Of a stretch of 64,000 nucleotides of DNA, positions 1 to 64,000 are shown in pieces (position 1 is the first letter of the stretch; each line of letters begins with the position of its first letter). The notes below the pieces were generated by a model. That model had not been told where the DNA came from. It saw nothing but the letters and a program-made list of their open reading frames with translations, and did no database searches. The DNA is from Cellvibrio sp. KY-GH-1 (GTDB lineage: Bacteria; Pseudomonadota; Gammaproteobacteria; Pseudomonadales; Cellvibrionaceae). Where the stretch lies: assembly GCF_008806975.1 (NCBI RefSeq), contig NZ_CP031728.1, forward strand, positions 2,997,501-3,061,500. The letters run 5' to 3'. The translations under genes were made by a program, and so were the position numbers.

Positions 1-60
1 TTATCCTCAGGCCTTGGCCTTGCTTGCATTGTGCGGTAAAAACGGGAGTCAGATAAAACA

Positions 61-80
61 AACCCCGCCATAGCGGGGTT
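61..80 (-). terminator. Rho-independent terminator of gltBD
   Basis: A perfect 8-base-pair GC-rich stem (AACCCCGC/GCGGGGTT around a 4-base loop) lies about 65 bases past the gltD stop. On the minus strand it is followed by TTGTTTT, so it should end the gltBD transcript. Confidence 0.8.
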
Positions 81-143
81 TGTGCGGCGGCAGAGCCTAA
101 GCTATTGCCACCAGGAAGGTCAATTCAATCGACGAGATGCTGA

Positions 144-1574
<1,431 letters not shown>

Positions 1575-4500
1575 TTATTCGCCGCGCTTGCGGAAACTGT
1601 TTAACAGGCCGCCGATAGCTGCCGCTTTGGGTTTAACCAGCCAGAACTTGCCGATGTAATCATCGAAGTTATCAAGCAAGTGCTGACCCCAAGCACTTTC
1701 GGTCTCTTGCGTAAACTCTTCGATCACCGTGCGCAAGTGGTGGCGATGCGCTTCCACTGCTTCAGTGTTAATGCGATGGATATCCACCAATTCATGGTTG
1801 TAACGATCCACGAAATCGTTGGCTTCGTCGAGCACGTAGGCGAAACCGCCAGTCATACCCGCGCCGAAGTTAACGCCGGTTTGTCCCAGTACAGTTACCA
1901 CACCGCCGGTCATGTATTCACAGCAGTGATCGCCCGCACCTTCGACAACTACATGAGCACCAGAGTTACGCACACCGCAGCGCTCGCCCGCAGTACCTGC
2001 TGCAAACAATTTACCGCCAGTCGCACCATACAAACAGGTGTTACCCATGATGCTGGTTTTGTTGGACTTGAATTCAGACGTGCGCGGTGGACGAATCACC
2101 AGCTTACCGCCGGCCATGCCTTTACCGACATAGTCGTTCGCGTCACCTTCCAGGTACATTTCCAGGCCACCCGCATTCCAAACGCCGAAGCTTTGACCCG
2201 CGATACCAGTGAGCTTCAGCTTGATCGGCTTTTCATTCATGCCTTGGTTGCCATAACGCTTGGCGATCTCACCACTGATACGCGCACCGATGGAACGGTC
2301 GCAGTTGGTGATATGGAACTCAAACTCGCCACCGGCTTTAGCTTCAATAGTTGGCAACAGAACCTTTACCATCGCTTCGGCAGTTTCACCTTTATCGAAA
2401 GGCTCGTTCTTGCTCACTGCACACAGTTGTGGCTTGGTTGCCAAGTAATCATCGGTATAGATGATCGGGCTTAAATCGAGTTGTTGTTGCTTGCTGGTTT
2501 CACCTTCGAGGATTTTCAGCAAATCCACACGGCCAACCAACTCACCCAGACTACGCACGCCCAAACGCGCCATCCACTCACGGGTTTCTTCAGCAACAAA
2601 CTTGAAGAAGTTCATCGCCATTTCAACAGTGCCGATGTAGTGGTCCTGACGCAGCTTGTCCTGCTGGGTAGCAACACCGGTCGCACAGTTGTTCAGGTGG
2701 CAAATACGCAGGTATTTACAGCCGAGTGCTACCATTGGGCCAGTACCAAAGCCGAAGCTTTCCGCGCCGAGCATCGCCGCTTTCACAACGTCCAGACCGG
2801 TTTTCAAACCACCGTCGGTTTGTACGCGAACTTTATCGCGCAGGTCGTTGGCACGCAGGGTTTGATGAGTCTCGGACAGCCCCAATTCCCATGGCGAACC
2901 TGCATATTTAATGGAGGTCAAGGGGCTCGCTGCCGTACCACCGTCATAACCGGAAATGGTGATCAGGTCAGCATAAGCTTTGGCTACACCGGCAGCGATA
3001 GTGCCTACACCTGGACGCGATACCAGCTTCACCGATACCAGCGCATCCGGATTAACTTGTTTCAAGTCATAAATCAGCTGCGCCAGATCTTCAATCGAAT
3101 AGATATCGTGGTGCGGTGGTGGTGAAATCAGAGTCACGCCGGGAACCGAGTGACGCAGGCGCGCGATCAACGCATTCACTTTACCACCGGGTAATTGACC
3201 ACCCTCACCCGGCTTAGCACCCTGGGCGACTTTAATTTGGAGCACTTCGGCGTTTACCAGATAAGCGGGCGTCACGCCGAAACGGCCAGACGCCACTTGC
3301 TTGATTTTGGAAGTCTTGATAGTGCCGTAACGCGCCGGATCTTCACCACCCTCGCCGGAGTTGGAGCGACCGCCCAACCGGTTCATGGCTTCAGCCAGGG
3401 CCTCATGCGCTTCAGGCGACAGAGCGCCGAGCGACATACCGGCCGAGTCGAAACGCTTGATCACGCTTTCGATCGGCTCAACTTCAGACAGTGGAACCGG
3501 CTTGCACGCATCTTCACGAATTGCGAGCAAGTCACGCAACATTGCTACCGGACGTTTGTTCACTATATCGGCATAGTTGCGCCACAAGGCATAGTTACCA
3601 CTCTGTACAGCTTTCTGCAGGGTTTGCACTACATCCGGGTTGTACGCATGGTATTCAGAACCATGTACGTACTTGAGCAATCCGCCCTGGATAATCGGCT
3701 TGCGATCCAGCCAAGCAGTTTGGGCAATAATTTTCTGGTCCGCTTCCAGCTCTTCAAAACGCGCACCACCGATGCGGCTTGGAGTACTTTCAAAGCAAGT
3801 ATTGATAACCTCTTGAGACAAACCAATAGCTTCGAACAGCTGAGCGCCGCGATATGAAGTAATGGTGGAAATACCCATTTTCGACAGGATTTTCAGCAAG
3901 CCTTTATCAATACCTTTGCGGTAGTTTTTGTAGGCAGAGTCCACATCGCTGAGCAACTCACCGGTCTCAATCAGATCGTTAAGAACGTGGTAACTCAGGT
4001 ACGGATAAACAGCAGTCGCACCATAAGCAATCAAGGCCGCAACCTGATGTGGATCGCGCGCACTGGCGGTTTCAACAATCAGGTTCGAATCGCAACGCAA
4101 CCCAACGTTGGTGAGATGCTGATGCACAGCCCCCACCGCCAAGAGCGCGTGGATTGGCAACTGACCTTTAGCGAAGCCAGCATCGCTCAACACCATCAGC
4201 ACCTTGCCAGATTTAACAGCAGCAGCGACATCTTCGCAAAGCTTGCTCAACGCCGCTTTCAGGTTGGTGGTTTTCGGGTTGTAGTAGAGCGAGAACTTTT
4301 GCTGGTCGTAACCAGGACGCTTGAGCGCCATTAAGCCACGGAATTTTTCCGGCGACAGCACTGGCGAGCTGAGGATCACGCGATCCGCATGATCAGCTTG
4401 TTCTTCATAAACGGACAGCTCACGACCAAGGCAAGTCTCCAGCGACATAACAATCGCTTCACGCAAAGGGTCGATGGGCGGATTGGTTACCTGCGCAAAT

Positions 4501-6026
4501 TGCTGACGGAAATAGTCGTACAGCGAACGCTGCTGACGTGAAAGCACAGCCATCGGGGTATCATCACCCATGGAACCAACAGCTTCCTGACCACCTTCAG
4601 CCAAAGGGCGCAACAATTGGTCGCGCTCTTCAAAGCTGACCTGGAACATTTTCATATTGGCTTTAAGCTCAATACCTTCCAGACCATTTTCTTTGGCGTC
4701 GGTGTTGAGGGTCGATTCAACGCGCAACGCACGCTCTTTCAACCATTGTTTGTAAGGTTTGCTCGACTTGAGCTGGTTGTCGATATCCTGAGTGTTGTGC
4801 AAAGTGCCGTTCAAGGTATCGATCGACATAATCTGGCCCGGGCCAAGGCGACCTTTGGCAACCACGTCCGCCGGATCATAGGCATACACGCCCACCTCCG
4901 AGGCCACGGTGATCATATCGTCTTTGGTGATAACCCAACGCGAGGGACGCAAGCCATTGCGATCAAGGGTACATACCGCATAGCGCCCATCGGTAATTAC
5001 CAAGCCAGCAGGGCCATCCCAAGGCTCAATATGCATGGAGTTGTATTCATAGAACGCGCGCAGATCCGGATCCATGTTCTCCACGTTCTGCCATGCCGGC
5101 GGCACCAGCATGCGAATGGCGCGATGCAACTCCATACCACCAAGGGTAAGAATCTCCAGCATGTTGTCCAAACTGGACGAGTCAGAACCGGTACGGTTTA
5201 CGAGCGGCTTGAGCTCTTGCAACTCAGGCAACAAAGGAGTGATGAATTTTGGTGTACGGGCAACAGACCAATTGCGGTTACCCACAATGGTGTTGATCTC
5301 GCCGTTGTGCGCCAACATACGGAACGGCTGGGCCAAAGGCCATACCGGCATGGTGTTGGTGGAGAAGCGCTGGTGGAATACGCAGATCGCAGTTTCCAGA
5401 CGCTCGTCAGCCAGATCCGAGAAGAAGCGCGGCAAATCTACCGGCATCATCAAACCTTTATAAGAAAGGATTCCTGTACTCAGGCTCGCCACATAAAAGC
5501 TCTTATCGCCCGCCAAACGGATCTCAGCCTTACGGCGCGCAACAAATAGCTTGGAGTTGACCTGCTCAAGCGACAAGTCAGTATTGTTTACAAAAACATG
5601 ATTAAACGTCGGCAGAGATTTCAGGGCGATAGGGCCCAAGCACTCTGGATCAGTTGGAATCAAACGCCAACCGGCAACAACCAAACCTTGCTTGGTCAGC
5701 TCTTCGGACAGAATTGCACGCTGAGACTCAGCAACCGCCGCATCGCGACTGAGCATGATGGAGCCTACGCCATATATAGCAGTCAGTTCTGCACCACAGG
5801 CTTCTTTAGCCACCGCGCGCAGGAAGCTGTCCGGTTTTTGAATCAGCAGACCGCAACCGTCACCGGTTTTACCGTCCGCGTTGATACCACCGCGATGGGT
5901 CATACAGGTCAGAGCTTCGATTGCTGTTTTGAGCAGACGATGGCTGGTTTTGCCCTTTAAATGGGCGATCAAACCAAAACCGCAGTTATCTTTGAACTCG
6001 TCTATCTGGTAGAGGCCAGTGGTCAT
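1575..6026 (-). CDS. gltB: Glutamate synthase [NADPH] large (alpha) subunit
   Basis: GltB removes ammonia from glutamine in its N-terminal glutaminase domain and channels it to 2-oxoglutarate bound at the FMN site. I chose the ATG at 6026 (1483 residues) over an in-frame GTG at 6056: it gives a short propeptide ending just before CGFGLIAH, where Cys15 becomes the N-terminal nucleophile after processing. The FMN-binding synthase domain carries [14 protein letters not shown] and [28 protein letters not shown] supplies the 3Fe-4S cysteines, and the C-terminal glycine-rich beta-helix (GXXG repeats such as [16 protein letters not shown]) is present. It is the first gene of the gltBD operon. A possible sigma-54 promoter lies at 6093-6108. 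Confidence 0.97.
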
Positions 6027-6092
6027 AGGCTGATTCTCAACAAAAATCACTATCACAGGATGTGAGCTGCAAGTAAGGCGAAGCGTTGCTCA

Positions 6093-6108
6093 TGCGAAAG
6101 CCGCGCCA
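6093..6108 (-). promoter_or_regulatory. Candidate sigma-54 promoter of gltBD
   Basis: On the minus strand the sequence reads TGGCGCGGCTTTCGCA. It keeps the GG at -24 and GC at -12 with 10 bases between them, and departs from the consensus TTGC element at one base (TCGC). It lies after the upstream gene's terminator and would give a leader of roughly 55 bases before the ATG at 6026. Nitrogen genes are classic RpoN targets, but this is a motif match only, and a sigma-70 promoter may exist instead. Confidence 0.35.
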
Positions 6109-6123
6109 AATCACATCCCAGAC

Positions 6124-6149
6124 AAAAAAGCCCCTGGTATCCAGAGGCT
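6124..6149 (-). terminator. Terminator after the 6272-6727 lipoprotein gene
   Basis: An imperfect stem (AGCCTCTGG ... CCAGGGGCT on the minus strand, loop of 3 bases) is followed on that strand by TTTTTT. It sits 120 bases past the stop of the upstream lipoprotein gene and before the candidate gltB promoter. A role as a gltB leader attenuator cannot be excluded. Confidence 0.6.
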
Positions 6150-6271
6150 AGGCAAATGGGCGCAGGATATTACCCGCTTGGAGGGGCATTAGCAAGACAA
6201 GCAGCGGTGAGCTAATTGTTGATTGAAGAGTCAATCGGGGGCAAAAACAGACGCAACCGCATAAAGCCTGA

Positions 6272-6727
6272 TCACCTCTCCTTCCAGCGCTCAGGCCCCA
6301 GGGTTTGCTTCACGCCAAAAACCTTTTGATCCTCGGCCGTTGCACCATCTTTGCACTCACCGCGCACCCACAGGTGATAGCGCGATATGCTGCGATCCAA
6401 TTCAAAGAACCCTTCACGACAGTATCCGGCGCGCTCCACAACAAAGGCGGTATTTTCCAGCAGTCGCTCATAAGTCCCGCGACCCACATCTACCCCGCCG
6501 CGTTCGAACTCGCGCCGGGGATCGCCCCCGCCGCGCTCAACCCGGATGTGACTGGGAATATGATCTTCTGGCCAGCGCAAACGATAAGTAAACATTTTGC
6601 TGGTGTTAGGCAATAGCTCCACCTCCAGCGTCTCCACCATTTCAGTCTCAACATAACTGCGCCCGCTGGTGCCGCACCCAACAACCATCAACACCACTAA
6701 AGGCATTAGAACAAAAATTTTCTTCAT
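6272..6727 (-). CDS. Small lipoprotein of unknown function
   Basis: The 151-residue product begins with MKKIFVLMPLVVLMVVGCGT, a lipoprotein signal peptide with the lipobox VVGC (Cys18), so it should be lipidated and anchored in the envelope. The rest is a soluble domain rich in Arg and Glu (a stretch near GGGDPRREFERGG) with two further cysteines, at AGYCREG and GECKDG, that could form a disulfide. I do not recognise the family. It reads in the same direction as gltB but is separated from it by 245 bases containing a terminator, so it is probably its own unit. Confidence 0.75.
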   Translation of the reverse strand: MKKIFVLMPLVVLMVVGCGTSGRSYVETEMVETLEVELLPNTSKMFTYRLRWPEDHIPSHIRVERGGGDPRREFERGGVDVGRGTYERLLENTAFVVERAGYCREGFFELDRSISRYHLWVRGECKDGATAEDQKVFGVKQTLGPERWKER

Positions 6728-6902
6728 GCAGCTAATCCGCCTTATTAAAGCTCAATGGCCGTGCATTGCTGGTCACAGCCCTATCGATAAAACCCAACAC
6801 CAATGGCGGAGAGGAATGACAAATTAAAGAAACCGCCGAAACAGCCGACAAAAAGGTATTACCTGTTTCCCGCACTATACCTGCTCACGACTGGAGCCTG
6901 CC

Positions 6903-8063
6903 ATGGATTCACACTCATCAACATTGCAGATTGCAAGTAGGCGTTTCAACCACCTGCTGTTGACCCTGAGCATGGGATTCAGTTCATCGCTGATTAGTAT
7001 TACCTGTATTGCTGGCCCATCTATTGGGCCGGATGATATTGCCTATAAACCAACACCCGCCCCTACCGAGTCCAGTACATCAAACAACGTTACCGTCGGC
7101 ACTGCGGATCTGCCGGAAAACGACGCGCAATCAGTCGCACAGCCAACAGACGTCGCACCGAAGCCATCGACTCAATACCTGAGCGGCAACCTCTGCCCGG
7201 ACCAAAGTGGCAACCACACCAACCTGCAAAAATCATTGGTCATCACTCGCTTTTTGCGCAACTCGCCCCACACCGCCAATGCGGGCAATTTGTTTGCCGC
7301 GGAAGCTGAAGTGCCCGGACTGATTCGCGCGCAGTTAAATGATAATTACCAAAGTATCAGCCCCGGGGTTTTGCTGACCGGTTTTGCCTCTGCAACGCTG
7401 AACGAAACCCAGCTGAAACAACAAGCACAAAAAGTTGCACGGCAAGCACGCACCCAATTTGTGCTGAGCGGCACTATTGAAGACATGAGCATGACGGCGC
7501 CCGACACCACGTACAACCCCAACCTTTATCGCCAGACCGCGAATGCATTTCACGACCTCACCCACATAAAAATGTTTGATAAACGCACCCGGGTTTTGAA
7601 CCTTTCTGTGCAATTGCGCGATGGATTTACCGGGGAGTTGTTATTTAACAAACATTTTTCGACATCAGGTATTTGGAATACGCGCAAACCCATCGGGTTT
7701 GATTCGCCGGCTTTTTACAAAACACCTTATGGTAAAAAAGTAACAGCCCTGACTAAAAAAATCAGTAAGGAAGTCACTCAGGTTATCGATTGCCAGCCAT
7801 TTATGGCCAGCGTTGACTCGCAACCAGGACAGGCACAGATTTTATTGCACGGCGGCGCAAACAATGGTTTGCATGCTGGCGATACACTAAGCCTGTACCA
7901 GGTTATAGTGGTTGGCTCCAACACCGAATATCAAACCAATGAAACGCGACTGGTTAAACGCGAAACGCGCCTGCACCTAAGCGAAGTTTATCCCTCACAC
8001 AGTATTGCGCAGGTAGAAGGCGGCAGCTATTTGAATGGACACTATTTGGCAGTAGGCGAGTAG
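6903..8063 (+). CDS. FlgT-like flagellar assembly protein
   Basis: The 386-residue protein has a hydrophobic N-terminal segment (about residues 18-38) that should act as a signal peptide, then a Pro/Thr-rich stretch to about residue 95. The core starts at CPDQSGNH and runs through ITRFLRNSP, QTRTQ-like FVLSGTIED and LRDGFTGELLFNKHFS, which resembles the middle domain of FlgT, a periplasmic protein of the flagellar H/T ring. The C-terminal segment (ILLHGGANNGLHAGDTLSLYQ) matches the small FlgT C-terminal domain. The ATG at 6903 follows TGGAGCC. No flagellar genes are nearby, so a moonlighting or paralogous role is possible. The assignment rests on pattern resemblance only. Confidence 0.6.
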   Translation: MDSHSSTLQIASRRFNHLLLTLSMGFSSSLISITCIAGPSIGPDDIAYKPTPAPTESSTSNNVTVGTADLPENDAQSVAQPTDVAPKPSTQYLSGNLCPDQSGNHTNLQKSLVITRFLRNSPHTANAGNLFAAEAEVPGLIRAQLNDNYQSISPGVLLTGFASATLNETQLKQQAQKVARQARTQFVLSGTIEDMSMTAPDTTYNPNLYRQTANAFHDLTHIKMFDKRTRVLNLSVQLRDGFTGELLFNKHFSTSGIWNTRKPIGFDSPAFYKTPYGKKVTALTKKISKEVTQVIDCQPFMASVDSQPGQAQILLHGGANNGLHAGDTLSLYQVIVVGSNTEYQTNETRLVKRETRLHLSEVYPSHSIAQVEGGSYLNGHYLAVGE

Positions 8064-8105
8064 CCTGGCGGTGCGTGGGCAACTATTTTATTTGCCAGAC
8101 AGATA

Positions 8106-9644
8106 TTAGTTGCCGGATTTACGCCCCTGCGAATCAAGTTCAAGACCATAATGCTCAGCCAGATATTCGTCATGACTGGGCAAACTTTTAACCATATTAA
8201 AAATTGCCGAGCGCGCAAGCTTTAACGTCTCGCTAATTTGCTGGTAATCCAGATTATCTATTCGTGGATTATATTTTTGCGGGCGAATCCCCATCCCTTC
8301 AAACACCGATTGCCAGCTAGCCGCGCGAAATAACTCATCATTATCTTCACGCAAAATTCCATGCCCGCGAAACAATTCGATACGCTCTTGCAAGGAACTT
8401 GGCAGCTCCATGGTTTTGCACCAGCGCCAAAAGTCACTGTCCTCGCGCTCGGTCGCACAATAGTGCAACACAATAAAATCGCGCACCTCTTCATAGTCTG
8501 CCGCCATACGGCGATTATATTCGCGCTGCAAACTGCGCTCACACTCTGCATCAGGGAAAAAACGCAAAAAGAAATCCATGCCGCGCGCAATTAAATGAAT
8601 GGCCGTGGATTCCAGAGGTTCAATAAAACCACCGGACAAACCCAACGCAAGGCAGTTATCTTTCCAGAACTCTTTGCGCCTTCCGGTATTAAAACTGATG
8701 ACACGCGGATCATTAATGCGCGGTGCATCCAGATTTTTTAGCAAGATTGTTTTAGCTTCTGCATCAGTGCAAAAACGACTCGAATAAACATAGCCATGCC
8801 CCGTGCCATTGCGCAACGGAATCCGCCAGCCCCACCCGGATTTGCGCGCAGTTGCGGTGGTATAAGGCATGCGCGAACCGGCTTTTTCTGTTTTCACCAC
8901 ATATGCACGATCACACGGCAAATAGTGCGACCAATCTTCAAACGCAACTTCCATGGCTTTTTCTATCAGTAAGGCTTTAAAGCCTGAGCAATCAATAAAA
9001 AAATCCCCGTGGATTTTGCGCCCGCCGGCCAATTCAATGGCATCAATAAATCCATTCTCCTTGCGCAACACATTCACGCAATTGCCTTCACTTCGGACCA
9101 CGCCGCGCGCTTCGGCGTAACGCCGCAAAAAAGCAGCCACCAATTTCGCATCCAGATGCACAGCATATCCTGCACCACCAATGGGCGTATTCATCGCCTG
9201 AGAGGGGAGAAAAAACTTTTCTTGCGCTGCCATGACGGCACAAGGTGAAAAATCTTGCAGGTCGTATGCATCACCCTCTTTGGTTGCTTTCAGCCAGCAT
9301 TGATAAAAATCCTGCGAACCAATACGTTTGCCCAAAGCACCATAGGGATGAAAATAGGATTGGTTTTTTGCTCGCCAATCGACAAATTTAATACCTAGCT
9401 TGTAGCACGCCTGGGTTTCGCGAATAAATTCTTCTTCATCTATTCCCAAGCTGGTAACCAGGCGCACCACGGGAGGAATTGTTGATTCCCCCACGCCAAT
9501 GGAACCAATATCATCAGACTCCACCAACTCAATTTCACAAGAGCCAAGTTTTAAATGCGCGGCAAGCATGGACGCAGCGATCCACCCCGAGGTTCCTCCA
9601 CCGAGAATGACAATTTTTTTGAGGGGATTAATACTGGCCGTCAT
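8106..9644 (-). CDS. Flavin-dependent tryptophan halogenase family protein
   Basis: Enzymes of this family use FADH2, oxygen and halide to chlorinate or brominate tryptophan or other aromatic substrates. The 512-residue protein carries the FAD loop GGGTSGW (15-21), GVGESTIP (50-57), the catalytic lysine in YKLGIKF (Lys82, equivalent to Lys79 of PrnA), the halogenase signature WGWRIP (271-276) and the active-site glutamate in PLESTA (Glu345, equivalent to Glu346 of PrnA). All expected catalytic residues are therefore in place. No flavin reductase, peptide synthetase or TonB receptor lies next to it, so its substrate cannot be guessed. It ends toward the FlgT-like gene and lies 58 bases from the oxyR stop, in the same direction. 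Confidence 0.9.
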   Translation of the reverse strand: MTASINPLKKIVILGGGTSGWIAASMLAAHLKLGSCEIELVESDDIGSIGVGESTIPPVVRLVTSLGIDEEEFIRETQACYKLGIKFVDWRAKNQSYFHPYGALGKRIGSQDFYQCWLKATKEGDAYDLQDFSPCAVMAAQEKFFLPSQAMNTPIGGAGYAVHLDAKLVAAFLRRYAEARGVVRSEGNCVNVLRKENGFIDAIELAGGRKIHGDFFIDCSGFKALLIEKAMEVAFEDWSHYLPCDRAYVVKTEKAGSRMPYTTATARKSGWGWRIPLRNGTGHGYVYSSRFCTDAEAKTILLKNLDAPRINDPRVISFNTGRRKEFWKDNCLALGLSGGFIEPLESTAIHLIARGMDFFLRFFPDAECERSLQREYNRRMAADYEEVRDFIVLHYCATEREDSDFWRWCKTMELPSSLQERIELFRGHGILREDNDELFRAASWQSVFEGMGIRPQKYNPRIDNLDYQQISETLKLARSAIFNMVKSLPSHDEYLAEHYGLELDSQGRKSGN

Positions 9645-9702
9645 AAATCATTTTGCCCACACGCATTTAACATTATTCGCACGAAAACCACTCAACACCT
9701 AG

Positions 9703-10665
9703 CTAGCGAAACGACAACATAGTTTGCTCGCTTTCTTCCGGCTCGGTCGTAAAACTCCAATAGGCACCACTGCAAGTCTGTATCGCTTTGCGCAACACAT
9801 CGATCGCCTTGTGACGAGGAAAGCTAGCCCTCCAGGCGAGTGCCAGGCGCCGCTGACCACCCGGAATCGCCAGCGGCCGCGCCACCAAACGATTGGCGAG
9901 ACACAGACTGGCTTCCGCTGCCGAGCGCGGCAATATACTCAAGCCTAACCCGGCAGCCACCATATAGCGAAGTGTTTCCAGGCTGTTGCCCTCTGCACGC
10001 AGCACTACCTCACCACTTTGCAAAGCTGCACGCAAGGCCGGACACAACGCCAGCACCTGCTCACGCAAGCAATGCCCCTGCCCCATCAATAAAAGTTGCT
10101 GCGGCTGGATATCTGCAAGGGTAATTTCTGCTTTGTGCGCAAGACTGTGATTTCTGGGCATGATAAGCACCAGCGGCTCATCGAATAACTCCTGGGTGAC
10201 AACGTCAGATTCACTGAACGGCAAAGAAACCAGAATCACATCCAGAACCCCGTCACGCAATTTTCTGCGCAAGTTTTCGGTGTAATCCTCCTGCACCAGC
10301 AACGGCATACCAGGAACCTGCTTTTGAAGATGGGGAATTAATTGCGGCAGTAAGTAAGGGCCCATCGTAAAAATCGTACCCAACGCCAGCGGGCTACCCA
10401 GTTGATCCTTTCCCGCCTCAGCCAGCGTCTTAATAGCCTCAGTTCCGGCTAATAGTGCTTTCGCTTGCCTCACAATACGTTCACCCATCACCGTAGGCTT
10501 TACGCCGGTTTTGGTGCGCTCAAATAACTCTACCCCCAACTCCTCTTCCAGCTTTTTTACCGCCACGCTCAAGGTAGGCTGACTTACGTGGCAGCGCTCG
10601 GCCGTGCGACCAAAGTGCTGCTCTTCAGCGAGAATAACCATGTAACGCAATTCTGTGAGAGTCAT
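9703..10665 (-). CDS. oxyR: Hydrogen peroxide-sensing LysR regulator OxyR
   Basis: OxyR is a tetrameric LysR-type regulator that senses peroxide through a disulfide and activates catalase, peroxiredoxin and related genes. I chose the ATG at 10665 (MTLTELRYMV), giving 320 residues; an upstream in-frame start would add 19 residues not seen in the family. The N-terminal helix-turn-helix covers about residues 1-60 (AERCHVSQPTLSVAVKKLE). The redox pair GHCLREQVLALC places cysteines exactly at 199 and 208, as in Escherichia coli OxyR, so a true peroxide sensor is likely. A regulatory site could lie in the 420-base gap upstream, shared with the divergent PEP-CTERM gene. Confidence 0.93.
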   Translation of the reverse strand: MTLTELRYMVILAEEQHFGRTAERCHVSQPTLSVAVKKLEEELGVELFERTKTGVKPTVMGERIVRQAKALLAGTEAIKTLAEAGKDQLGSPLALGTIFTMGPYLLPQLIPHLQKQVPGMPLLVQEDYTENLRRKLRDGVLDVILVSLPFSESDVVTQELFDEPLVLIMPRNHSLAHKAEITLADIQPQQLLLMGQGHCLREQVLALCPALRAALQSGEVVLRAEGNSLETLRYMVAAGLGLSILPRSAAEASLCLANRLVARPLAIPGGQRRLALAWRASFPRHKAIDVLRKAIQTCSGAYWSFTTEPEESEQTMLSFR

Positions 10666-11012
10666 AAACGCACAAACAACCCGATAAAAAAGTCCGCAAC
10701 CAGTGTGACCCGATCCCGGCAATAAGGCAAAAAAACAAGGTTAGCTGAGCACTATAACAATTGCCCAAGCCCCCTAAGCACTTTCCCTGCAGAGACTTGC
10801 TCTGATTGCAACCTGCCAGTTATCCATCCGGGAAAGCAAAGTCATTCCGAGCAAGCCATCCCATCAATGCCGAAGGCCATCAAAATCTATCAGTGACCTC
10901 TGAGGGGCGGCTTCACACGCCAGCATTTAGAGTCGACAAAGTTTACACCGGAAAACCAACACTCAAAAACATGAGAACTGCATCACACAAAAAACCAATA
11001 ACTTACGCCATA
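10666..11012. other. Gene-free divergent region between oxyR and the PEP-CTERM gene
   Basis: About 350 bases without a convincing gene; a 74-codon frame at 10806-11030 has no ribosome site or recognisable sequence. An imperfect inverted repeat GTTTACACCGGAAAAC at 10941-10956, about 60 bases upstream of the sigma-54 promoter at 11013, is placed where an enhancer-binding activator could act. Nothing else was identified. Confidence 0.5.
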
Positions 11013-11028
11013 TGGCGCGAAAATTGCT
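11013..11028 (+). promoter_or_regulatory. Sigma-54 (RpoN) promoter of the PEP-CTERM gene
   Basis: TGGCGCGAAAATTGCT fits the -24/-12 consensus TGGCRCG-N4-TTGCW at every fixed position, with GG and GC 10 bases apart. Transcription would start near 11038-11040, about 48 bases before the ATG at 11087. In some other exosortase bacteria, PEP-CTERM genes are known to depend on RpoN together with the PrsK/PrsR two-component system, which fits this placement. Confidence 0.7.
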
Positions 11029-11086
11029 AATTGTGCAAATACCAAACAACGATAACCCACTCAATCAACTTAATGGACTTAGCTCT

Positions 11087-11914
11087 ATGCACTCACTAAA
11101 ACTCGCTCTCGCAGGGCTTGCGATTGCTTTTGGATTTATTAGCACCGCGAATGCGACGCCAATAACGTTCAATCTTACTTCCCCGGACTCTCGCAGCGGT
11201 ATTTACAGCAGCACCTATGCGATGCAATACAACTACGAAGAAGAAGATCTTGGCTTGGCAGTTACCGGCTGGTCTTACGGTATTAAAACCACCACCACAA
11301 AAACCTGTAAGAAATACGACCGTAAAGGCGCGTGTAAAGAGTGGAAAACTACCACTACCACTAGCTTGAACGAAGCGATTGAGCAGGACTATGTTGGCAA
11401 ATGGGATGGTTTAGGCGTTGAAAAAACCGACACTCCCAACCACGCGGTTGACAATGAGGCGGGCGACTACGATATGCACCTGCTCTCTTTCGATGAAATG
11501 GTGAAACTGACTGCTCTTGATATCGGCTGGTATCAAACAGATACCGACATATCTATTCTTGCGTTTAACGGTACCAGCTTCGACAACAGCTCATTACTGG
11601 GAAAAAAATGGCAGGATTTGATTGGCAACGGTTGGCAATTGGTGGGCAACTATTACAACGTCGATAACGGCCCAAATAACGGCGCTGTCAATGCAGGTGG
11701 CATAACATCTCAATACTGGTTGGTTGGCGCCTACAACAGCAACTTTGGCAATGCGTTTACTGGTCCAAACGTCGACAAATCCAAAGGCAACGACTACTAC
11801 AAACTCAAAGGGGTGGTTGTTGAGCGCCCGGTCAAGATTCCTGAGCCAGGTACAGCACTCTTATTAGCGATGGGGTTGCTCGGGCTGACACTTGCTCGCC
11901 GCCGCACCATCTAG
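11087..11914 (+). CDS. PEP-CTERM sorting domain protein (exosortase substrate)
   Basis: The 275-residue protein starts with a signal peptide (MHSLKLALAGLAIAFGFI ... ANA) and ends with a textbook PEP-CTERM tail: PEPGT near residue 252, a hydrophobic helix, then ARRRTI. Such proteins are exported, cleaved at PEP by an exosortase, and displayed or released, often together with exopolysaccharide. The body is Tyr-, Asn- and Thr-rich, with two cysteines inside a Lys/Thr-rich loop (TCKKYDRKGACKEWK) flanked by Thr runs. The ATG at 11087 is preferred because an upstream in-frame ATG at 11012 overlaps the sigma-54 promoter itself. The matching exosortase is not in this window. Confidence 0.88.
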   Translation: MHSLKLALAGLAIAFGFISTANATPITFNLTSPDSRSGIYSSTYAMQYNYEEEDLGLAVTGWSYGIKTTTTKTCKKYDRKGACKEWKTTTTTSLNEAIEQDYVGKWDGLGVEKTDTPNHAVDNEAGDYDMHLLSFDEMVKLTALDIGWYQTDTDISILAFNGTSFDNSSLLGKKWQDLIGNGWQLVGNYYNVDNGPNNGAVNAGGITSQYWLVGAYNSNFGNAFTGPNVDKSKGNDYYKLKGVVVERPVKIPEPGTALLLAMGLLGLTLARRRTI

Positions 11915-11940
11915 TTCACATCGCCAGAACAGCAGATTAA

Positions 11941-11967
11941 AAAAGGGCACCTCGGGTGCCTTTTTTA
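11941..11967 (+). terminator. Terminator of the PEP-CTERM gene
   Basis: GGCACC-TCG-GGTGCC forms a compact stem (11946-11960) between A and T runs, 30 bases past the stop codon. The flanking A4/T6 tracts would also allow some activity in the reverse direction. Confidence 0.9.
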
Positions 11968-11995
11968 TTGCCTATAAATCTGAATCGCTTATGAT
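11968..11995 (+). promoter_or_regulatory. Candidate sigma-70 promoter of the ThuA-PMT-PA14 unit
   Basis: TTGCCT (11968-11973) and TATGAT (11990-11995) are separated by 16 bases, 68 bases upstream of the ThuA ATG. It begins right after the PEP-CTERM terminator, consistent with a new transcription unit. Motif match only. Confidence 0.4.
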
Positions 11996-12063
11996 GGCGC
12001 CGGTTTTATAAAAATAAAAAGAAGACAGGGACAACAATAACAACATACTCGCGAGGTAAAGTT

Positions 12064-12837
12064 ATGCTTAAACGATTCGCCCTATCCCTTGTACTATCCA
12101 GCAGTTTCCTACTCGCAAGCCTAAGCGCCAGCGCCCAACAGTTCAACGTTTTACTGTTTACCAAAACCAATGGCTGGCACCATGAAGCCATCAACGAAGG
12201 TGTAGACGCGGTGCGCAAACTGGCGGTGCGCCACCACTTTGCGGTGGATTGGCACGAAGACGCCAGTATTTTTAACGATGAAAAATTAAAAAAATATCAG
12301 GCCGTCATCTTCCTGATGACAACCGGCGATATTCTCAACGATGAACAGCAAGCCGCCATGGAGCGCTTTATTCGCTCCGGCAAAGGCTTCGTGGGCGTGC
12401 ACAGCGCCTCCGATACTGAATACGACTGGGATTGGTACACCAAAATGGTAGGCCGCACGTTCCATATTCATCCGGAAATCCAAACTGCCGAACTGGAAGT
12501 ACTCAACCAGAAATTCCCCGGCGTTGAGCGCATGCCAGAACGTTTTTTATGGACCGATGAATGGTACGAATTCGGTGCAGAACGCATTAAGGGTTTGAAT
12601 TACATTTTGGCAGTTGATGAGCAAACCTTTAATCCAACAGTAGATTGGGGAACCAAAAAAGGACAAGGGATGGGCAAGTTCCACCCCATTGCCTGGTATC
12701 ACAACTACGATGGCGGTCGCGCCTTCTATACCGCACTGGGCCATTTACCCGCAACCTACAGCGATAAAATGTTCCTGGAACATATTTATGGCGGGCTTTA
12801 TTGGGCCGCTACTGGTAAAGGCATTCGCAAAAAATAA
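12064..12837 (+). CDS. ThuA-like (trehalose utilization) secreted protein
   Basis: The 257-residue protein has a signal peptide (MLKRFALSLVLSSSFLLA ... SASA, cleavage near 24) and one ThuA-like domain, a class I glutamine amidotransferase-like fold. Recognisable parts are FTKTNGWHHEAI, GKGFVGVHSASDTEYDW and HPIAWYHNYDGGRAFYTALGH near the C terminus. Members are common beside sugar-metabolism genes in environmental bacteria, but their biochemical role is mostly unsettled. A good ribosome site (GAGGTAA) precedes the ATG. The mannosyltransferase gene starts only 34 bases downstream, so the two are probably co-transcribed. Confidence 0.88.
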   Translation: MLKRFALSLVLSSSFLLASLSASAQQFNVLLFTKTNGWHHEAINEGVDAVRKLAVRHHFAVDWHEDASIFNDEKLKKYQAVIFLMTTGDILNDEQQAAMERFIRSGKGFVGVHSASDTEYDWDWYTKMVGRTFHIHPEIQTAELEVLNQKFPGVERMPERFLWTDEWYEFGAERIKGLNYILAVDEQTFNPTVDWGTKKGQGMGKFHPIAWYHNYDGGRAFYTALGHLPATYSDKMFLEHIYGGLYWAATGKGIRKK

Positions 12838-12871
12838 CCCCTGACAAAAACCTACATTTAATAACAAGATT

Positions 12872-14374
12872 ATGAAAACATTCTTTAAGACCTACGCGCG
12901 ATTTATTTATCCAATCGTCATTTTGCTGGTCTCATACAGCATTTATTTTCCCTACTACGGCACACCTCAGGCGATGTTTTGGGACGAAAACTACCACGTG
13001 CCCAATGCGCAAAAACACATCGATGGCATGATGTATATGGAGCCTCATCCGCCGCTCGGCAAAATGCTGATGGCCGTTGGTGAAGTTTTATTTGGCGATA
13101 ATGAGGGCATTAACAAGCAGGCACTGTTAGAAACGGATTATTTAACTGGCGATGCAGCACCACCCACGATGACCTACAAAGGATATCGCTGGCCGTCGGT
13201 GGTAATGATGGCCTTTTCGGTAGTGTTTTTTTACGGAATTATCAACTGTATCACCCAACGGATGTGGCTTGCTGCCGCGTTTACGTCGTTGGTAATTTTC
13301 GATAACGCGTTGGTGATTCATTCTCGCGCTGCACACCTCGATGGTATTCAACTATTTTTTGTTCTCGGTGCCGTGTACTTTTTTGTCCGCGCAGCAACTC
13401 AATTTATTCATTACCAGCGCGCCGTACGCTTATCAGACTACGTTATCATTGGTATATGGATTGGCTTGGGAATAATGGTCAAAGTTACCGCCGCCATTTT
13501 ACTGTTGCTGTTTGCGATGCTTTATATTGTTGAACAATGGCCACAAATTAAAATTTGGGATTGGCGCGCACTACTAAAACGCTTGGTAACAACTGTGCCT
13601 TCTGCGGTAATCCCCGTTGTGTTGTGCATACTGGCAGTATTTTATATACACATAGGTATGGGCACTAAAGTGGTAGCCAACAAAACCTATAAAGCATCGC
13701 CGGAGTATTTAAATCAAATCCGAATGGGAGACACCTGGTCATTTAAGACCTTTCAGTTGGGCTTACGTGATAACTGGAAATACATGAGTGAATACGCAGA
13801 CGGGGTGCCACGCCTGGATGTGTGTAAACCGGACGAAAACGGCAGCTACGCGCTGGGCTGGCCACTGAGCAAAAAAACTATCAGTTACCGTTGGGACAGA
13901 AACGTGGAAGACGGTAAGGTAATTGTTAAATACAAATACCTAATTGGTAATCCGATTGTGTGGTTCTCTGTGGTGGGCGGATTAATTTTGTCTATCGGAT
14001 TAATCATCAGCCGCTACGTATACAACAACCCAGTGAAGGATGAAAAACTCTTTTATTGGATTTGCGCCTTCACTGGACTCTATCTCGCCTATATGGTGAC
14101 CATCCTGCAAATTGAGCGGGTGATGTACCTCTACCACTATTTTATTGCGCTGATTTTCGGAGCGATAAATCTCTCGCTGATTTACACCTATATTTATCGC
14201 GATGAAGTTATTGCCAATAACAAACACACAATTATCAATACAGTCCTATTTGCAGCGCTGGTGATTGCAATTTTTGCTTTCTTCTCGCCGTTCACTTACA
14301 GCTTCGGCCTAACCGAAGATCAATTTGAAATGCGCAACTGGTTCGATTTCTGGAAACTGCAGGTGGTGAGATAA
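12872..14374 (+). CDS. PMT-family (GT39-like) phospholipid-carrier-dependent mannosyltransferase
   Basis: This 500-residue polytopic membrane protein resembles protein O-mannosyltransferases, which move a sugar from a polyprenyl-phosphate carrier to a protein or glycan on the outer face of the inner membrane. The first extracytoplasmic loop carries the expected acidic pair in FWDENYH (Asp38-Glu39) followed by PHPPLGKMLMAVGE. Roughly ten hydrophobic segments follow, ending with a histidine/tyrosine-rich pair of helices (VMYLYHYFIALIFG). It lies 34 bases after the ThuA gene and 5 bases before the PA14 gene, so the three form one unit. The acceptor is unknown. Confidence 0.85.
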   Translation: MKTFFKTYARFIYPIVILLVSYSIYFPYYGTPQAMFWDENYHVPNAQKHIDGMMYMEPHPPLGKMLMAVGEVLFGDNEGINKQALLETDYLTGDAAPPTMTYKGYRWPSVVMMAFSVVFFYGIINCITQRMWLAAAFTSLVIFDNALVIHSRAAHLDGIQLFFVLGAVYFFVRAATQFIHYQRAVRLSDYVIIGIWIGLGIMVKVTAAILLLLFAMLYIVEQWPQIKIWDWRALLKRLVTTVPSAVIPVVLCILAVFYIHIGMGTKVVANKTYKASPEYLNQIRMGDTWSFKTFQLGLRDNWKYMSEYADGVPRLDVCKPDENGSYALGWPLSKKTISYRWDRNVEDGKVIVKYKYLIGNPIVWFSVVGGLILSIGLIISRYVYNNPVKDEKLFYWICAFTGLYLAYMVTILQIERVMYLYHYFIALIFGAINLSLIYTYIYRDEVIANNKHTIINTVLFAALVIAIFAFFSPFTYSFGLTEDQFEMRNWFDFWKLQVVR

Positions 14375-14379
14375 TAATT

Positions 14380-14943
14380 ATGAACATTCAATCCTACTTA
14401 ACTAAAAACTGGCTGTTCTCATTTGCACTCCTATTTGTGAGCCTGCTTATCGTCTACCGAATCGTTCCCGTCACTGTGGACCACGTTGTTAAACTGGTAA
14501 TCAGTAAAAATCGCGTGAGTATCGCCAATATTTACCAGCAACGCGATATAGAAAACACCAGCGAAGTCTGGGTGGACGTATTGGACCTGGAACATAAAAG
14601 CCGGTTCGGTCACCCCAAGCTGGGAAATGTAGCCAATTATTCAGATGATTTTTTTGTCGATGTTGACCATAAAATCACCGTGAAAAATTCGGACACCTAT
14701 CGCTTTATGGTAGGCAGTGATGACGGTTTTTCCTTGAGCATTGATGGCAAACTTATTTGTGAACACCTTGGCGATCGCCCTTTCAGCGTACAGCCTTGCC
14801 TGATCCACCTTGCAGAAGGAGAGCACCAAGTACATGTCTCCTATTTCCAGGGGTACGGCAATTCCGGCTTCACTGTCGAGTATGCGCGCGGCGATGAAAA
14901 GCCGCGCTGGTTTGGAGAGGATTCAAATAGCGTAAAATTCTAA
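14380..14943 (+). CDS. Membrane-anchored PA14-domain protein
   Basis: The 187-residue protein has one N-terminal transmembrane segment (about residues 11-30, WLFSFALLFVSLLIVYRIV) and an extracytoplasmic PA14 beta-barrel domain. The PA14 signature is clear in YRFMVGSDDGFSLSIDGKLI and in HLAEGEHQVHVSYFQGYG near the end. PA14 domains usually bind carbohydrate. With a start 5 bases after the mannosyltransferase stop, it may help that enzyme bind its glycan acceptor or product; this is inference from gene order. Confidence 0.82.
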   Translation: MNIQSYLTKNWLFSFALLFVSLLIVYRIVPVTVDHVVKLVISKNRVSIANIYQQRDIENTSEVWVDVLDLEHKSRFGHPKLGNVANYSDDFFVDVDHKITVKNSDTYRFMVGSDDGFSLSIDGKLICEHLGDRPFSVQPCLIHLAEGEHQVHVSYFQGYGNSGFTVEYARGDEKPRWFGEDSNSVKF

Positions 14944-14965
14944 ACGCTGATTCGTTCCCGCCAAC

Positions 14966-14995
14966 AACGCCTGCTTTTGCAGGCGTTTTGTTTTT
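14966..14995 (+). terminator. Terminator after the PA14 gene
   Basis: A perfect 8-bp stem ACGCCTGC-TTTT-GCAGGCGT (14967-14986) is followed by TTTGTTTTT, 23 bases past the stop codon. Confidence 0.92.
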
Positions 14996-15198
14996 ATAGG
15001 TATTAAGCTTTTAGCGCCATATTGAACCGTACCTCACTACTATAGGAACAGGCCCGCACTGTCTCTGCGTCAAGCTTCAAACTTTCGCAATTCCATCTTC
15101 ATCCGCGATTCACAATTCACAACCCTTGCCCATACTAAAGCGGCTTTCGCTTTGCCACGGTCACTTGTGCAACCCAAGCGCAACATTTAAGGGAAGTA

Positions 15199-16563
15199 AT
15201 GATGAAAACTTTGCTCGCCAACCGCGTCTTTGTCAAAACGATTTCGCAATGCCTGCCACGGCTATTATCAGCATTATTACTCTGTGCCACATCACCTGCC
15301 ATTGCCAAAACAATCCATGTCACTAAAAAAATAGATTCGCAAGATGGTATTTGCGATAGCGATTGCTCACTGCGCGAAGCAATTAATTACGTAAATAGCC
15401 ATAAAGACCTTAGCCATAGCATTATTTTAGATACCGGAATTTACCAGATATCGCTGATCACACCCCGTGATAGCGAAGAAAATGAAGCCGGCGTGGAAGA
15501 TGACAACCAAAATGGCGATATAGATATCTGGGGTAAAGTGACAATTTATGGATCAACACAAGGGCAAACTACTATCGATGCGCAACAACTGGATCGGCAT
15601 TTCACAGTGGCATTCGGTGCCGATGTTACGTTAAAAAATCTTCGTTTGGTCAACGGCATGACCCAGATGCAGGGTGGCTCCATTATGAATCTCTCCACGC
15701 TGAACATCGTGGATTGCCAATTTTCCGATAACACTGCCGAAGCTTTATTCAACGATGCCACGGGTGGTGCCATCAACAACCAACAACGACTCACGATAAA
15801 ACGCACAGAGTTTACTGACAACCTAGCCATTGCACACAACCATTTAAAAGCTATCGGCGGCGCATTGCATAACGCAGGTTATCTCTCTATGCGCGATAGC
15901 AGTTTTCGTCGTAACAAAACAGTATCCGCTGTAGATGAAAGTTACGGCGGCGCGCTGCACAATCAATATAACGCTGATATAGCGCGATCTTTGTTTACTG
16001 AAAACCGTACCGAAACCGGTGGGATGGCGATTTACAACTCGCGCAATTTAACAGTCGCCAACAGCACTATTAGTGGCAACCAGGGAGATGGCAATTCCAC
16101 CAACGGCGCAGTGCACAATATCGGCAAGCTCTCACTCATTCACACCAGCATTGTAAGCAACACCCTTGGTAGTGGCTTTTATAATCTGGGTGACGGCGCT
16201 ATTCGCAATAGCATTATCCTCAACAATAGCAGTGACACTTCCGTACACAACGCCAGCAATTGCATAAATAACAATAACCAATTAATTACGCGCGGCCTGT
16301 TATTAGGTAGCGGCAATAATTTGTGCGCTGGCGAATTGCATATTCAAGATTCGGAAATCTACTCACGCGTACTTGCACCTTTGGCGGCAAATAATGCCGC
16401 GCTGGAAACACACGCACTTCTGCGACTGAGCCCCGCAGTAGATGCGGGTATTGGTTCTTGCAGTACTTTTGACCAACGCCGGCAACCCCGACCTATTGAT
16501 GGCGACCACAACAGCGTTGCGAATTGCGACCTGGGGGCATACGAACGTCAAGCCAACGATTAA
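15199..16563 (+). CDS. CSLREA-domain beta-helix secreted protein, paralog 1
   Basis: First of five tandem paralogs (454 residues). A signal peptide covers about residues 1-36. The CSLREA box follows (DGICDSDCSLREAI), then an acidic loop (residues near 95-112, ending NGDIDIWG) and repeats of the type GGAI-N-x-L-x-I-x-x-S-x-F that should form a right-handed parallel beta-helix. The end carries SPAVDAGIGSCS ... CDLGAYE, a choice-of-anchor-Q type tail. Such proteins are exported and surface-linked or released; no catalytic residues can be named. This copy is the most divergent (DQRRQPRPIDGDHNS instead of DQRWQPRPVDGNADG). The start may be 15199 or the adjacent ATG at 15202, after GGGAAG. Confidence 0.85.
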   Translation: MMKTLLANRVFVKTISQCLPRLLSALLLCATSPAIAKTIHVTKKIDSQDGICDSDCSLREAINYVNSHKDLSHSIILDTGIYQISLITPRDSEENEAGVEDDNQNGDIDIWGKVTIYGSTQGQTTIDAQQLDRHFTVAFGADVTLKNLRLVNGMTQMQGGSIMNLSTLNIVDCQFSDNTAEALFNDATGGAINNQQRLTIKRTEFTDNLAIAHNHLKAIGGALHNAGYLSMRDSSFRRNKTVSAVDESYGGALHNQYNADIARSLFTENRTETGGMAIYNSRNLTVANSTISGNQGDGNSTNGAVHNIGKLSLIHTSIVSNTLGSGFYNLGDGAIRNSIILNNSSDTSVHNASNCINNNNQLITRGLLLGSGNNLCAGELHIQDSEIYSRVLAPLAANNAALETHALLRLSPAVDAGIGSCSTFDQRRQPRPIDGDHNSVANCDLGAYERQAND

Positions 16564-16598
16564 ATGCTTTCCATTTCATAAACTTAAAGGAGTTAAAC

Positions 16599-17957
16599 AT
16601 GCGCACTGCGATATTTTTTTCTCGTCATTTGCTGACCAGTTGCTGCGCTGTATTTGCAATCTGCGCCAGTACAGACACACTCGCAGCACAATTTGTCGTA
16701 ACCAAAACAACCGATTCGTTTGATGGCACTTGCGACACTGACTGTTCACTGCGCGAAGCAGTGCACGCAGCCAATCAAATACCCGGTGAACATAACATTA
16801 AACTCGAACCACTGACGTATGTTTACTCTATTCCCGCACCACGCGATGAAGAAGGAATAACTTTTGAAGAGGATGATATAAGCATCGGCGATATTGAAGT
16901 GCGTCAGTCAATCACTATCACAGGCTCCAAAACCGGTTCAACCGTCATCAATGCCAACTTCAAAGATCGACACTTCTCTGTAACTAACAACGCAACGCTA
17001 TCTTTGAGGAACGTTGCGCTCACCGGTGGACGTTGCTCCACGTTCGGAGGCGCGATATTGAATCGCGGCTCGCTGTATCTTCAGCAGGTTGTCATGGACC
17101 GCAATTTTGCGAGCGCGTGGATGGGCGGCGGCGGCGGCGCCATTGCAAATTTTAATGAAATGGAAATTCGACGCAGTAGCTTTAGTCGCAATGTAGCGTC
17201 ATTTGGTGATTCAGGATCAGCGATGGGTGGTGCAATTTTTAATTCGGGTAAGGCATATATACGCGATAGCGCATTTCGCCAGAACCGCGCAACAACGGAT
17301 GACGTCACCAGTCAGGGTGGCGCGATTTACAATGATGGCATCGCCGATATAGGCCGATCAATTTTTATAAAAAATGCGGCGGCGGGGGGAGGTATGGCAC
17401 TTTACAATCGGGGCCAGATGTCGGTCAGCAACGCCACAGTAAGTGATAGCACCGGTGAAGATATCTATTATTTCGGCGCAGTACAAAATACGACATCAGG
17501 CACACTGACTCTCATACACACGTCCATTCTTGGTAGCATTTTTGGTTCAGGCCTACTGAATTATGGCGCGGTCAGCATTCGCAACAGTATTATCATCGAC
17601 AATAAATACAGTAGTGAATTTAGCACTGAATATGAGGACTATAAAAACTGCGTCAACTACGCTCCTTCATCGCTTTTCAAAACTAAAGGTCTCTTACTTG
17701 GCAACGGCAACACCAAATGCACCGGTGAAATACACGCAGACGACTCCACAGCTTACAGCGAAATAGTCGCGCCCTTGGCGCAAAATAATTATGAGTTAGA
17801 GTCCTATGCGTTATTACCTAATAGCCCGGCAATAGATGCTGCAGTGGGCTCGTGCAGCTTGCATGACCAGCGTTGGCTGCCACGACCAATCGATGGCAAC
17901 GCAGATGGTATCGCCGCGTGTGACTTAGGCCCAATTGAAATGCAGATGGCAGAGTAA
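16599..17957 (+). CDS. CSLREA-domain beta-helix secreted protein, paralog 2
   Basis: Second tandem paralog, 452 residues. The ATG at 16599 is chosen because it follows a strong AAAGGAG site and starts a proper signal peptide; an earlier in-frame start at 16524 would overlap paralog 1. The CSLREA box reads DGTCDTDCSLREAV. The acidic loop is FEEDDISIGDIEV, and the beta-helix repeats include GGAIFNSGKAYIRDSAFRQN. The C terminus ends SPAIDAAVGSCS ... CDLGPIE. A glycine run (WMGGGGGAIANF) interrupts one turn. It lies 35 bases after paralog 1, consistent with one transcript. Confidence 0.85.
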   Translation: MRTAIFFSRHLLTSCCAVFAICASTDTLAAQFVVTKTTDSFDGTCDTDCSLREAVHAANQIPGEHNIKLEPLTYVYSIPAPRDEEGITFEEDDISIGDIEVRQSITITGSKTGSTVINANFKDRHFSVTNNATLSLRNVALTGGRCSTFGGAILNRGSLYLQQVVMDRNFASAWMGGGGGAIANFNEMEIRRSSFSRNVASFGDSGSAMGGAIFNSGKAYIRDSAFRQNRATTDDVTSQGGAIYNDGIADIGRSIFIKNAAAGGGMALYNRGQMSVSNATVSDSTGEDIYYFGAVQNTTSGTLTLIHTSILGSIFGSGLLNYGAVSIRNSIIIDNKYSSEFSTEYEDYKNCVNYAPSSLFKTKGLLLGNGNTKCTGEIHADDSTAYSEIVAPLAQNNYELESYALLPNSPAIDAAVGSCSLHDQRWLPRPIDGNADGIAACDLGPIEMQMAE

Positions 17958-17986
17958 ATAAGCAAACAATAGATAAGGACCTCAGA

Positions 17987-19339
17987 ATGAAAACTTCCAT
18001 TAAGCTTATTTTTCTCAACCTAACGATTTCACTACTACCACTTTATTTATACAGCGGCAGTGCGTTCGCCGACACAATTCGGGTCACCAAAACTACGGAC
18101 TCGTTCGACGGAAGATGCAATACAGATTGCTCACTCAGGGAAGCTATATGGCAGGCCAATAGAACACCCGGTGCGCATTACATTATTCTGGACGAAGGTG
18201 AATACCAACTGACATTGCCGCCACCCTATAACATCAACGGCGAGCAACTGCCTGAAGATGAAGCACGCAATGGCGATCTGGATATTAAAGGACAAATATT
18301 TATTAAAGGCACAGACACAGGCACAACAGTGATCAATGCCACCCAGCTCGATCGCCACTTCACCGCATTACCCAAAGCCACTGTTACACTGAAAAATTTA
18401 ACCCTTATTAATGGAAAAAACGCCAATCAAGGCGGTTCCATTATGAACCTGGCAACGCTGGTTATTGAGCACTGCATATTTAAAAACAACAGTGTCGATT
18501 CAGCACTCTACCGAGTCGATGGTGGTGCCATCGCCAACTATGCGAACGCCCGCATTCAGCGCAGTGAGTTTATCAACAACTCAGTGAATTCCACCAACGC
18601 CAAAGATTCAACAGGCGGTGCAATTTATAACAGTGGTAACTTGCTGGTGCGCGACACAGTCTTTCGGGCCAACCAGGCGATCTCTGCTCCACTTTACGGT
18701 CACGGAGGAGCGATAAGCAGCACCAACAAGGCCGATATTGCCCGCTCGATATTTATCGGAAATAAAACGACTGGCGGCGGCATGGCGATTTTTTCTATGT
18801 ACGACATGAAATTGAGCAATATCACCGTTAGCGATAACTCGGGCAACAACCCCTATCGCATGGGCGCGCTGGAATCCATCGGAAAAATATCCATCATCAA
18901 TAGCACTATAGTGAACAATCACGGCGGGGCCGGCGTGCAGACAACGAGCGAGACACTTATTCGCAACAGCATTATTTTAAATAACTATGATACCCCAACC
19001 CCGGCGAGTAGCAGCCCTGCACCAAATAACTGTGATCACCTGGGCGCAAGCAATAAATTAACTACGCGCGGCTTACTACTCGGAGAAGGCAATACCGAAT
19101 GCACTGGTGAGATCTATGTGGAGGACGAAAATACTTTCACCCAGGTGCTCTCCCCTTTAGCAAAAAATAATTATCACATGGAAACACACGCACTGCGACC
19201 AAACAGCCCCGCCATTGATGCAGGAATAGGTTCATGCAGCGCCCATGATCAACGCTGGCAACCAAGACCTGTCGATGGGAATGCCGATGGTGTTCCCGGT
19301 TGTGATCTAGGTTCGTTCGAATACCAAACCAGCGATTGA
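17987..19339 (+). CDS. CSLREA-domain beta-helix secreted protein, paralog 3
   Basis: Third tandem paralog, 450 residues, starting 29 bases after paralog 2 behind AAGGACC. It has a signal peptide (to about SAFA at 28), the box DGRCNTDCSLREAI, an acidic loop ending RNGDLDIKG, and beta-helix repeats. GGGMAIFSMYD replaces the usual MAIYN turn. The conserved tail is RGLLLGEGNTECTGEIYV, then SPAIDAGIGSCSAHDQRW ... CDLGSFEYQ. Cysteines occur in the CSLREA box and in the C-terminal GSC/CDLG pair, suggesting disulfides after export. Function is unknown. Confidence 0.85.
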   Translation: MKTSIKLIFLNLTISLLPLYLYSGSAFADTIRVTKTTDSFDGRCNTDCSLREAIWQANRTPGAHYIILDEGEYQLTLPPPYNINGEQLPEDEARNGDLDIKGQIFIKGTDTGTTVINATQLDRHFTALPKATVTLKNLTLINGKNANQGGSIMNLATLVIEHCIFKNNSVDSALYRVDGGAIANYANARIQRSEFINNSVNSTNAKDSTGGAIYNSGNLLVRDTVFRANQAISAPLYGHGGAISSTNKADIARSIFIGNKTTGGGMAIFSMYDMKLSNITVSDNSGNNPYRMGALESIGKISIINSTIVNNHGGAGVQTTSETLIRNSIILNNYDTPTPASSSPAPNNCDHLGASNKLTTRGLLLGEGNTECTGEIYVEDENTFTQVLSPLAKNNYHMETHALRPNSPAIDAGIGSCSAHDQRWQPRPVDGNADGVPGCDLGSFEYQTSD

Positions 19340-19378
19340 CTTTTCCCTAGTCACAACCACCAAGCAAAGGAATCGACA

Positions 19379-20716
19379 ATGCAATTTCGAAAAAATAATA
19401 TTAATTTATTTTCCACCACACTTTCCGCCGCATTTACCACACTAATCGCTGCTGCATCCCTGGATAGTGCAGCAACGGAATTTATTGTTACTAAAACAAT
19501 CGATTCATTTGACGGAATTTGCGACAGTGACTGTTCATTGCGCGAAGCAATCGAAACGGCAAACCAAAACAGTGGCAACCATTTTATTAAACTTTCGTCG
19601 GGAACTTATGAATTAACCATTCCGTCTCCCAGCGAAGCAGATGACGATATTGATTTGGATACCAGCAACAGCATTGGCGATTTGGATATACGCAATGACA
19701 TCACCATTACCGGAAAAAAAGATGGATCCACTGTTATCAATGCCGGTGAACTAAGCAGGCATTTTACTGTTTATCAAAATAGCAGTTTGACGCTGAAGCA
19801 TCTGCAATTAATTAATGGTTTTACTTCATTCCATGGCGGGTCCATTTCAAATAGCGGCTCAGTGAAAATTGAAAATTGCCTATTGAAAAATAATCTTGCC
19901 ATATCTTATTGGCATAGAAACTACGGCGGCGCCATTGCCAACTGGGGCACACTAACAATACAGCGCACCGAATTTATCAATAACACCACTGCCGCTGGGC
20001 CTGGTGAATATGACTATGCTTTCGGTGGCGCTATTTATAATTTCAAAACCATGACGATCCGTGACTCTGCATTCCGCAGTAATCGCGCTACAACCGATGG
20101 ACCCTATGGTTTGGGTGGTGCTATTTATAACCATGGAATCACCGATGTCGGTCGGTCAGTTTTTATTGGCAATAGTACCAAAGATGGAGGCATGGCAATT
20201 TACAACGCAGGCACCGCAAATCTAAGCAATATTACTATTAGCAAAAATCGCACAGAAAGCTCTGGCTTGGCTGGCGCATTGCAAAATGAGGAAACACTTA
20301 CGCTGATTAACAGCAGCATAGTCGACAACAACCCCGGAGCAGGACTCTACAGCTTCAGCGACACACAAATACGTAACAGCATTATCCTCAATAATAATGG
20401 TGATACACCCATCAATTGTTACAACCAATATACATTTTATCCATTTAAGACACGCGGCCTGCTATTAGGCGGTGGCAATACGCAATGCGAGGGAGATATT
20501 TACGTTGCTGATAGCGAAACTTTTACGCGCGTGTTGGCGCCACTTGCACAAAACAATTATCACCTTGAAAGCCACGCACTATTGCCAAACAGCCCAGCAA
20601 TAGACGCAGGTATTGGCTCTTGCAGTGCACACGACCAACGCTGGCAACCGCGCCCCGTTGATGGCAATAGCGATGGCGTTGCCCTGTGTGATCTGGGGGC
20701 ATTTGAATTGCAATAA
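19379..20716 (+). CDS. CSLREA-domain beta-helix secreted protein, paralog 4
   Basis: Fourth tandem paralog, 445 residues, 39 bases after paralog 3 behind AAAGGAATC. It has a signal peptide (to about DSAA), the box DGICDSDCSLREAI, an acidic loop DDDIDLDTSNSIGDLDI, and repeats such as GGAIYNFKTMTIRDSAF and MAIYNAGTANLSNITIS. The tail is RGLLLGGGNTQCEGDIYV, then AIDAGIGSCSAHDQRW ... CDLGAFELQ. Its tail protein sequence is nearly the same as in paralogs 3 and 5, while synonymous bases differ widely, so the copies are old and kept by selection. Confidence 0.85.
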   Translation: MQFRKNNINLFSTTLSAAFTTLIAAASLDSAATEFIVTKTIDSFDGICDSDCSLREAIETANQNSGNHFIKLSSGTYELTIPSPSEADDDIDLDTSNSIGDLDIRNDITITGKKDGSTVINAGELSRHFTVYQNSSLTLKHLQLINGFTSFHGGSISNSGSVKIENCLLKNNLAISYWHRNYGGAIANWGTLTIQRTEFINNTTAAGPGEYDYAFGGAIYNFKTMTIRDSAFRSNRATTDGPYGLGGAIYNHGITDVGRSVFIGNSTKDGGMAIYNAGTANLSNITISKNRTESSGLAGALQNEETLTLINSSIVDNNPGAGLYSFSDTQIRNSIILNNNGDTPINCYNQYTFYPFKTRGLLLGGGNTQCEGDIYVADSETFTRVLAPLAQNNYHLESHALLPNSPAIDAGIGSCSAHDQRWQPRPVDGNSDGVALCDLGAFELQ

Positions 20717-20782
20717 CACACTAAAGATGTTCACCGCCTAACACAGTTTTCAGTAATCACACAATCAGTAAGGGAGCCAACG

Positions 20783-22141
20783 ATGCATCACAAAACATAT
20801 CAACACCCGCTAAAAACCCTCATATTACTAGGCTTACTCGGCTGCACAGCAATAAGCCAAAATACTCTGGCTTGGCAATTTGTTGTGACTAAAACCACCG
20901 ATTCATCTGATGGCAGTTGCGATACTGATTGCTCATTACGCGAAGCAATCGACGCAGCCAGTAAATACAGCGGCGGCAACGTTATTTTTCTCAAGGCTGA
21001 AACCTATGAATTAACATTGCCCGCGCAACTGGATGAAGAAGGAGAAATTATCGATGAAGACAACAATAAAAATGGCGATTTGGATTTAAAAACCCACGTA
21101 ACAATCAAGGGGGCTGAAGGCGGGCGAACCATCATCAATGCTAATAAGCTGGATCGACATTTTACAATTTTTGAAAAAGGTGGGTTGACGCTAAAGCATG
21201 TGGAGTTAATTAACGGCAAAAGCTCTACCAGTGGTGGGTCCATTTTAAATTTCAACATCGCCCATATTGAAAACTCCAAACTGACAAATAATATAGCCAC
21301 ATCGGGTTGGCATAGGGGCAACGGTGGAGCTATTGCAAACTACCACACGCTCTACGTGCAACGCAGCGAGCTTAACAACAATATTGCTTCCTTCGGCGAC
21401 ACCAGCTACTCATTCGGCGGAGCCATTTACAATAAAGGTTTTACTATCATCCGCGACTCCGCCTTTCGCCAAAACCGCGCGCATACAGACGACGTGATTA
21501 GCTACGGAGGGGCAATTTACAACGAAAGCGAAGCAGATATTGGGCGTTCAATATTTGTTGGAAATTCGGCGCAAGGAGGAGGCATGGCCATCTACAACAC
21601 TGGAAAAGTCACTATCAGCAACGCAACCATTAGCGGTAACAGTGGCGATTATTATCAAGTAACGGGAGCACTACACAACACAGGTACGCTCAGCCTCGTA
21701 AACACTAGCATTATTAATAATTGGGTAGGCGCAGGATTTTACAACACTGGTACGAGCAACATCCGCAACAGCATTATCCTACACAACCTCAGCGACTATC
21801 CCGATGAGGAATACCCTCCTGCGCCCGTTAACTGCTATAACTCCAGCCCCGCTTCACAATTTAAAGCTCGCGGTTTGTTATTGGGTGAAGGTAATACCAA
21901 ATGTGCGGGTGAAATTTATGTCGCCGACAGTGATACCTTCACTCATGTATTAGCACCACTGGCACAAAATAATTATCATCTGGAAACACACGCCTTGTTG
22001 CCCAACAGTCCAGCGATAGACGCCGGTATTGGTTCTTGCAGTTCGCACGATCAACGCTGGCTGCCGCGCCCTGCTGATGGCAATGCCGACGGTGTTGCAA
22101 ATTGTGATTTGGGCGCATTTGAATTACAACCATTACCCTGA
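20783..22141 (+). CDS. CSLREA-domain beta-helix secreted protein, paralog 5
   Basis: Last of the tandem array, 452 residues, 66 bases after paralog 4 and behind TAAGGGAG. The signal peptide ends near residue 30 (QNTLA). The CSLREA box is at about 46-55 (CDTDCSLREA), the acidic loop at 82-101 (EEGEIIDEDNNKNGDLDL) and helix repeats from about 130 to 340. The tail is RGLLLGEGNTKCAGEIYV, then SPAIDAGIGSCSSHDQRW ... CDLGAFELQ. A strong palindromic terminator follows 15 bases after the stop. Role unknown; surface glycan binding or cleavage is plausible for a beta-helix in a polysaccharide degrader, but is inference. Confidence 0.85.
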   Translation: MHHKTYQHPLKTLILLGLLGCTAISQNTLAWQFVVTKTTDSSDGSCDTDCSLREAIDAASKYSGGNVIFLKAETYELTLPAQLDEEGEIIDEDNNKNGDLDLKTHVTIKGAEGGRTIINANKLDRHFTIFEKGGLTLKHVELINGKSSTSGGSILNFNIAHIENSKLTNNIATSGWHRGNGGAIANYHTLYVQRSELNNNIASFGDTSYSFGGAIYNKGFTIIRDSAFRQNRAHTDDVISYGGAIYNESEADIGRSIFVGNSAQGGGMAIYNTGKVTISNATISGNSGDYYQVTGALHNTGTLSLVNTSIINNWVGAGFYNTGTSNIRNSIILHNLSDYPDEEYPPAPVNCYNSSPASQFKARGLLLGEGNTKCAGEIYVADSDTFTHVLAPLAQNNYHLETHALLPNSPAIDAGIGSCSSHDQRWLPRPADGNADGVANCDLGAFELQPLP

Positions 22142-22156
22142 CAAGCATAAGTGCTC

Positions 22157-22190
22157 GCTAAAAATGCCTGCAATTGCAGACATTTTTAGC
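22157..22190. terminator. Bidirectional terminator between the CSLREA array and secDF
   Basis: A 34-base nearly perfect palindrome (GCTAAAAATG-c-CTGCAATTGCAG-a-CATTTTTAGC) lies between the convergent paralog 5 and secDF stops. It has T-rich arms on both strands and is followed by CTTTTTT on the plus strand. Confidence 0.8.
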
Positions 22191-22210
22191 GTCGCTTTTT
22201 TAAGAACAAA

Positions 22211-24511
22211 TTAAGGTAAATTTTCTCGATCAGATTCTGCCAACAACGGACGCAACTGCCCCTGCCCCTTCCGGGCGCGTTTAACACCCAACCAGTGCAC
22301 TATGGGCGCAGCAATTAAGATCGACGAGCTGGTACCAATCACAATACCGAACAGCATCGGCAATGCAAAACTGGATACTGCGCTGCCACCCGCGATTCCC
22401 ATCGGCAACAATGCCAAAAAAGTTACCACAGACGTAAAGATAGTGCGTGTAAGCGTGGAAGTAATACTTTCATTTAATAATTCGAGCAAAGGCTTTTTAG
22501 GATCAGCGCGCAAATTTTCGCGAATGCGATCAAATACCACCACCTTGTCATTGACCGAGTAACCAATTAACGCGAGTAGCGCCGCCACTGCCGTTAAATT
22601 AAACTCCACGCCTAACAATGCAAAGAAACCGATGGTTTTGGTGAGATCCAACGCGAGGGTGATTGTCGCCGCCAGCGCAAAATGCGATTCAAAACGCACC
22701 CATAAATAGCCAAGCATTCCCAAACCAGCCAGAACAATTGCAAGAATTGTGGCATCACCAAAATCACCACTTACGCGCGGCCCCACCATTTCTGTGCGGG
22801 GAAAACTCGCTTCCGGCGCTAACTGCAACACCTTGTCTTTTACTGCTTGAACCTGAGTGCCGGTTGCCACGTCCTCTGCCGTTTGTGCTGGCAACCGGAG
22901 CAAATAATGGCCGTCACTCCCAAACTCTTGCAACGCGACCTGATGAAAATCGCGCGTCGATAATTGTTCGCGCAAATCACTAACATTTAAACCCGGCGCC
23001 TGCACTTCAATCACGCTACCGCCACTAAAATCGATACCGTATTCCAGCCCCGGTTTAAAAAACAAAAATACGGACGCGAGCGATAACACAGCTGACGCAA
23101 TCAAACCAGCGTAGCGTGCACGCATAAAGGGAATCGTGTTTTCACTCACGGTGTCCAGCCATTTAATACCAGTAATTTTTAGCGGTTGTTTGCCCAGTTT
23201 GCGTACGCGCCATTCCATGACCAAGCGTGTGAATGAAATGGCAGTGAACATGGAAATTAGCAGACCCACTGCCATAGTTACTGCAAAACCACGCACCGGA
23301 CCGCTACCAAATAGAAACAACAAACTGATAGCGATGAGCGAGGTGAGGTTGGAATCAAGAATGGTGGCGTAAGCGCGTTGAAAGCCAGCATTCAATGCGG
23401 CCATCGCCGGTTTCCCTTGGCGAGTTTCTTCGCGGATTCTTTCATTAATTAGGATGTTCGCATCTACCGCCATGCCGATACTTAAAATAAATCCGGCAAT
23501 ACCGGGCAGGGTTAGTGTTGCGCCAAGCAAACCCAAAATACCAAACGTCAAACCAATATTAATCGCCAATCCAAGACATGCAATCACTCCCCAACGACCA
23601 TAAATTCCCACCATAAAACCTAGCACTAGGAGTGCACCTAAAATACCCGTGCTAATTCCCATGGAAATTGCGTCGCTGCCTAAATCCGGCCCAACCGTCC
23701 GCTCTTCAATGACGTTTAGCGGCGCAGGCAACGCGCCTGCGCGCAACAACAAGGCAAGGTCATTTGCACTCGCACTGGTAAACGATCCGCTTATTTCACC
23801 ACTGCCGCCCTGAATAGCACTGCGAATTACCGGCGCTGTAACAACCTGGTCGTCCAACACTATCGCTAACGCCCGACCAATATTATTTTTGGTTAAATTG
23901 CCAAATTGAAGCGCACCTTCATCGTCCAATTTAAAATTCACAACCGGCTCATTGGTTTGCTGGCTAAATGCAAGGCGCGCATCACTGATATGCTTTCCTT
24001 CCAACACAACTCGCTCTTCAAGCTGATAGCTACTACCTGACATTTCGCCTTTTACAGAAATTACGGGTGTGCCTGAGCGGGTTTTCTGATCGGCAACCCA
24101 ATGGAATGTCATCTTGGCAGTGGTGCCCAATAATTCGCGAATATGTTGCGGGTCGCTCACGCCCGGCATTTGCACCAGAATACTGTCTTGTCCTTGCCGG
24201 GTAATAATCGGTTCCACCATACCCGTTTCATTTAATCGGCGACGCACCACTTCCAAACTCTGCTCGACTGCGTCATGGATAATTTGCGCGTGCAGTGCTG
24301 GATTTTTATTTTGTGTTAATTCACTGGTATCGACTTCCAGCAATAAATGCGAGCCACCGCGCAAATCCAACCCCAGGGTAATTTGCTGTTGCGTGTACCA
24401 ATCCGGCAATTTTTTTAACCAGGAATCCGGCAGTAGGTTGGGCGCTGCGCACAGCAGTCCCAATAGAATAACCAGGCCATATACCAACGCCCGGGATGAA
24501 AGAGTTTTCAT
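22211..24511 (-). CDS. secDF: Fused protein translocase subunit SecDF
   Basis: SecD and SecF, normally two proteins, are joined in one 766-residue chain that uses the proton gradient to pull exported proteins out of SecYEG. The SecD half starts MKTLSSRALVYG and carries DLRGGSHLLLEVD (about 45-57), MVEPIITRQGQDSILVQMPG, and the transmembrane motif MAVDANILINERIREE. The SecF half begins with GLEYGIDFSGGSVIEVQ and carries GYSVNDKVVVFDRIREN. I chose the ATG at 24511, which follows GGCGGAG, over an upstream start at 24547. Fused forms occur in several gammaproteobacteria, often beside a normal secD-secF pair elsewhere; that cannot be checked here. Confidence 0.92.
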   Translation of the reverse strand: MKTLSSRALVYGLVILLGLLCAAPNLLPDSWLKKLPDWYTQQQITLGLDLRGGSHLLLEVDTSELTQNKNPALHAQIIHDAVEQSLEVVRRRLNETGMVEPIITRQGQDSILVQMPGVSDPQHIRELLGTTAKMTFHWVADQKTRSGTPVISVKGEMSGSSYQLEERVVLEGKHISDARLAFSQQTNEPVVNFKLDDEGALQFGNLTKNNIGRALAIVLDDQVVTAPVIRSAIQGGSGEISGSFTSASANDLALLLRAGALPAPLNVIEERTVGPDLGSDAISMGISTGILGALLVLGFMVGIYGRWGVIACLGLAINIGLTFGILGLLGATLTLPGIAGFILSIGMAVDANILINERIREETRQGKPAMAALNAGFQRAYATILDSNLTSLIAISLLFLFGSGPVRGFAVTMAVGLLISMFTAISFTRLVMEWRVRKLGKQPLKITGIKWLDTVSENTIPFMRARYAGLIASAVLSLASVFLFFKPGLEYGIDFSGGSVIEVQAPGLNVSDLREQLSTRDFHQVALQEFGSDGHYLLRLPAQTAEDVATGTQVQAVKDKVLQLAPEASFPRTEMVGPRVSGDFGDATILAIVLAGLGMLGYLWVRFESHFALAATITLALDLTKTIGFFALLGVEFNLTAVAALLALIGYSVNDKVVVFDRIRENLRADPKKPLLELLNESITSTLTRTIFTSVVTFLALLPMGIAGGSAVSSFALPMLFGIVIGTSSSILIAAPIVHWLGVKRARKGQGQLRPLLAESDRENLP

Positions 24512-24575
24512 GAGCAATACTCCGCCTTGCCTTCGCCAGGAAAGCAAACATAAATTAAAATTTAAACGTATTGTG

Positions 24576-24986
24576 TTAGATAACGAGCGGAGGAGTTAAG
24601 GGTGGGGCGCACGAAATATTGAGGGTCGTCAATCGCAAACATGCTACCGGGACGAGCGCGGAAAAAATCCGATAGTGAATCGCCACCAAGGCGAACGCAA
24701 TCGCAACTGCGGCCAATATCCAACTGGACAATATTACCGGTGGCTGTCGAGCATCATCTGCCGAAGAAAAATTCGCGGTGCCGCGTCGAGCACTAAAACG
24801 CTGCTCGCCACTGACATAAGCAACAACAGTACTACCACCTGCCGCGACCGGATGATGTTCAGGCACAGGCCGTTGGTGAACACTACCCGCGCCCCAAAGC
24901 AACGCCAACCAAAGCACGCCAATACAACCAATCCAGCTCAATATGAGCCGGAACTGCACTGCTTGGTAATAAGGAATATTTGGCAT
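24576..24986 (-). CDS. Small membrane protein of unknown function upstream of secDF
   Basis: This open frame (136 residues from the ATG at 24986; a GTG at 25001 would add five) has two hydrophobic segments (LILSWIGCIGVLWLALLWGAG near 14-34 and ILSSWILAAVAIAFALVAI near 86-105) separated by a polar periplasmic-sized loop. It is placed 64 bases upstream of secDF in the same direction, which suggests co-transcription. The ribosome site is weak and no family is recognised, so it could be spurious; an overlapping frame on the other strand looks less protein-like. Confidence 0.45.
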   Translation of the reverse strand: MPNIPYYQAVQFRLILSWIGCIGVLWLALLWGAGSVHQRPVPEHHPVAAGGSTVVAYVSGEQRFSARRGTANFSSADDARQPPVILSSWILAAVAIAFALVAIHYRIFSALVPVACLRLTTLNISCAPPLTPPLVI

Positions 24987-25261
24987 TTTTTGAGATTTCA
25001 CTGATGAACAGACTAATTGGGGGCGGCGCGATTCATTTTCAACCAGGCGGATGAAACTATTTCACGAAAAAGTGACACTGAAATAGTCCTCTTACATCTT
25101 GTAGTTACAACAACATTTTTTTTATACGTGCAGCCCTCGCAAATATGGAATTTCATTAATCTATCAACGGGTAATTTCTGTTCTGTACATCTAGAGTTGC
25201 AATCCCGGACTTAACGCCATGGAATTGGCTTTACGCATGCAGCTTTCTATGGAGCGCAGCC

Positions 25262-26839
25262 ATGAAAAAATTGTTTCCCCTACTTCTGCTGACTATGAGC
25301 TTGTCTGTTCAAGCAGTGATCGACCCACGCTTTCCCGAAGCGCCCAGCTTTCTCAGCAAATCCGGCATGCTTCGCTTTCAGTACATGTCCCACGAGGGCA
25401 GCGAGTGTACCCCTGGCAACAACGCTCGCTTGATTTCACGCGTCCCCTATTACGTATACGCCCCCGCCACCAACAGCACTCAAGTACAAACCGGAAAGTT
25501 TCCGGCGATAATTTTTTTACATGGTATGGGCGAGCAAGGCAGCTCGGTGTTAAATATGTGTTACACCCGTGATGACAGTTACTACGCAGGCGTCGCAACT
25601 AATTTAAATAAAGTGGAAAACCAGGCCGGCGGCCCGGGCGCAGCGATATTAACTGGACAATTTAAACCAGCGGAAAATATGGTGGTAATAATTCCACAAT
25701 CCATGAGCAAAGGCGGCTTTTCCACGGATATCATTCGGCGGGTAATAGCAGATACCGCTGCGCAAATGCTCACCAAAGGAATTGAGCTGGATGCGGATCG
25801 AATTTATCTCACCGGTTTGAGTATGGGTGGCGGCAGCGTGATGAAATATGTGAGTGAAAATCCAACTCACTTTTCCGCTGTGGTTCCCATCGAAGCGGCG
25901 GGCGGTATTGATGCCTGCTTGCTACGCAATCAACAAATTTCTTTCTGGGGCTTTGCCGGCGGCGCTTCCGGCAATATGGGCTCGGCAAACTTGCTGAGCG
26001 TAATCAATGCCAACAGCAGCTGCCCCGATTCGGTGATTGAATACACCAATCCCGCCTATGCGTGTGTGTACAATGGTAAGAGTTGTACCCGTTTTTCGGC
26101 GCTGCGACCAACAAATTTGCGCGCGACGTTTATGCCGACGAATGGTCACAGCGGCTGGCGCGAAGTTTACAACGGCACTCACAGCGCCCTGCCAACCACC
26201 GAAAAAAATATTTACAACTGGATGTTGACCCAAAAAAATTCTGATCAAGGTAAGCCGCTTTTTCCGGTTAACTATAATCCTGCCAGCAGCACGTCATTCA
26301 GCTCTGCGCCGAGTTCAGTAGTATCGAGTTCATCCACAGCTTCAAACTCTGTAGCGTCAAGCTCTGTGATTTCAAGCGTTGCATCGTCCAGATCCGTTGC
26401 ATCCAGTTCAGTAGTCTCAAGCGCGATCGGTTCAACATCCAGTGTTAACGGTGGAGCGAACGACATTTTACTGAACCCCTCCATGATCCTGCCCGGCGCA
26501 TTGGGCAATCCACAGGCGTTGGTGGATGAGCAGACGGCAACAGCACCTACCACTTATTGGTTTGCCGGATGGTCCACCAGTATTTATCCAGTGGAGGCAA
26601 TTATTGATTTAGGCCGCGAATATACCTTGACGGAAATTACTTTTTACGACGCTAACGGCACAGGGTTAGTAGAGTTTTCGGATGGAGATCCAACGCGCTC
26701 ACAATCCGTCATTGTGTCCGATGGATTAGATCGCTACTTGAAATTCACCAGCTACCCGGTGAACTTGCAAACCCGTTACCTGCGCATTAAAAAATACAAC
26801 GCCGCGACCCTGAGCGAAATTAAATTGAAAGGCCACTAA
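25262..26839 (+). CDS. Secreted alpha/beta-hydrolase (esterase) with Ser linker and C-terminal binding module
   Basis: A 525-residue secreted enzyme with signal peptide (1-18), a catalytic domain (about 20-340) of the esterase/PHB-depolymerase-like alpha/beta-hydrolase type, a poly-serine linker (about 345-395) and a C-terminal beta-sandwich of discoidin (F5/8 type C) or CBM type (about 400-525). The oxyanion region is IIFLHGMGEQG, the nucleophile elbow GLSMGG (Ser187), and the likely catalytic His lies in NGHSGW or NGTHS. The linker is typical of Cellvibrio plant-cell-wall enzymes. The substrate, perhaps an acylated glycan or polyester, is not determined. The ATG follows TGGAGCG. It converges on the chitinase gene. 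Confidence 0.85.
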   Translation: MKKLFPLLLLTMSLSVQAVIDPRFPEAPSFLSKSGMLRFQYMSHEGSECTPGNNARLISRVPYYVYAPATNSTQVQTGKFPAIIFLHGMGEQGSSVLNMCYTRDDSYYAGVATNLNKVENQAGGPGAAILTGQFKPAENMVVIIPQSMSKGGFSTDIIRRVIADTAAQMLTKGIELDADRIYLTGLSMGGGSVMKYVSENPTHFSAVVPIEAAGGIDACLLRNQQISFWGFAGGASGNMGSANLLSVINANSSCPDSVIEYTNPAYACVYNGKSCTRFSALRPTNLRATFMPTNGHSGWREVYNGTHSALPTTEKNIYNWMLTQKNSDQGKPLFPVNYNPASSTSFSSAPSSVVSSSSTASNSVASSSVISSVASSRSVASSSVVSSAIGSTSSVNGGANDILLNPSMILPGALGNPQALVDEQTATAPTTYWFAGWSTSIYPVEAIIDLGREYTLTEITFYDANGTGLVEFSDGDPTRSQSVIVSDGLDRYLKFTSYPVNLQTRYLRIKKYNAATLSEIKLKGH

Positions 26840-26857
26840 AAATAAATTACGCCAAGA

Positions 26858-26886
26858 AAAACGCCGCAATATTGCGGCGTTTTTTC
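26858..26886. terminator. Bidirectional terminator between esterase and chitinase
   Basis: AACGCCGCAATATTGCGGCGTT is a perfect palindrome flanked by A and T runs on both sides. It serves the convergent esterase (+) and chitinase (-) genes. Confidence 0.92.
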
Positions 26887-26923
26887 AGGTCCTTTTAATT
26901 CCATTCCTGCAAATAATCAATTA

Positions 26924-28264
26924 TCAACAACCCACATTATTGCCCGCAGTTCCACCAATAATCTGCAGAATACGATTGAACTCATTGACACGGCTTTGCA
27001 CTTGCGCCGGGTTGCCGCCATTACACTCCAGTGCGCCATTAATCGTGCGAATAGTTTCACCAAAGCCGTAATTGTTGACGATACTGTCATGCGCAGGGCG
27101 ATAACCCGCGCCGCTTTGAGTCATCCAGAACCAGAGCGCGGTCTGCCAGGCTACAGTCGCATTTTGTTCCACCAACTCCGGATTGCGACGCAAATCCAAC
27201 CCCAGGGCAGCACCTGCTGCGCAATAGTTGCCATTGTGACTCAACTGAATGGGCCCGCGACCGTAGTACTGTTTGCCGGGCTCACAAGGGCAAGTTGCCA
27301 AATTCCCCCAATCGCTACAGTACAATCCCTTCGCAATTTCCGTCACATAGACGAAGCTGCCCGTTTCATGAGAAAAATTCGCCAGCGCTGCTGCCGCTTC
27401 ACGTTTTTTCAATTGCAGATCGCCAGTTCCGGCAAACGCAGGATAGGTTTTCGTCGCCGCGACTAAACCGGCATAGGTGTAGAAAGGGTTTCGACCGGGG
27501 AACATTTGGTTAAATTGGGCTTCGCTCACCACCGCGCCAAAACCGGTTCCATTATTCGTAGTAGATGACACGCTGGAGCTAGTGACCGTGCCATTACAAC
27601 TATTGGTTGGCTCCCAAAACCAGGTACTGATCACCGGATCGTATCCCGGGTTGTCGTATTTCGCACGGTAGAAAGCTCCGTTGTAGCTCACGGTGTTACC
27701 GGCGTAATAAAGTCTACCGGCTACCCAGGCGGCGCAGGTGCCAGTATTGCCCGTGCTGCTTGAAGTATTGGTACCGCCCGGGCAGGAGGCTGTTGGCTCC
27801 CAGTACCAGGTACTGACGACCGGGTCGTACCCCGGGTTATCGTGCTCTGCCAGATAAAAGGCGCCGTTGTATTTCACCACTGTGCCAGCCAGGTAAGTAG
27901 TGCCCGCTGCCCAATTAGGGCAATTGCCACCAGTAACCGGGGTGCTGGAAGCCGCACTGGAACGCGCGCTTGAAGCGGGCGTGGAGCTGGTTGCGGTAGT
28001 GCCGCAAGAGCCGATGTTGGTCCAGGCCTCACCCGACGCCCAACCCGATCCAGGCGCGTAGGGCCCGCCGATGGTACACCAGCCACTCACTTTACAACTG
28101 AACGCACTTCCGGCGTTTTGGACTATCGCATTAGCGCTGTAAGAGCGCCCATCAACATACTGCGCTACGCCATTACAGTTATAGGCAGAAGCCTGATCCG
28201 CGCAAAAAAGTGCAACGGCCAAGCCCAGCGTTTTTCGCAGACTGGTAGTTTCTTGAATATTCAT
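26924..28264 (-). CDS. GH19 chitinase with three N-terminal chitin-binding-type modules
   Basis: A secreted endo-chitinase of 446 residues. After a signal peptide (1-27) comes a cysteine-rich module (28-87), a Ser/Thr linker, and two near-identical CBM5/12-type modules (about 115-161 and 177-223, each with YNGAFY, NPGYDPV and W-WEPT). A second linker leads to the GH19 domain (about 243-446). Catalytic residues are Glu300 in FSHETG and Glu309 in VTEIAKG, the nine-residue spacing known from bacterial GH19 enzymes such as Streptomyces ChiC. QYYGRGPIQLSHNGNY is the family's substrate-cleft motif. The ATG at 28264 follows CAGGACAG. It acts outside the cell on chitin. Confidence 0.93.
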   Translation of the reverse strand: MNIQETTSLRKTLGLAVALFCADQASAYNCNGVAQYVDGRSYSANAIVQNAGSAFSCKVSGWCTIGGPYAPGSGWASGEAWTNIGSCGTTATSSTPASSARSSAASSTPVTGGNCPNWAAGTTYLAGTVVKYNGAFYLAEHDNPGYDPVVSTWYWEPTASCPGGTNTSSSTGNTGTCAAWVAGRLYYAGNTVSYNGAFYRAKYDNPGYDPVISTWFWEPTNSCNGTVTSSSVSSTTNNGTGFGAVVSEAQFNQMFPGRNPFYTYAGLVAATKTYPAFAGTGDLQLKKREAAAALANFSHETGSFVYVTEIAKGLYCSDWGNLATCPCEPGKQYYGRGPIQLSHNGNYCAAGAALGLDLRRNPELVEQNATVAWQTALWFWMTQSGAGYRPAHDSIVNNYGFGETIRTINGALECNGGNPAQVQSRVNEFNRILQIIGGTAGNNVGC

Positions 28265-28501
28265 GATGATCTGTCCTGTTTTTATTATTCCCGGACAAAC
28301 GGGAGAGTTGATTACGAGGGTTAGTTCTTGCGCGCGTAATACTGGTCGCGTAATTCAGGCAGCCATAAACTGCCGAAAAAACAGGCTACGCCCAGATGGA
28401 CAACGTTGTCAAAATTTTACGGAAGATCGAACGTAGCACTTTCAGGCGTTTAAAAGTGGGAAGGAAAAGTACGAATATTGGTAGAGAAACGAAGAAAAGA
28501 C

Positions 28502-29797
28502 TTACTTATTCTTCGCTTCAATCCACTGCCCCATATACTGGGTGCTTTTGAGGGAATGATGACGCAGCATCTGGCCGATAAAATTATTACCGCGTTCGAG
28601 TGCAACATGCTCAAATAAACGCTCCACGCGTTCCTGCAAGCGCGGCTTATAGTCGATCCGGGCGAAGTAATTTTGCAAAATAGTGAACCCTGCCTGCTGC
28701 GCCGCATGCCAGGAACTTGGGGTTTGATATAAGGCAACTGCAGCCCGGGCAATTGCGCCTGCGTCATTAGCAATTGCTCCGCCCCAGGGCAGGCTTCCAC
28801 ACATTGATTCAGCGCCAATCGCGGTAGTTACGCTAGGCGTACCCATGCGCATGGCATCCATTAATTTGCCTTTAATTCCCGCACCAAAACGCAAAGGTGC
28901 CAAGCAAACACGGGCCTGCTGCATTACCAAAGCGGCGTCTTCTGCCCAGCCTTTTACATGGAACCCCTCTTTGGCATTATGTAGTTGGGTCGCTTTAGGG
29001 GGCGGATAGGCACCGTAAATATGCAGCTCGGCGTGCGCCCCCTGCTGCAAGAGCTGCGCGCGAATCATCGGCCACAAATGATGTTTTAACCAAAGCACCG
29101 AATCCCAATTAGGCTCATGGCGAAAGTTGCCAATGGCGACAAAGTGCTGGCGCTCGGAAAAATCCGGCAATGACTGTTCCTGCACCCTCATCGGCGACAA
29201 GAATGGGACATAAAATAATAATTGCGCAGGCACCGAAAAGTATTTCTGTAGCAATTCCATTTCAAATTCAGAAATCATCAAACTTAGATCGCAGCGAAAA
29301 ATGGCCGCCACTTCACGCAACGCCATATCCTGCGTGCACATCTGTTGGTATAACTCCGCCGCGCCCACCAACACTGGCCCAACCGATTGCTTCTCTTTTT
29401 CGGTGGAATATTTTTTTTGCTCTACCTTCAACAATTGCTGGCGCGCATAACGCAGGCTGTGAAAATCTTCGGTATCCAAAATACGCAATGCATTGGGACA
29501 AGCTTGCGCAACTCGCCAACCAAATTGCTCTTCCGTAAAAAAGCGATCAAACAACACCAAATCCGGTTGCAGCGCCTTTACGTACTCATCAAAGCTGCTG
29601 CAATTTAGCGCGATAGATTTTTCTATCACACCCAAACTGTTTAAATCAAAACGGTGATCGGATAACAGCGCTGCAGATGCAAAAGTGACTTCAGATTGCA
29701 TCTGCAAGAACAATTGCACCAACTCCAACATACGCGTGCCGGCCGCCGACGATTTTGGCTCCGGCCAGACGTAGCCAATAATTAAAACCTTCTGCAT
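28502..29797 (-). CDS. Glycosyltransferase, GT-B fold (GT4-like)
   Basis: The 431-residue cytoplasmic protein begins MQKVLIIGYVWPEPKSSAAG, a typical GT-B N-terminal strand and loop. It has a second Rossmann half with FVAIGNFRHEPNWDSVLWL, HVKGWAED and CLAPLRFGAGIKGKLMDAMRMGTPSVTT, the last resembling the sugar-nucleotide binding region of GT1/GT4 enzymes. It probably transfers a sugar during glycan or surface polysaccharide synthesis; donor and acceptor are unknown. The ATG at 29797 shares its A with the TGA of the rnk-like gene (TGATG), so translation is likely coupled. A GTG directly before it is an alternative start. Confidence 0.8.
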   Translation of the reverse strand: MQKVLIIGYVWPEPKSSAAGTRMLELVQLFLQMQSEVTFASAALLSDHRFDLNSLGVIEKSIALNCSSFDEYVKALQPDLVLFDRFFTEEQFGWRVAQACPNALRILDTEDFHSLRYARQQLLKVEQKKYSTEKEKQSVGPVLVGAAELYQQMCTQDMALREVAAIFRCDLSLMISEFEMELLQKYFSVPAQLLFYVPFLSPMRVQEQSLPDFSERQHFVAIGNFRHEPNWDSVLWLKHHLWPMIRAQLLQQGAHAELHIYGAYPPPKATQLHNAKEGFHVKGWAEDAALVMQQARVCLAPLRFGAGIKGKLMDAMRMGTPSVTTAIGAESMCGSLPWGGAIANDAGAIARAAVALYQTPSSWHAAQQAGFTILQNYFARIDYKPRLQERVERLFEHVALERGNNFIGQMLRHHSLKSTQYMGQWIEAKNK

Positions 29798-30204
29798 CAC
29801 AAGTGAAAATCACCCGCACGCTCTGGCTGATACTCAATCGCGTCAATACGCACGCGCATGGTTTTGTGGGCATCAATTTTCCACTCAATTTCCTGCCCAA
29901 TAGAGAGCCCCAGAAGTGCACTACCCAATGGTGTCAAGATGGAAATATTTTGTGTATCGGCCGCCTGATCTTTTGGATAAACCAGAGTCTTCACCATGGT
30001 CACACCTGTTGCGAGAACCGTAAAACGCACGCGCGAATTCATAGTCACCAACGTTGGCGGCACATCTACTGGCTCCACTAAATCGGCGCGATCCAATTCC
30101 ATAAACAATTTATCTTTCAGGTCATCGCGGGATGCTGGCAATGCATCCAACACCAATTCAATGCGTTTAAAATCCAGTGTGGATACTGTAATCGCAGGCA
30201 ACAT
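29797..30204 (-). CDS. rnk: GreA/GreB-family nucleoside diphosphate kinase regulator-like protein (Rnk)
   Basis: The 135-residue protein matches Rnk: a short N-terminal part (DFKRIELVLDALPASRDDL) and a C-terminal GreA/GreB FKBP-like domain with VTMNSRVRFTV, VYPKDQAADTQNISILTPLGSALLGL and EYQPERAGDF. Rnk binds RNA polymerase and affects nucleotide pools and, in Pseudomonas, alginate production. I chose the ATG at 30204 because GGGGGAA stands directly upstream; an earlier start at 30225 would remove that site. It overlaps the glycosyltransferase gene by one base. Confidence 0.88.
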   Translation of the reverse strand: MLPAITVSTLDFKRIELVLDALPASRDDLKDKLFMELDRADLVEPVDVPPTLVTMNSRVRFTVLATGVTMVKTLVYPKDQAADTQNISILTPLGSALLGLSIGQEIEWKIDAHKTMRVRIDAIEYQPERAGDFHL

Positions 30205-30334
30205 AGTTATTTCCCCCAAAAGCAAAAAGCCAACAACGAAGTTGCTGGCAATATAGAATTAACAAGGTGAAAGCCGATCATAGGCCAGCTGCATAAAAAC
30301 AGCAAGCCTTGGTCAGATAAGTAGTTTTACCCTA

Positions 30335-31630
30335 TTACTTGCGCAGCCAGGCAGCCACACCAAAACCCGCTGCGCGACCACTGGCAAAGCAGCCGGTAAG
30401 CAAATAGCCGCCGGTGGGAGCATCCCAATCCAGCATTTCACCCGCACAAAAAACACCGGGCACCTTTTTGAGCATAAAGGCACTGTCCAGTTCTTTCGCC
30501 GCAACACCACCGGCACTGCTAATGGCTTCATCGATTGGCCGAGTTGCGCTTAACGTTAATGAAAGTTTTTTAATTGCCAATGCCAGCAATTCAGGGTTTT
30601 CAACCGTGCTTTTCGTCGTCAGCTCGCGCAGCAGCGCCAATTTGACGGGCGATAAATTTAATTGCTTGCGCAGAAAATTACTGAGCGAATTTTTCTCACG
30701 CGGCTTATTCAACCGCTGCAGGATTTTATCGACAGAGAAATCGGGCAACAGATCGATATTCAGCAATGCGGTGCCCTGCTGCTCCAACTGCTCGCGCAAA
30801 TATTTTGACAATGCATAAATGCCAGTACCCTCAATACCATAAGCACTCACAATCGCTTCAGATAAAACACCGCGCGTGCGCCCCTCCAGGTCCACACAAC
30901 TCAAACCAACACCGTGCACTGGAGCGCCCGCATATTCAGTGCGAATATGCTCGCTCCAGGCCACATCAAAGCCACAATTGCTCGGCACCAGCGCATTAAT
31001 TTGTATGTCGCGCTCGCGCAGAAGCGGAACCCAGGCACCATCAGAACCCAGGCGTTGCCAACTGGCGCCACCGAGTGCCAACACCACCGCATCAGCCATT
31101 ATCGCGAAAGGTGTTTCATGGTCAGGGGCCGACAAGATTAATTGGATTGCACCGGTCGCTTTTGATTTTTCACCACCGTCAGCGGGTTTTTCTGCCCAGC
31201 CCAACCAGCGATGCCGCGGATAAAATTTAACACCTTGCTCACGCAAACGATGCAACCAGGCGCGCAACAAAGGCGCTGCTTTCATATCGGCAGGAAATAC
31301 CCGCCCTGAAGTTCCTACAAAGGTCTCAACCCCCAGGTCATGAACCCAGTTGCGCAAGGTGTTGGCATCGAATTGTTTAAGGCTATTGAGGAAATGCACA
31401 TTGGCCGAATAGCGCGCACGAAAATCTTCCGCCGGTTCCGCATGGGTAATATTCATTCCTCCCACGCCGGCCAATAAAAATTTTCGTCCTACCGATGGCA
31501 TTGCATCATAAACAGACACCTGGTGCCCCGCCGCGGCAATGACTTCCGCCGCCATTAAGCCAGCGGGACCGCCGCCAATAATTGCTACGGTTTTCGCGGG
31601 AGAGAGATCAAAAATATCGAGTTGATTCAC
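30335..31630 (-). CDS. HI0933/BaiN-family NAD(P)/FAD-dependent oxidoreductase
   Basis: A 431-residue flavoprotein with the dinucleotide loop AIIGGGPAGLMAAEVIA (about 16-32), GRKFLLAGVGGMNITH (about 48-63), typical of the HI0933-like family, and the closing FAD motif AGEMLDWDAPTGGYLLTGCFASGRAAG. It contains TSGRVFPADMKA and GVLSEAIVSAYGIEG as in the PP_4765-type subgroup. The reaction of this family is poorly known in most bacteria. It lies 130 bases upstream of rnk in the same direction and may be its own unit. Confidence 0.88.
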   Translation of the reverse strand: MNQLDIFDLSPAKTVAIIGGGPAGLMAAEVIAAAGHQVSVYDAMPSVGRKFLLAGVGGMNITHAEPAEDFRARYSANVHFLNSLKQFDANTLRNWVHDLGVETFVGTSGRVFPADMKAAPLLRAWLHRLREQGVKFYPRHRWLGWAEKPADGGEKSKATGAIQLILSAPDHETPFAIMADAVVLALGGASWQRLGSDGAWVPLLRERDIQINALVPSNCGFDVAWSEHIRTEYAGAPVHGVGLSCVDLEGRTRGVLSEAIVSAYGIEGTGIYALSKYLREQLEQQGTALLNIDLLPDFSVDKILQRLNKPREKNSLSNFLRKQLNLSPVKLALLRELTTKSTVENPELLALAIKKLSLTLSATRPIDEAISSAGGVAAKELDSAFMLKKVPGVFCAGEMLDWDAPTGGYLLTGCFASGRAAGFGVAAWLRK

Positions 31631-31713
31631 AATAAAAACGCCGATGAGAAATTAATTCTGCATCGGCGAATCTTGTATGAAACATTTATCCGTTGTCACA
31701 GAGGTAGCGGAAT

Positions 31714-31813
31714 GGATTCCGGTGTTTGCTCGGAGACCGTGACCCACATGGACGCGGGCGACGAGCCCCCACGGATGGACTCACGGCGTGCCTCAGAGTG
31801 AACACCGGAATCC
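31714..31813. repeat. Structured 100-base inverted-repeat element
   Basis: Perfect 13-base inverted repeats GGATTCCGGTGTT (31714-31726) and AACACCGGAATCC (31801-31813) bound a GC-rich core with nested complementary segments (GAG/CTC, CCGTGA/TCACGG, GGGC/GCCC). The whole can fold into a long hairpin or cruciform. It lies between two minus-strand genes and has no coding logic. It resembles the intergenic palindromic repeats scattered in gammaproteobacterial genomes, but only one copy is in this window. Confidence 0.7.
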
Positions 31814-31834
31814 GTCACGAGGAGGAAACGGATA

Positions 31835-33784
31835 TTAGTCAGATACGCGAGCCTCAAACGGCGATGCAGGCAGACCCGCGCTATTATACAGATTTGCACC
31901 CGCAGGGTTATCCGCCCATGCATACCGTACCCATTGCGGCTCAGGCACAGCGTCCGCCCACACGATTATCTTGTCCTTTTTAACCTCCGCCTTTGCCCAA
32001 ACAAATTTCTTATCCGTACCTGCCAGCGCTATATGGCCAAGAGATTCACCGCGCAACCTAAGCCCTTTCCCAAACTCGGCAAAACTCAATTCCAGCTTGC
32101 CGCCTTTCGCCTTGATTTTTTTCAGGATCGGCCCGGACGCCAGTAGCGATTTTTTGCCATAGGCCACTTTCAACGCACCCAATGCCAAACGTTCACCGAC
32201 GGATTGTTTATCCAAAGGGTGAATATCATTCCACTCACCAACATCGACAGCGACTGCCATCGCGGTATTCTTCACCGCTAACAGTTGACGCTGGGCCTCG
32301 CGTAAATCTGCCCAGCCACTTTCACCCGGCTCTTTTGCTGCTGCTAAAAAGTTGGCTAACTGCACATACACAAACGGCAAATCTTTTTGTTGGAACTGCT
32401 CGCGCCAATCAGCAATTAAATCCGTCATGAGCGATTTATATTCTTCTGCGCGACCCACATTGGATTCACCCTGATACCAAATCACGCCCTTAATTTTCAG
32501 GGGCAGTGCCGGCGCAAGCTTGGCATTAAACAGAGCCGACGGCAGATAATGCAGCGTGGTTGTCGGCTGCATAGAACCTGCACGCGCAGCAACTTGATAC
32601 TTCCATTCACCTTTCAAATCGATTTGCTCATCGCCAAACAAGCCTTCACCAAGCGCCAATTCATAGCGTTTGTCTTTCACAAACCCGGCGTTGCCCGAAT
32701 AACTGGTGATACGAATGCTGATGGTGTTTTCGCCCGCTTTTAACAGGCCGGCCGGCACAGCATAAATGCGCGGCGGATACATATAGCCGGTTTGTCCCAC
32801 CAGCTGGCCGTTCACGTAAACTTGATCACCATCAACAATACAGCCCAACCAGAGAGTCGCTTTTTTTGCCGCCTGGCCAGCGGTTAAATTCATAGTTTTA
32901 CGCACCCACAAAGCACCATTGGTAAAATCACTACCCTGCTCTTTGACAAACCCGGGAACTTGCAACGTTTTCCAATCGGCAGTTGCCAATTTTTCTTGCT
33001 GCCAATTATTTTTCAAGCCGATATCCGCTGCCCCCAAATCCGCAAACCACTTATCGCTATTGGCTTTGTCTTTTGCACTAGTCGCCTGCACATAAGCATC
33101 ATCTTTAAACGGCTGCAATTTTTGTTGGTAGTGCGGATATTTCTGCAACACCGACTCGCTCACCCAAGCCTCAGCCGGTGAGCCACCCACGGGGATAGTT
33201 ACCAAACCAATGGGCACATTATTCTCAGCGTGGAGTTTTTGCATAAAGAAAAATCCCACCGCCGAAAACGTTGCCATGTTTTCCGGGGTGGCGGTTTTCC
33301 ATTGACCCTGGGTGTAATCCTGCAGCGGCCCTTTAAACGCATAGGTAACCGGCACATTAAATTCGCGAATATTCGGTTGGTTGGTCGATTCAATTAACCC
33401 CGGGTATTTATATTTCACGCGATTGAGTGGCAACTCCATATTCGATTGCCCGGCGGCAACCCATAAATCGCCCAATAAAATATTGTTGCGCGTTAACTGG
33501 TTATTACCGCGTACCGTTAATTTGTATGGCCCGCCCGCTTTAAACGCGGGGAAAGTAACTGACCAGCGACCATCTTTAGTCACTGTTGATAACGCCTTAC
33601 CCGCGAAATTAACCGTCACTTTTTCGCCTTCATCCGCCCAACCCCACAGAGTTAACGGCCTATCGCGCTGAAGGATTGCGCCATCACTTAACAGGCGCGG
33701 CAAGGTAACATCCGCAAGGACATCGGCTGCGCCAACCGCCAACAGACAAGTTGCAGCAACTCGGGAGATGATTGATGTTTTCAT
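31835..33784 (-). CDS. Sialate O-acetylesterase-type SGNH hydrolase
   Basis: The 649-residue secreted enzyme has a signal peptide (MKTSIISRVAATCLLAVGAADVLA without a Lys-rich extension) and a split SGNH catalytic domain. Block I is AAGQSNME with Ser114, block III VIWYQGESNV, and the Asp/His pair is in NDIHPLDKQ. A jelly-roll insertion sits in the middle (GALWVRKTMNLTAGQA to YVNGQLVGQTGY). Such enzymes remove O-acetyl groups from sialic acids or, in plant-matter degraders, from xylan or other hemicelluloses; the latter fits this organism. Start at 33784 is favoured by the signal peptide; 33799 would add five residues. Confidence 0.88.
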   Translation of the reverse strand: MKTSIISRVAATCLLAVGAADVLADVTLPRLLSDGAILQRDRPLTLWGWADEGEKVTVNFAGKALSTVTKDGRWSVTFPAFKAGGPYKLTVRGNNQLTRNNILLGDLWVAAGQSNMELPLNRVKYKYPGLIESTNQPNIREFNVPVTYAFKGPLQDYTQGQWKTATPENMATFSAVGFFFMQKLHAENNVPIGLVTIPVGGSPAEAWVSESVLQKYPHYQQKLQPFKDDAYVQATSAKDKANSDKWFADLGAADIGLKNNWQQEKLATADWKTLQVPGFVKEQGSDFTNGALWVRKTMNLTAGQAAKKATLWLGCIVDGDQVYVNGQLVGQTGYMYPPRIYAVPAGLLKAGENTISIRITSYSGNAGFVKDKRYELALGEGLFGDEQIDLKGEWKYQVAARAGSMQPTTTLHYLPSALFNAKLAPALPLKIKGVIWYQGESNVGRAEEYKSLMTDLIADWREQFQQKDLPFVYVQLANFLAAAKEPGESGWADLREAQRQLLAVKNTAMAVAVDVGEWNDIHPLDKQSVGERLALGALKVAYGKKSLLASGPILKKIKAKGGKLELSFAEFGKGLRLRGESLGHIALAGTDKKFVWAKAEVKKDKIIVWADAVPEPQWVRYAWADNPAGANLYNSAGLPASPFEARVSD

Positions 33785-33961
33785 AGGCTTAATGGTCATT
33801 ATTGGTTATCAGTTATGGGGCGAATATTGCCGGTAAAGCACTTGTATACCAGACAAAAGCATAAACCATGTCAGTCTAATTGCATCGACTTTTACAGAAA
33901 TTGATGCATTCGCCCCAGGCAGCGATAGCCAATAATGTCAAACCTGCGCTCCCGCCAATAA

Positions 33962-33984
33962 AAAAGGCAGCCAGGCTGCCTTTT
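33962..33984 (-). terminator. Terminator of the DUF3144 gene
   Basis: AAGGCAGCC-a-GGCTGCCTT (33964-33982) is followed on the minus strand by TTTTTATT, 24 bases past the stop of the 34006-34314 gene. Confidence 0.85.
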
Positions 33985-34005
33985 GAACTAACACTTCACT
34001 GCTGG

Positions 34006-34314
34006 CTACTCCTCAGCCGGCAATTCGCGGTTGCCAATCAGCGACGTGTAGTGCTCGCGATAATCTTCCATATGCTCTTTCAGGTGCTCGCGAAAGCGGC
34101 CAGTTAGATAATTGGTGGTACCCTCAACATCCTCGGCAAATTCATTTTTATCCAGCGAGGAATGCGCCACCACAAAGGCATTAAAGCGGGCCGCGGCATT
34201 AAGCAACGCCGCCGCGACTATGCCAGGATCAGCCGCATCGCAGGCTTCATTGGCCTGATTGATAAAGGCCTCCACCTGATTCCAATAGCTATCTTCCTCA
34301 TTTATGCCAGACAT
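34006..34314 (-). CDS. DUF3144 family protein
   Basis: A 102-residue soluble acidic protein. The arrangement FINQANEA ... VAAALLNAAARFNAFVVA followed by a Glu/His-rich helix (RFREHLKEHMEDYREHY) matches DUF3144, a small proteobacterial family without known function. The ATG at 34314 follows TGGAGATA; the longer frame to 34356 would run into the upstream terminator hairpin and is rejected. It lies between two terminators and is therefore probably transcribed alone. Confidence 0.8.
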   Translation of the reverse strand: MSGINEEDSYWNQVEAFINQANEACDAADPGIVAAALLNAAARFNAFVVAHSSLDKNEFAEDVEGTTNYLTGRFREHLKEHMEDYREHYTSLIGNRELPAEE

Positions 34315-34354
34315 ACATATCTCCAGTTTCAGTTGTGCGCAAATTATAAATAAC

Positions 34355-34388
34355 AAAGCCCCCGCTGTCAGGCGACAACGGGGGCTTT
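34355..34388 (-). terminator. Terminator of the M16 protease gene
   Basis: A long stem AAAGCCCCCG ... CGGGGGCTTT with inner TGTC/GACA pairs lies 15 bases past the M16 gene stop and is followed on the minus strand by GTTATTT. Confidence 0.9.
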
Positions 34389-34403
34389 ATTAGAGGGCAA
34401 CAA

Positions 34404-37262
34404 TTACTTCGCTGGGGCGAAGGGTTTGGTTTTGAAGTTGGTACCGCGCAACTGCAGTAACGCCTTGCCGGATTTGTCGTTCAGCAACAAGCTTTCATAG
34501 ATGCGCACCAAATCTGCCTTGGTAACTTTTTTCAATGACGCCAGATAGCGATCGCGTGCATCAAACGCATATTTTCCCTGCCAAAACTCATTGGTGTAGC
34601 GCGAGGCCTCGGCGTAGAAATCGGTCGGTTTTTCCAGCACATTGGCGATCAATGCCTGCTTCGCCTGCTCAACTTCCTGTTCATCAGTCGCCTTGAGTGT
34701 GGCCAGATAATCCTTGCGGAATTTATCCATACGCGTCTTTATACCTGGCAAATCGGTATTAGAACTTTGCACCAGCATCGCAAAACCGGGCACATCATCT
34801 ACCGGGTATTCAAAACTGGTAACCACATAACCCAATTGCTCATGGGTGCGCAGTTGCATAAAAAAGGCATTGCCAAACAATGCATTTAAAACTGCGAGCT
34901 GTGCTTGCTCATCATCCGACTTTTTGCCGCCAAACCAGGCCTGCAATACCGCGCTATCTGCCAGCTCTACATCCCCACTGGACTCGGTGATTTTTCCCAT
35001 CGCTGGAATGATGTATGCGTTTACCGCACGGTTTTCCGGCAAACGCGTACCCGGTAACATTTGTGCTGCGGTTTGCGCAAATTGTTTCACCTGAGCTTCG
35101 CTGTAATTGCCTACTGCAAACAAACGCAAGAGTGCATTTTTCTTTACAGCGTCCTGATAGGCAATTAAATCTGCTTTGGTGATAGATTGAAGCGCCGCCA
35201 GTTGCTCATCAATACTGTAACCATTTTTAACCGTTACGCGCCCCAAATCTCCAAACAATTGGCGGAACACATGGTTCTTTTTGGCATTGAGCAGATTTTT
35301 TTCCTGACTATCTTTTGCTTCAGAAAACCACTGGTCGGTAATCGGTAATTCCGCAAAGTTTTTCACCAGCTGGGTTAATAGTAATTCATGCTTGGTGGTA
35401 TAACCGGAAATAAAAATCCCCTGTGAATTGGTCACCGTTGTTTTCAACTCAACACCCAGCGACGCACGCCCGGCGCGATCAATTAATGTCAGATTCTGCT
35501 TGTTAAATACTTCATTTAACAAGGACGACAAAACTGCCTGGCGTGGTGATGACTTACCAAAATCGACATTAATTTGTAACGACAGCTGGCCTTTGTCTTC
35601 GCGATAAAATTCTGGATGCGCCAGATACGCTTCTACGCCCGGCTGACTAACCACTTGGTGCGGTTTGAGATAAGTGTTTTCCACAATTGGCGCTTGCTTA
35701 TCGGTAAACAAATCGTTTAGCGGTGGCAAATTGAATGTAAAGTTTTTCTCCAGAGAATCCCAGCGCTTGAACTCCGCCGCACTGATATCGCGAATTGCAT
35801 ATTTACCATCAAAGAAAGGCACAGGCGTTTCCGCTTTTTCATCCGGGTTTATATACCAAACGCGTGCACTTTTTTCGTCCAGCTGCGCAAGCACTTTTTT
35901 AATGGTCTTGGCATCGTAACGCTCGTAAATGTATTCTGAATTCATCAAGTTTTCGACTGGCAGGTCAAACTGTGACATAGAGAGGCCAACCGCCTGCTGT
36001 AACGGGTCTGGCTTGGGCGCATTGGCAAAATCTTTGCTGCGCATTGCTTGCAATTCACGGTAATAATTTTCATCCAAGCCTTTTTTCTTGATCAGCTCCA
36101 CATACGCAAAAATGGCCGCAATAATTTCATCCTGCTTTTGTACGCCGGCATCCGTTAAATCCGCCTGCACGCGCAAAAATCCATCGGGACCATAGGCTTC
36201 GCTGTCGAAATAAGCAGTCAGGGATTTTACCAAACCCTGCACGCGCAATTGCTCACCTAACGTACCCGGCTCTTCCGACGTCAGCAGGTTATGAACAAAT
36301 TCATTAGGCTTCAACCGCCACTCAGTCTTGTTAGATTTTACCGGGAAATCCACATATAAGGATTTCAATTCCTTAATCGGTTTGTAGTGAATACTTTTGC
36401 CTAACTCTGCTTTGGTCAGGCCGGGTACAACCACTTCTGGAAAGGGAATATTTTTATTAGGGATACTGGAAAAATGTTTTTGTGCCAGGGCTTTTAACTC
36501 TGGCAGGGATTGCTTGCCCACCAATGTTAATTTCATGATATTCGATGAATAATAAGCATCATAAAACTTCTTCATTTCATCATTCAACACCGACCCCGGT
36601 TTGTCTTTCAAGGTATCCAGGTTGCCGATATTGAATTTGGAGCTGGGGTTATTCGGGCTGGCAGTAAAACCTTGCAGCACAAATAAATTCCATGGGTCCT
36701 GCGCTTTTTGCAGCGACCATTCATTATTCACGGCGTTGCGCTCTTTATCACTGAAATGCGGATCAAAGGTTGGCTTCTTGAAATAATCGCTAAACCGATC
36801 CAAGGCATCATCAAACTTGCCCGCATTGATTTGGAACATGTAGTTGGTTTTATCGTAGGCAGTAAATGCGTTAGTCATACCGCCATTGGCCTGGGTGTAT
36901 TTCATAAACCCATCCGGCTCGGGATATTTTTCAGTGCCTAAAAACAACATGTGTTCAAGGTAATGCGCAAGGCCCAATTGATCTTTGGGATTGTGCGCGC
37001 TGCCCACACCTACCGCTAAAGAGGCAGCAGAATTTTCCAGGCTAGGGTCAGACACCAACACCACTTGCAGCCCATTCGGTAGCATCAAGGCGCCGTACTG
37101 GCGATCATCATTAGGGCTTTTAATAATGGTGACTTCTTCGAGGTTGCGAACTGCAGCAACTGTTGCAGTGCTGGATGCAGTTTGCGTAGTTTCACAGCCG
37201 CTGAGCGCAACGCCACCCAGCAATAAAATACTGAGCGCCAGCGCCGAATAGGATTTGGACAT
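34404..37262 (-). CDS. M16 family zinc metalloprotease, lipoprotein (insulinase/pitrilysin-like)
   Basis: A 952-residue two-half M16 peptidase. The ATG at 37262 follows AAGGGAACT and opens a lipoprotein signal (lipobox LSGC, Cys23). The active half has the inverted zinc motif HYLEH (His100, Glu103, His104) and the third ligand Glu181 in NNEW, exactly 77 residues after His104. The second half (from about 540) has the M16 fold without the zinc motif, as in pitrilysin. It should act in the periplasm or at the outer membrane, degrading peptides. A 127-base gap separates it from the upstream nine-gene operon, so it may have its own promoter. Confidence 0.93.
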   Translation of the reverse strand: MSKSYSALALSILLLGGVALSGCETTQTASSTATVAAVRNLEEVTIIKSPNDDRQYGALMLPNGLQVVLVSDPSLENSAASLAVGVGSAHNPKDQLGLAHYLEHMLFLGTEKYPEPDGFMKYTQANGGMTNAFTAYDKTNYMFQINAGKFDDALDRFSDYFKKPTFDPHFSDKERNAVNNEWSLQKAQDPWNLFVLQGFTASPNNPSSKFNIGNLDTLKDKPGSVLNDEMKKFYDAYYSSNIMKLTLVGKQSLPELKALAQKHFSSIPNKNIPFPEVVVPGLTKAELGKSIHYKPIKELKSLYVDFPVKSNKTEWRLKPNEFVHNLLTSEEPGTLGEQLRVQGLVKSLTAYFDSEAYGPDGFLRVQADLTDAGVQKQDEIIAAIFAYVELIKKKGLDENYYRELQAMRSKDFANAPKPDPLQQAVGLSMSQFDLPVENLMNSEYIYERYDAKTIKKVLAQLDEKSARVWYINPDEKAETPVPFFDGKYAIRDISAAEFKRWDSLEKNFTFNLPPLNDLFTDKQAPIVENTYLKPHQVVSQPGVEAYLAHPEFYREDKGQLSLQINVDFGKSSPRQAVLSSLLNEVFNKQNLTLIDRAGRASLGVELKTTVTNSQGIFISGYTTKHELLLTQLVKNFAELPITDQWFSEAKDSQEKNLLNAKKNHVFRQLFGDLGRVTVKNGYSIDEQLAALQSITKADLIAYQDAVKKNALLRLFAVGNYSEAQVKQFAQTAAQMLPGTRLPENRAVNAYIIPAMGKITESSGDVELADSAVLQAWFGGKKSDDEQAQLAVLNALFGNAFFMQLRTHEQLGYVVTSFEYPVDDVPGFAMLVQSSNTDLPGIKTRMDKFRKDYLATLKATDEQEVEQAKQALIANVLEKPTDFYAEASRYTNEFWQGKYAFDARDRYLASLKKVTKADLVRIYESLLLNDKSGKALLQLRGTNFKTKPFAPAK

Positions 37263-37389
37263 AATAGTTCCCTTTTGGAATTGATCGAACAATTAAAAGC
37301 CGCCAAAGCCTAACAGACTTTGCTGGCTTGCGCACGACGACGCAGACAAAGAACACAGACTAAAATCGTTAACTTGTGGGGCCTTTTGA

Positions 37390-38226
37390 CTACGGCGACG
37401 AAGCAGGGTTCCCGGCTTTATTAGCGGATGAAACAACACCAATGGAATTATCAACAGCAGTAACCCGGGAGATAAAATGGCGCTGGCTCTGCATGGTGGC
37501 GCCCGAGCTTGCGTCCTGCACTTCACGGTGAACGCTAATCAAGCGATTGCCTTGCTGCTGGTAACGCATAGCGACGGTATTTTTGAACGTAAAACCAACC
37601 ACCAGGAAGATGCGGCCAGAGCCCTTTTCAGTTAACTGACTCGCCAGAGGAACACCCTTATCATTAACCCAGAGTTTAAATTTATGATTATATTTTTTAA
37701 CGTATTTGCGAAAACTTTTATCAATTTTTTCTTGTGGCAAGCTAAATGTCAGCAATCTAGCTGGCTTGCCTTCAAACACATCGCTCTTTTCATCAACAAA
37801 ACGATAACTGGCAATTGCCAATTCCAATTGCGCCGCCGGGTAGATCAACTCGCGCCATTCCCAGTAATCAAATTGCCCCACCGCATTGAGTGCTGAATTT
37901 TTAACATTTTCGTCGGCGACTTTAGCCAACTCTTCTCTGTGCAAAAGCGCGATAGTGTCGGGCGCGTACACTACCCTCATGCCCTGTTCACCATCTTCCA
38001 AACGCAGCCTCAGCAGCCCTTCGCGATCCACCAACTCATGGTTTTCACCACTGCGACCAAATAACTTGAACTCCACATCAAGCGCAACAGGATCACCGCT
38101 TTGCAATTGCTTGAGAGCGGTGCGCAAATCAGACAGCCCATCCGCCAATGCCAACACTGGTGTGATAAGCAAGCCCGCCCCCAGCAACATTCTTGCAAGC
38201 GTGCACAACAGGCCCAACCTAACCAT
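37390..38226 (-). CDS. Periplasmic protein of unknown function
   Basis: The 278-residue product has a signal peptide (about residues 1-28, LLCTLARMLLGAGLLITPVLALA) and no other hydrophobic segment. Its middle, with EGKPARLLTFSLP and FKLWVNDKGVPLASQL, vaguely recalls the half-barrel fold of LolA-like periplasmic carriers, but I do not recognise the family. It is the last gene of the likely nine-gene unit, starting 17 bases after the DUF2306 gene. The C terminus is Ser/Ala-rich and low complexity. Confidence 0.75.
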   Translation of the reverse strand: MVRLGLLCTLARMLLGAGLLITPVLALADGLSDLRTALKQLQSGDPVALDVEFKLFGRSGENHELVDREGLLRLRLEDGEQGMRVVYAPDTIALLHREELAKVADENVKNSALNAVGQFDYWEWRELIYPAAQLELAIASYRFVDEKSDVFEGKPARLLTFSLPQEKIDKSFRKYVKKYNHKFKLWVNDKGVPLASQLTEKGSGRIFLVVGFTFKNTVAMRYQQQGNRLISVHREVQDASSGATMQSQRHFISRVTAVDNSIGVVSSANKAGNPASSP

Positions 38227-38243
38227 CTGAATTCCTATTTGAA

Positions 38244-39071
38244 TTATTTAAGATTGGGCAGCCACAGCCCCATCCACGCACCAAATATTCCCATGGCCAT
38301 TGCCAGCGTTAAGATCACCAGCACCGCACTCAGCGCAATTTTGGCGCGGGCACTGGCGGAATCCTGTGCACGAAAATAACATTCAAGCACCAATAGCGGA
38401 ATGACATATTGCGCAAACGCGATAAAGGTAACAAACGGTCCGGTAAATGTATTGGGATCAAAACCCACTGGAGCCTGATGAATTACCAACCACAGCATTA
38501 ACCCCACCCGGAAAAACCAGACTGCACTGACCACCATAAACAAGCGCAATGCCCAACGGCGGTGAGCTTTAAAATCGCGCTGCATGGCCGCGCGCAACGC
38601 AATACCTGCAAATACCAAAATCAGCAAAGCATCCAGACTTTGCGCAACCTGCAACACCAACCCACCCACAGTGCCATGCACAAATAACATATAAAGACCG
38701 GCAATACTGGTGGCTACTACCGCCAACAAATACAGACGCCCACTCCAGCGATGGAAAACTGGCAAGCGCGTGCGAATTTGTGGAATTAATTGCAGCGACC
38801 CGAGCAGCATAATAATTACCGCCAATAGCAAATGCGCTGCAACCGCCGTATTGCCAACAGAATCACCAGGCACATAACCGTGAGTTAGCTTTTCCTTCCA
38901 TAAATGCAATTCACCGCGCGCAGCAGTACCGCCATAAAATAACATCAAATAGCTGGCGAATAGCCACTGCCCGAAAACTGCCGTAATAAACCAGAAATTT
39001 GCGGCGAGTTGTAATGGCCTATCGCCCGAGGAAACAACATGTACCTTTTGATCCAACACTAACTCACTCAT
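38244..39071 (-). CDS. DUF2306-type membrane protein
   Basis: A 275-residue polytopic membrane protein with about seven hydrophobic segments. HRWSGRLYLLAVVATSIAGLY and FKAHRRWALRLFMVVSAVWFFR match the paired histidine helices of the DUF2306 family, which may bind haem or a quinone-like ligand (inference). It lies between the FGE-fold gene (41 bases upstream) and the periplasmic protein gene (17 bases downstream), inside the GntR-ABC operon. Confidence 0.8.
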   Translation of the reverse strand: MSELVLDQKVHVVSSGDRPLQLAANFWFITAVFGQWLFASYLMLFYGGTAARGELHLWKEKLTHGYVPGDSVGNTAVAAHLLLAVIIMLLGSLQLIPQIRTRLPVFHRWSGRLYLLAVVATSIAGLYMLFVHGTVGGLVLQVAQSLDALLILVFAGIALRAAMQRDFKAHRRWALRLFMVVSAVWFFRVGLMLWLVIHQAPVGFDPNTFTGPFVTFIAFAQYVIPLLVLECYFRAQDSASARAKIALSAVLVILTLAMAMGIFGAWMGLWLPNLK

Positions 39072-39112
39072 AAATTTCTCCTTAATTTGAATGCTATTTA
39101 AAAAAATCTTAA

Positions 39113-40135
39113 TTAATTTTCAGGTTTTTTCTGTGTCGGGGAGTATTCAGTCAAAAGGCCGCGCGTATTTTCAGTGTGCTGTACATTAGTTTGGGAGGGT
39201 GTGGAATCCACATCCATCGCCAACCGAAATCCCTCACCCAGGCTACTCGCATTATCGCCGCCAGTATGCCCACGTAAGAATATATGGCTACCTGAACCAC
39301 CCAAACCGTAATTGCCACCGCGATGAATAAACATTGGTGTAGAACGAAGTAAGCCAAAGAAATACACATTGTCTTCACAGCCAGTTACCCAAGCGGAGCC
39401 ATCCTTAGGCGCACCGGTGTAATAAAAATGCTGGCAGTCCTCCACCAATTCACCGACATTACCAATCATGTCGTACAAACCAAATGCGTTGGGTTTGTAC
39501 ATACCAACTGCCGATGTATATTCAGCCTTATCGTTGCATTTCACACCTGGCCAATCGACACCCAAATCGCGCTTGAAAGCTGCCGATCCAGATTCATCTA
39601 GCACATTGGCAAATTCACACAGCTGTTGCTCATTATTACCAAAAAAGTAATTCTCCTTTGAACCGGCGCGCGCGGCATACTCCCACTCAGCTTCACTGGG
39701 CAGGCGATACTGGTTGCCGGTTTTCTTGGAGAGCCATGCGGCATAAGCCTTGGCATCATCCCGCCCAACACACATTACCGGGTAATTCTCGGTGGGCGCA
39801 TAGGCGGGTGAATTCCATTGCCCATCAACCATTTCAATTTCACTAGTACCCGCTTTTCTTTTCCAGCACTGGGTCCTGGTTTTATGATTGGTAGCTTCAA
39901 CAAACTTTCGAAACTCCTTTACTGTCACCTCATAGCGGGAAAGCTGAAAAGTTTTTACCCTTACCTCATGTGCAGGTGAATGAAACACTTTGAAGCCTTC
40001 ACCAGTATCGCTACCCATTGTGAATGTCCCTGCCGGGATACTAACCATTGAAGGCAGGATAATTTCCTGTTCGGCCGCCGAACCCAGCGACCACAAGAAC
40101 ATAGTCACTAAAACAACCAGAATAGTCGATTTCAT
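39113..40135 (-). CDS. Secreted formylglycine-generating-enzyme-fold (SUMF1) protein
   Basis: The 340-residue protein starts at the ATG after AAGGAACTG and has a signal peptide (MKSTILVVLVTMFLWSLGSA). The FGE/SUMF1 fold is clear: IPAGTFTMGSD, LSRYEVTVKEF, YPVMCVGRDDAKAYAAWLS, YRLPSEAEWEYAARAG, GLYDMIGNVGELVED and GFRLAMD. The C-terminal segment RGGNYGLGGSGSH ... LRGHTGG lacks the cysteine pair that true formylglycine-generating enzymes use, so it is more likely a binding or structural relative. It lies 34 bases after the ABC permease gene. Confidence 0.88.
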   Translation of the reverse strand: MKSTILVVLVTMFLWSLGSAAEQEIILPSMVSIPAGTFTMGSDTGEGFKVFHSPAHEVRVKTFQLSRYEVTVKEFRKFVEATNHKTRTQCWKRKAGTSEIEMVDGQWNSPAYAPTENYPVMCVGRDDAKAYAAWLSKKTGNQYRLPSEAEWEYAARAGSKENYFFGNNEQQLCEFANVLDESGSAAFKRDLGVDWPGVKCNDKAEYTSAVGMYKPNAFGLYDMIGNVGELVEDCQHFYYTGAPKDGSAWVTGCEDNVYFFGLLRSTPMFIHRGGNYGLGGSGSHIFLRGHTGGDNASSLGEGFRLAMDVDSTPSQTNVQHTENTRGLLTEYSPTQKKPEN

Positions 40136-40169
40136 TTTTGCAGTTCCTTGTTGATTCATCAGAATTCCA

Positions 40170-41042
40170 TTAAATTTCATAACGATTATTGCGCAACCAA
40201 ATGGTCACCCCAATCATGACTGCGGAAAAGAGTAATGCGACGCTTACCACAGGAATATCCGCACGCGAAAGCAAATCAATATCGAAAAGCGACGTTTGGG
40301 AGTCGGCCATCATTTTTTTTGCTGTGGTACTAGTAAGCTGAGCGTAGGCTCGAAGCGCATCCTTAAATAGCAAATTAATCTCCAAGTATCTTTGCGCTAT
40401 AGAGTCCACAATCCACAACCCCAAGGGAACAGCCAAACTGATCGTTACCGGGGAGCGACGCGCAAATGCAGAGCAAAACAGGCTCCAGGCAATAAGCGGT
40501 AGCAGCAGCATAACCACAATAAAGCTACTCATTAAAAGCTCAACGCTAACGTAAAGCTCCCGCAATGCAGCCCCGAATTCATGAAGCGCTGGATTCAATA
40601 CAGCTAGAAACAACGCAAACAACAAACCACCTATTAACGCCCCAAGAAATACAATTAAAGGCATCAAGATCAATATCATCGCCAGCTTGGTGAGCACATT
40701 GACAGTTTCGCTAACAGGCATGGATCGCCAGAAAAGAATTTCCCGACTTTTTCGATCTGCAAACAAACTGGAATGCGCGTAAACCGCGATAACAATTGCA
40801 AACGAGATCAAGTAGACAGCGCTCGATGCCACCTGATAAATCAGTGTCATTAAGACCATAGCACCAGGTGAGCTTGCGCTAACTGGAATATTGTTCTCTC
40901 CGTGAATGGTGATATTTTCAAGCACAACCCACATTGCCACCACAAACAGCAACCCACTAAGCACTAGCGGAGCCCATATAAATCCAACCCGGTTTTCCCA
41001 CAGCTCGCGTTTCAACTGTGCCAGCATTTTTTTTGCATTCAT
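40170..41042 (-). CDS. ABC-2-type transporter permease
   Basis: A 290-residue membrane protein with six or so hydrophobic segments. Its N-terminal cytoplasmic part (MLAQLKRELWENRVGFIWAP) and RKSREILFWRSMPVSETVNVLTK loop are typical of ABC-2 permeases beside YtrA-type regulators. Its ATG overlaps the ATPase stop by one base, so the two are translationally coupled and should form one exporter or sensor complex. The substrate is unknown. Confidence 0.85.
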   Translation of the reverse strand: MNAKKMLAQLKRELWENRVGFIWAPLVLSGLLFVVAMWVVLENITIHGENNIPVSASSPGAMVLMTLIYQVASSAVYLISFAIVIAVYAHSSLFADRKSREILFWRSMPVSETVNVLTKLAMILILMPLIVFLGALIGGLLFALFLAVLNPALHEFGAALRELYVSVELLMSSFIVVMLLLPLIAWSLFCSAFARRSPVTISLAVPLGLWIVDSIAQRYLEINLLFKDALRAYAQLTSTTAKKMMADSQTSLFDIDLLSRADIPVVSVALLFSAVMIGVTIWLRNNRYEI

Positions 41043-41917
41043 TACACAACTCCCTCCATGTTAATTTGAGGTTTAACTTTGGCCACAAACAAATCACTTA
41101 AGCTGGGTACGGCCAACCGCCCCAGGGCAGCGAGCGCATCGCGCTCTTGGCAATTTTCATAGAGCATGCCGTACCCTCCAAGCAGGTTGCGCACATGAAT
41201 GGGGTTGTGCGCTAACGCCTGCGCTTTTAAAGGTGCATCCACCTGTAGCTCTACATAGGTGTCAGCAACAGTTTCCATACTCGCATTTAGTAAAATTTTT
41301 CCCCCACTGATAAAAACAAGGTCGGTGAGAATACTTTCAATTTCCTCTACCTGATGCGTAGTAATCAGAATGGTCTTTTGCGCATCGTAATAGTCATTGA
41401 GCAGGCTTTCGTAGAATTGCTTTCGATAGATAATATCCAGACCCAAGGTCGGCTCATCCAACACCAATAATTGGCTATCGATCGCCATAATCAACGCAAG
41501 GTGCAATTGCGTCACCATCCCCTTGGATAACTGTTCTACTTTGTCTTTTAATTGAAGATTGGTATCAGCCAGGAACTTCATGCAGCTGGCTCGACTAAAA
41601 CGAGGATGCACCGCTTCGGTATAATCAATCAATTCTTTCACGCGCATCCAGCGCGGCAAGGTCGCGGTGTCGGCAATAAACGAGACCTGCTCTAATAATT
41701 TCACCCGTTCATGCTGCGGGTTCATACCCAGCACACTCAACTCCCCTTCAACGGGGGCCAAACCTAAAATCCCTTTCAGCAAGCTGGTTTTACCTGCGCC
41801 ATTCGGGCCAATCAAACCGACAATCTTTCCTGGCGCTATGGTTAGATCAATATTGTCCAACGCAATTTTTTTTCCGTAGCGTTTTGATACAGCGCGCGCG
41901 CGAATTAATTCGTTCAT
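41042..41917 (-). CDS. ABC transporter ATP-binding protein
   Basis: A 291-residue ATPase with Walker A GPNGAGKTS (37-45), a diverged signature loop LSKGMVTQLHLAL, Walker B LLVLDEPTLGLD and the switch histidine in ITTHQVEE. A short C-terminal extension of about 70 residues follows. It pairs with the permease downstream and starts one base after the GntR stop. Family members in this setting are linked to antimicrobial peptide or cell-wall stress responses, but that is by analogy. Confidence 0.92.
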   Translation of the reverse strand: MNELIRARAVSKRYGKKIALDNIDLTIAPGKIVGLIGPNGAGKTSLLKGILGLAPVEGELSVLGMNPQHERVKLLEQVSFIADTATLPRWMRVKELIDYTEAVHPRFSRASCMKFLADTNLQLKDKVEQLSKGMVTQLHLALIMAIDSQLLVLDEPTLGLDIIYRKQFYESLLNDYYDAQKTILITTHQVEEIESILTDLVFISGGKILLNASMETVADTYVELQVDAPLKAQALAHNPIHVRNLLGGYGMLYENCQERDALAALGRLAVPSLSDLFVAKVKPQINMEGVV

Positions 41918-41918
41918 A

Positions 41919-42281
41919 TTATTCTCCTTGAACCGCTTGCAGGGCAGCGATCAATTCTTTTTTGCTGATACCAAGCTGGCGCATACGCGCTAGTAATGCT
42001 GGCACCTCGGCGGAAATGAATTTTTCCTTTTCAACCGTGTGTAGCTTTTGTTGTGCGCCCTCCAACACATACATGCCCATACCGCGCCGCGCTTCTACCA
42101 ATCCCATATCCACCAACTCCTGATAGGCCTTACTAACAGTTATATGATTAATTTGATAATCGCTCGACACCTGACGCACCGACGGCAACGGCTCGCCTTC
42201 GTTAAACGTGCCCGAGATAATCAATGCTACGATTTTGTCGCGCAGCTGCCGGTAAATAGGTTGATCATCGTTCCAGTTCAT
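41919..42281 (-). CDS. GntR-family (YtrA-type) transcriptional regulator, first copy
   Basis: The 120-residue repressor has a winged helix-turn-helix (PIYRQLRDKIVALIISGTF through LPSVRQVSSDYQINHITVSKAYQEL) and a short C-terminal dimerising helix pair instead of a large ligand domain, which defines the YtrA subgroup. These regulators usually repress the ABC operon they belong to. The ATG overlaps the stop of the upstream DUF4386 gene (ATGA). The palindrome at 44218-44237, over the operon's predicted -10 box, is the likely binding site. Confidence 0.92.
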   Translation of the reverse strand: MNWNDDQPIYRQLRDKIVALIISGTFNEGEPLPSVRQVSSDYQINHITVSKAYQELVDMGLVEARRGMGMYVLEGAQQKLHTVEKEKFISAEVPALLARMRQLGISKKELIAALQAVQGE

Positions 42282-42979
42282 ATTGATTCATAGCTCTCTT
42301 TTTGTTTGCGAACACCGAGCACCAACAACCACAATGCAATCGCAAACACACCCAAATTACCGGCCAGGCCCACATACCAGGGACTAGTGCCAAGCGCTAA
42401 AATAAAACCTGCTACAAACTCGTAGAGATACCCAAAGCAACCAAGTATTAATAAGTAGCCCAATATTTTGGGAAGCAATCCAGATTTAATCACCAGATAC
42501 CCAAACGGAAACAACCATAGGCCCGCAAAAATATTTGTGATAGTGGCGCAATTGTTCGAGATAGCCAGCGATTGCATTACCTGCAACTGAATAGCCTCCT
42601 TTGAAAACTGCTGCAAGTAAGGAGAGTCACCAATCAGATGCAGGACATTAACATGGCAGACAACTGATACTAACAGCACCGGAACACTGACCAACGAAAA
42701 GGCCAGCATAAAAAATCCGGCCGTGGGGCTAACACTCGCCAGCAATTTATACAAAAGGAAAGGCAGTAGAATGAACGAAATAAAACAGATCAATTGGCCC
42801 GTAATGGCCAACCTGAATAGTGCTTCAGAATTTTTGATATTGGCGATAGTTGCCGCTGGGTCAGCCCATTGAATCAAACTTGCCGGCACGCTGGCGATGC
42901 CAAACACCCCGGATAGGATTAAAATCACGTAGGTTAACCCGGCCAGACGAGCCAATAGGATTGGCGAATTAATATGCAT
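42278..42979 (-). CDS. DUF4386 family membrane protein
   Basis: A 233-residue polytopic protein with six or seven hydrophobic segments. ARLAGLTYVILILSGVFG at the N terminus and the LFPFGYLVIKSG-like sequence later (WLFPFGYLVIKSGLLPKILG) are characteristic of DUF4386. The ATG at 42979 follows AAGGAAATA. It is homologous to the next gene upstream (43019-43732), 39 bases away, so the pair arose by duplication. Function is unknown. Confidence 0.82.
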   Translation of the reverse strand: MHINSPILLARLAGLTYVILILSGVFGIASVPASLIQWADPAATIANIKNSEALFRLAITGQLICFISFILLPFLLYKLLASVSPTAGFFMLAFSLVSVPVLLVSVVCHVNVLHLIGDSPYLQQFSKEAIQLQVMQSLAISNNCATITNIFAGLWLFPFGYLVIKSGLLPKILGYLLILGCFGYLYEFVAGFILALGTSPWYVGLAGNLGVFAIALWLLVLGVRKQKESYESI

Positions 42980-43018
42980 AAATATTTCCTTGTATTTTGC
43001 TGAAACCATTAACAATCA

Positions 43019-43732
43019 TTACTTGTTTACGCGCGTCCACACCGGAAGATCTACACCAAAGAACAACAAGCGCAAACAAAGCGATAACTCTGCAATAAGA
43101 CAAACACCCAACAACAAAAATGTATATGAAGACAGCGCCGGGACCAGCATCAACATAAAACTATTGATGAGATAACACAGACCGGCAACAGCGATCAGAA
43201 TGCCAATTGGCTTGGGAAAATAACCCGACTTGAAAAGTAAATAGCCGTAGCCCAGACAGGCGCAACCAAAAAAGATAAGCCCGAGGGCAAAGCCATAATT
43301 GTGCGCATCCAGCAATAACATAATCTGCGCATTGATTTGCTCAGGCGTAAAAACGACTGTTTGTTGGCTGCTAATCAACAGCAGCGGAATAATTAACGTG
43401 AGTTTATTAGTGGCAAGCACCGCGGTTTGAATAACGTTAAACCCCAGCGCCATAAGTGCGATGGTTTTGTGTACCGGCCTTAACAGCAAATAAAGAATAA
43501 CCATTAGCGGAATATCCAATAGATGCATGGTGATATCCCCCACAATTCCCAAGCGCCACAGCTGGGATGACTCCGCAATATTATTGACTGTCATGGTCGC
43601 ATCATTCATAACCACCAATGAATTGCGCACAATAATCTGGCCAAAAATGCCCAGCAGGATAATCAGCAAATAACAAATACCGGCGATGCGCGTATAAATT
43701 TGTGGGGATTGTGCAAGTGAATTCATATGCAT
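43019..43732 (-). CDS. DUF4386 family membrane protein, tandem paralog
   Basis: A 237-residue polytopic protein with TRIAGICYLLIILLGIFGQ at the N terminus and LGYGYLLFKSGYFPKPIGIL in the second half, both matching the neighbouring DUF4386 protein. Its ATG shares one base with the TAA of the first operon gene (TAATG), so translation should be coupled. A second ATG lies two codons on. Function is unknown. Confidence 0.82.
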   Translation of the reverse strand: MHMNSLAQSPQIYTRIAGICYLLIILLGIFGQIIVRNSLVVMNDATMTVNNIAESSQLWRLGIVGDITMHLLDIPLMVILYLLLRPVHKTIALMALGFNVIQTAVLATNKLTLIIPLLLISSQQTVVFTPEQINAQIMLLLDAHNYGFALGLIFFGCACLGYGYLLFKSGYFPKPIGILIAVAGLCYLINSFMLMLVPALSSYTFLLLGVCLIAELSLCLRLLFFGVDLPVWTRVNK

Positions 43733-44190
43733 TACTCGCCCGCCGGTTTGTTCTCTGTTGCAAAGGGCTTTGCCTGCAACAAGTTCCCGCGAATTGATTC
43801 ACCGGCGACCAGAACATAACGCACATACACATACTTCCAGGGCACCGCCAGCGGCGTTAACAGGATTCCCAATACGCAGGCAAACAGAACACCGGCTGCA
43901 TATTCATCAAGCCCGGACTCCAACCAAACCGGCAGTGCAAACACCAACACCCATAAACTTTTCCAGCAAATTTCAAACAGCAATATTGGCAAGAGTTGCA
44001 ATGGATAGCGCAAGCCAAGTAATGCCAACAAGCTCAGCGCCCCCAGAAACGCCTGCACTACCGAATGGGAATCGGCGGCGCGGGTTTCCGGGGCAATTAT
44101 TTCCGGCCAGGCCGTTAAGCCCAAACCCACCACCACCAACAGGTACATGGCGCGCAACAAGCGCAACTGCAACCTACTAACGTCCGACAT
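43732..44190 (-). CDS. Small membrane protein, first gene of the GntR-ABC operon
   Basis: A 152-residue protein with four hydrophobic segments (MYLLVVVGLGLTAWPEII, AFLGALSLLALLGL, LLPILLFEICWKSLWVLVFAL and AGVLFACVLGILLTPLAV). I do not recognise a named family. The ATG at 44190 follows a strong AAAAGGAGGC site. As the promoter-proximal gene, it is expected to be expressed at the highest level of the operon. Confidence 0.75.
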   Translation of the reverse strand: MSDVSRLQLRLLRAMYLLVVVGLGLTAWPEIIAPETRAADSHSVVQAFLGALSLLALLGLRYPLQLLPILLFEICWKSLWVLVFALPVWLESGLDEYAAGVLFACVLGILLTPLAVPWKYVYVRYVLVAGESIRGNLLQAKPFATENKPAGE

Positions 44191-44217
44191 CGCACAAGCC
44201 TCCTTTTCAGCATTGAT

Positions 44218-44260
44218 ATAGTGTTATACATAACTATAACAGTATATTTAATTTTGGCAA
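44218..44260 (-). promoter_or_regulatory. Promoter and palindromic operator of the GntR-ABC operon
   Basis: On the minus strand TTGCCA (44260-44255) and TATAGT (44238-44233) stand 16 bases apart, a good sigma-70 match. The imperfect palindrome ATAGTGTTATACATAACTAT (44218-44237) covers the -10 box and start site, 28 bases before the first ATG. Such placement fits repression by the YtrA-type GntR protein encoded within the operon. The binding itself is inference. Confidence 0.65.
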
Positions 44261-44357
44261 CTGGAGGATGCTGGTCAATTCACAGCAACATTCCAATAAA
44301 TAAGCTAAGATGATTTAGAAGACAAACCGCTGGAATCGCTTGCGCCGGACCCCATCT

Positions 44358-45686
44358 ATGACTGCCCTGCCCTTCCCCCCCCTGGGGAGATACCTTGATC
44401 TGTTGGTCGACACACTCTGCGTGGTGGACAAACATGGCCATTTTTTATATGTAAGCCCCAGCGCCGAACACATCTTTGGTTACACCCAGTCAGAAATGAT
44501 GGGTAAGCAGATGCTCGAGTTGATCCACCCCGAGGATCGCCAGCGTACGCTGAGTGCAGTGGACAAGATTGTGGCGGGCGAGACCCAGCCGCATTTTGAA
44601 AATCGCTATATCCGCAAGGATGGCTCTACGGCGCACATCATGTGGTCTGCGCGCTGGTCTGAGGCCGATCAATGCCGGGTTGCCGTTGCACGCGATGTAA
44701 CCTTGCGTAAACAGGCGGAGGCGATTCAACAGGCCCTGTATGCAATTGCCGAGGCATCGCTCACCACCCAGGATTTGCACACCTTGTTTGCGCAGATCCA
44801 TCGCATTATCGGCGAACTGCTTCCGGCCGATAATTTTTCCGTTGCCCTGCGCGATAAAAATGCTGCAATCAGTTTCCCCTACGTACGCGAACAAGTATTG
44901 GTTTCGTTTGCCAATCAACGCAACGATGCGGGGGATCAACTACTGGAGCAGGTGCTAAACCTCGGGGAAGCTCAACTCTACAATGCCACCCACGATAACC
45001 AGCCCCTACAAAGCTGGCTGGGCGTGCCATTAAAATCCCAAACAGGATTATTGGGCGCGCTGATTTTGAAAAGTTTTTCCGCGCGCGATAGATACACAAC
45101 GCAGAGCACCGAACTATTGCAGTTTGTGTCCACCCAAATTGCAGCGGCGGTAGAGCGCAAACAAATGATGGCTCGCCTGGAACATCTCGCGCTTTACGAC
45201 CAACTCACCCACCTACCTAACCGCACACTATTTTACGATCGCATTCATTCCGCCATTGCGCGCGCAAAACGCAATAATGGAATTTTTGCATTGTTTTATC
45301 TCGACCTGAATAAATTCAAAGAAGTGAATGATAACTACGGGCATACCGTCGGCGATTTATTGCTGGAGCAAGTGGCGCGCCGCCTGGAACACTGCGTGCG
45401 TGAGTGCGACACGATTGCGCGCTTTGGTGGTGATGAATTTGTAATACTGCTGGAAAATATTGAGCAGCCTGAGCAGAGCGAAGGTGTGGCAGAAAAAATT
45501 CGCCAATCCCTGAGCAAACCTTTTCAGCTGGATGGAATTACGCTTAGCATGTCACCCAGTATCGGCATTGCGCATTTTCCATTGCACGGTGACAACGATA
45601 AAGATCTGTTGCACCGCGCTGACGCAGCCATGTACTCCGATAAACAGCGCGGCCATCTTTCTACAGACCCTTTTTCTACCACTTAA
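44358..45686 (+). CDS. PAS-GAF-GGDEF diguanylate cyclase
   Basis: The 442-residue cytoplasmic protein makes cyclic di-GMP. A PAS domain (about 9-125, with GYTQSEMMGKQMLELIHPED) is followed by a GAF domain (about 130-265, with LGVPLKSQTGLLGALIL) and a GGDEF domain (about 275-440). The active site is FGGDEF (357-361), and an intact inhibitory site RECD lies five residues before it, so product feedback is expected. No transmembrane segment is present. The ATG at 44358 is preferred; an in-frame TTG at 44340 would add six residues. It is divergent from the GntR-ABC operon and overlaps the next convergent gene by four bases. Confidence 0.92.
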   Translation: MTALPFPPLGRYLDLLVDTLCVVDKHGHFLYVSPSAEHIFGYTQSEMMGKQMLELIHPEDRQRTLSAVDKIVAGETQPHFENRYIRKDGSTAHIMWSARWSEADQCRVAVARDVTLRKQAEAIQQALYAIAEASLTTQDLHTLFAQIHRIIGELLPADNFSVALRDKNAAISFPYVREQVLVSFANQRNDAGDQLLEQVLNLGEAQLYNATHDNQPLQSWLGVPLKSQTGLLGALILKSFSARDRYTTQSTELLQFVSTQIAAAVERKQMMARLEHLALYDQLTHLPNRTLFYDRIHSAIARAKRNNGIFALFYLDLNKFKEVNDNYGHTVGDLLLEQVARRLEHCVRECDTIARFGGDEFVILLENIEQPEQSEGVAEKIRQSLSKPFQLDGITLSMSPSIGIAHFPLHGDNDKDLLHRADAAMYSDKQRGHLSTDPFSTT

Positions 45687-46456
45687 TTTTTGGCATTGAT
45701 ATGGCTAGCGCCGCTGGAATCGGTATTAGCTTTGGGATTACCGTAATAATTTACGCTTGATGCACCGCTAGCCCCCGCGTCCAACTCATCAGTAACCGTT
45801 AGCTCAATGTGCGATGCACCGCTCGCATCCACCCTGGCAACTTTTGCCGTCAGCAATTTAGCGCGCAAGTTACTCGCCCCGCTGACATCCGCATCAAGTG
45901 ATTGCGTATTGCTCTCACCTTTAATTTCCAAATTAGCAGCGCCCGATAAATCAAAGTCTTGTTGCTGACTATTCACGCTCGCGATACGAGCATTGGCTGC
46001 ACCGGATAAATCCACATGAAGCTCTGTGGCATTAATAGCGGCAAATTCAGCATTGGCTGCTCCACTATTGCTAACCGCAAACTTATCCTCCTGCAGGCTA
46101 CCTACTTTAGCCTGCGCACCGCCGGACAACTCCAAGTACTCCAAATGTTTTACATTTAACACCACACGCACTTGACCTTCGCCATGACCAAACCAGTTAA
46201 AAAAATTGTTATCGCTTTTTACCCACACACTGACGCGCTTTCCCGTTTGATCTACCTTTACTCGCTTCATCACTTCCGCATCGGCTTCTACGCGCAAATA
46301 TTCTGTGCCGTCTTGGGTAATTTCAATTTTGGTACCGCCGCCGGCGACAAATTCACTGAAATCTTTTACCGGATAGGTTTTGGCTACAGTTTCAGCCAGC
46401 ACCGCGGGCGTCAATAAGCTCAGCGTCAATGCGGGAATGAATGCTCTAAATAACAT
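45683..46456 (-). CDS. DUF2807 (head GIN domain) secreted protein
   Basis: The 257-residue protein has a signal peptide (MLFRAFIPALTLSLLTPAVLA) and a repetitive right-handed beta-helix with many LSGAAN- and ASGASH-type turns, the hallmark of the DUF2807 putative auto-transporter adhesin family. It starts at 46456 after TTGGAGC, and its stop overlaps the cyclase gene end by four bases on the other strand. It probably sits in the periplasm or on the surface. The gene follows the DUF2884 gene by 26 bases in the same direction. Confidence 0.9.
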   Translation of the reverse strand: MLFRAFIPALTLSLLTPAVLAETVAKTYPVKDFSEFVAGGGTKIEITQDGTEYLRVEADAEVMKRVKVDQTGKRVSVWVKSDNNFFNWFGHGEGQVRVVLNVKHLEYLELSGGAQAKVGSLQEDKFAVSNSGAANAEFAAINATELHVDLSGAANARIASVNSQQQDFDLSGAANLEIKGESNTQSLDADVSGASNLRAKLLTAKVARVDASGASHIELTVTDELDAGASGASSVNYYGNPKANTDSSGASHINAKN

Positions 46457-46482
46457 GATAAGCTCCAATAACTGTTAAGGAA

Positions 46483-47274
46483 TTAAATTTCTACCGCGGC
46501 CTGTTCATTGCTGGCCGCGGTTAAACGAATAAGATCCAGTGCGCGAATATCCGGTACCGCGCTGCGCAACTCGTCCTCAACCGCGTTAATTGCAGTCGCG
46601 GCATGACACAAACTGGCACCGCGCGCTTCCAATCGGGTGGACTGCGCCTGCATTTGCGCCTCTAGCGTTTTACCGAAACGATCCATGCGCGCGCCAAACG
46701 CTTCCATATCACCACCGGCACTTATAATTTCTTTGCCCAGCGCAAACATTATGTCGCCAATAGAATCCTGAACCGAGGTTTCCACGATACGCTCCATGCG
46801 CGTTTCAAAATATTTTCCAAATAATTCCGGCGCATCATCGTGCTCACGCCCAAGACTAATCGTTTCGCTATCGAAATAGCGGCGCACATCGCCTTTTAAA
46901 TGATTCAATTCGCCGCGCAATTGCGTGGAAATTTTATTGCGCTCGCCCAGCAATTCATCAAACGCGGCAGTTACACCAAAAATCGCCAAATCAATTCCCT
47001 CCAGTGCCATACCGCGAATTTCCGGCACCAAGGCGCGTACCTGGCGATCGTATTGCGCAACCAACGCTTGTTGTGCACCGTTCAAACTCAGCCGCTCACC
47101 ATCCACTACCAAATACTGGCCGTCTTTAATTTGATATACGGTTTTGTCATGGTCATAAAACTCCAACACCTGCGGCGATACTCGCAGCCCGGCATCGATT
47201 TGCAAATTACAGCCTTCTCCGGCCACAGCTGAACCGGCAACCAAGACCAACGCGAATGACAGTAGCGATTTCAT
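46483..47274 (-). CDS. DUF2884 (YggN-like) periplasmic protein
   Basis: The 263-residue protein has a signal peptide (MKSLLSFALVLVAGSAVAG) and the YggN-like features: an N-terminal strand pair (LQIDAGLRVSPQVLEFYD, QYLVVDGERLSL) and a long helical rest (ALVAQYDRQVRALVPEI to LDLIRLTAAS). Two cysteines (GCNLQ and SLCHA) may pair. Function is unknown. It is the first gene of a two-gene unit with the DUF2807 gene and is divergent from tex. Confidence 0.82.
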   Translation of the reverse strand: MKSLLSFALVLVAGSAVAGEGCNLQIDAGLRVSPQVLEFYDHDKTVYQIKDGQYLVVDGERLSLNGAQQALVAQYDRQVRALVPEIRGMALEGIDLAIFGVTAAFDELLGERNKISTQLRGELNHLKGDVRRYFDSETISLGREHDDAPELFGKYFETRMERIVETSVQDSIGDIMFALGKEIISAGGDMEAFGARMDRFGKTLEAQMQAQSTRLEARGASLCHAATAINAVEDELRSAVPDIRALDLIRLTAASNEQAAVEI

Positions 47275-47503
47275 AATGACTCCCTGGATTAGCCGCAGTA
47301 CCCATTACTGCGGTTACTGATCTTTAAGATGCAGATGCTCGTCGACTGGATTCACCTTCTATAAAAATTTTGTATTAGCCTTCACCTCACCATTGCTCGC
47401 CAGGTTTTCCGCCCATAAATGGCAGGCAAATTCAAGTCTGGCGGGGTTTGGGTTTTTGGCGATAATGGTGCCCTTCGATTCCGCCGTAACACGAGCCCGA
47501 TTT

Positions 47504-49843
47504 ATGACCAGCTTGCCGAGTATTGCCAAACGCATCGCCGATGAATTAAACGTTCAAGAACAACAAGTTAGCGCCGCTGTGGGGCTGTTGGATGAAGGCG
47601 CAACCGTACCCTTTATCTCGCGCTACCGGAAAGAGGTAACCGGCGGGCTGGACGACTCACAAATGCGTACACTGGAAGAGCGCTTGCGCTACCTGCGCGA
47701 GCTGGAAGAACGCCGCGCGGCCATCCTGAAATCTATTGGCGAACAGGGCAAACTGACCCCGGAGCTGGAGCACGAGGTATCCATCGCCGATACCAAAAAC
47801 CGCCTGGAAGACTTGTACCTGCCCTACAAACCCAAGCGTCGCACCAAGGGCCAGATCGCCAAAGAAGCCGGGCTGGAACCATTGGCGGAAGCACTGCTCG
47901 CCGACCCAACTCTCGCCCCCGATGTGGAAGCGGCAAAATATTTCAATGCCGAGCACAGTATTAACGATGTGAAATCCGCCCTCGACGGAGCCAAGTACAT
48001 CCTCATGGAAAAGTTCAGTGAAGATGCAGAATTGCTCGGTCGCCTGCGACATTTCCTGCACAACGAAGCCACCTTTACTGCACGCGCGGTGCCGGAAAAA
48101 GCCAACGACACCTCGCAAGAAGTACAAAAATTCCGCGATTATTTTGAACACGACGAACCGCTCAAATCCGTGCCGTCGCATCGTGCACTTGCCATGTTCC
48201 GCGGCCGCAATGAAGGCGTGTTGAGCATCAGCATTAAAGTGGGCGATGACGACGCCAATGCGGTGAGCAAAGGCCACCCTTGCGAAACCATGATCGCCGA
48301 GCACTGGCAAGTACAGGACAAAGGCCGCGCGGCCGATGGCTGGCTCGCGGAAGTAGTGCGCTGGACCTGGCGAGTAAAATTATTAACGCATTTGGAAACT
48401 GATTTACTCGGAGAGCTGCGCGAAAAAGCCGAAGAAGAAGCAATTAAAGTATTCGCATCCAATTTAAAAGATTTACTGCTGGCGGCCCCTGCCGGGCAAA
48501 AAGCGACTATCGGTTTAGACCCAGGTATGCGTACCGGCGTGAAAGTCGCGGTGGTAGATGCGACCGGCAAAGTACTCGACCACTGCGTCATGTACCCAAC
48601 GCCGCCGCTGAATAAAATTGCTGAATCCGAAGCGATTCTGGTACACCTGTGCAACAAACATAACGTGGGGTTGATCGCAATTGGCAACGGCACTGCATCG
48701 CGCGAAACCGAAAAATTCGCCAAAGATGTGTTGAAAAGACACAGCGATATTAAAGCCAGCACGGTAATTGTCAGCGAAGCCGGCGCCTCGGTTTACTCTG
48801 CCTCTGAATATGCAGCAAAAGAATTTCCGGATTTGGACGTTACTATTCGCGGCGCAATTTCCATTGCACGCCGCTTGCAAGATCCGCTGGCGGAACTGGT
48901 AAAAATTGATCCTAAATCCATTGGTGTTGGCCAATATCAGCACGATGTATCTCAATCACAATTGGCACGCTCACTCGATGCAGTTGTAGAGGACTGCGTG
49001 AACGCCGTGGGTGTAGAAGTGAACACTGCATCAGCAGCCTTGCTCGCACGGGTATCCGGTTTGAATACCACTCTCGCTAACAATATTGTGGAATTCCGCA
49101 ACCAGAACGGCGTATTTGCCTCGCGCGCAGCACTGAAAAAAGTCCCACGCTTCGGTGAAAAAACCTTTGAACAAGCAGCAGGATTTTTGCGCGTTGCCGG
49201 TGGCGACAATCCGCTCGATGCATCAGCTGTGCACCCGGAATCTTATTCAGTGGTAGAAAAAATCGCGCAGAAAAATACGCGAGAGTTAAAAGGCCTGATT
49301 GGCGACTCATCATTCTTGCGAGGATTAAAAGCAGCGGACTATACCGATGAAAAATTCGGTGTGCCCACCGTGACCGACATCATCAAAGAATTGGATAAAC
49401 CCGGCCGCGACCCGCGCCCGGAATTTAAAACAGCGCAGTTCCAGGATGGAGTGGAAGAAATTACTGACTTGGTGCCCGGTATGATTCTGGAAGGCACAGT
49501 GACCAACGTCACCAACTTCGGTGCCTTTGTCGATATAGGTGTGCATCAGGATGGACTGGTCCATATTTCTGCCCTGTCACACAACTTTATTAAAGACCCG
49601 CGCGAAGCGGTAAAAGCCGGCGATATTGTTAAAGCCAAGGTGATGGAAGTGGACGTACCGCGTAAGCGTATTGCACTATCCTTGCGCCTTGACGATACTC
49701 CGGGCGAAAAGGTGGAAGCTGGCAATAAAGGCGGAAATCGCCCCTCACAAAACCAACAGCGCGCTGCGCAGAAAAACAATCCCGCACCGGCCAGCACCGG
49801 CAGCTTGGGCGCGTTACTGCAGCAGGCAATGAAAAAGAAATAG
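47504..49843 (+). CDS. tex: Transcription accessory protein Tex
   Basis: Tex is a conserved RNA-binding protein related to eukaryotic Spt6. The 779-residue chain shows the helical N-terminal domain ([20 protein letters not shown]), the YqgF/RNase H-like domain ([17 protein letters not shown] near 365-381), helix-hairpin-helix motifs ([17 protein letters not shown]) and a C-terminal S1 domain ([20 protein letters not shown]) with a low-complexity Asn/Gln tail. The ATG at 47504 ([12 protein letters not shown]) is chosen on family length; a longer frame from 47393 is not conserved. A terminator follows at 49856. Confidence 0.95.
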
Positions 49844-49855
49844 TAGTAACCAAAA

Positions 49856-49892
49856 GCCCGTTACCAACGGTTGTGGTAACGGGCAATTTTTT
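49856..49892 (+). terminator. Terminator of tex
   Basis: A 10-bp stem GCCCGTTACC ... GGTAACGGGC (49856-49884) is followed by AATTTTTT, 13 bases past the tex stop. Confidence 0.92.
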
Positions 49893-49915
49893 CTCTAATT
49901 TAAAGTAGCTATCGA

Positions 49916-50254
49916 ATGAGCAATTTACCCCAGTGCCCCAAATGTAATTCTGAATATACCTATGAAGACGGCGACAATTACGTTTGCCCGGAATGCGCTC
50001 ATGAGTGGCCAAAATCTGCCAGCTCGTCCGATGAAGACAAAATTATAGTGCGTGATGCCAACGGCAATTTGCTCGCTGACGGGGACAACGCCACTGTCAT
50101 TAAAGATTTAAAAATTAAAGGCACCTCATCAGTGATCAAAGTCGGCACTAAAGTAAAAATTGTACGACTGGTAGAAGGCGATCACGATCTGGATTGCAAA
50201 GTCGATGGTCATGGAGCCATGATGCTGAAATCAGAATTTGTTAAGAAGGCCTAA
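49916..50254 (+). CDS. yjdM: PhnA/YjdM-type zinc-ribbon protein
   Basis: The 112-residue protein has an N-terminal zinc ribbon with cysteine pairs Cys7/Cys10 and Cys24/Cys27 (CPKC ... CPEC) followed by a small beta-barrel with [21 protein letters not shown] and the conserved end [19 protein letters not shown]. This matches the YjdM (formerly PhnA) family, whose role is not established despite the old link to phosphonates. It has its own start after the tex terminator. Confidence 0.93.
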
Positions 50255-50296
50255 GTATTTAAGAATCGGATCACCAGTTGCACTCAAGGACACACA

Positions 50297-50794
50297 ATGG
50301 AAGTTAGTAAAAAGGCGATAATAATTGGGGCTAGCTTGTTTATTCTGGGTGGACTCAGTGTTTACCTGCTAACCCCTAAAGGGCAGCCGTTACACGCAAC
50401 ACCTGCACACCAACAAAACAATAGCGCAATGCAGGCCGCAATCGCCCAAATTGAACAAAAAGGTACGTCACCCACAGATACATCCAACGTATCTGAAACT
50501 TCCTCTATAGATGAGGCTACAACAGAAATGACGCACGCCGCATTTCTTGCAGAGGCGGAAGCTCGCCGGGAAGAAAAGCTGGAAAATAAAACTGAGGCTG
50601 AGCGACTGGCAAAACTATTAAAAGCAAAACAAAATAGTGTGGAATGCAAATTCTGGAGGCAACAGCAAAAAACAACCAGTGCCGCCGCGAAAATAGAAGA
50701 AAAGATTAATTATTACTGCACATTAACGGAAAACACTAGCAGCAGCGCACAACCAACGCCTGAGCCAAACCATCCAACCGCTGAAATTAACTAA
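50297..50794 (+). CDS. Membrane-anchored small protein of unknown function
   Basis: The 165-residue product has one N-terminal transmembrane segment (AIIIGASLFILGGLSVYLL, about 7-25), a polar Gln/Thr/Ser-rich stretch, and a predicted charged helix (AFLAEAEARREEKLENKTEAERLAKLL, given here by its ends near residues 82-108). Two cysteines (VECKF and YYCTL) lie in the last third. No family is recognised. The ATG follows AAGGACA, 42 bases after the yjdM stop, and a terminator follows. Confidence 0.7.
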   Translation: MEVSKKAIIIGASLFILGGLSVYLLTPKGQPLHATPAHQQNNSAMQAAIAQIEQKGTSPTDTSNVSETSSIDEATTEMTHAAFLAEAEARREEKLENKTEAERLAKLLKAKQNSVECKFWRQQQKTTSAAAKIEEKINYYCTLTENTSSSAQPTPEPNHPTAEIN

Positions 50795-50796
50795 AA

Positions 50797-50826
50797 AAAA
50801 CGGGCACATAAGTTGCCCGTTTTTTG
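50797..50826. terminator. Bidirectional terminator
   Basis: ACGGGCA-cataagt-TGCCCGT (50800-50820) has an A8 run on one side and T6 on the other. It serves the small membrane protein gene (+) and the outer-membrane barrel gene (-). Confidence 0.9.
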
Positions 50827-50848
50827 CGTTCTGCAATTGGCGGCTTAT

Positions 50849-51376
50849 TTAGAAGCGGTAGTCCACATTGACAGTAAATCCGCCCATACGAACTCGAGTC
50901 GAATTATCATCGACTTTTGCTCGTCCGTCTAAAATCATTCGATATTCCAAATTGAAATTCAAGCTGGGCGTGACCGGAAACCCAACTCCAGCACCGTAGG
51001 ATGGTCCATAGATATTAGCGTCTTCATCATCATCCATATTTTGACCTGCAGTGTAACCAAACAACAAATAAGTTTTTGCTGTGTCGTTGGAGCTCTCTGT
51101 GCGATAGTACAGCGAAGCATATACCAAGTCAGAATCACCTGCGCCGCCACCTATACGCCCCTCAACACCCACAAAGGGATTTACCTTAAACCCAGCCAAA
51201 AGCTCCTCGGCATACCAAACTTCAATTTTGCTGTCTTTAGCACCTTCCGGTTTATCTTTGTAGCGGAAATCTGCTTGCGCTATACCACCGCCCAAATAAA
51301 ACCCACCGGTCATGTTATCGCCAGCAACCGCAACCGCAGGTACACCTATGAGCAACGCAAATAACCAATTTTTCAT
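50849..51376 (-). CDS. Small outer-membrane beta-barrel protein (porin/OmpA-barrel type)
   Basis: The 175-residue protein has a signal peptide (MKNWLFALLIGVPAVAVA), then alternating strands such as GGFYLGGGIAQADFRY, GVEGRIGGG and NFNLEYRMIL, and ends with VNVDYRF, whose terminal Phe is the outer-membrane insertion signal. An eight-stranded barrel of the OmpW/OmpA-like size is expected. The surface-loop stretch QNMDDDEDAN is strongly acidic. No specific function can be given. Confidence 0.85.
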   Translation of the reverse strand: MKNWLFALLIGVPAVAVAGDNMTGGFYLGGGIAQADFRYKDKPEGAKDSKIEVWYAEELLAGFKVNPFVGVEGRIGGGAGDSDLVYASLYYRTESSNDTAKTYLLFGYTAGQNMDDDEDANIYGPSYGAGVGFPVTPSLNFNLEYRMILDGRAKVDDNSTRVRMGGFTVNVDYRF

Positions 51377-51500
51377 CGTTTGATTCCTTTAGCTTTAATA
51401 ATCAGGCCCAATTTGGCTGGCGCCCCAATACTGATGGCAGTTAGCCTCGCGTTGGCATAATACCTAATCCAAACACAAATTCCAGCGTAGTCGTCGACAT

Positions 51501-52268
51501 CTACCAACTCAACAACCCCAAAGCACCTTCGTAACTTAGCTTAATTCCCGCCAACAGCAAAAAACCGTAGCTAACCCAGTAAAACACCTGGTCAGAAACG
51601 CGGTGATGCAAATATACCCCGAGCATTACGCCTAGCGGAGCCAGGGGCAACAACACCAAGGAGGTATAAAAAGATTCGCTGTTGATTTGCCCCAGCCATA
51701 CATAGGGGATCAATTTTATGAAGTTGATAATCGCGAAAAACAAGATCGTAGTACCCGCCAGGGCAGACTTGGACAAATGTTGTGGCAATAAATAAATTGC
51801 CACTGGCGGACCACCGGCATGTGCAATATAACTCACATAACCTGCGATTGTCCCCCAAAAACTGCCCGCGATTTTGTTTGGCGGGCGCACTTGCAGCTGC
51901 TCTAAAAATCGCTTTCCCCACAAGTAATGAGCGACAAAGTAGATGGCTAGGAGTCCGATAATAAGTCGGATCCAATCCACGTTGGTCATCTCAAAGGTAA
52001 GCGCACCCGCGACAGTACCCAACAAAGCGCCGGGCAATAAAATTTTTAAGTTGAGTTTGTCCCAAGTGCCACGAAAGCTCCACAAGCTTACCGCATCCAT
52101 ACTGCATAAAATGGGCAGCAAAATGGCAGCCGCCAAGCGCGGATCAATCATCAAGGCTAATAAAGGAACGGCAAGTGTGCCAAAGCCGCCGCCAAAGCCG
52201 CCTTTGGACATACCGACTAAAATTACAACGGGAACAGCAAGGCTATAAAAAAGAGGGTCTGAAATCAT
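51501..52268 (-). CDS. TauE/SafE-family membrane permease
   Basis: A 255-residue membrane protein with about eight hydrophobic segments. SKGGFGGGFGTLAVPLLALM near the N terminus and the second-half repeat GYVSYIAHAGGPPVAIYLLP are the two halves of the TauE/SafE signature. Members export sulfite, sulfoacetate or related anions; the substrate here is unknown. No sulfur-metabolism genes are adjacent. Confidence 0.9.
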   Translation of the reverse strand: MISDPLFYSLAVPVVILVGMSKGGFGGGFGTLAVPLLALMIDPRLAAAILLPILCSMDAVSLWSFRGTWDKLNLKILLPGALLGTVAGALTFEMTNVDWIRLIIGLLAIYFVAHYLWGKRFLEQLQVRPPNKIAGSFWGTIAGYVSYIAHAGGPPVAIYLLPQHLSKSALAGTTILFFAIINFIKLIPYVWLGQINSESFYTSLVLLPLAPLGVMLGVYLHHRVSDQVFYWVSYGFLLLAGIKLSYEGALGLLSW

Positions 52269-52367
52269 CTGCTAGATCATATGGTTCGCAAAAGACAACT
52301 AGCATGACGAGATGAAAGGAAATTATCCAGCACTATCCCTGTGCGCAAATAATCTGATGAGAGCAAA

Positions 52368-52892
52368 TTACTCCAGTGTTACCGGATAATAATCGTACTC
52401 ACAATAGCCGGAATTGGAATCACAAACCTCTAACAACAAGTAAACCAACTGCGGCACCTTACTCACTAGCGGATAGATATCCCGCTCAACACCGGAGCCA
52501 TCGCAGGACATGTAGAAATCGTTGGTGTACTCACATATCCAGTTGCCGCCCTGATCGCAACGACGGCCGGCACCACAAACCTGCGAATGAATTTTCAAGC
52601 TATTAGTGAGCGATGGGCGATCGTTAATCCGCAGCGTGACGGTGTAATCTTCCAAGCTGTTTACCTGCCAGAATACATCGAACAATCCATCGTACAAATA
52701 GGGGCTCAGCGCAAGCGCTGGATGATTGGGTTTGGCGGTGTCGGTATCGTAACTATCGATCAAATCAAACACGCGCAACTCAGGCACGTAATCATCGTGA
52801 TGCGGATCATCGACCGCGTGCGACTCGCCTCCACATCCGGACATGGCTAGAGAACAGAGCGCGATAATTGCGGTCGATAGAATTTTTTTCAT
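52368..52892 (-). CDS. Lipoprotein of unknown function
   Basis: The 174-residue product has a lipoprotein signal with lipobox MSGC (Cys20) and then a beta-rich domain with six or more cysteines in the second half (SQVCGAGRRCDQGG, WICEY, MSCDG, EVCDSNSGYCEYDYY), likely forming disulfides. I do not recognise the family. A good site (AACGGAG) precedes the ATG. It stands alone between the TauE-type gene and a small hypothetical gene. Confidence 0.78.
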   Translation of the reverse strand: MKKILSTAIIALCSLAMSGCGGESHAVDDPHHDDYVPELRVFDLIDSYDTDTAKPNHPALALSPYLYDGLFDVFWQVNSLEDYTVTLRINDRPSLTNSLKIHSQVCGAGRRCDQGGNWICEYTNDFYMSCDGSGVERDIYPLVSKVPQLVYLLLEVCDSNSGYCEYDYYPVTLE

Positions 52893-52974
52893 GGCACCAA
52901 CTCCGTTAGGTTTACGGTATTGATGCTAGGATCTTGCGACTGAATCCATCCTGAATAATTCTTTCGCCACTCAA

Positions 52975-53295
52975 TTAATGACGAATATGCAATTGCGGCT
53001 TGAGGTTCACTGAACCATCTTCTTCCAGAACGGCGTGCTGGGTAGATTCAGGATTACTTACCACCACAATCGGCTGCATAAATAGCGGTCGCCGCACAAA
53101 CCACAAATGCCAGCCAAAACTTTCCAGGCTGTGTAACGCCAGCAATTGTAATTCATTCAGATAACGCCCCAGATCTATGGGGACAGCTTTATGAATACCG
53201 CGACGGTCATCAACCACATGTTGCAACCGCTCGGCCAGAGAAGACTTTCCAACAGGCTTGGAAGTACCAGCAACTGAATTATGTAATTCCCGCAT
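52975..53295 (-). CDS. Small conserved-looking protein of unknown function
   Basis: The 106-residue protein has no signal peptide or membrane segment. The C-terminal half (WFVRRPLFMQPIVVVSNPES through the end) looks like a compact beta-rich domain. A strong AAGGGAG site precedes the ATG at 53295, which supports a real gene. No function can be assigned. Confidence 0.7.
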   Translation of the reverse strand: MRELHNSVAGTSKPVGKSSLAERLQHVVDDRRGIHKAVPIDLGRYLNELQLLALHSLESFGWHLWFVRRPLFMQPIVVVSNPESTQHAVLEEDGSVNLKPQLHIRH

Positions 53296-53556
53296 ACCAC
53301 AACTCCCTTAGTTGATTGAGAACGCCTGTAGCTACGGAAGTACCAACCAACATAAACCGTGACAGGCTTCACATCAGTGTCGTTAGAATAATCATTTTTG
53401 TCAAAAACCATCTTGGAATATCAAGTCATCCACTCAGCATGGTTTTACATAATTATTCTGTTGCCGCTCGTGTTTAGCCGCTAGAATTTACACCCAAATC
53501 AATAAGATGGTTGTTCGGTCGTGCACTCACCCATTCCTCTGTGGAGCCCCAAACCA

Positions 53557-54024
53557 ATGAACCTAAGCCCTACCTTAAAGTATCTGTTCGCGTCGGCAAG
53601 CCTGCTGGCAAGCTTTATTAGCCCACCACTGCTAGCTGCAGACAGCGAGGCTAATGTTGTAGATAAGAAAGTCGCAGCCCTGCGGCTTGCCATGATTGAC
53701 GCCGATGCCAAAGCCCTGAAAGCGCTCTCTTCACCCATGCTGAGCTATGGCCACTCCGGCGGTCACATCGAAAACCAGGCAGAATTTATCGAGAAAATTG
53801 TCAGTGGAAAATCCGACTTTGTAACTATGGATTTGAGTGAGCAGACCATCAGTATTTCCGGTGACACCGCATTGGTTCGCCATATTCTCAATGCTGATAT
53901 TAAAGATGGCGGCGCAGCCAACACCATCAAACTGGGTGTGTTGTTGGTATGGCAAAAACAACAGGGTGAATGGAAGCTGCTAGCGCGTCAGGCATTTAAA
54001 TTTCCACCACCCATAACGCAATAA
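53557..54024 (+). CDS. NTF2-like (DUF4440/SnoaL-type) secreted protein
   Basis: From the ATG at 53557 the product is 155 residues with a signal peptide (to about LLAA). A cone-shaped NTF2-like domain follows: VAALRLAMIDADAKALKAL, YGHSGGHIENQAEFIEKIVS, ALVRHILNADI and LLVWQKQQGEWKLLARQA. This fold binds small ligands or acts as a scaffold. An upstream GTG at 53521 is possible but gives a poorer signal peptide. The GST gene starts 13 bases downstream, so the two are co-transcribed. Confidence 0.85.
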   Translation: MNLSPTLKYLFASASLLASFISPPLLAADSEANVVDKKVAALRLAMIDADAKALKALSSPMLSYGHSGGHIENQAEFIEKIVSGKSDFVTMDLSEQTISISGDTALVRHILNADIKDGGAANTIKLGVLLVWQKQQGEWKLLARQAFKFPPPITQ

Positions 54025-54037
54025 GCGCGAGGTCATT

Positions 54038-54598
54038 ATGAAACTCTATGGCAGTTTTACATCACCGTTCGTAAGACATGTGCGCATGGTTTTACTGGAA
54101 ACCGGTTTACCCTGTGAATTTATAGAAACCGATCAAGCAGGTAGCGCCGCTAAATCACCCACAAAACGTGTTCCGTTTTTGGAGGATGGCGAAACATTTT
54201 TAACCGACTCCAGCTCAATTATTAAATATCTGCGCGAGAAAGCCGGGCAGGAATTTTGTAAAACTGCCAAGGAGTTGGATGAGTTTTGTTTAGTGAATAC
54301 CGCTCTGGACACTACGGTGAATTTATTTTTTATCAAGCGCGACGAAGTGGATATTCAAACGATTCCCTACTTGCAACGCCAGGCGGCGCGAATTGAATCC
54401 ACGGTTGCAGAACTCAACCAGCTACAATTGCCCGTAGCACCACCTTATACCGACGCACAGTTACGACTAGCGTGTTATATCGGCTGGTGCAAATTACGCA
54501 AGCAGGTAGATTTCACTCAACATACCACGCTGGAAAATTTTTATTCCGGCATTCAAGCGTATCCCGCATTTCAATCCACCCAACCACCGCAAAGTTAA
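54038..54598 (+). CDS. Glutathione S-transferase family protein
   Basis: The 186-residue protein has the N-terminal thioredoxin-fold domain (MKLYGSFTSPFVRHVRMVL, KRVPFLEDG and TDSSSIIKYL, the last giving the glutathione gamma-glutamyl contact) and a short all-helical C-terminal domain. The catalytic position in the first loop is SPFVR, as in many bacterial GSTs. The substrate is unknown. It follows the NTF2-like gene by 13 bases. Confidence 0.88.
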   Translation: MKLYGSFTSPFVRHVRMVLLETGLPCEFIETDQAGSAAKSPTKRVPFLEDGETFLTDSSSIIKYLREKAGQEFCKTAKELDEFCLVNTALDTTVNLFFIKRDEVDIQTIPYLQRQAARIESTVAELNQLQLPVAPPYTDAQLRLACYIGWCKLRKQVDFTQHTTLENFYSGIQAYPAFQSTQPPQS

Positions 54599-54630
54599 AA
54601 AAAATGCCGAGCAATAACTCTGCTCGGCAT
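54596..54630. terminator. Terminator between GST and the 54664-55401 gene
   Basis: ATGCCGAGC ... GCTCGGCAT (54604-54630) has a T8 run on the minus strand and so mainly ends the minus-strand gene. The plus side has only TCTCTT. Confidence 0.85.
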
Positions 54631-54663
54631 CTCTTGTATCCATTTAACATAACAAATACACGC

Positions 54664-55401
54664 TTACTCGTGAATTTTCACGTTCGCATCGCGCGCCACA
54701 TACAAACTCACCACTCCCTCACTCACATCCGGTGCAGAAACCACCATGCTTTTATCAATTGACAATTGATTATTATTTAACGCTTGAGAAAACGATTCCA
54801 TAATCTTATTGGCTTGCTCAATATCGCTTATGGCTACCTTTATTTGACAACGCCGCGATTTACAGACAATCGATTGTGCTGTCACGTTGCCTGCCAAAGC
54901 ATCTGACTCCAGCAAGTTGTAAAGCCTTGACTCGTAATCTACAGCCCATTGGCTATCTACCGCCTCATTTTCAAACTTTGCCGCCAAATCTTTTACGTAC
55001 CCTATCCCACTGGCAGCACCCGCAGTTTGCAAATACTGGCTAAAATCCTCCGAGTTTTTACGCGCCTTGTAGTACTCCTCCAAGCTTGCACCATCTTGTG
55101 CAATTGCAGGTAGATCACTTGCGTTGTTATTGCTCGACGCCGATTGCACACCACGCGCCGCCTGAAGATCGTTGGTTAGCTGACGATTCAACTCCTCCAA
55201 TTGACGAATGTAATCCGTATAGACACTCGTCGATTGCTGACCACTACTTTTAATACTTTCGCTCGGTAAAAAAGCACTTTTTTCACTCTCCGGCTGCTTA
55301 ACATCAGCAACCAGAAAATACGTAAGTGCGGCGCCAAGGCCAAAAGAAATAGCCGATATCGTAAATGTTTTTATCAATTCCCGTTGCCTCTCAATGAACA
55401 A
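54664..55401 (-). CDS. Membrane-anchored coiled-coil protein of unknown function
   Basis: The product (up to 245 residues) has one transmembrane segment (TISAISFGLGAALTYFLVA, about 13-31), a Ser/Gln-rich stretch, a likely coiled coil (YTDYIRQLEELNRQLTNDLQ) and a C-terminal periplasmic domain with a cysteine pair (IVCKSRRCQIKV). No ATG is available: the frame opens with TTG at 55401, and a second TTG at 55377, better placed after AGAGG, may be the real start (237 residues). No family is recognised. Confidence 0.7.
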   Translation of the reverse strand: MFIERQRELIKTFTISAISFGLGAALTYFLVADVKQPESEKSAFLPSESIKSSGQQSTSVYTDYIRQLEELNRQLTNDLQAARGVQSASSNNNASDLPAIAQDGASLEEYYKARKNSEDFSQYLQTAGAASGIGYVKDLAAKFENEAVDSQWAVDYESRLYNLLESDALAGNVTAQSIVCKSRRCQIKVAISDIEQANKIMESFSQALNNNQLSIDKSMVVSAPDVSEGVVSLYVARDANVKIHE

Positions 55402-55529
55402 TTACTCTGTTCACTGGACGAATCATGAAAACGTCACAGTGCCCACTCTAAGAAAACTGCGCGCGACTAACCAGTGAGAAATGTCACGCCGATAAAGCAA
55501 CATCCCCCTAAAGTTCTGCAGATGTTTTA

Positions 55530-56714
55530 CTAAGCCGCGCCATATACTATGCCAGGCTTGCGCAATTGTCGTGCAGTTAACAACAGCATGCCGATAGCTA
55601 ATACTAAAGCCACCAACCAAACCTGCCCAAATTGCGCAACCTGAACACGCCCTCCTAACAACAAATCTTTGATCAATATTTGTTGCCCTAAAATTGGCAC
55701 CCAGCGAAACCAGTCGGCGTAGGCACTGGGATTAAACATACTGTAAAACAGGGGCACCATAGGAATAAACACCATTAACCCCATATAGGTTTGCGCATCT
55801 TTAAAACTGCGCGCGAAAATAGAAACCAAAAATTGCAACCCTGTGGCAACAAAAGCAACGGAAATTAGCACTAACAATACTAATGCCAAATCCAGCGGCG
55901 TCACGTTTACGCGCAAGCCCAAATCATTGAAGGGCAAAAAATGAAACGCCAAAGCAAACAAAAAAACTTCTACCAGCAATACCAATACGGTTATTGAAAA
56001 AGCGTTCAACCATTTCCCCAACACCAATGAACCCGATGTCACTGGCGTGATAAGCAGAGACTCCAGTGAACGCCGCTCGCGTTCACCAGCGACCATATCT
56101 GCGCTAAAACCAACACTACTCATAAACGCCGTCAAAATTAATAGAGTGGGTAAACTCAGCATCACGAAGAAACCCATTTTTTCGTCGCTGGCGATATTCA
56201 AATCGCGCACACTCACAGGGTTAACAATGGCCGGTGAAATTCCGCGAGCAAGCAAACGCAAACTGCCCATGCGCGCGTTCCAACTCCAGATCTGCTGCCG
56301 CACAAAACTCAAACTCCCGTGCACTTTGCTATTGGTCATATCAAATACCAACGCCAACTCTACACTTTCACCTATCGCAAATTTTTCGGCGGCATCCTCG
56401 GGAATAATTAACGCATAATCCAACTTTGCCTGCTCTACCTGTTGGTAGGCATCTTCACCGACAGACTGCACATCCACGCCGCGCTCACGCAACCAATCTA
56501 TCAGCGCCGGCAATTGCTCCGCACCAACTACCGACAACTTGATCGGCTCGGTAGTGGTTGCACGTGATTGATTGCCCATATGAATAGCAAACAATGTTGA
56601 AGCCACAAAAATCCCGACAAAATACACCGGCATTAACAGCGTCATACGTAAACTTTTTTTATCGCGCAAGGCGTCGCGCCACTCTTTCGTAAATACCACC
56701 CAGATTTTATGCAT
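55530..56714 (-). CDS. ABC-2-type permease (NatB/YhaP-like)
   Basis: The 394-residue protein has an N-terminal transmembrane segment, a large extracytoplasmic domain (about 45-180) and five or six further segments from about 190. FVGICFVA-like FMSSVGFSADMVAGERERRSLESLLITPVTSGSLV carries the ABC-2 permease signature ERERRSLESLL. It resembles NatB of sodium-efflux and related ABC-2 exporters. Its ATG overlaps the ATPase gene by eight bases. The substrate is not determined. Confidence 0.87.
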   Translation of the reverse strand: MHKIWVVFTKEWRDALRDKKSLRMTLLMPVYFVGIFVASTLFAIHMGNQSRATTTEPIKLSVVGAEQLPALIDWLRERGVDVQSVGEDAYQQVEQAKLDYALIIPEDAAEKFAIGESVELALVFDMTNSKVHGSLSFVRQQIWSWNARMGSLRLLARGISPAIVNPVSVRDLNIASDEKMGFFVMLSLPTLLILTAFMSSVGFSADMVAGERERRSLESLLITPVTSGSLVLGKWLNAFSITVLVLLVEVFLFALAFHFLPFNDLGLRVNVTPLDLALVLLVLISVAFVATGLQFLVSIFARSFKDAQTYMGLMVFIPMVPLFYSMFNPSAYADWFRWVPILGQQILIKDLLLGGRVQVAQFGQVWLVALVLAIGMLLLTARQLRKPGIVYGAA

Positions 56715-57507
56715 GATTGTTCTCCGTGCTTGCGCCCGCGCTCACTAAATTCACAAAAGCGTCTTCCAGATTTTCTGCCTTGCCCGCCGCTTTAATCGCT
56801 TCCAGATTGCCGTCTGCCAAAATATCCCCCTTGTGAATGACAATAATGCGATCACACAGGCCGCTCACTTCATGCATCAAGTGGCTGGAAAAAATCACAC
56901 AACGTCCCTCGGCTTTTAATTCATGCAACAAATGGCGCACCGCACGGGTGGTAATTACATCCAAGCCGTTGGTGGGTTCATCCAACAAAATATGTTGGGG
57001 TTGATGCACTATGGCGCGCGCTAATGCGGTTTTCATTCGCTCACCCAACGAAAAGCCATCCGCCCGTCTGTCCGCAATAGATTCCATTCCCAGCCAACCA
57101 ATTAATTTGTCGATGCGCTGATCCAGCTCAGCACCAGCAATTCCTTGCAGCTCACCAAAGTAGCGAATATTTTCGCGCGCGCTCAAACGTTTATACAAAC
57201 CCGTATCATCCGGCAGCACGCCCAAATGCTGGCGGGCCAGATTGGGATTTCCGCTAACGGAAACATCATTCATCCAGACTTCGCCACTGGTAGGCTGTAG
57301 CAAACCGTAAATTAAACGCATTAGGGTCGATTTACCCGCACCGTTCAAACCGAGCAAGCCAGTAATCTCTCCATCATTCAACGTAAAACTTACATTGTTT
57401 AACGCAACAATATTTTGCGCAGCGGGCGCTTGCCGTCCAAATGGCAAGGTAATTCGCTTTACCTGTTTTGCCGGGAAGGTTTTACCAAGTTGTTCGACGC
57501 GAATCAT
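56707..57507 (-). CDS. ABC transporter ATP-binding protein (NatA-like)
   Basis: The 266-residue ATPase has Walker A GLNGAGKST (about 55-63), signature FSLGERMKTALAR, Walker B HILLDEPTNGLD and the switch histidine in FSSHLMHE. It pairs with the permease downstream (overlap of eight bases). Its start overlaps the stop of the hydrolase gene by four bases (ATGA), making a three-gene coupled unit. Confidence 0.92.
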   Translation of the reverse strand: MIRVEQLGKTFPAKQVKRITLPFGRQAPAAQNIVALNNVSFTLNDGEITGLLGLNGAGKSTLMRLIYGLLQPTSGEVWMNDVSVSGNPNLARQHLGVLPDDTGLYKRLSARENIRYFGELQGIAGAELDQRIDKLIGWLGMESIADRRADGFSLGERMKTALARAIVHQPQHILLDEPTNGLDVITTRAVRHLLHELKAEGRCVIFSSHLMHEVSGLCDRIIVIHKGDILADGNLEAIKAAGKAENLEDAFVNLVSAGASTENNHA

Positions 57508-59063
57508 GGTGTAACTCCTTCTGCCGTCACCACACTGGACGCCGCACTGCTCAAGGAAGACGACGAGCTTTTTTTCTGATTAGCCCCAAGCATGAACGGC
57601 AAAGGTTTTATATTCCCTACGCAATCTGCTTTTACATCCTGCATGGATGCCCGCTCAATAAACTGCGCGATAATTTGCGGCAGACAACCTTCATAGGAAA
57701 CACCGTGATTGCCGCCAGCGGCCTGTAATCGCGTCGCATTCGGTAGATCTTTAGCTGCCAGTTCTGCCCATACTTCAGGCGTAACCGGGTCATGCTTCCC
57801 GGAGAGCAGCAGCGCGGGCACTTCGCTTATGACAGGCGTAAAATAATCTTCCGGCAAACTTGCTTTGGGCCAAAAGTGACAGACAGTGGCTTTATCTTTT
57901 ATCAGGCTCATGCCAAAAAAGGGGGCCGTTGTTTCAACATCGGTTGCTGACACAAAATGCCAATCTTCATTGCAGAGCACGCTGAAATGCATGGCATCGG
58001 CAATGTTCATTTTCTGGGACTGATCCATCGCCATGGAAAATAAGGTTGCCAGCAAGCGATAATTTTCATGTTCCGCCTCGCTGATCGCCTGAGGCAAAAG
58101 TACCGTGAGGTCGCGCGAGTAAAGCGCATTAAAAATCAGCATAGAAAAATTTTTAGCGGTCAACGTTAACTGCTCGACCTGTTGATTTACCGGGTGCGCA
58201 AATGTTAATTGTACCGGCGTACCACTTTGCTCAGCCAAGTGTAAGCGGGCATAAACCTTTTCCGCTTTTTGTAATATATCGCCAAACGCTGTCGCGCACT
58301 CAGATTGGGCGAGGCATTCAGCATTGACAGCATTCAACGCTTTGAGCGCATCACGCCCAGAAAATTTTGACAACGCAATTTCTTTTGGCGCAACACCATC
58401 GAGAATAATAGTGCGCGTCGATTGCGGATAATGCTTGGCGTATTCGAGCGCAACCCGGGTGCCGTAGGAAACGCCCCAAAGATTGACCTTGTTATAACCT
58501 AGCGCCTGCCGCACGGCATCCAGATCCTGAACACCGTGCAAGGTAGTATAGAAAGGCAGTGAGTCTTTATACTTGGTTGCGCACTGTTGCATACGCTGAA
58601 AATAAATATCCATTTGCTCGGCATCTGGCAAACGCATCTCAGCGGAGGATAGTTGTTCACAACGCAAGGGATTGGATTTGCCCGTACCGCGCTGATCAAC
58701 AAAAATTAAATCACGGTTCTTACGCACATCGGCAAACACAGGATGGATAAAACTTGCCATTTCGATAGAGGAACCACCTGGTCCCCCTTGAATTAAAAAC
58801 AATGGATCTTGCTGCGGCGCAGGTGTGATGGCCGGCAGGCGTAAAATTTCTACTGCTATTTCCTTGCTTGCCGGATCTGCCGGATTTTCTCTCACTAACA
58901 AGCTACCGCATTCTGCGCCATACACCAGTGGCGGCTTGCCGGTTTCCACAAAGCCAGGACAAGGTTTTAGCAAGGCCGGCGCTGAGGTAGTCGCGACCTG
59001 CTGCTCACCACAGCCTCCCAGCCAGGTTGCTGCAGCGAGCAATAAAAGTAGTTTTTTTCTCAT
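57504..59063 (-). CDS. TAP-family alpha/beta-hydrolase lipoprotein (tripeptidyl aminopeptidase-like)
   Basis: The 519-residue protein has a lipobox LGGC (Cys18) and the proline-iminopeptidase/TAP fold: FLIQGGPGGSS (oxyanion loop, about 89-99), VDQRGTGKS, nucleophile elbow GVSYG with Ser199, catalytic Asp in GKHDPVTPE and His in GGNHGVSYEG. A Ser-rich tail (SSSSSLSSAASS) closes it. Such enzymes cut peptides from the N terminus or hydrolyse esters and amides. Being lipidated, it should work in the periplasm or at the outer membrane. Its gene is translationally coupled to the NatA-like gene, so it may modify or release what that transporter handles (inference). Confidence 0.88.
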   Translation of the reverse strand: MRKKLLLLLAAATWLGGCGEQQVATTSAPALLKPCPGFVETGKPPLVYGAECGSLLVRENPADPASKEIAVEILRLPAITPAPQQDPLFLIQGGPGGSSIEMASFIHPVFADVRKNRDLIFVDQRGTGKSNPLRCEQLSSAEMRLPDAEQMDIYFQRMQQCATKYKDSLPFYTTLHGVQDLDAVRQALGYNKVNLWGVSYGTRVALEYAKHYPQSTRTIILDGVAPKEIALSKFSGRDALKALNAVNAECLAQSECATAFGDILQKAEKVYARLHLAEQSGTPVQLTFAHPVNQQVEQLTLTAKNFSMLIFNALYSRDLTVLLPQAISEAEHENYRLLATLFSMAMDQSQKMNIADAMHFSVLCNEDWHFVSATDVETTAPFFGMSLIKDKATVCHFWPKASLPEDYFTPVISEVPALLLSGKHDPVTPEVWAELAAKDLPNATRLQAAGGNHGVSYEGCLPQIIAQFIERASMQDVKADCVGNIKPLPFMLGANQKKSSSSSLSSAASSVVTAEGVTP

Positions 59064-59134
59064 TAACCGGTTCCTTAATAATTTCCTGATTACCTACTGA
59101 AGGAGTAACGAATCACCTATTGAGGATTCGACAA

Positions 59135-59515
59135 CTACTCAGCAGGGCTTTCTAATAATTTTTGTAAACTGGAAATTAATTGCGCATCGGAAATTTCCAG
59201 CTGCCGCGCCGCCATCACCAATTGTTCCAGCTGCGGCTGCAAATGTTGTAAACGCGCCTGTTCTGTTAGTTGCGATTTTTTTTGCGGTGCAATTTGCATA
59301 GGCTTGCCACGCTGGCGAATAAGCAATCCCTCCACTTCCAATAAACTGTAAGCTTTGGAAATCGTCATGGGGTTGACCGCATGCTCAACAGCGAGTTCAC
59401 GCACTGACGGCAGTTCATGCCCCGCCTGCAACTGCCCACCGGCGATCATCCGCCGCACCTGCTCGACCAATTGGCGATAGATAGGAATTCCAGAATTGGG
59501 GTTAAGGGTAAACAC
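59135..59515 (-). CDS. GntR-family (YtrA-type) transcriptional regulator, second copy
   Basis: A 126-residue regulator with an N-terminal winged helix (IPIYRQLVEQVRRMIAGGQL, ELPSVRELAVEHAVNPMTISKAYSLLE) and a short C-terminal helical dimer part. It is a paralog of the 41919-42281 regulator (shared IYRQL, LPSVR, ISKAY). It lies 41 bases after the third membrane paralog and 71 bases before the hydrolase gene, so it could control both flanking units. Its own operator may lie beyond the window edge, upstream of the cut ATPase gene. Confidence 0.92.
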   Translation of the reverse strand: MFTLNPNSGIPIYRQLVEQVRRMIAGGQLQAGHELPSVRELAVEHAVNPMTISKAYSLLEVEGLLIRQRGKPMQIAPQKKSQLTEQARLQHLQPQLEQLVMAARQLEISDAQLISSLQKLLESPAE

Positions 59516-59556
59516 AATTAATTCCCCAATAAATTAACCGGGCGTAGTTACCCATT

Positions 59557-60900
59557 TCATACCGCCCGCAACAAATTGATGGCAGCAAACTGCCGGTGAA
59601 CTTTGCTATGAATTAATACGATTGCAAGCAGTTCCGGCATCCACACCCAAAGATTGGAAATCCCCTGCAATTCAAAGGGCAAAGGAAATAAAAAACCGGT
59701 TGCTATTATGGAGCACAACCACGCCAAAAATACTCCACCACAAACCCAGCTTAACCACATTACACTCGCGGCCTTACGCTGATAAATAAACCAGGCGGTA
59801 TAGAACAATAATACCTGCAATAAAATTATTGAAAACAGCATTAGGCCCCAGGACTCAGCGCCCTTCCATCCACCCGACGCGATTTCCACCATTATTGCTA
59901 TAACAACCGTTAAAAATGTCCAGGAACCAACTTCGCGCATATAGATTCGACGAGTTATCGCAATCAGGTCGCTGCGTCCCCCCGAACTACACAGCCAGAT
60001 CACGCGAATGTTGCGGTATAATTTAGTTGCGGTTGTTTGTGCTATTACTCCACTCAAGGTCAGCAGCAAAATTGGGGTGCTTACTTGTATGAAAGGTAGA
60101 AACTTATCTATTCCGATTAAAATAGTTATCGGCACCAAAATAAATACCACCAAGGCCAATGAACCAAACATACGGCGCGCAAGTACGCTCCAGCTGTCCG
60201 AAAATCCCAGCAGACGCGCTCCAATCCAAGAGCTCGCTTTGCCCTGCATTAAACGGGATGCTGCCATGCCTTCCATTTGACGTTTTTGCAGCTCACCACT
60301 AGGAAGATTCATATTGTTTATTTGATACTTCTCTGGTTTCCACTGTAACCACCAGATTGAAAAAACGCCCCAGCTGACTATCAGCGCAACGACAACTCCG
60401 ATTGGGTTCTGTTCATGTAACTGCGCAGCAATATCATCAAACAGCGGATTCAACATAAAAATAAATCCATTGAAACCTGGCCAGCGGCTACAAATCCATG
60501 CCCCAATTTGCAAGACCAATGAAACCATCAACCAGAGCACGGGTAGCGAAGCAATAAAGCCGAGTCTGTCCAGGTGTGCCAACATCCACTGAACAGCAAG
60601 ACTGAATACCACGCCAATGAGCATAAGCATTAACAGCAACCACTGGCGGCTATTACCCAGCAGACTAAAGGGGCGCGACGAGGCCAAGCTCGCCGCCTGC
60701 ATAGGTACACAAACTGCTCCAAAAAAAACCGTTAGCAAAATACATCCTGCCGCCACGGCAATTAACCATTCCAGATTCAGCAGTGATGCCAATGCCAACA
60801 TCACTACGCTGCCATAAACTACCCAGCGAAAAACCCTCAGCGGGAATAACAACTTAAAAACCACCAATAAGGTATTCATTTTTCCCGTTAGGTTTTTCAT
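59557..60900 (-). CDS. Polytopic membrane protein, ABC-linked paralog 3
   Basis: A 447-residue protein with about ten hydrophobic segments, homologous along its whole length to the two genes upstream. Shared marks are LFPLRVFRWVV at the N terminus, VPMQAASLASSRPFSLL (about 69-85), the central cytoplasmic loop with IGARLLGFSDSW, and the end LPFELQGISNLWVWMPELLA. Its ATG overlaps the stop of the previous gene (ATGA). By position it should act with the ATPase at the window edge, as an ABC-2-type permease-like subunit; family identity is unknown to me. Confidence 0.78.
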   Translation of the reverse strand: MKNLTGKMNTLLVVFKLLFPLRVFRWVVYGSVVMLALASLLNLEWLIAVAAGCILLTVFFGAVCVPMQAASLASSRPFSLLGNSRQWLLLMLMLIGVVFSLAVQWMLAHLDRLGFIASLPVLWLMVSLVLQIGAWICSRWPGFNGFIFMLNPLFDDIAAQLHEQNPIGVVVALIVSWGVFSIWWLQWKPEKYQINNMNLPSGELQKRQMEGMAASRLMQGKASSWIGARLLGFSDSWSVLARRMFGSLALVVFILVPITILIGIDKFLPFIQVSTPILLLTLSGVIAQTTATKLYRNIRVIWLCSSGGRSDLIAITRRIYMREVGSWTFLTVVIAIMVEIASGGWKGAESWGLMLFSIILLQVLLFYTAWFIYQRKAASVMWLSWVCGGVFLAWLCSIIATGFLFPLPFELQGISNLWVWMPELLAIVLIHSKVHRQFAAINLLRAV

Positions 60901-62246
60901 TGCCCTGCTCCCACGAATTCAATCTTGGAAAAACCAAATCGCACCGGCCGATAAAGCAGCGCCAAACCCAGCACTTCTGAAATAAGAATCCACAGGGGTG
61001 ATATAGCTGGCCAACTTGCGGGCCCATTCATTAAAAAACCGCTCACGATGGACATTAAAAACCAACACAGCACCAAGGCGCCGCACGCGAAACTGAGCAA
61101 TACGTGATTCGCCCCCAAGCGCTGGTACAACCACCAATAAAGGTGAAAACACAGCGACTGCAACAGCAACAAGCTCACCATAAACATCAACCAGTCAGAA
61201 GGACTGTGCCAGTTTTTCCAGAACAGATTTACCAGCGTACCCACGAGCACCAACACCAGGGTTACCGGCAGCACACTAGACCAAAAGCGACCATGCAGAT
61301 AAGTAAAAAGCGCGCGACGATTACCGGGGCTATACAACCAAATTCGATGCACATTCATCCCGTACCCCATGAGCATCAGCATCGCAAAAAAGCCGCCACC
61401 AGCCATCAGGAACATATACCCAAGGCCAAGTAACCAATCGCTACCCATAAGGAGATAACCCGGCAAAAAACCCACAGTTGCGGACCCTAAAGCGGGCAGC
61501 ATCCGCTGGATACGTGCCACGCGGCCATCGGGAATACCAGTCAAACGCGAACCCAGCCAAGTCCGCGCCTGGGCGACATTGAACCAAGACTTAAAGGCTT
61601 TCCCCCAGAGCATTTGCTCACGCACCTGCAAGCCTACAAAAAACGGATTGGCTTTATAGTGCGCCGGTTTCCAGCCAAACCAGCGGCTCGCAAAAATTGC
61701 CCAGCTGAGCAAAATAAAACAGAGAATGTAGAGCGGGTTAACCGCAGCAAACCAGCCAAAAATATCGCCCAACATTATATAAACCGCATAGTGCAAAAAA
61801 TGGCCCGTCTGCGAAAAGGTACAGAGCCATACACTCACCTGGAATATCAGCGAGGTAATCAGCCAGACCACAACAAACATAGAGAGCGAAAACGGATTCA
61901 ACTGGGATAAATTCCAAATCCAGCAAATGGTCAACGATAAGACCAAACAGATCCACCAGTAAGTAGCCAGCAGGATTCCACGCAATCCCGGAAAAAAACT
62001 GGCCGCTCTATGGGTTGCCAGGGCCACCATTTGGGTCGGTAGGATTATCATCCCAATCAATACCAACGGCATAGCCAATGCCCCGGCAACCACACCAATC
62101 AAATCCAACGCGAATAATTCTGTCAGTGCAAATCCAATCAAAAAAATTGTCAGCATTAACAGCATCAACCAACGAATTACTCGAGTTGGGAACAACTGCT
62201 GGAGAACTATTAGTCCCCGATCTAAATTCATATGACTGGCCTTCAT
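60897..62246 (-). CDS. Polytopic membrane protein, ABC-linked paralog 2
   Basis: A 449-residue protein with about ten hydrophobic segments. I chose the ATG at 62246 because AAGGGGGCAG precedes it and the length then equals its paralogs; a GTG at 62285 would add 13 residues. Shared marks are LFPTRVIRWLM, LPTQMVALATHRAASFF, WLGSRLTGIPDGRVAR and WPAISPLWILISEVLGLALL. It starts 52 bases after paralog 1 and overlaps paralog 3 by four bases. Confidence 0.78.
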   Translation of the reverse strand: MKASHMNLDRGLIVLQQLFPTRVIRWLMLLMLTIFLIGFALTELFALDLIGVVAGALAMPLVLIGMIILPTQMVALATHRAASFFPGLRGILLATYWWICLVLSLTICWIWNLSQLNPFSLSMFVVVWLITSLIFQVSVWLCTFSQTGHFLHYAVYIMLGDIFGWFAAVNPLYILCFILLSWAIFASRWFGWKPAHYKANPFFVGLQVREQMLWGKAFKSWFNVAQARTWLGSRLTGIPDGRVARIQRMLPALGSATVGFLPGYLLMGSDWLLGLGYMFLMAGGGFFAMLMLMGYGMNVHRIWLYSPGNRRALFTYLHGRFWSSVLPVTLVLVLVGTLVNLFWKNWHSPSDWLMFMVSLLLLQSLCFHLYWWLYQRLGANHVLLSFACGALVLCWFLMSIVSGFLMNGPASWPAISPLWILISEVLGLALLYRPVRFGFSKIEFVGAGQ

Positions 62247-62298
62247 TGGCTGCCCCCTTATGATAATCCCGTAATAAAAGACCACTGTTCCAATAACT

Positions 62299-63651
62299 TC
62301 ACGGAGCTCTACCTAAATTGATTCGTACAAAGCCCTGGCGCACTGATTTAAAAAGTAGCAGCAACAAAATCACTTCAGGCATCCACAGCCAATGCGCCGA
62401 TATACCCTGCCAATCAAAAGGTAAATTTACTACCAGCTCGGTCGCCCACAAACCGGCGAACCAAGCTTGGGCCAGAATCAAGCCAACCCAGAAATACTTA
62501 AAAATGGATTTTCCTTTTTGGTAAATCCAAGCCATGAGAAAGAAAACCAGGCACTGGTGTACTAACACTAGCGCTAGCAGTACTAGCCAATGTTTAACAC
62601 CTGACCAGGTGTCAAAGACGATTTCGCTGAGCATTAGCAGCGTGAAAATAACAGCAATACCGACACTCAGCTCGCGCCAAAAGCATGCCCACAAGACCGA
62701 GAATAATTGCTCCCTTTTACCCACCCCTGTTAACCAAACCATCGGTAAAAAACGGTAGAAGTTAATCAATACAGCAAGCCCCATACCGCTAGTTAACAAC
62801 AACAAAAACCCGCTCACACCGATGTTAAACAGCCAAGAAAATTGCGGAAACAATAACGATAGAGGCAAAAGAGATACAGATAACAACAAAGGCAGCAACA
62901 ACACTTCTTTCGCCCGCCGCAACCAACCATCCGGCGCGCCCAACAAGCGTGAGCCCAGCCAAGCTTTTGCGTGCCCCGAAACAAGGACCAAAGGTGCGCG
63001 CTGCTGAATTTCGCGCTGTTGCGCGGCGGTTGGCTTAAAAAACATTAGATTCGCATGATGCTTTGCGGGTTGCCATTTAAACCACCACCTACCAAACATC
63101 AACCAATTTAAACTTAACAGACACACACAATCGCGAAGCGACAGATCAATCAGTAGCTGCGGATGTTTCCCAAGCCAGAACGCGCAGAACAAAAACACCG
63201 CCTCGCGGCCAAAAGCCCATCGGCTACTCATCCAAATACTGCCGCAAAAAATCATGGAAAGGAGTAAAAAAATATGCGCCAACATTGACGCAGGAATGTT
63301 TTCTTTTGCGATGATTATTAATGCACAAAAAGCCACGACACTCAGCAGAACACAATAAACCAGCAAGAAAACAAACAACCAGAGACGTCCATTGAACAAC
63401 AGCCGCAGTGGACGGCAACTCACCAAACTCAGTAACTGACTGGGCAGACTCAGCATTGGAAGGAGAATGGCAAAGCATGTACCCATAAAAATAAAAAATT
63501 TAGCCAACGCCCAACCGAAAAGTCCATACAACAAAAACCCACTGAGCAACAGCCCCAGAGCACCGAGGAACAATATCCGTAGCCATTGTTGCGGCACAAG
63601 CAAGCGCAACAATAGTGGCAACCGCTGTGGCAGCGACAATCCTTCCCTCAT
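62299..63651 (-). CDS. Polytopic membrane protein, ABC-linked paralog 1
   Basis: A 450-residue protein with about ten hydrophobic segments. The ATG at 63651 overlaps the ATPase stop (ATGA) and follows TGGAGGTGA; a longer frame to 63750 would overlap the ATPase by 100 bases and is rejected. Shared marks are LLVPQQWLRILFLG, LPSQLLSLVSCRPLRLL, WLGSRLLGAPDGWLRR and LPFDWQGISAHWLWMPEVIL. It is the membrane partner nearest the ATPase. Confidence 0.8.
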   Translation of the reverse strand: MREGLSLPQRLPLLLRLLVPQQWLRILFLGALGLLLSGFLLYGLFGWALAKFFIFMGTCFAILLPMLSLPSQLLSLVSCRPLRLLFNGRLWLFVFLLVYCVLLSVVAFCALIIIAKENIPASMLAHIFLLLSMIFCGSIWMSSRWAFGREAVFLFCAFWLGKHPQLLIDLSLRDCVCLLSLNWLMFGRWWFKWQPAKHHANLMFFKPTAAQQREIQQRAPLVLVSGHAKAWLGSRLLGAPDGWLRRAKEVLLLPLLLSVSLLPLSLLFPQFSWLFNIGVSGFLLLLTSGMGLAVLINFYRFLPMVWLTGVGKREQLFSVLWACFWRELSVGIAVIFTLLMLSEIVFDTWSGVKHWLVLLALVLVHQCLVFFLMAWIYQKGKSIFKYFWVGLILAQAWFAGLWATELVVNLPFDWQGISAHWLWMPEVILLLLLFKSVRQGFVRINLGRAP

Positions 63652-64000
63652 TGATTCACCTCCAGGAAAATATCTTCCAGCCCCAGATATTCCACCTGTA
63701 CTTGCGCAGAAAATTCTTGTGCTAGTTGTTGTTCCATTGCCGGTTGCCAATGGCTGAATGTAAGCAGGGTTTGGTTGCCGCTATTTTTTTGTTTAACTAA
63801 ATTAGCCCAGTTAATTTTTTGATTAAAAGGCTGACTGAAACTGAGCGTGACGCGCACAAAGGATTCTTTCAGCTCATCCAATCCACCCTGATAGGCGAGC
63901 AAGCCATCGCGCAGCATCCACACCTGATTGGCAACGCGCTCCACGTCGCTGACGATATGGGTGGAAAAAATCACTGCGCGATTTTCATCGGCCGCGATTT
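63648..64000 (-). CDS. ABC transporter ATP-binding protein, C-terminal part (cut by window edge)
   Basis: Only the last 117 codons are present; the frame stays open through 64000, so the N-terminal half with Walker A and B lies outside. The visible part starts in the region after Walker B: AADENRAVIFSTHIVSDVERVA with the switch histidine in STHIVSDV, then MLRDGLLAYQGGLDELKE and a C-terminal extension. It is coupled to membrane paralog 1 by an ATGA overlap, so it should energise the three-paralog transporter. Confidence 0.88.
   Translation of the reverse strand, partial: IAADENRAVIFSTHIVSDVERVANQVWMLRDGLLAYQGGLDELKESFVRVTLSFSQPFNQKINWANLVKQKNSGNQTLLTFSHWQPAMEQQLAQEFSAQVQVEYLGLEDIFLEVNQ

What the first reader, a model, noticed from the sequence alone, without database searches (positions are those of the whole stretch)
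15199..22141. Tandem array of five CSLREA beta-helix paralogs
Five same-direction genes of nearly equal length (445-454 residues) encode secreted proteins with the same order: signal peptide, CSLREA box, acidic loop, beta-helix repeats and a choice-of-anchor-Q-like tail. Gaps are 29-66 bases, each gene has its own good ribosome site, and a single terminator closes the array. Protein tails are almost the same while codons differ widely, so the copies are old and selected. An expressed set of five variants points to a surface complex, or to recognition of varied glycans.
Basis: partly seen in the sequence, partly recalled or inferred. Interest (0 to 1): 0.7.

Follow-up and report, generated by a model that had tools for sequence, protein, structure and literature searches.

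The report
Five-gene secreted beta-helix protein array
Five old, related, secreted spiral-shaped proteins sit in one gene cluster that sequenced relatives of this bacterium lack; they probably bind something outside the cell, and they belong to a widespread protein family whose job is still unknown.

Summary
Five intact same-strand genes (15199-22141; 454, 452, 450, 445, 452 aa) each carry a CSLREA box, a choice-of-anchor-Q tail and, by eye, a signal peptide. They are old paralogs (42-57% protein identity, synonymous sites at or near saturation) laid out like one operon.

Added here. The Q tail is the true C-terminus: nothing long enough for a sorting signal follows it in these five or in 115 top-ranked homologs. 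The structure predicted for gene 5 (pLDDT 93.8) is a beta-helix closest to the Rhombotarget A (RbtA) helix domain. The array lies in a 7.3-kb stretch absent from the same site in two relatives, and no CSLREA match was found in 20 other same-genus genomes. In a protein tree each of the five has its own partners among metagenomic proteins, so the five diverged before those lineages split. Rungs repeat GGA(I/L/V) and FxxN motifs, as in chlamydial Pmp adhesins, framing loops that are among the most divergent parts between paralogs. Evidence that orthologs keep their loops is mixed.

Best reading: secreted, capped, loop-displaying binding proteins, probably T2SS substrates. Binding is inferred, not shown; an enzyme remains possible. 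The surface-complex and varied-glycan ideas are untested.

The parts
14966..14987 (+). terminator hairpin closing the upstream PMT-PA14 gene pair; left edge of the extra segment
   Evidence: hairpin plus T-run; one similar hairpin lies between PA14 and SecDF in L059 and L060
14988..15198 (+). leader region of the array; one weak promoter-like site (15109-15136, 9 of 12)
   Evidence: promoter-like sites in 14700-22400 are not above chance: 13 found, 12.9 expected
15199..16563 (+). array gene 1 (A1), 454 aa, CSLREA + choice_anch_Q
   Evidence: tree partners P0005, P0007, P0013
16599..17957 (+). array gene 2 (A2), 452 aa from the ATG at 16599; only member over the Pfam Chlam_PMP gathering score
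   Evidence: tree partners P0008, P0011, P0014
17987..19339 (+). array gene 3 (A3), 450 aa
   Evidence: tree partner P0006
19379..20716 (+). array gene 4 (A4), 445 aa
   Evidence: tree partners P0003, P0015
20783..22141 (+). array gene 5 (A5), 452 aa; the protein whose structure was predicted
   Evidence: tree partners P0009, P0010, P0012
22156..22191 (.). hairpin after the array, facing the convergent SecDF gene; probable terminator and right edge of the extra segment
   Evidence: inverted repeat I5, arms of 18 nt, 94% complementary; similar to the single hairpin of the empty site; not listed by the terminator scan

Best explanation
The five genes probably form one operon that makes five variants of a secreted, anchorless protein. 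Each is a right-handed beta-helix closed at the N-terminal end by the CSLREA cap and at the C-terminal end by the choice-of-anchor-Q cap (modelled for gene 5, inferred for the others by homology). The caps are probably locked by disulfides and calcium; this is inferred from six invariant cysteines and DxNxDG-like acidic runs. Export by Sec and then, probably, by the type II secretion system is inferred. Repeated GGA(I/L/V) and FxxN motifs hold the rungs, and between them each rung puts a loop on one face (by analogy with Pmps). I infer that this loop face binds a ligand outside the cell (a polysaccharide, a surface or a cell) and that the five variants differ in what they bind. The array is an accessory cassette: present in this genome, with metagenomic kin, and not found in sequenced relatives.
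Confidence: 0.5

Rival explanations
1. The five are secreted polysaccharide-active enzymes (lyase or epimerase type) with different substrate preferences, fitting a polysaccharide degrader.
Against: No Pfam or NCBIfam enzyme family is credibly matched by 5 of 5. No Lys reaches 60% conservation in the 120-sequence alignment; the best His columns are 69% and 64% (tail) and 52% (helix). Of 19 columns invariant in 120 sequences, 15 lie in the cap regions and 4 (L70, G110, R125, G242) between them. By secondary structure the Arg positions sit at or near strand-turn corners, where structural ladders occur, so they may be structural.
Confidence: 0.25
2. The five are subunits of one extracellular or matrix structure, each needed once.
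For: One gene cluster with similar gene lengths, and own tree partners for each. Metagenomic proteins of type A1 and type A5 appear to share one 7507-bp contig, and A1 and A2 types one 6488-bp contig, judged only by equal contig lengths.
Against: Single-copy genomes are common: 4 of 10 Pseudomonas genomes have one match at E 1e-20, and the L002 genome has one at E 1e-10. Copies in one genome can lie on different contigs, such as five on five contigs in G054, so a fixed five-part assembly is not general.
Confidence: 0.13
3. The array is functionally tied to the neighbouring protein O-mannosyltransferase and PA14 genes, for example as their glycosylation substrates.
For: PMT (12872-14374) and PA14 (14380-14943) lie directly upstream on the same strand.
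Against: PMT-PA14 sits beside SecDF without the array in L059 and L060. A terminator separates them. No PMT or PA14 relative (blastp E 1e-8) was found in the ORFs of the 56 loci of the genome scan.
Confidence: 0.04
4. The array is a neutral or selfish accessory expansion without a selected role for five copies.
For: Patchy presence and no constant partner gene.
Against: All five are intact with dS far above dN or saturated, and each has its own supported tree partners.
Confidence: 0.08

Closest known systems
Rhombotarget A (RbtA, TIGR04212; crystal structures 9CDV and 9CDU)
   Different: RbtA has an Ig-like domain and a transmembrane segment after the helix (PMC12643943 passages); these proteins end after the helix, and no score comes near the cut-off of 295 bits
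Chlamydial polymorphic membrane proteins (Pmp adhesins, PF02415 repeat)
   Same: paired GGA(I/L/V) and FxxN motifs in successive rungs, loops between the pair, several paralogs (PMC10715098)
   Different: no autotransporter barrel found, only 2-3 strict motif pairs per protein, closed at both ends; 1 of 5 passes the Pfam gathering score
choice-of-anchor-Q and CSLREA proteins (NF041518, TIGR04214) of Pseudomonas and other bacteria
   Same: same architecture and length; several copies per genome, four in tandem in Pseudomonas mangrovi and five in a Nevskia MAG
   Different: the window proteins and their metagenomic kin form a separate clade with five long-separated lines; the Nevskia copies group together like a younger local expansion
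Pel9A pectate lyase (PL9, 1RU4) and AlgE-type epimerases
   Different: no credible enzyme family match in sequence; no well conserved Lys

Membership tests
CSLREA domain proteins (TIGR04214) | N-terminal CSLREA motif over the curated cut-off of 25 bits | tested here: met
   5 of 5: 25.5, 36.9, 30.2, 32.1, 39.7 bits
choice-of-anchor Q proteins (NF041518) | Q domain over the curated cut-off of 25 bits | tested here: met
   5 of 5: 57.7, 35.6, 52.8, 56.6, 57.0 bits
choice-of-anchor Q proteins (NF041518) | C-terminal sorting or anchor signal after the Q domain (expected from the name; recalled) | tested here: not met
   only 1-14 residues follow in these five and in 115 homologs
Rhombotarget A (TIGR04212) | full-length family score over 295 bits | tested here: not met
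   33.1 and 24.7 bits for 2 of 5, no listed match for 3 of 5
Rhombotarget A (TIGR04212) | beta-helix domain of the same fold | tested here: met
Rhombotarget A (TIGR04212) | Ig-like domain and C-terminal membrane segment | tested here: not met
   protein ends after the beta-helix cap; RbtA layout from PMC12643943 passages
Pmp adhesins | repeated GGA(I/L/V) and FxxN motifs | tested here: met
   3-4 and 2-4 per protein, 2-3 pairs; weak by profile: PF02415 over gathering score in 1 of 5 only
Pmp adhesins | C-terminal autotransporter barrel | tested here: not met
   no such Pfam match up to E 0.1 in 5 proteins; the A5 model shows no barrel
Pmp adhesins | adhesion to cells | not testable with these tools
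   needs binding assays
PL9 pectate lyase | catalytic Lys and calcium site (recalled) | tested here: inconclusive
   no Lys conserved over 56% in 120 sequences; no residue-level structural overlay was available
Type II secretion substrates | export depends on the T2SS | not testable with these tools
   a gspD over cut-off exists in the genome; a CSLREA protein is a putative T2SS substrate elsewhere

The most novel reading that the evidence does not exclude
A free-living bacterium carries a transferable repertoire of secreted Pmp-like recognition proteins. One capped scaffold is made in five lasting versions, each displaying its own loop face, as soluble or surface-returning adhesins or agglutinins for different polysaccharides, prey or other surfaces. 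The rung design known from chlamydial adhesins would then be used in bacteria at large without an autotransporter.
Probability: 0.25. Interest if true: 0.65.

Novelty: new variant of a known kind. Interest (0 to 1): 0.42.

Why it matters
CSLREA beta-helix proteins occur in several phyla, and in Acinetobacter, yet only 2 papers in the searched library mention CSLREA, each once, and a 2025 paper calls its RbtA structure the first of the class. This array offers five natural variants of one minimal, anchorless, probably soluble domain outside a pathogen. Comparing the five directly could show what the domain binds and whether the rung loops decide it.

Tried and rejected
Recent amplification: rejected by saturated or near-saturated dS and short identical runs. 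Phage or plasmid carriage: no match for A5 in 50,697 phage records; the viral contig scan confirmed no relative (27 pattern hits, 0 confirmed); 11 plasmid records matched A5, all under 60% identity. Defence system or phage family: no PADLOC and no PHROGs match for 5 of 5. Function from gene neighbours: among 26 related loci no gene family recurs in more than 6. Five Pseudomonas loci share a block of ordinary genes (MscS channel, Na/H exchanger, acyl-CoA dehydrogenase), as one chromosomal site would. Of 18 recurrent neighbours scanned, 13 have Pfam matches (also Mqo, DctP, TonB receptor, FecR, MFS, GGDEF/EAL, short-chain dehydrogenase) and 5 have none; two of those 5 (L118, L119) sit where the array gene itself was matched, so they are probably spurious overlapping ORFs. 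None gave a hint of function. Positions fixed within and differing between ortholog groups: only 4 found. PDB search by sequence gave RbtA only at E 6.9 for A2 and one other hit, at E 0.76, for the profile, although the fold match is strong. Compositional proof of transfer: the array (GC 0.464) is close to the window (0.485), so this is not informative.

Limits of my own counts: searches gave gene 2 with one extra codon upstream of its ATG. The 120-row alignment A2 holds the five window proteins and 115 of the 120 listed homologs (P0001, P0002, P0004, P0097 and P0106 were left out) out of 1422 hits, so 'invariant' means invariant among top-ranked relatives. The tree used 57 chosen rows (39 of the listed homologs, without the near-identical P0001, P0002 and P0004), a quick search with SH-aLRT support only, and has long branches. 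One search scored at most 4 candidates per genome, so 10 of 398 is a lower bound. The ORF filter lost some true array ORFs (none listed for L118, L119 and L130; 4 of 5 in L003; 2 of 3 in L122). Coil and loop borders were set by hand on A5.
Full report
What is there. The five ORFs exist as described, on the + strand, with gaps of 35, 29, 39 and 66 bases, each with a ribosome site. A terminator at 14966-14987 separates the upstream PA14 gene from the array, and a hairpin at 22156-22191 follows gene 5; the terminator scan did not list the latter. Promoter-like sites are no more frequent than in shuffles (13 against 12.9), so I name no promoter, and one transcript is inferred from the layout. All five pass both curated cut-offs, CSLREA and choice_anch_Q. 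Signal peptides were read by eye (hydrophobic stretch, then an A-x-A type site, no lipobox cysteine) and were not run through a predictor.

Age. Protein identity between the five is 42-57%. Between 50 and 62% of identical residues use different codons. NG86 dN is 0.35-0.61; dS is 2.2-3.8 in 5 of 10 pairs and undefined in 5 of 10; YN00 failed for all 10 pairs. The tail is more conserved than the rest (57-86% against 40-52%), with no long identical DNA runs (maximum 18 nt). This is old divergence under purifying selection, not conversion.

Where it occurs. The whole genome (5.76 Mb, one contig) has five CSLREA matches over the cut-off, all in this array, and two weak ones below it. None of the other 20 same-genus genomes has a CSLREA match at E 0.001; 16 of the 21 searched are at least 90% complete and at most 5% contaminated. 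With the full-length profile four of the 20 show only weak, partial matches (best E 1e-8 to 1e-16). In the family, 2 of 144 genomes match at E 1e-20, the own genome included. In the genus of the Pseudomonas mangrovi genome, at least 10 of 398 genomes match; full scoring of those ten gives 1 to 12 matches per genome, and two of the twelve in G021 look like halves of one gene. P. mangrovi has four in tandem and a Nevskia MAG five. The window's assignment to Cellvibrionaceae is inferred: the Teredinibacter locus L004 lies at the same contig coordinates as G541, which one search lists as the same family.

Empty site. SecDF was used to find the place in relatives. Of ten relatives with a close SecDF (L058-L067), two (L059, L060) have PMT, then PA14, then one hairpin, then the SecDF end, with about 70-80 bases between PA14 and SecDF. 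A third (L065) has about 0.9 kb there with an unrelated small gene. In the other seven PA14 was not found in the flank held (up to 1.5 kb; L062 lies near its contig edge). In the window 7.27 kb lie between the two genes, bounded by two similar hairpins. The simplest reading is an insertion at a terminator; loss in both relatives is not excluded. It also speaks against the PMT-PA14 pair belonging to the array.

Orthologs. In a tree of 57 proteins the five window proteins and their closest metagenomic kin form one clade (20 rows, SH-aLRT 100). Inside it each window protein has its own partners: A1 with P0005, P0007 and P0013 (100); A2 with P0008, P0011 and P0014 (100); A3 with P0006 (100); A4 with P0003 and P0015 (100); A5 with P0009, P0010 and P0012 (89). 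P0003 and P0005 are 98-99% identical to A4 and A1, so they are near-conspecific. The Nevskia copies group together instead, with L005, as a separate expansion.

Structure. With five sequences the model of A5 was partial (pLDDT 72); with 120 sequences it reached pLDDT 93.8 and pTM 0.91, with confident caps at both ends. Foldseek ranks RbtA first (E 4e-9, TM-score 0.57 by query length), and the second look by VIA-align does too; Pel9A and AlgE4 are close behind by Z, so the lead is not large. Six cysteines are invariant in 120 of 120, and acidic positions D99, D101, D423, D432, D436 and D442 are conserved at 90-100%. Disulfides and calcium are inferred from this.

Rungs and loops. Each protein has 3-4 GGA(I/L/V) and 2-4 FxxN motifs, with GGA-to-FxxN pairs in 2-3 successive rungs. 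PMC10715098 (abstract, passages and sections 7 and 9 seen) reports that in Pmps these motifs are buried and frame loops on one face, and that loop regions correlate with tropism. In the window proteins the corresponding loops are, with the T1 turns, the least alike coil parts between paralogs (0.21 and 0.23). Pooled ortholog pairs (17) keep the loops at 0.78. A wider test gave loops 0.780 and other helix columns 0.775 in orthologs, against 0.257 and 0.528 between paralog groups; 8 of 230 circular shifts reach the effect (6 of 230 with gaps left out) and plain shuffling of columns never did in 5000 trials. Group by group, A2 and A5 show loops kept better than core, A1 diverges in proportion, and A3 and A4 keep loops worse than core. 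A second array (P0019-22) does not show the effect; five other tree pairs do. I therefore call paralog-specific loops plausible, not shown.

Export and anchoring. The genome has a gspD over cut-off and a rhombosortase over cut-off, but the five proteins lack any tail for the latter. In 120 aligned proteins 1 to 14 residues follow the last conserved Glu. One CSLREA protein was among putative T2SS substrates in Acinetobacter (PMC9245377, one passage).

Literature. Searches for CSLREA (2 papers), rhombotarget (8), choice-of-anchor (20), Cellvibrio with beta-helix and tandem (5), and polymorphic outer membrane protein with Pseudomonas and beta-helix (0) listed no study of such arrays by title or abstract start. 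Only open PMC papers are held.

Verdict. A real, old, accessory cluster of five anchorless RbtA-like beta-helix proteins. Binding through a loop face is the most likely role (0.5), an enzyme the main rival (0.25).

Noticed in passing
12872-14374 and 14380-14943: A bacterial protein O-mannosyltransferase-like gene (PMT, PMT_4TMC) directly followed by a PA14-domain gene with a hydrophobic N-terminus (by eye); the pair is kept together in relatives L059 and L060, so it may be a functional unit of its own.
   Followed up: partly
11012-11914: An exosortase-dependent surface protein XDP1 with a PEP-CTERM signal (214.5 bits, cut-off 125).
   Followed up: no
14943-22211 and L065:3795-4708: The gap between the convergent PA14 and SecDF genes holds different cargo in different relatives (nothing in two, a small lipoprotein-like gene by eye in one, the array here), which suggests an insertion hot spot at a terminator.
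   Followed up: partly
G000:C1:2286088-2286543: The genome has a rhombosortase over cut-off although the array proteins lack GlyGly-CTERM tails; its substrates were not sought.
   Followed up: no
L003:1375-8722: A Nevskia MAG carries five tandem copies of the same family that group together in the tree, an independent and probably younger expansion.
   Followed up: partly
G021 (Pseudomonas mangrovi), several contigs: Twelve family matches in one 4-Mb genome at several sites; two of them (C10:10037-11343) look like halves of one gene in different frames.
   Followed up: no
L124:9528-10499 and L132:10426-11271 (also L121, L131): In 4 of 26 related loci an ORF cluster lies within 188 bp of the family gene; the two members scanned (L124, L132) have no Pfam match and may be spurious ORFs.
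   Followed up: no
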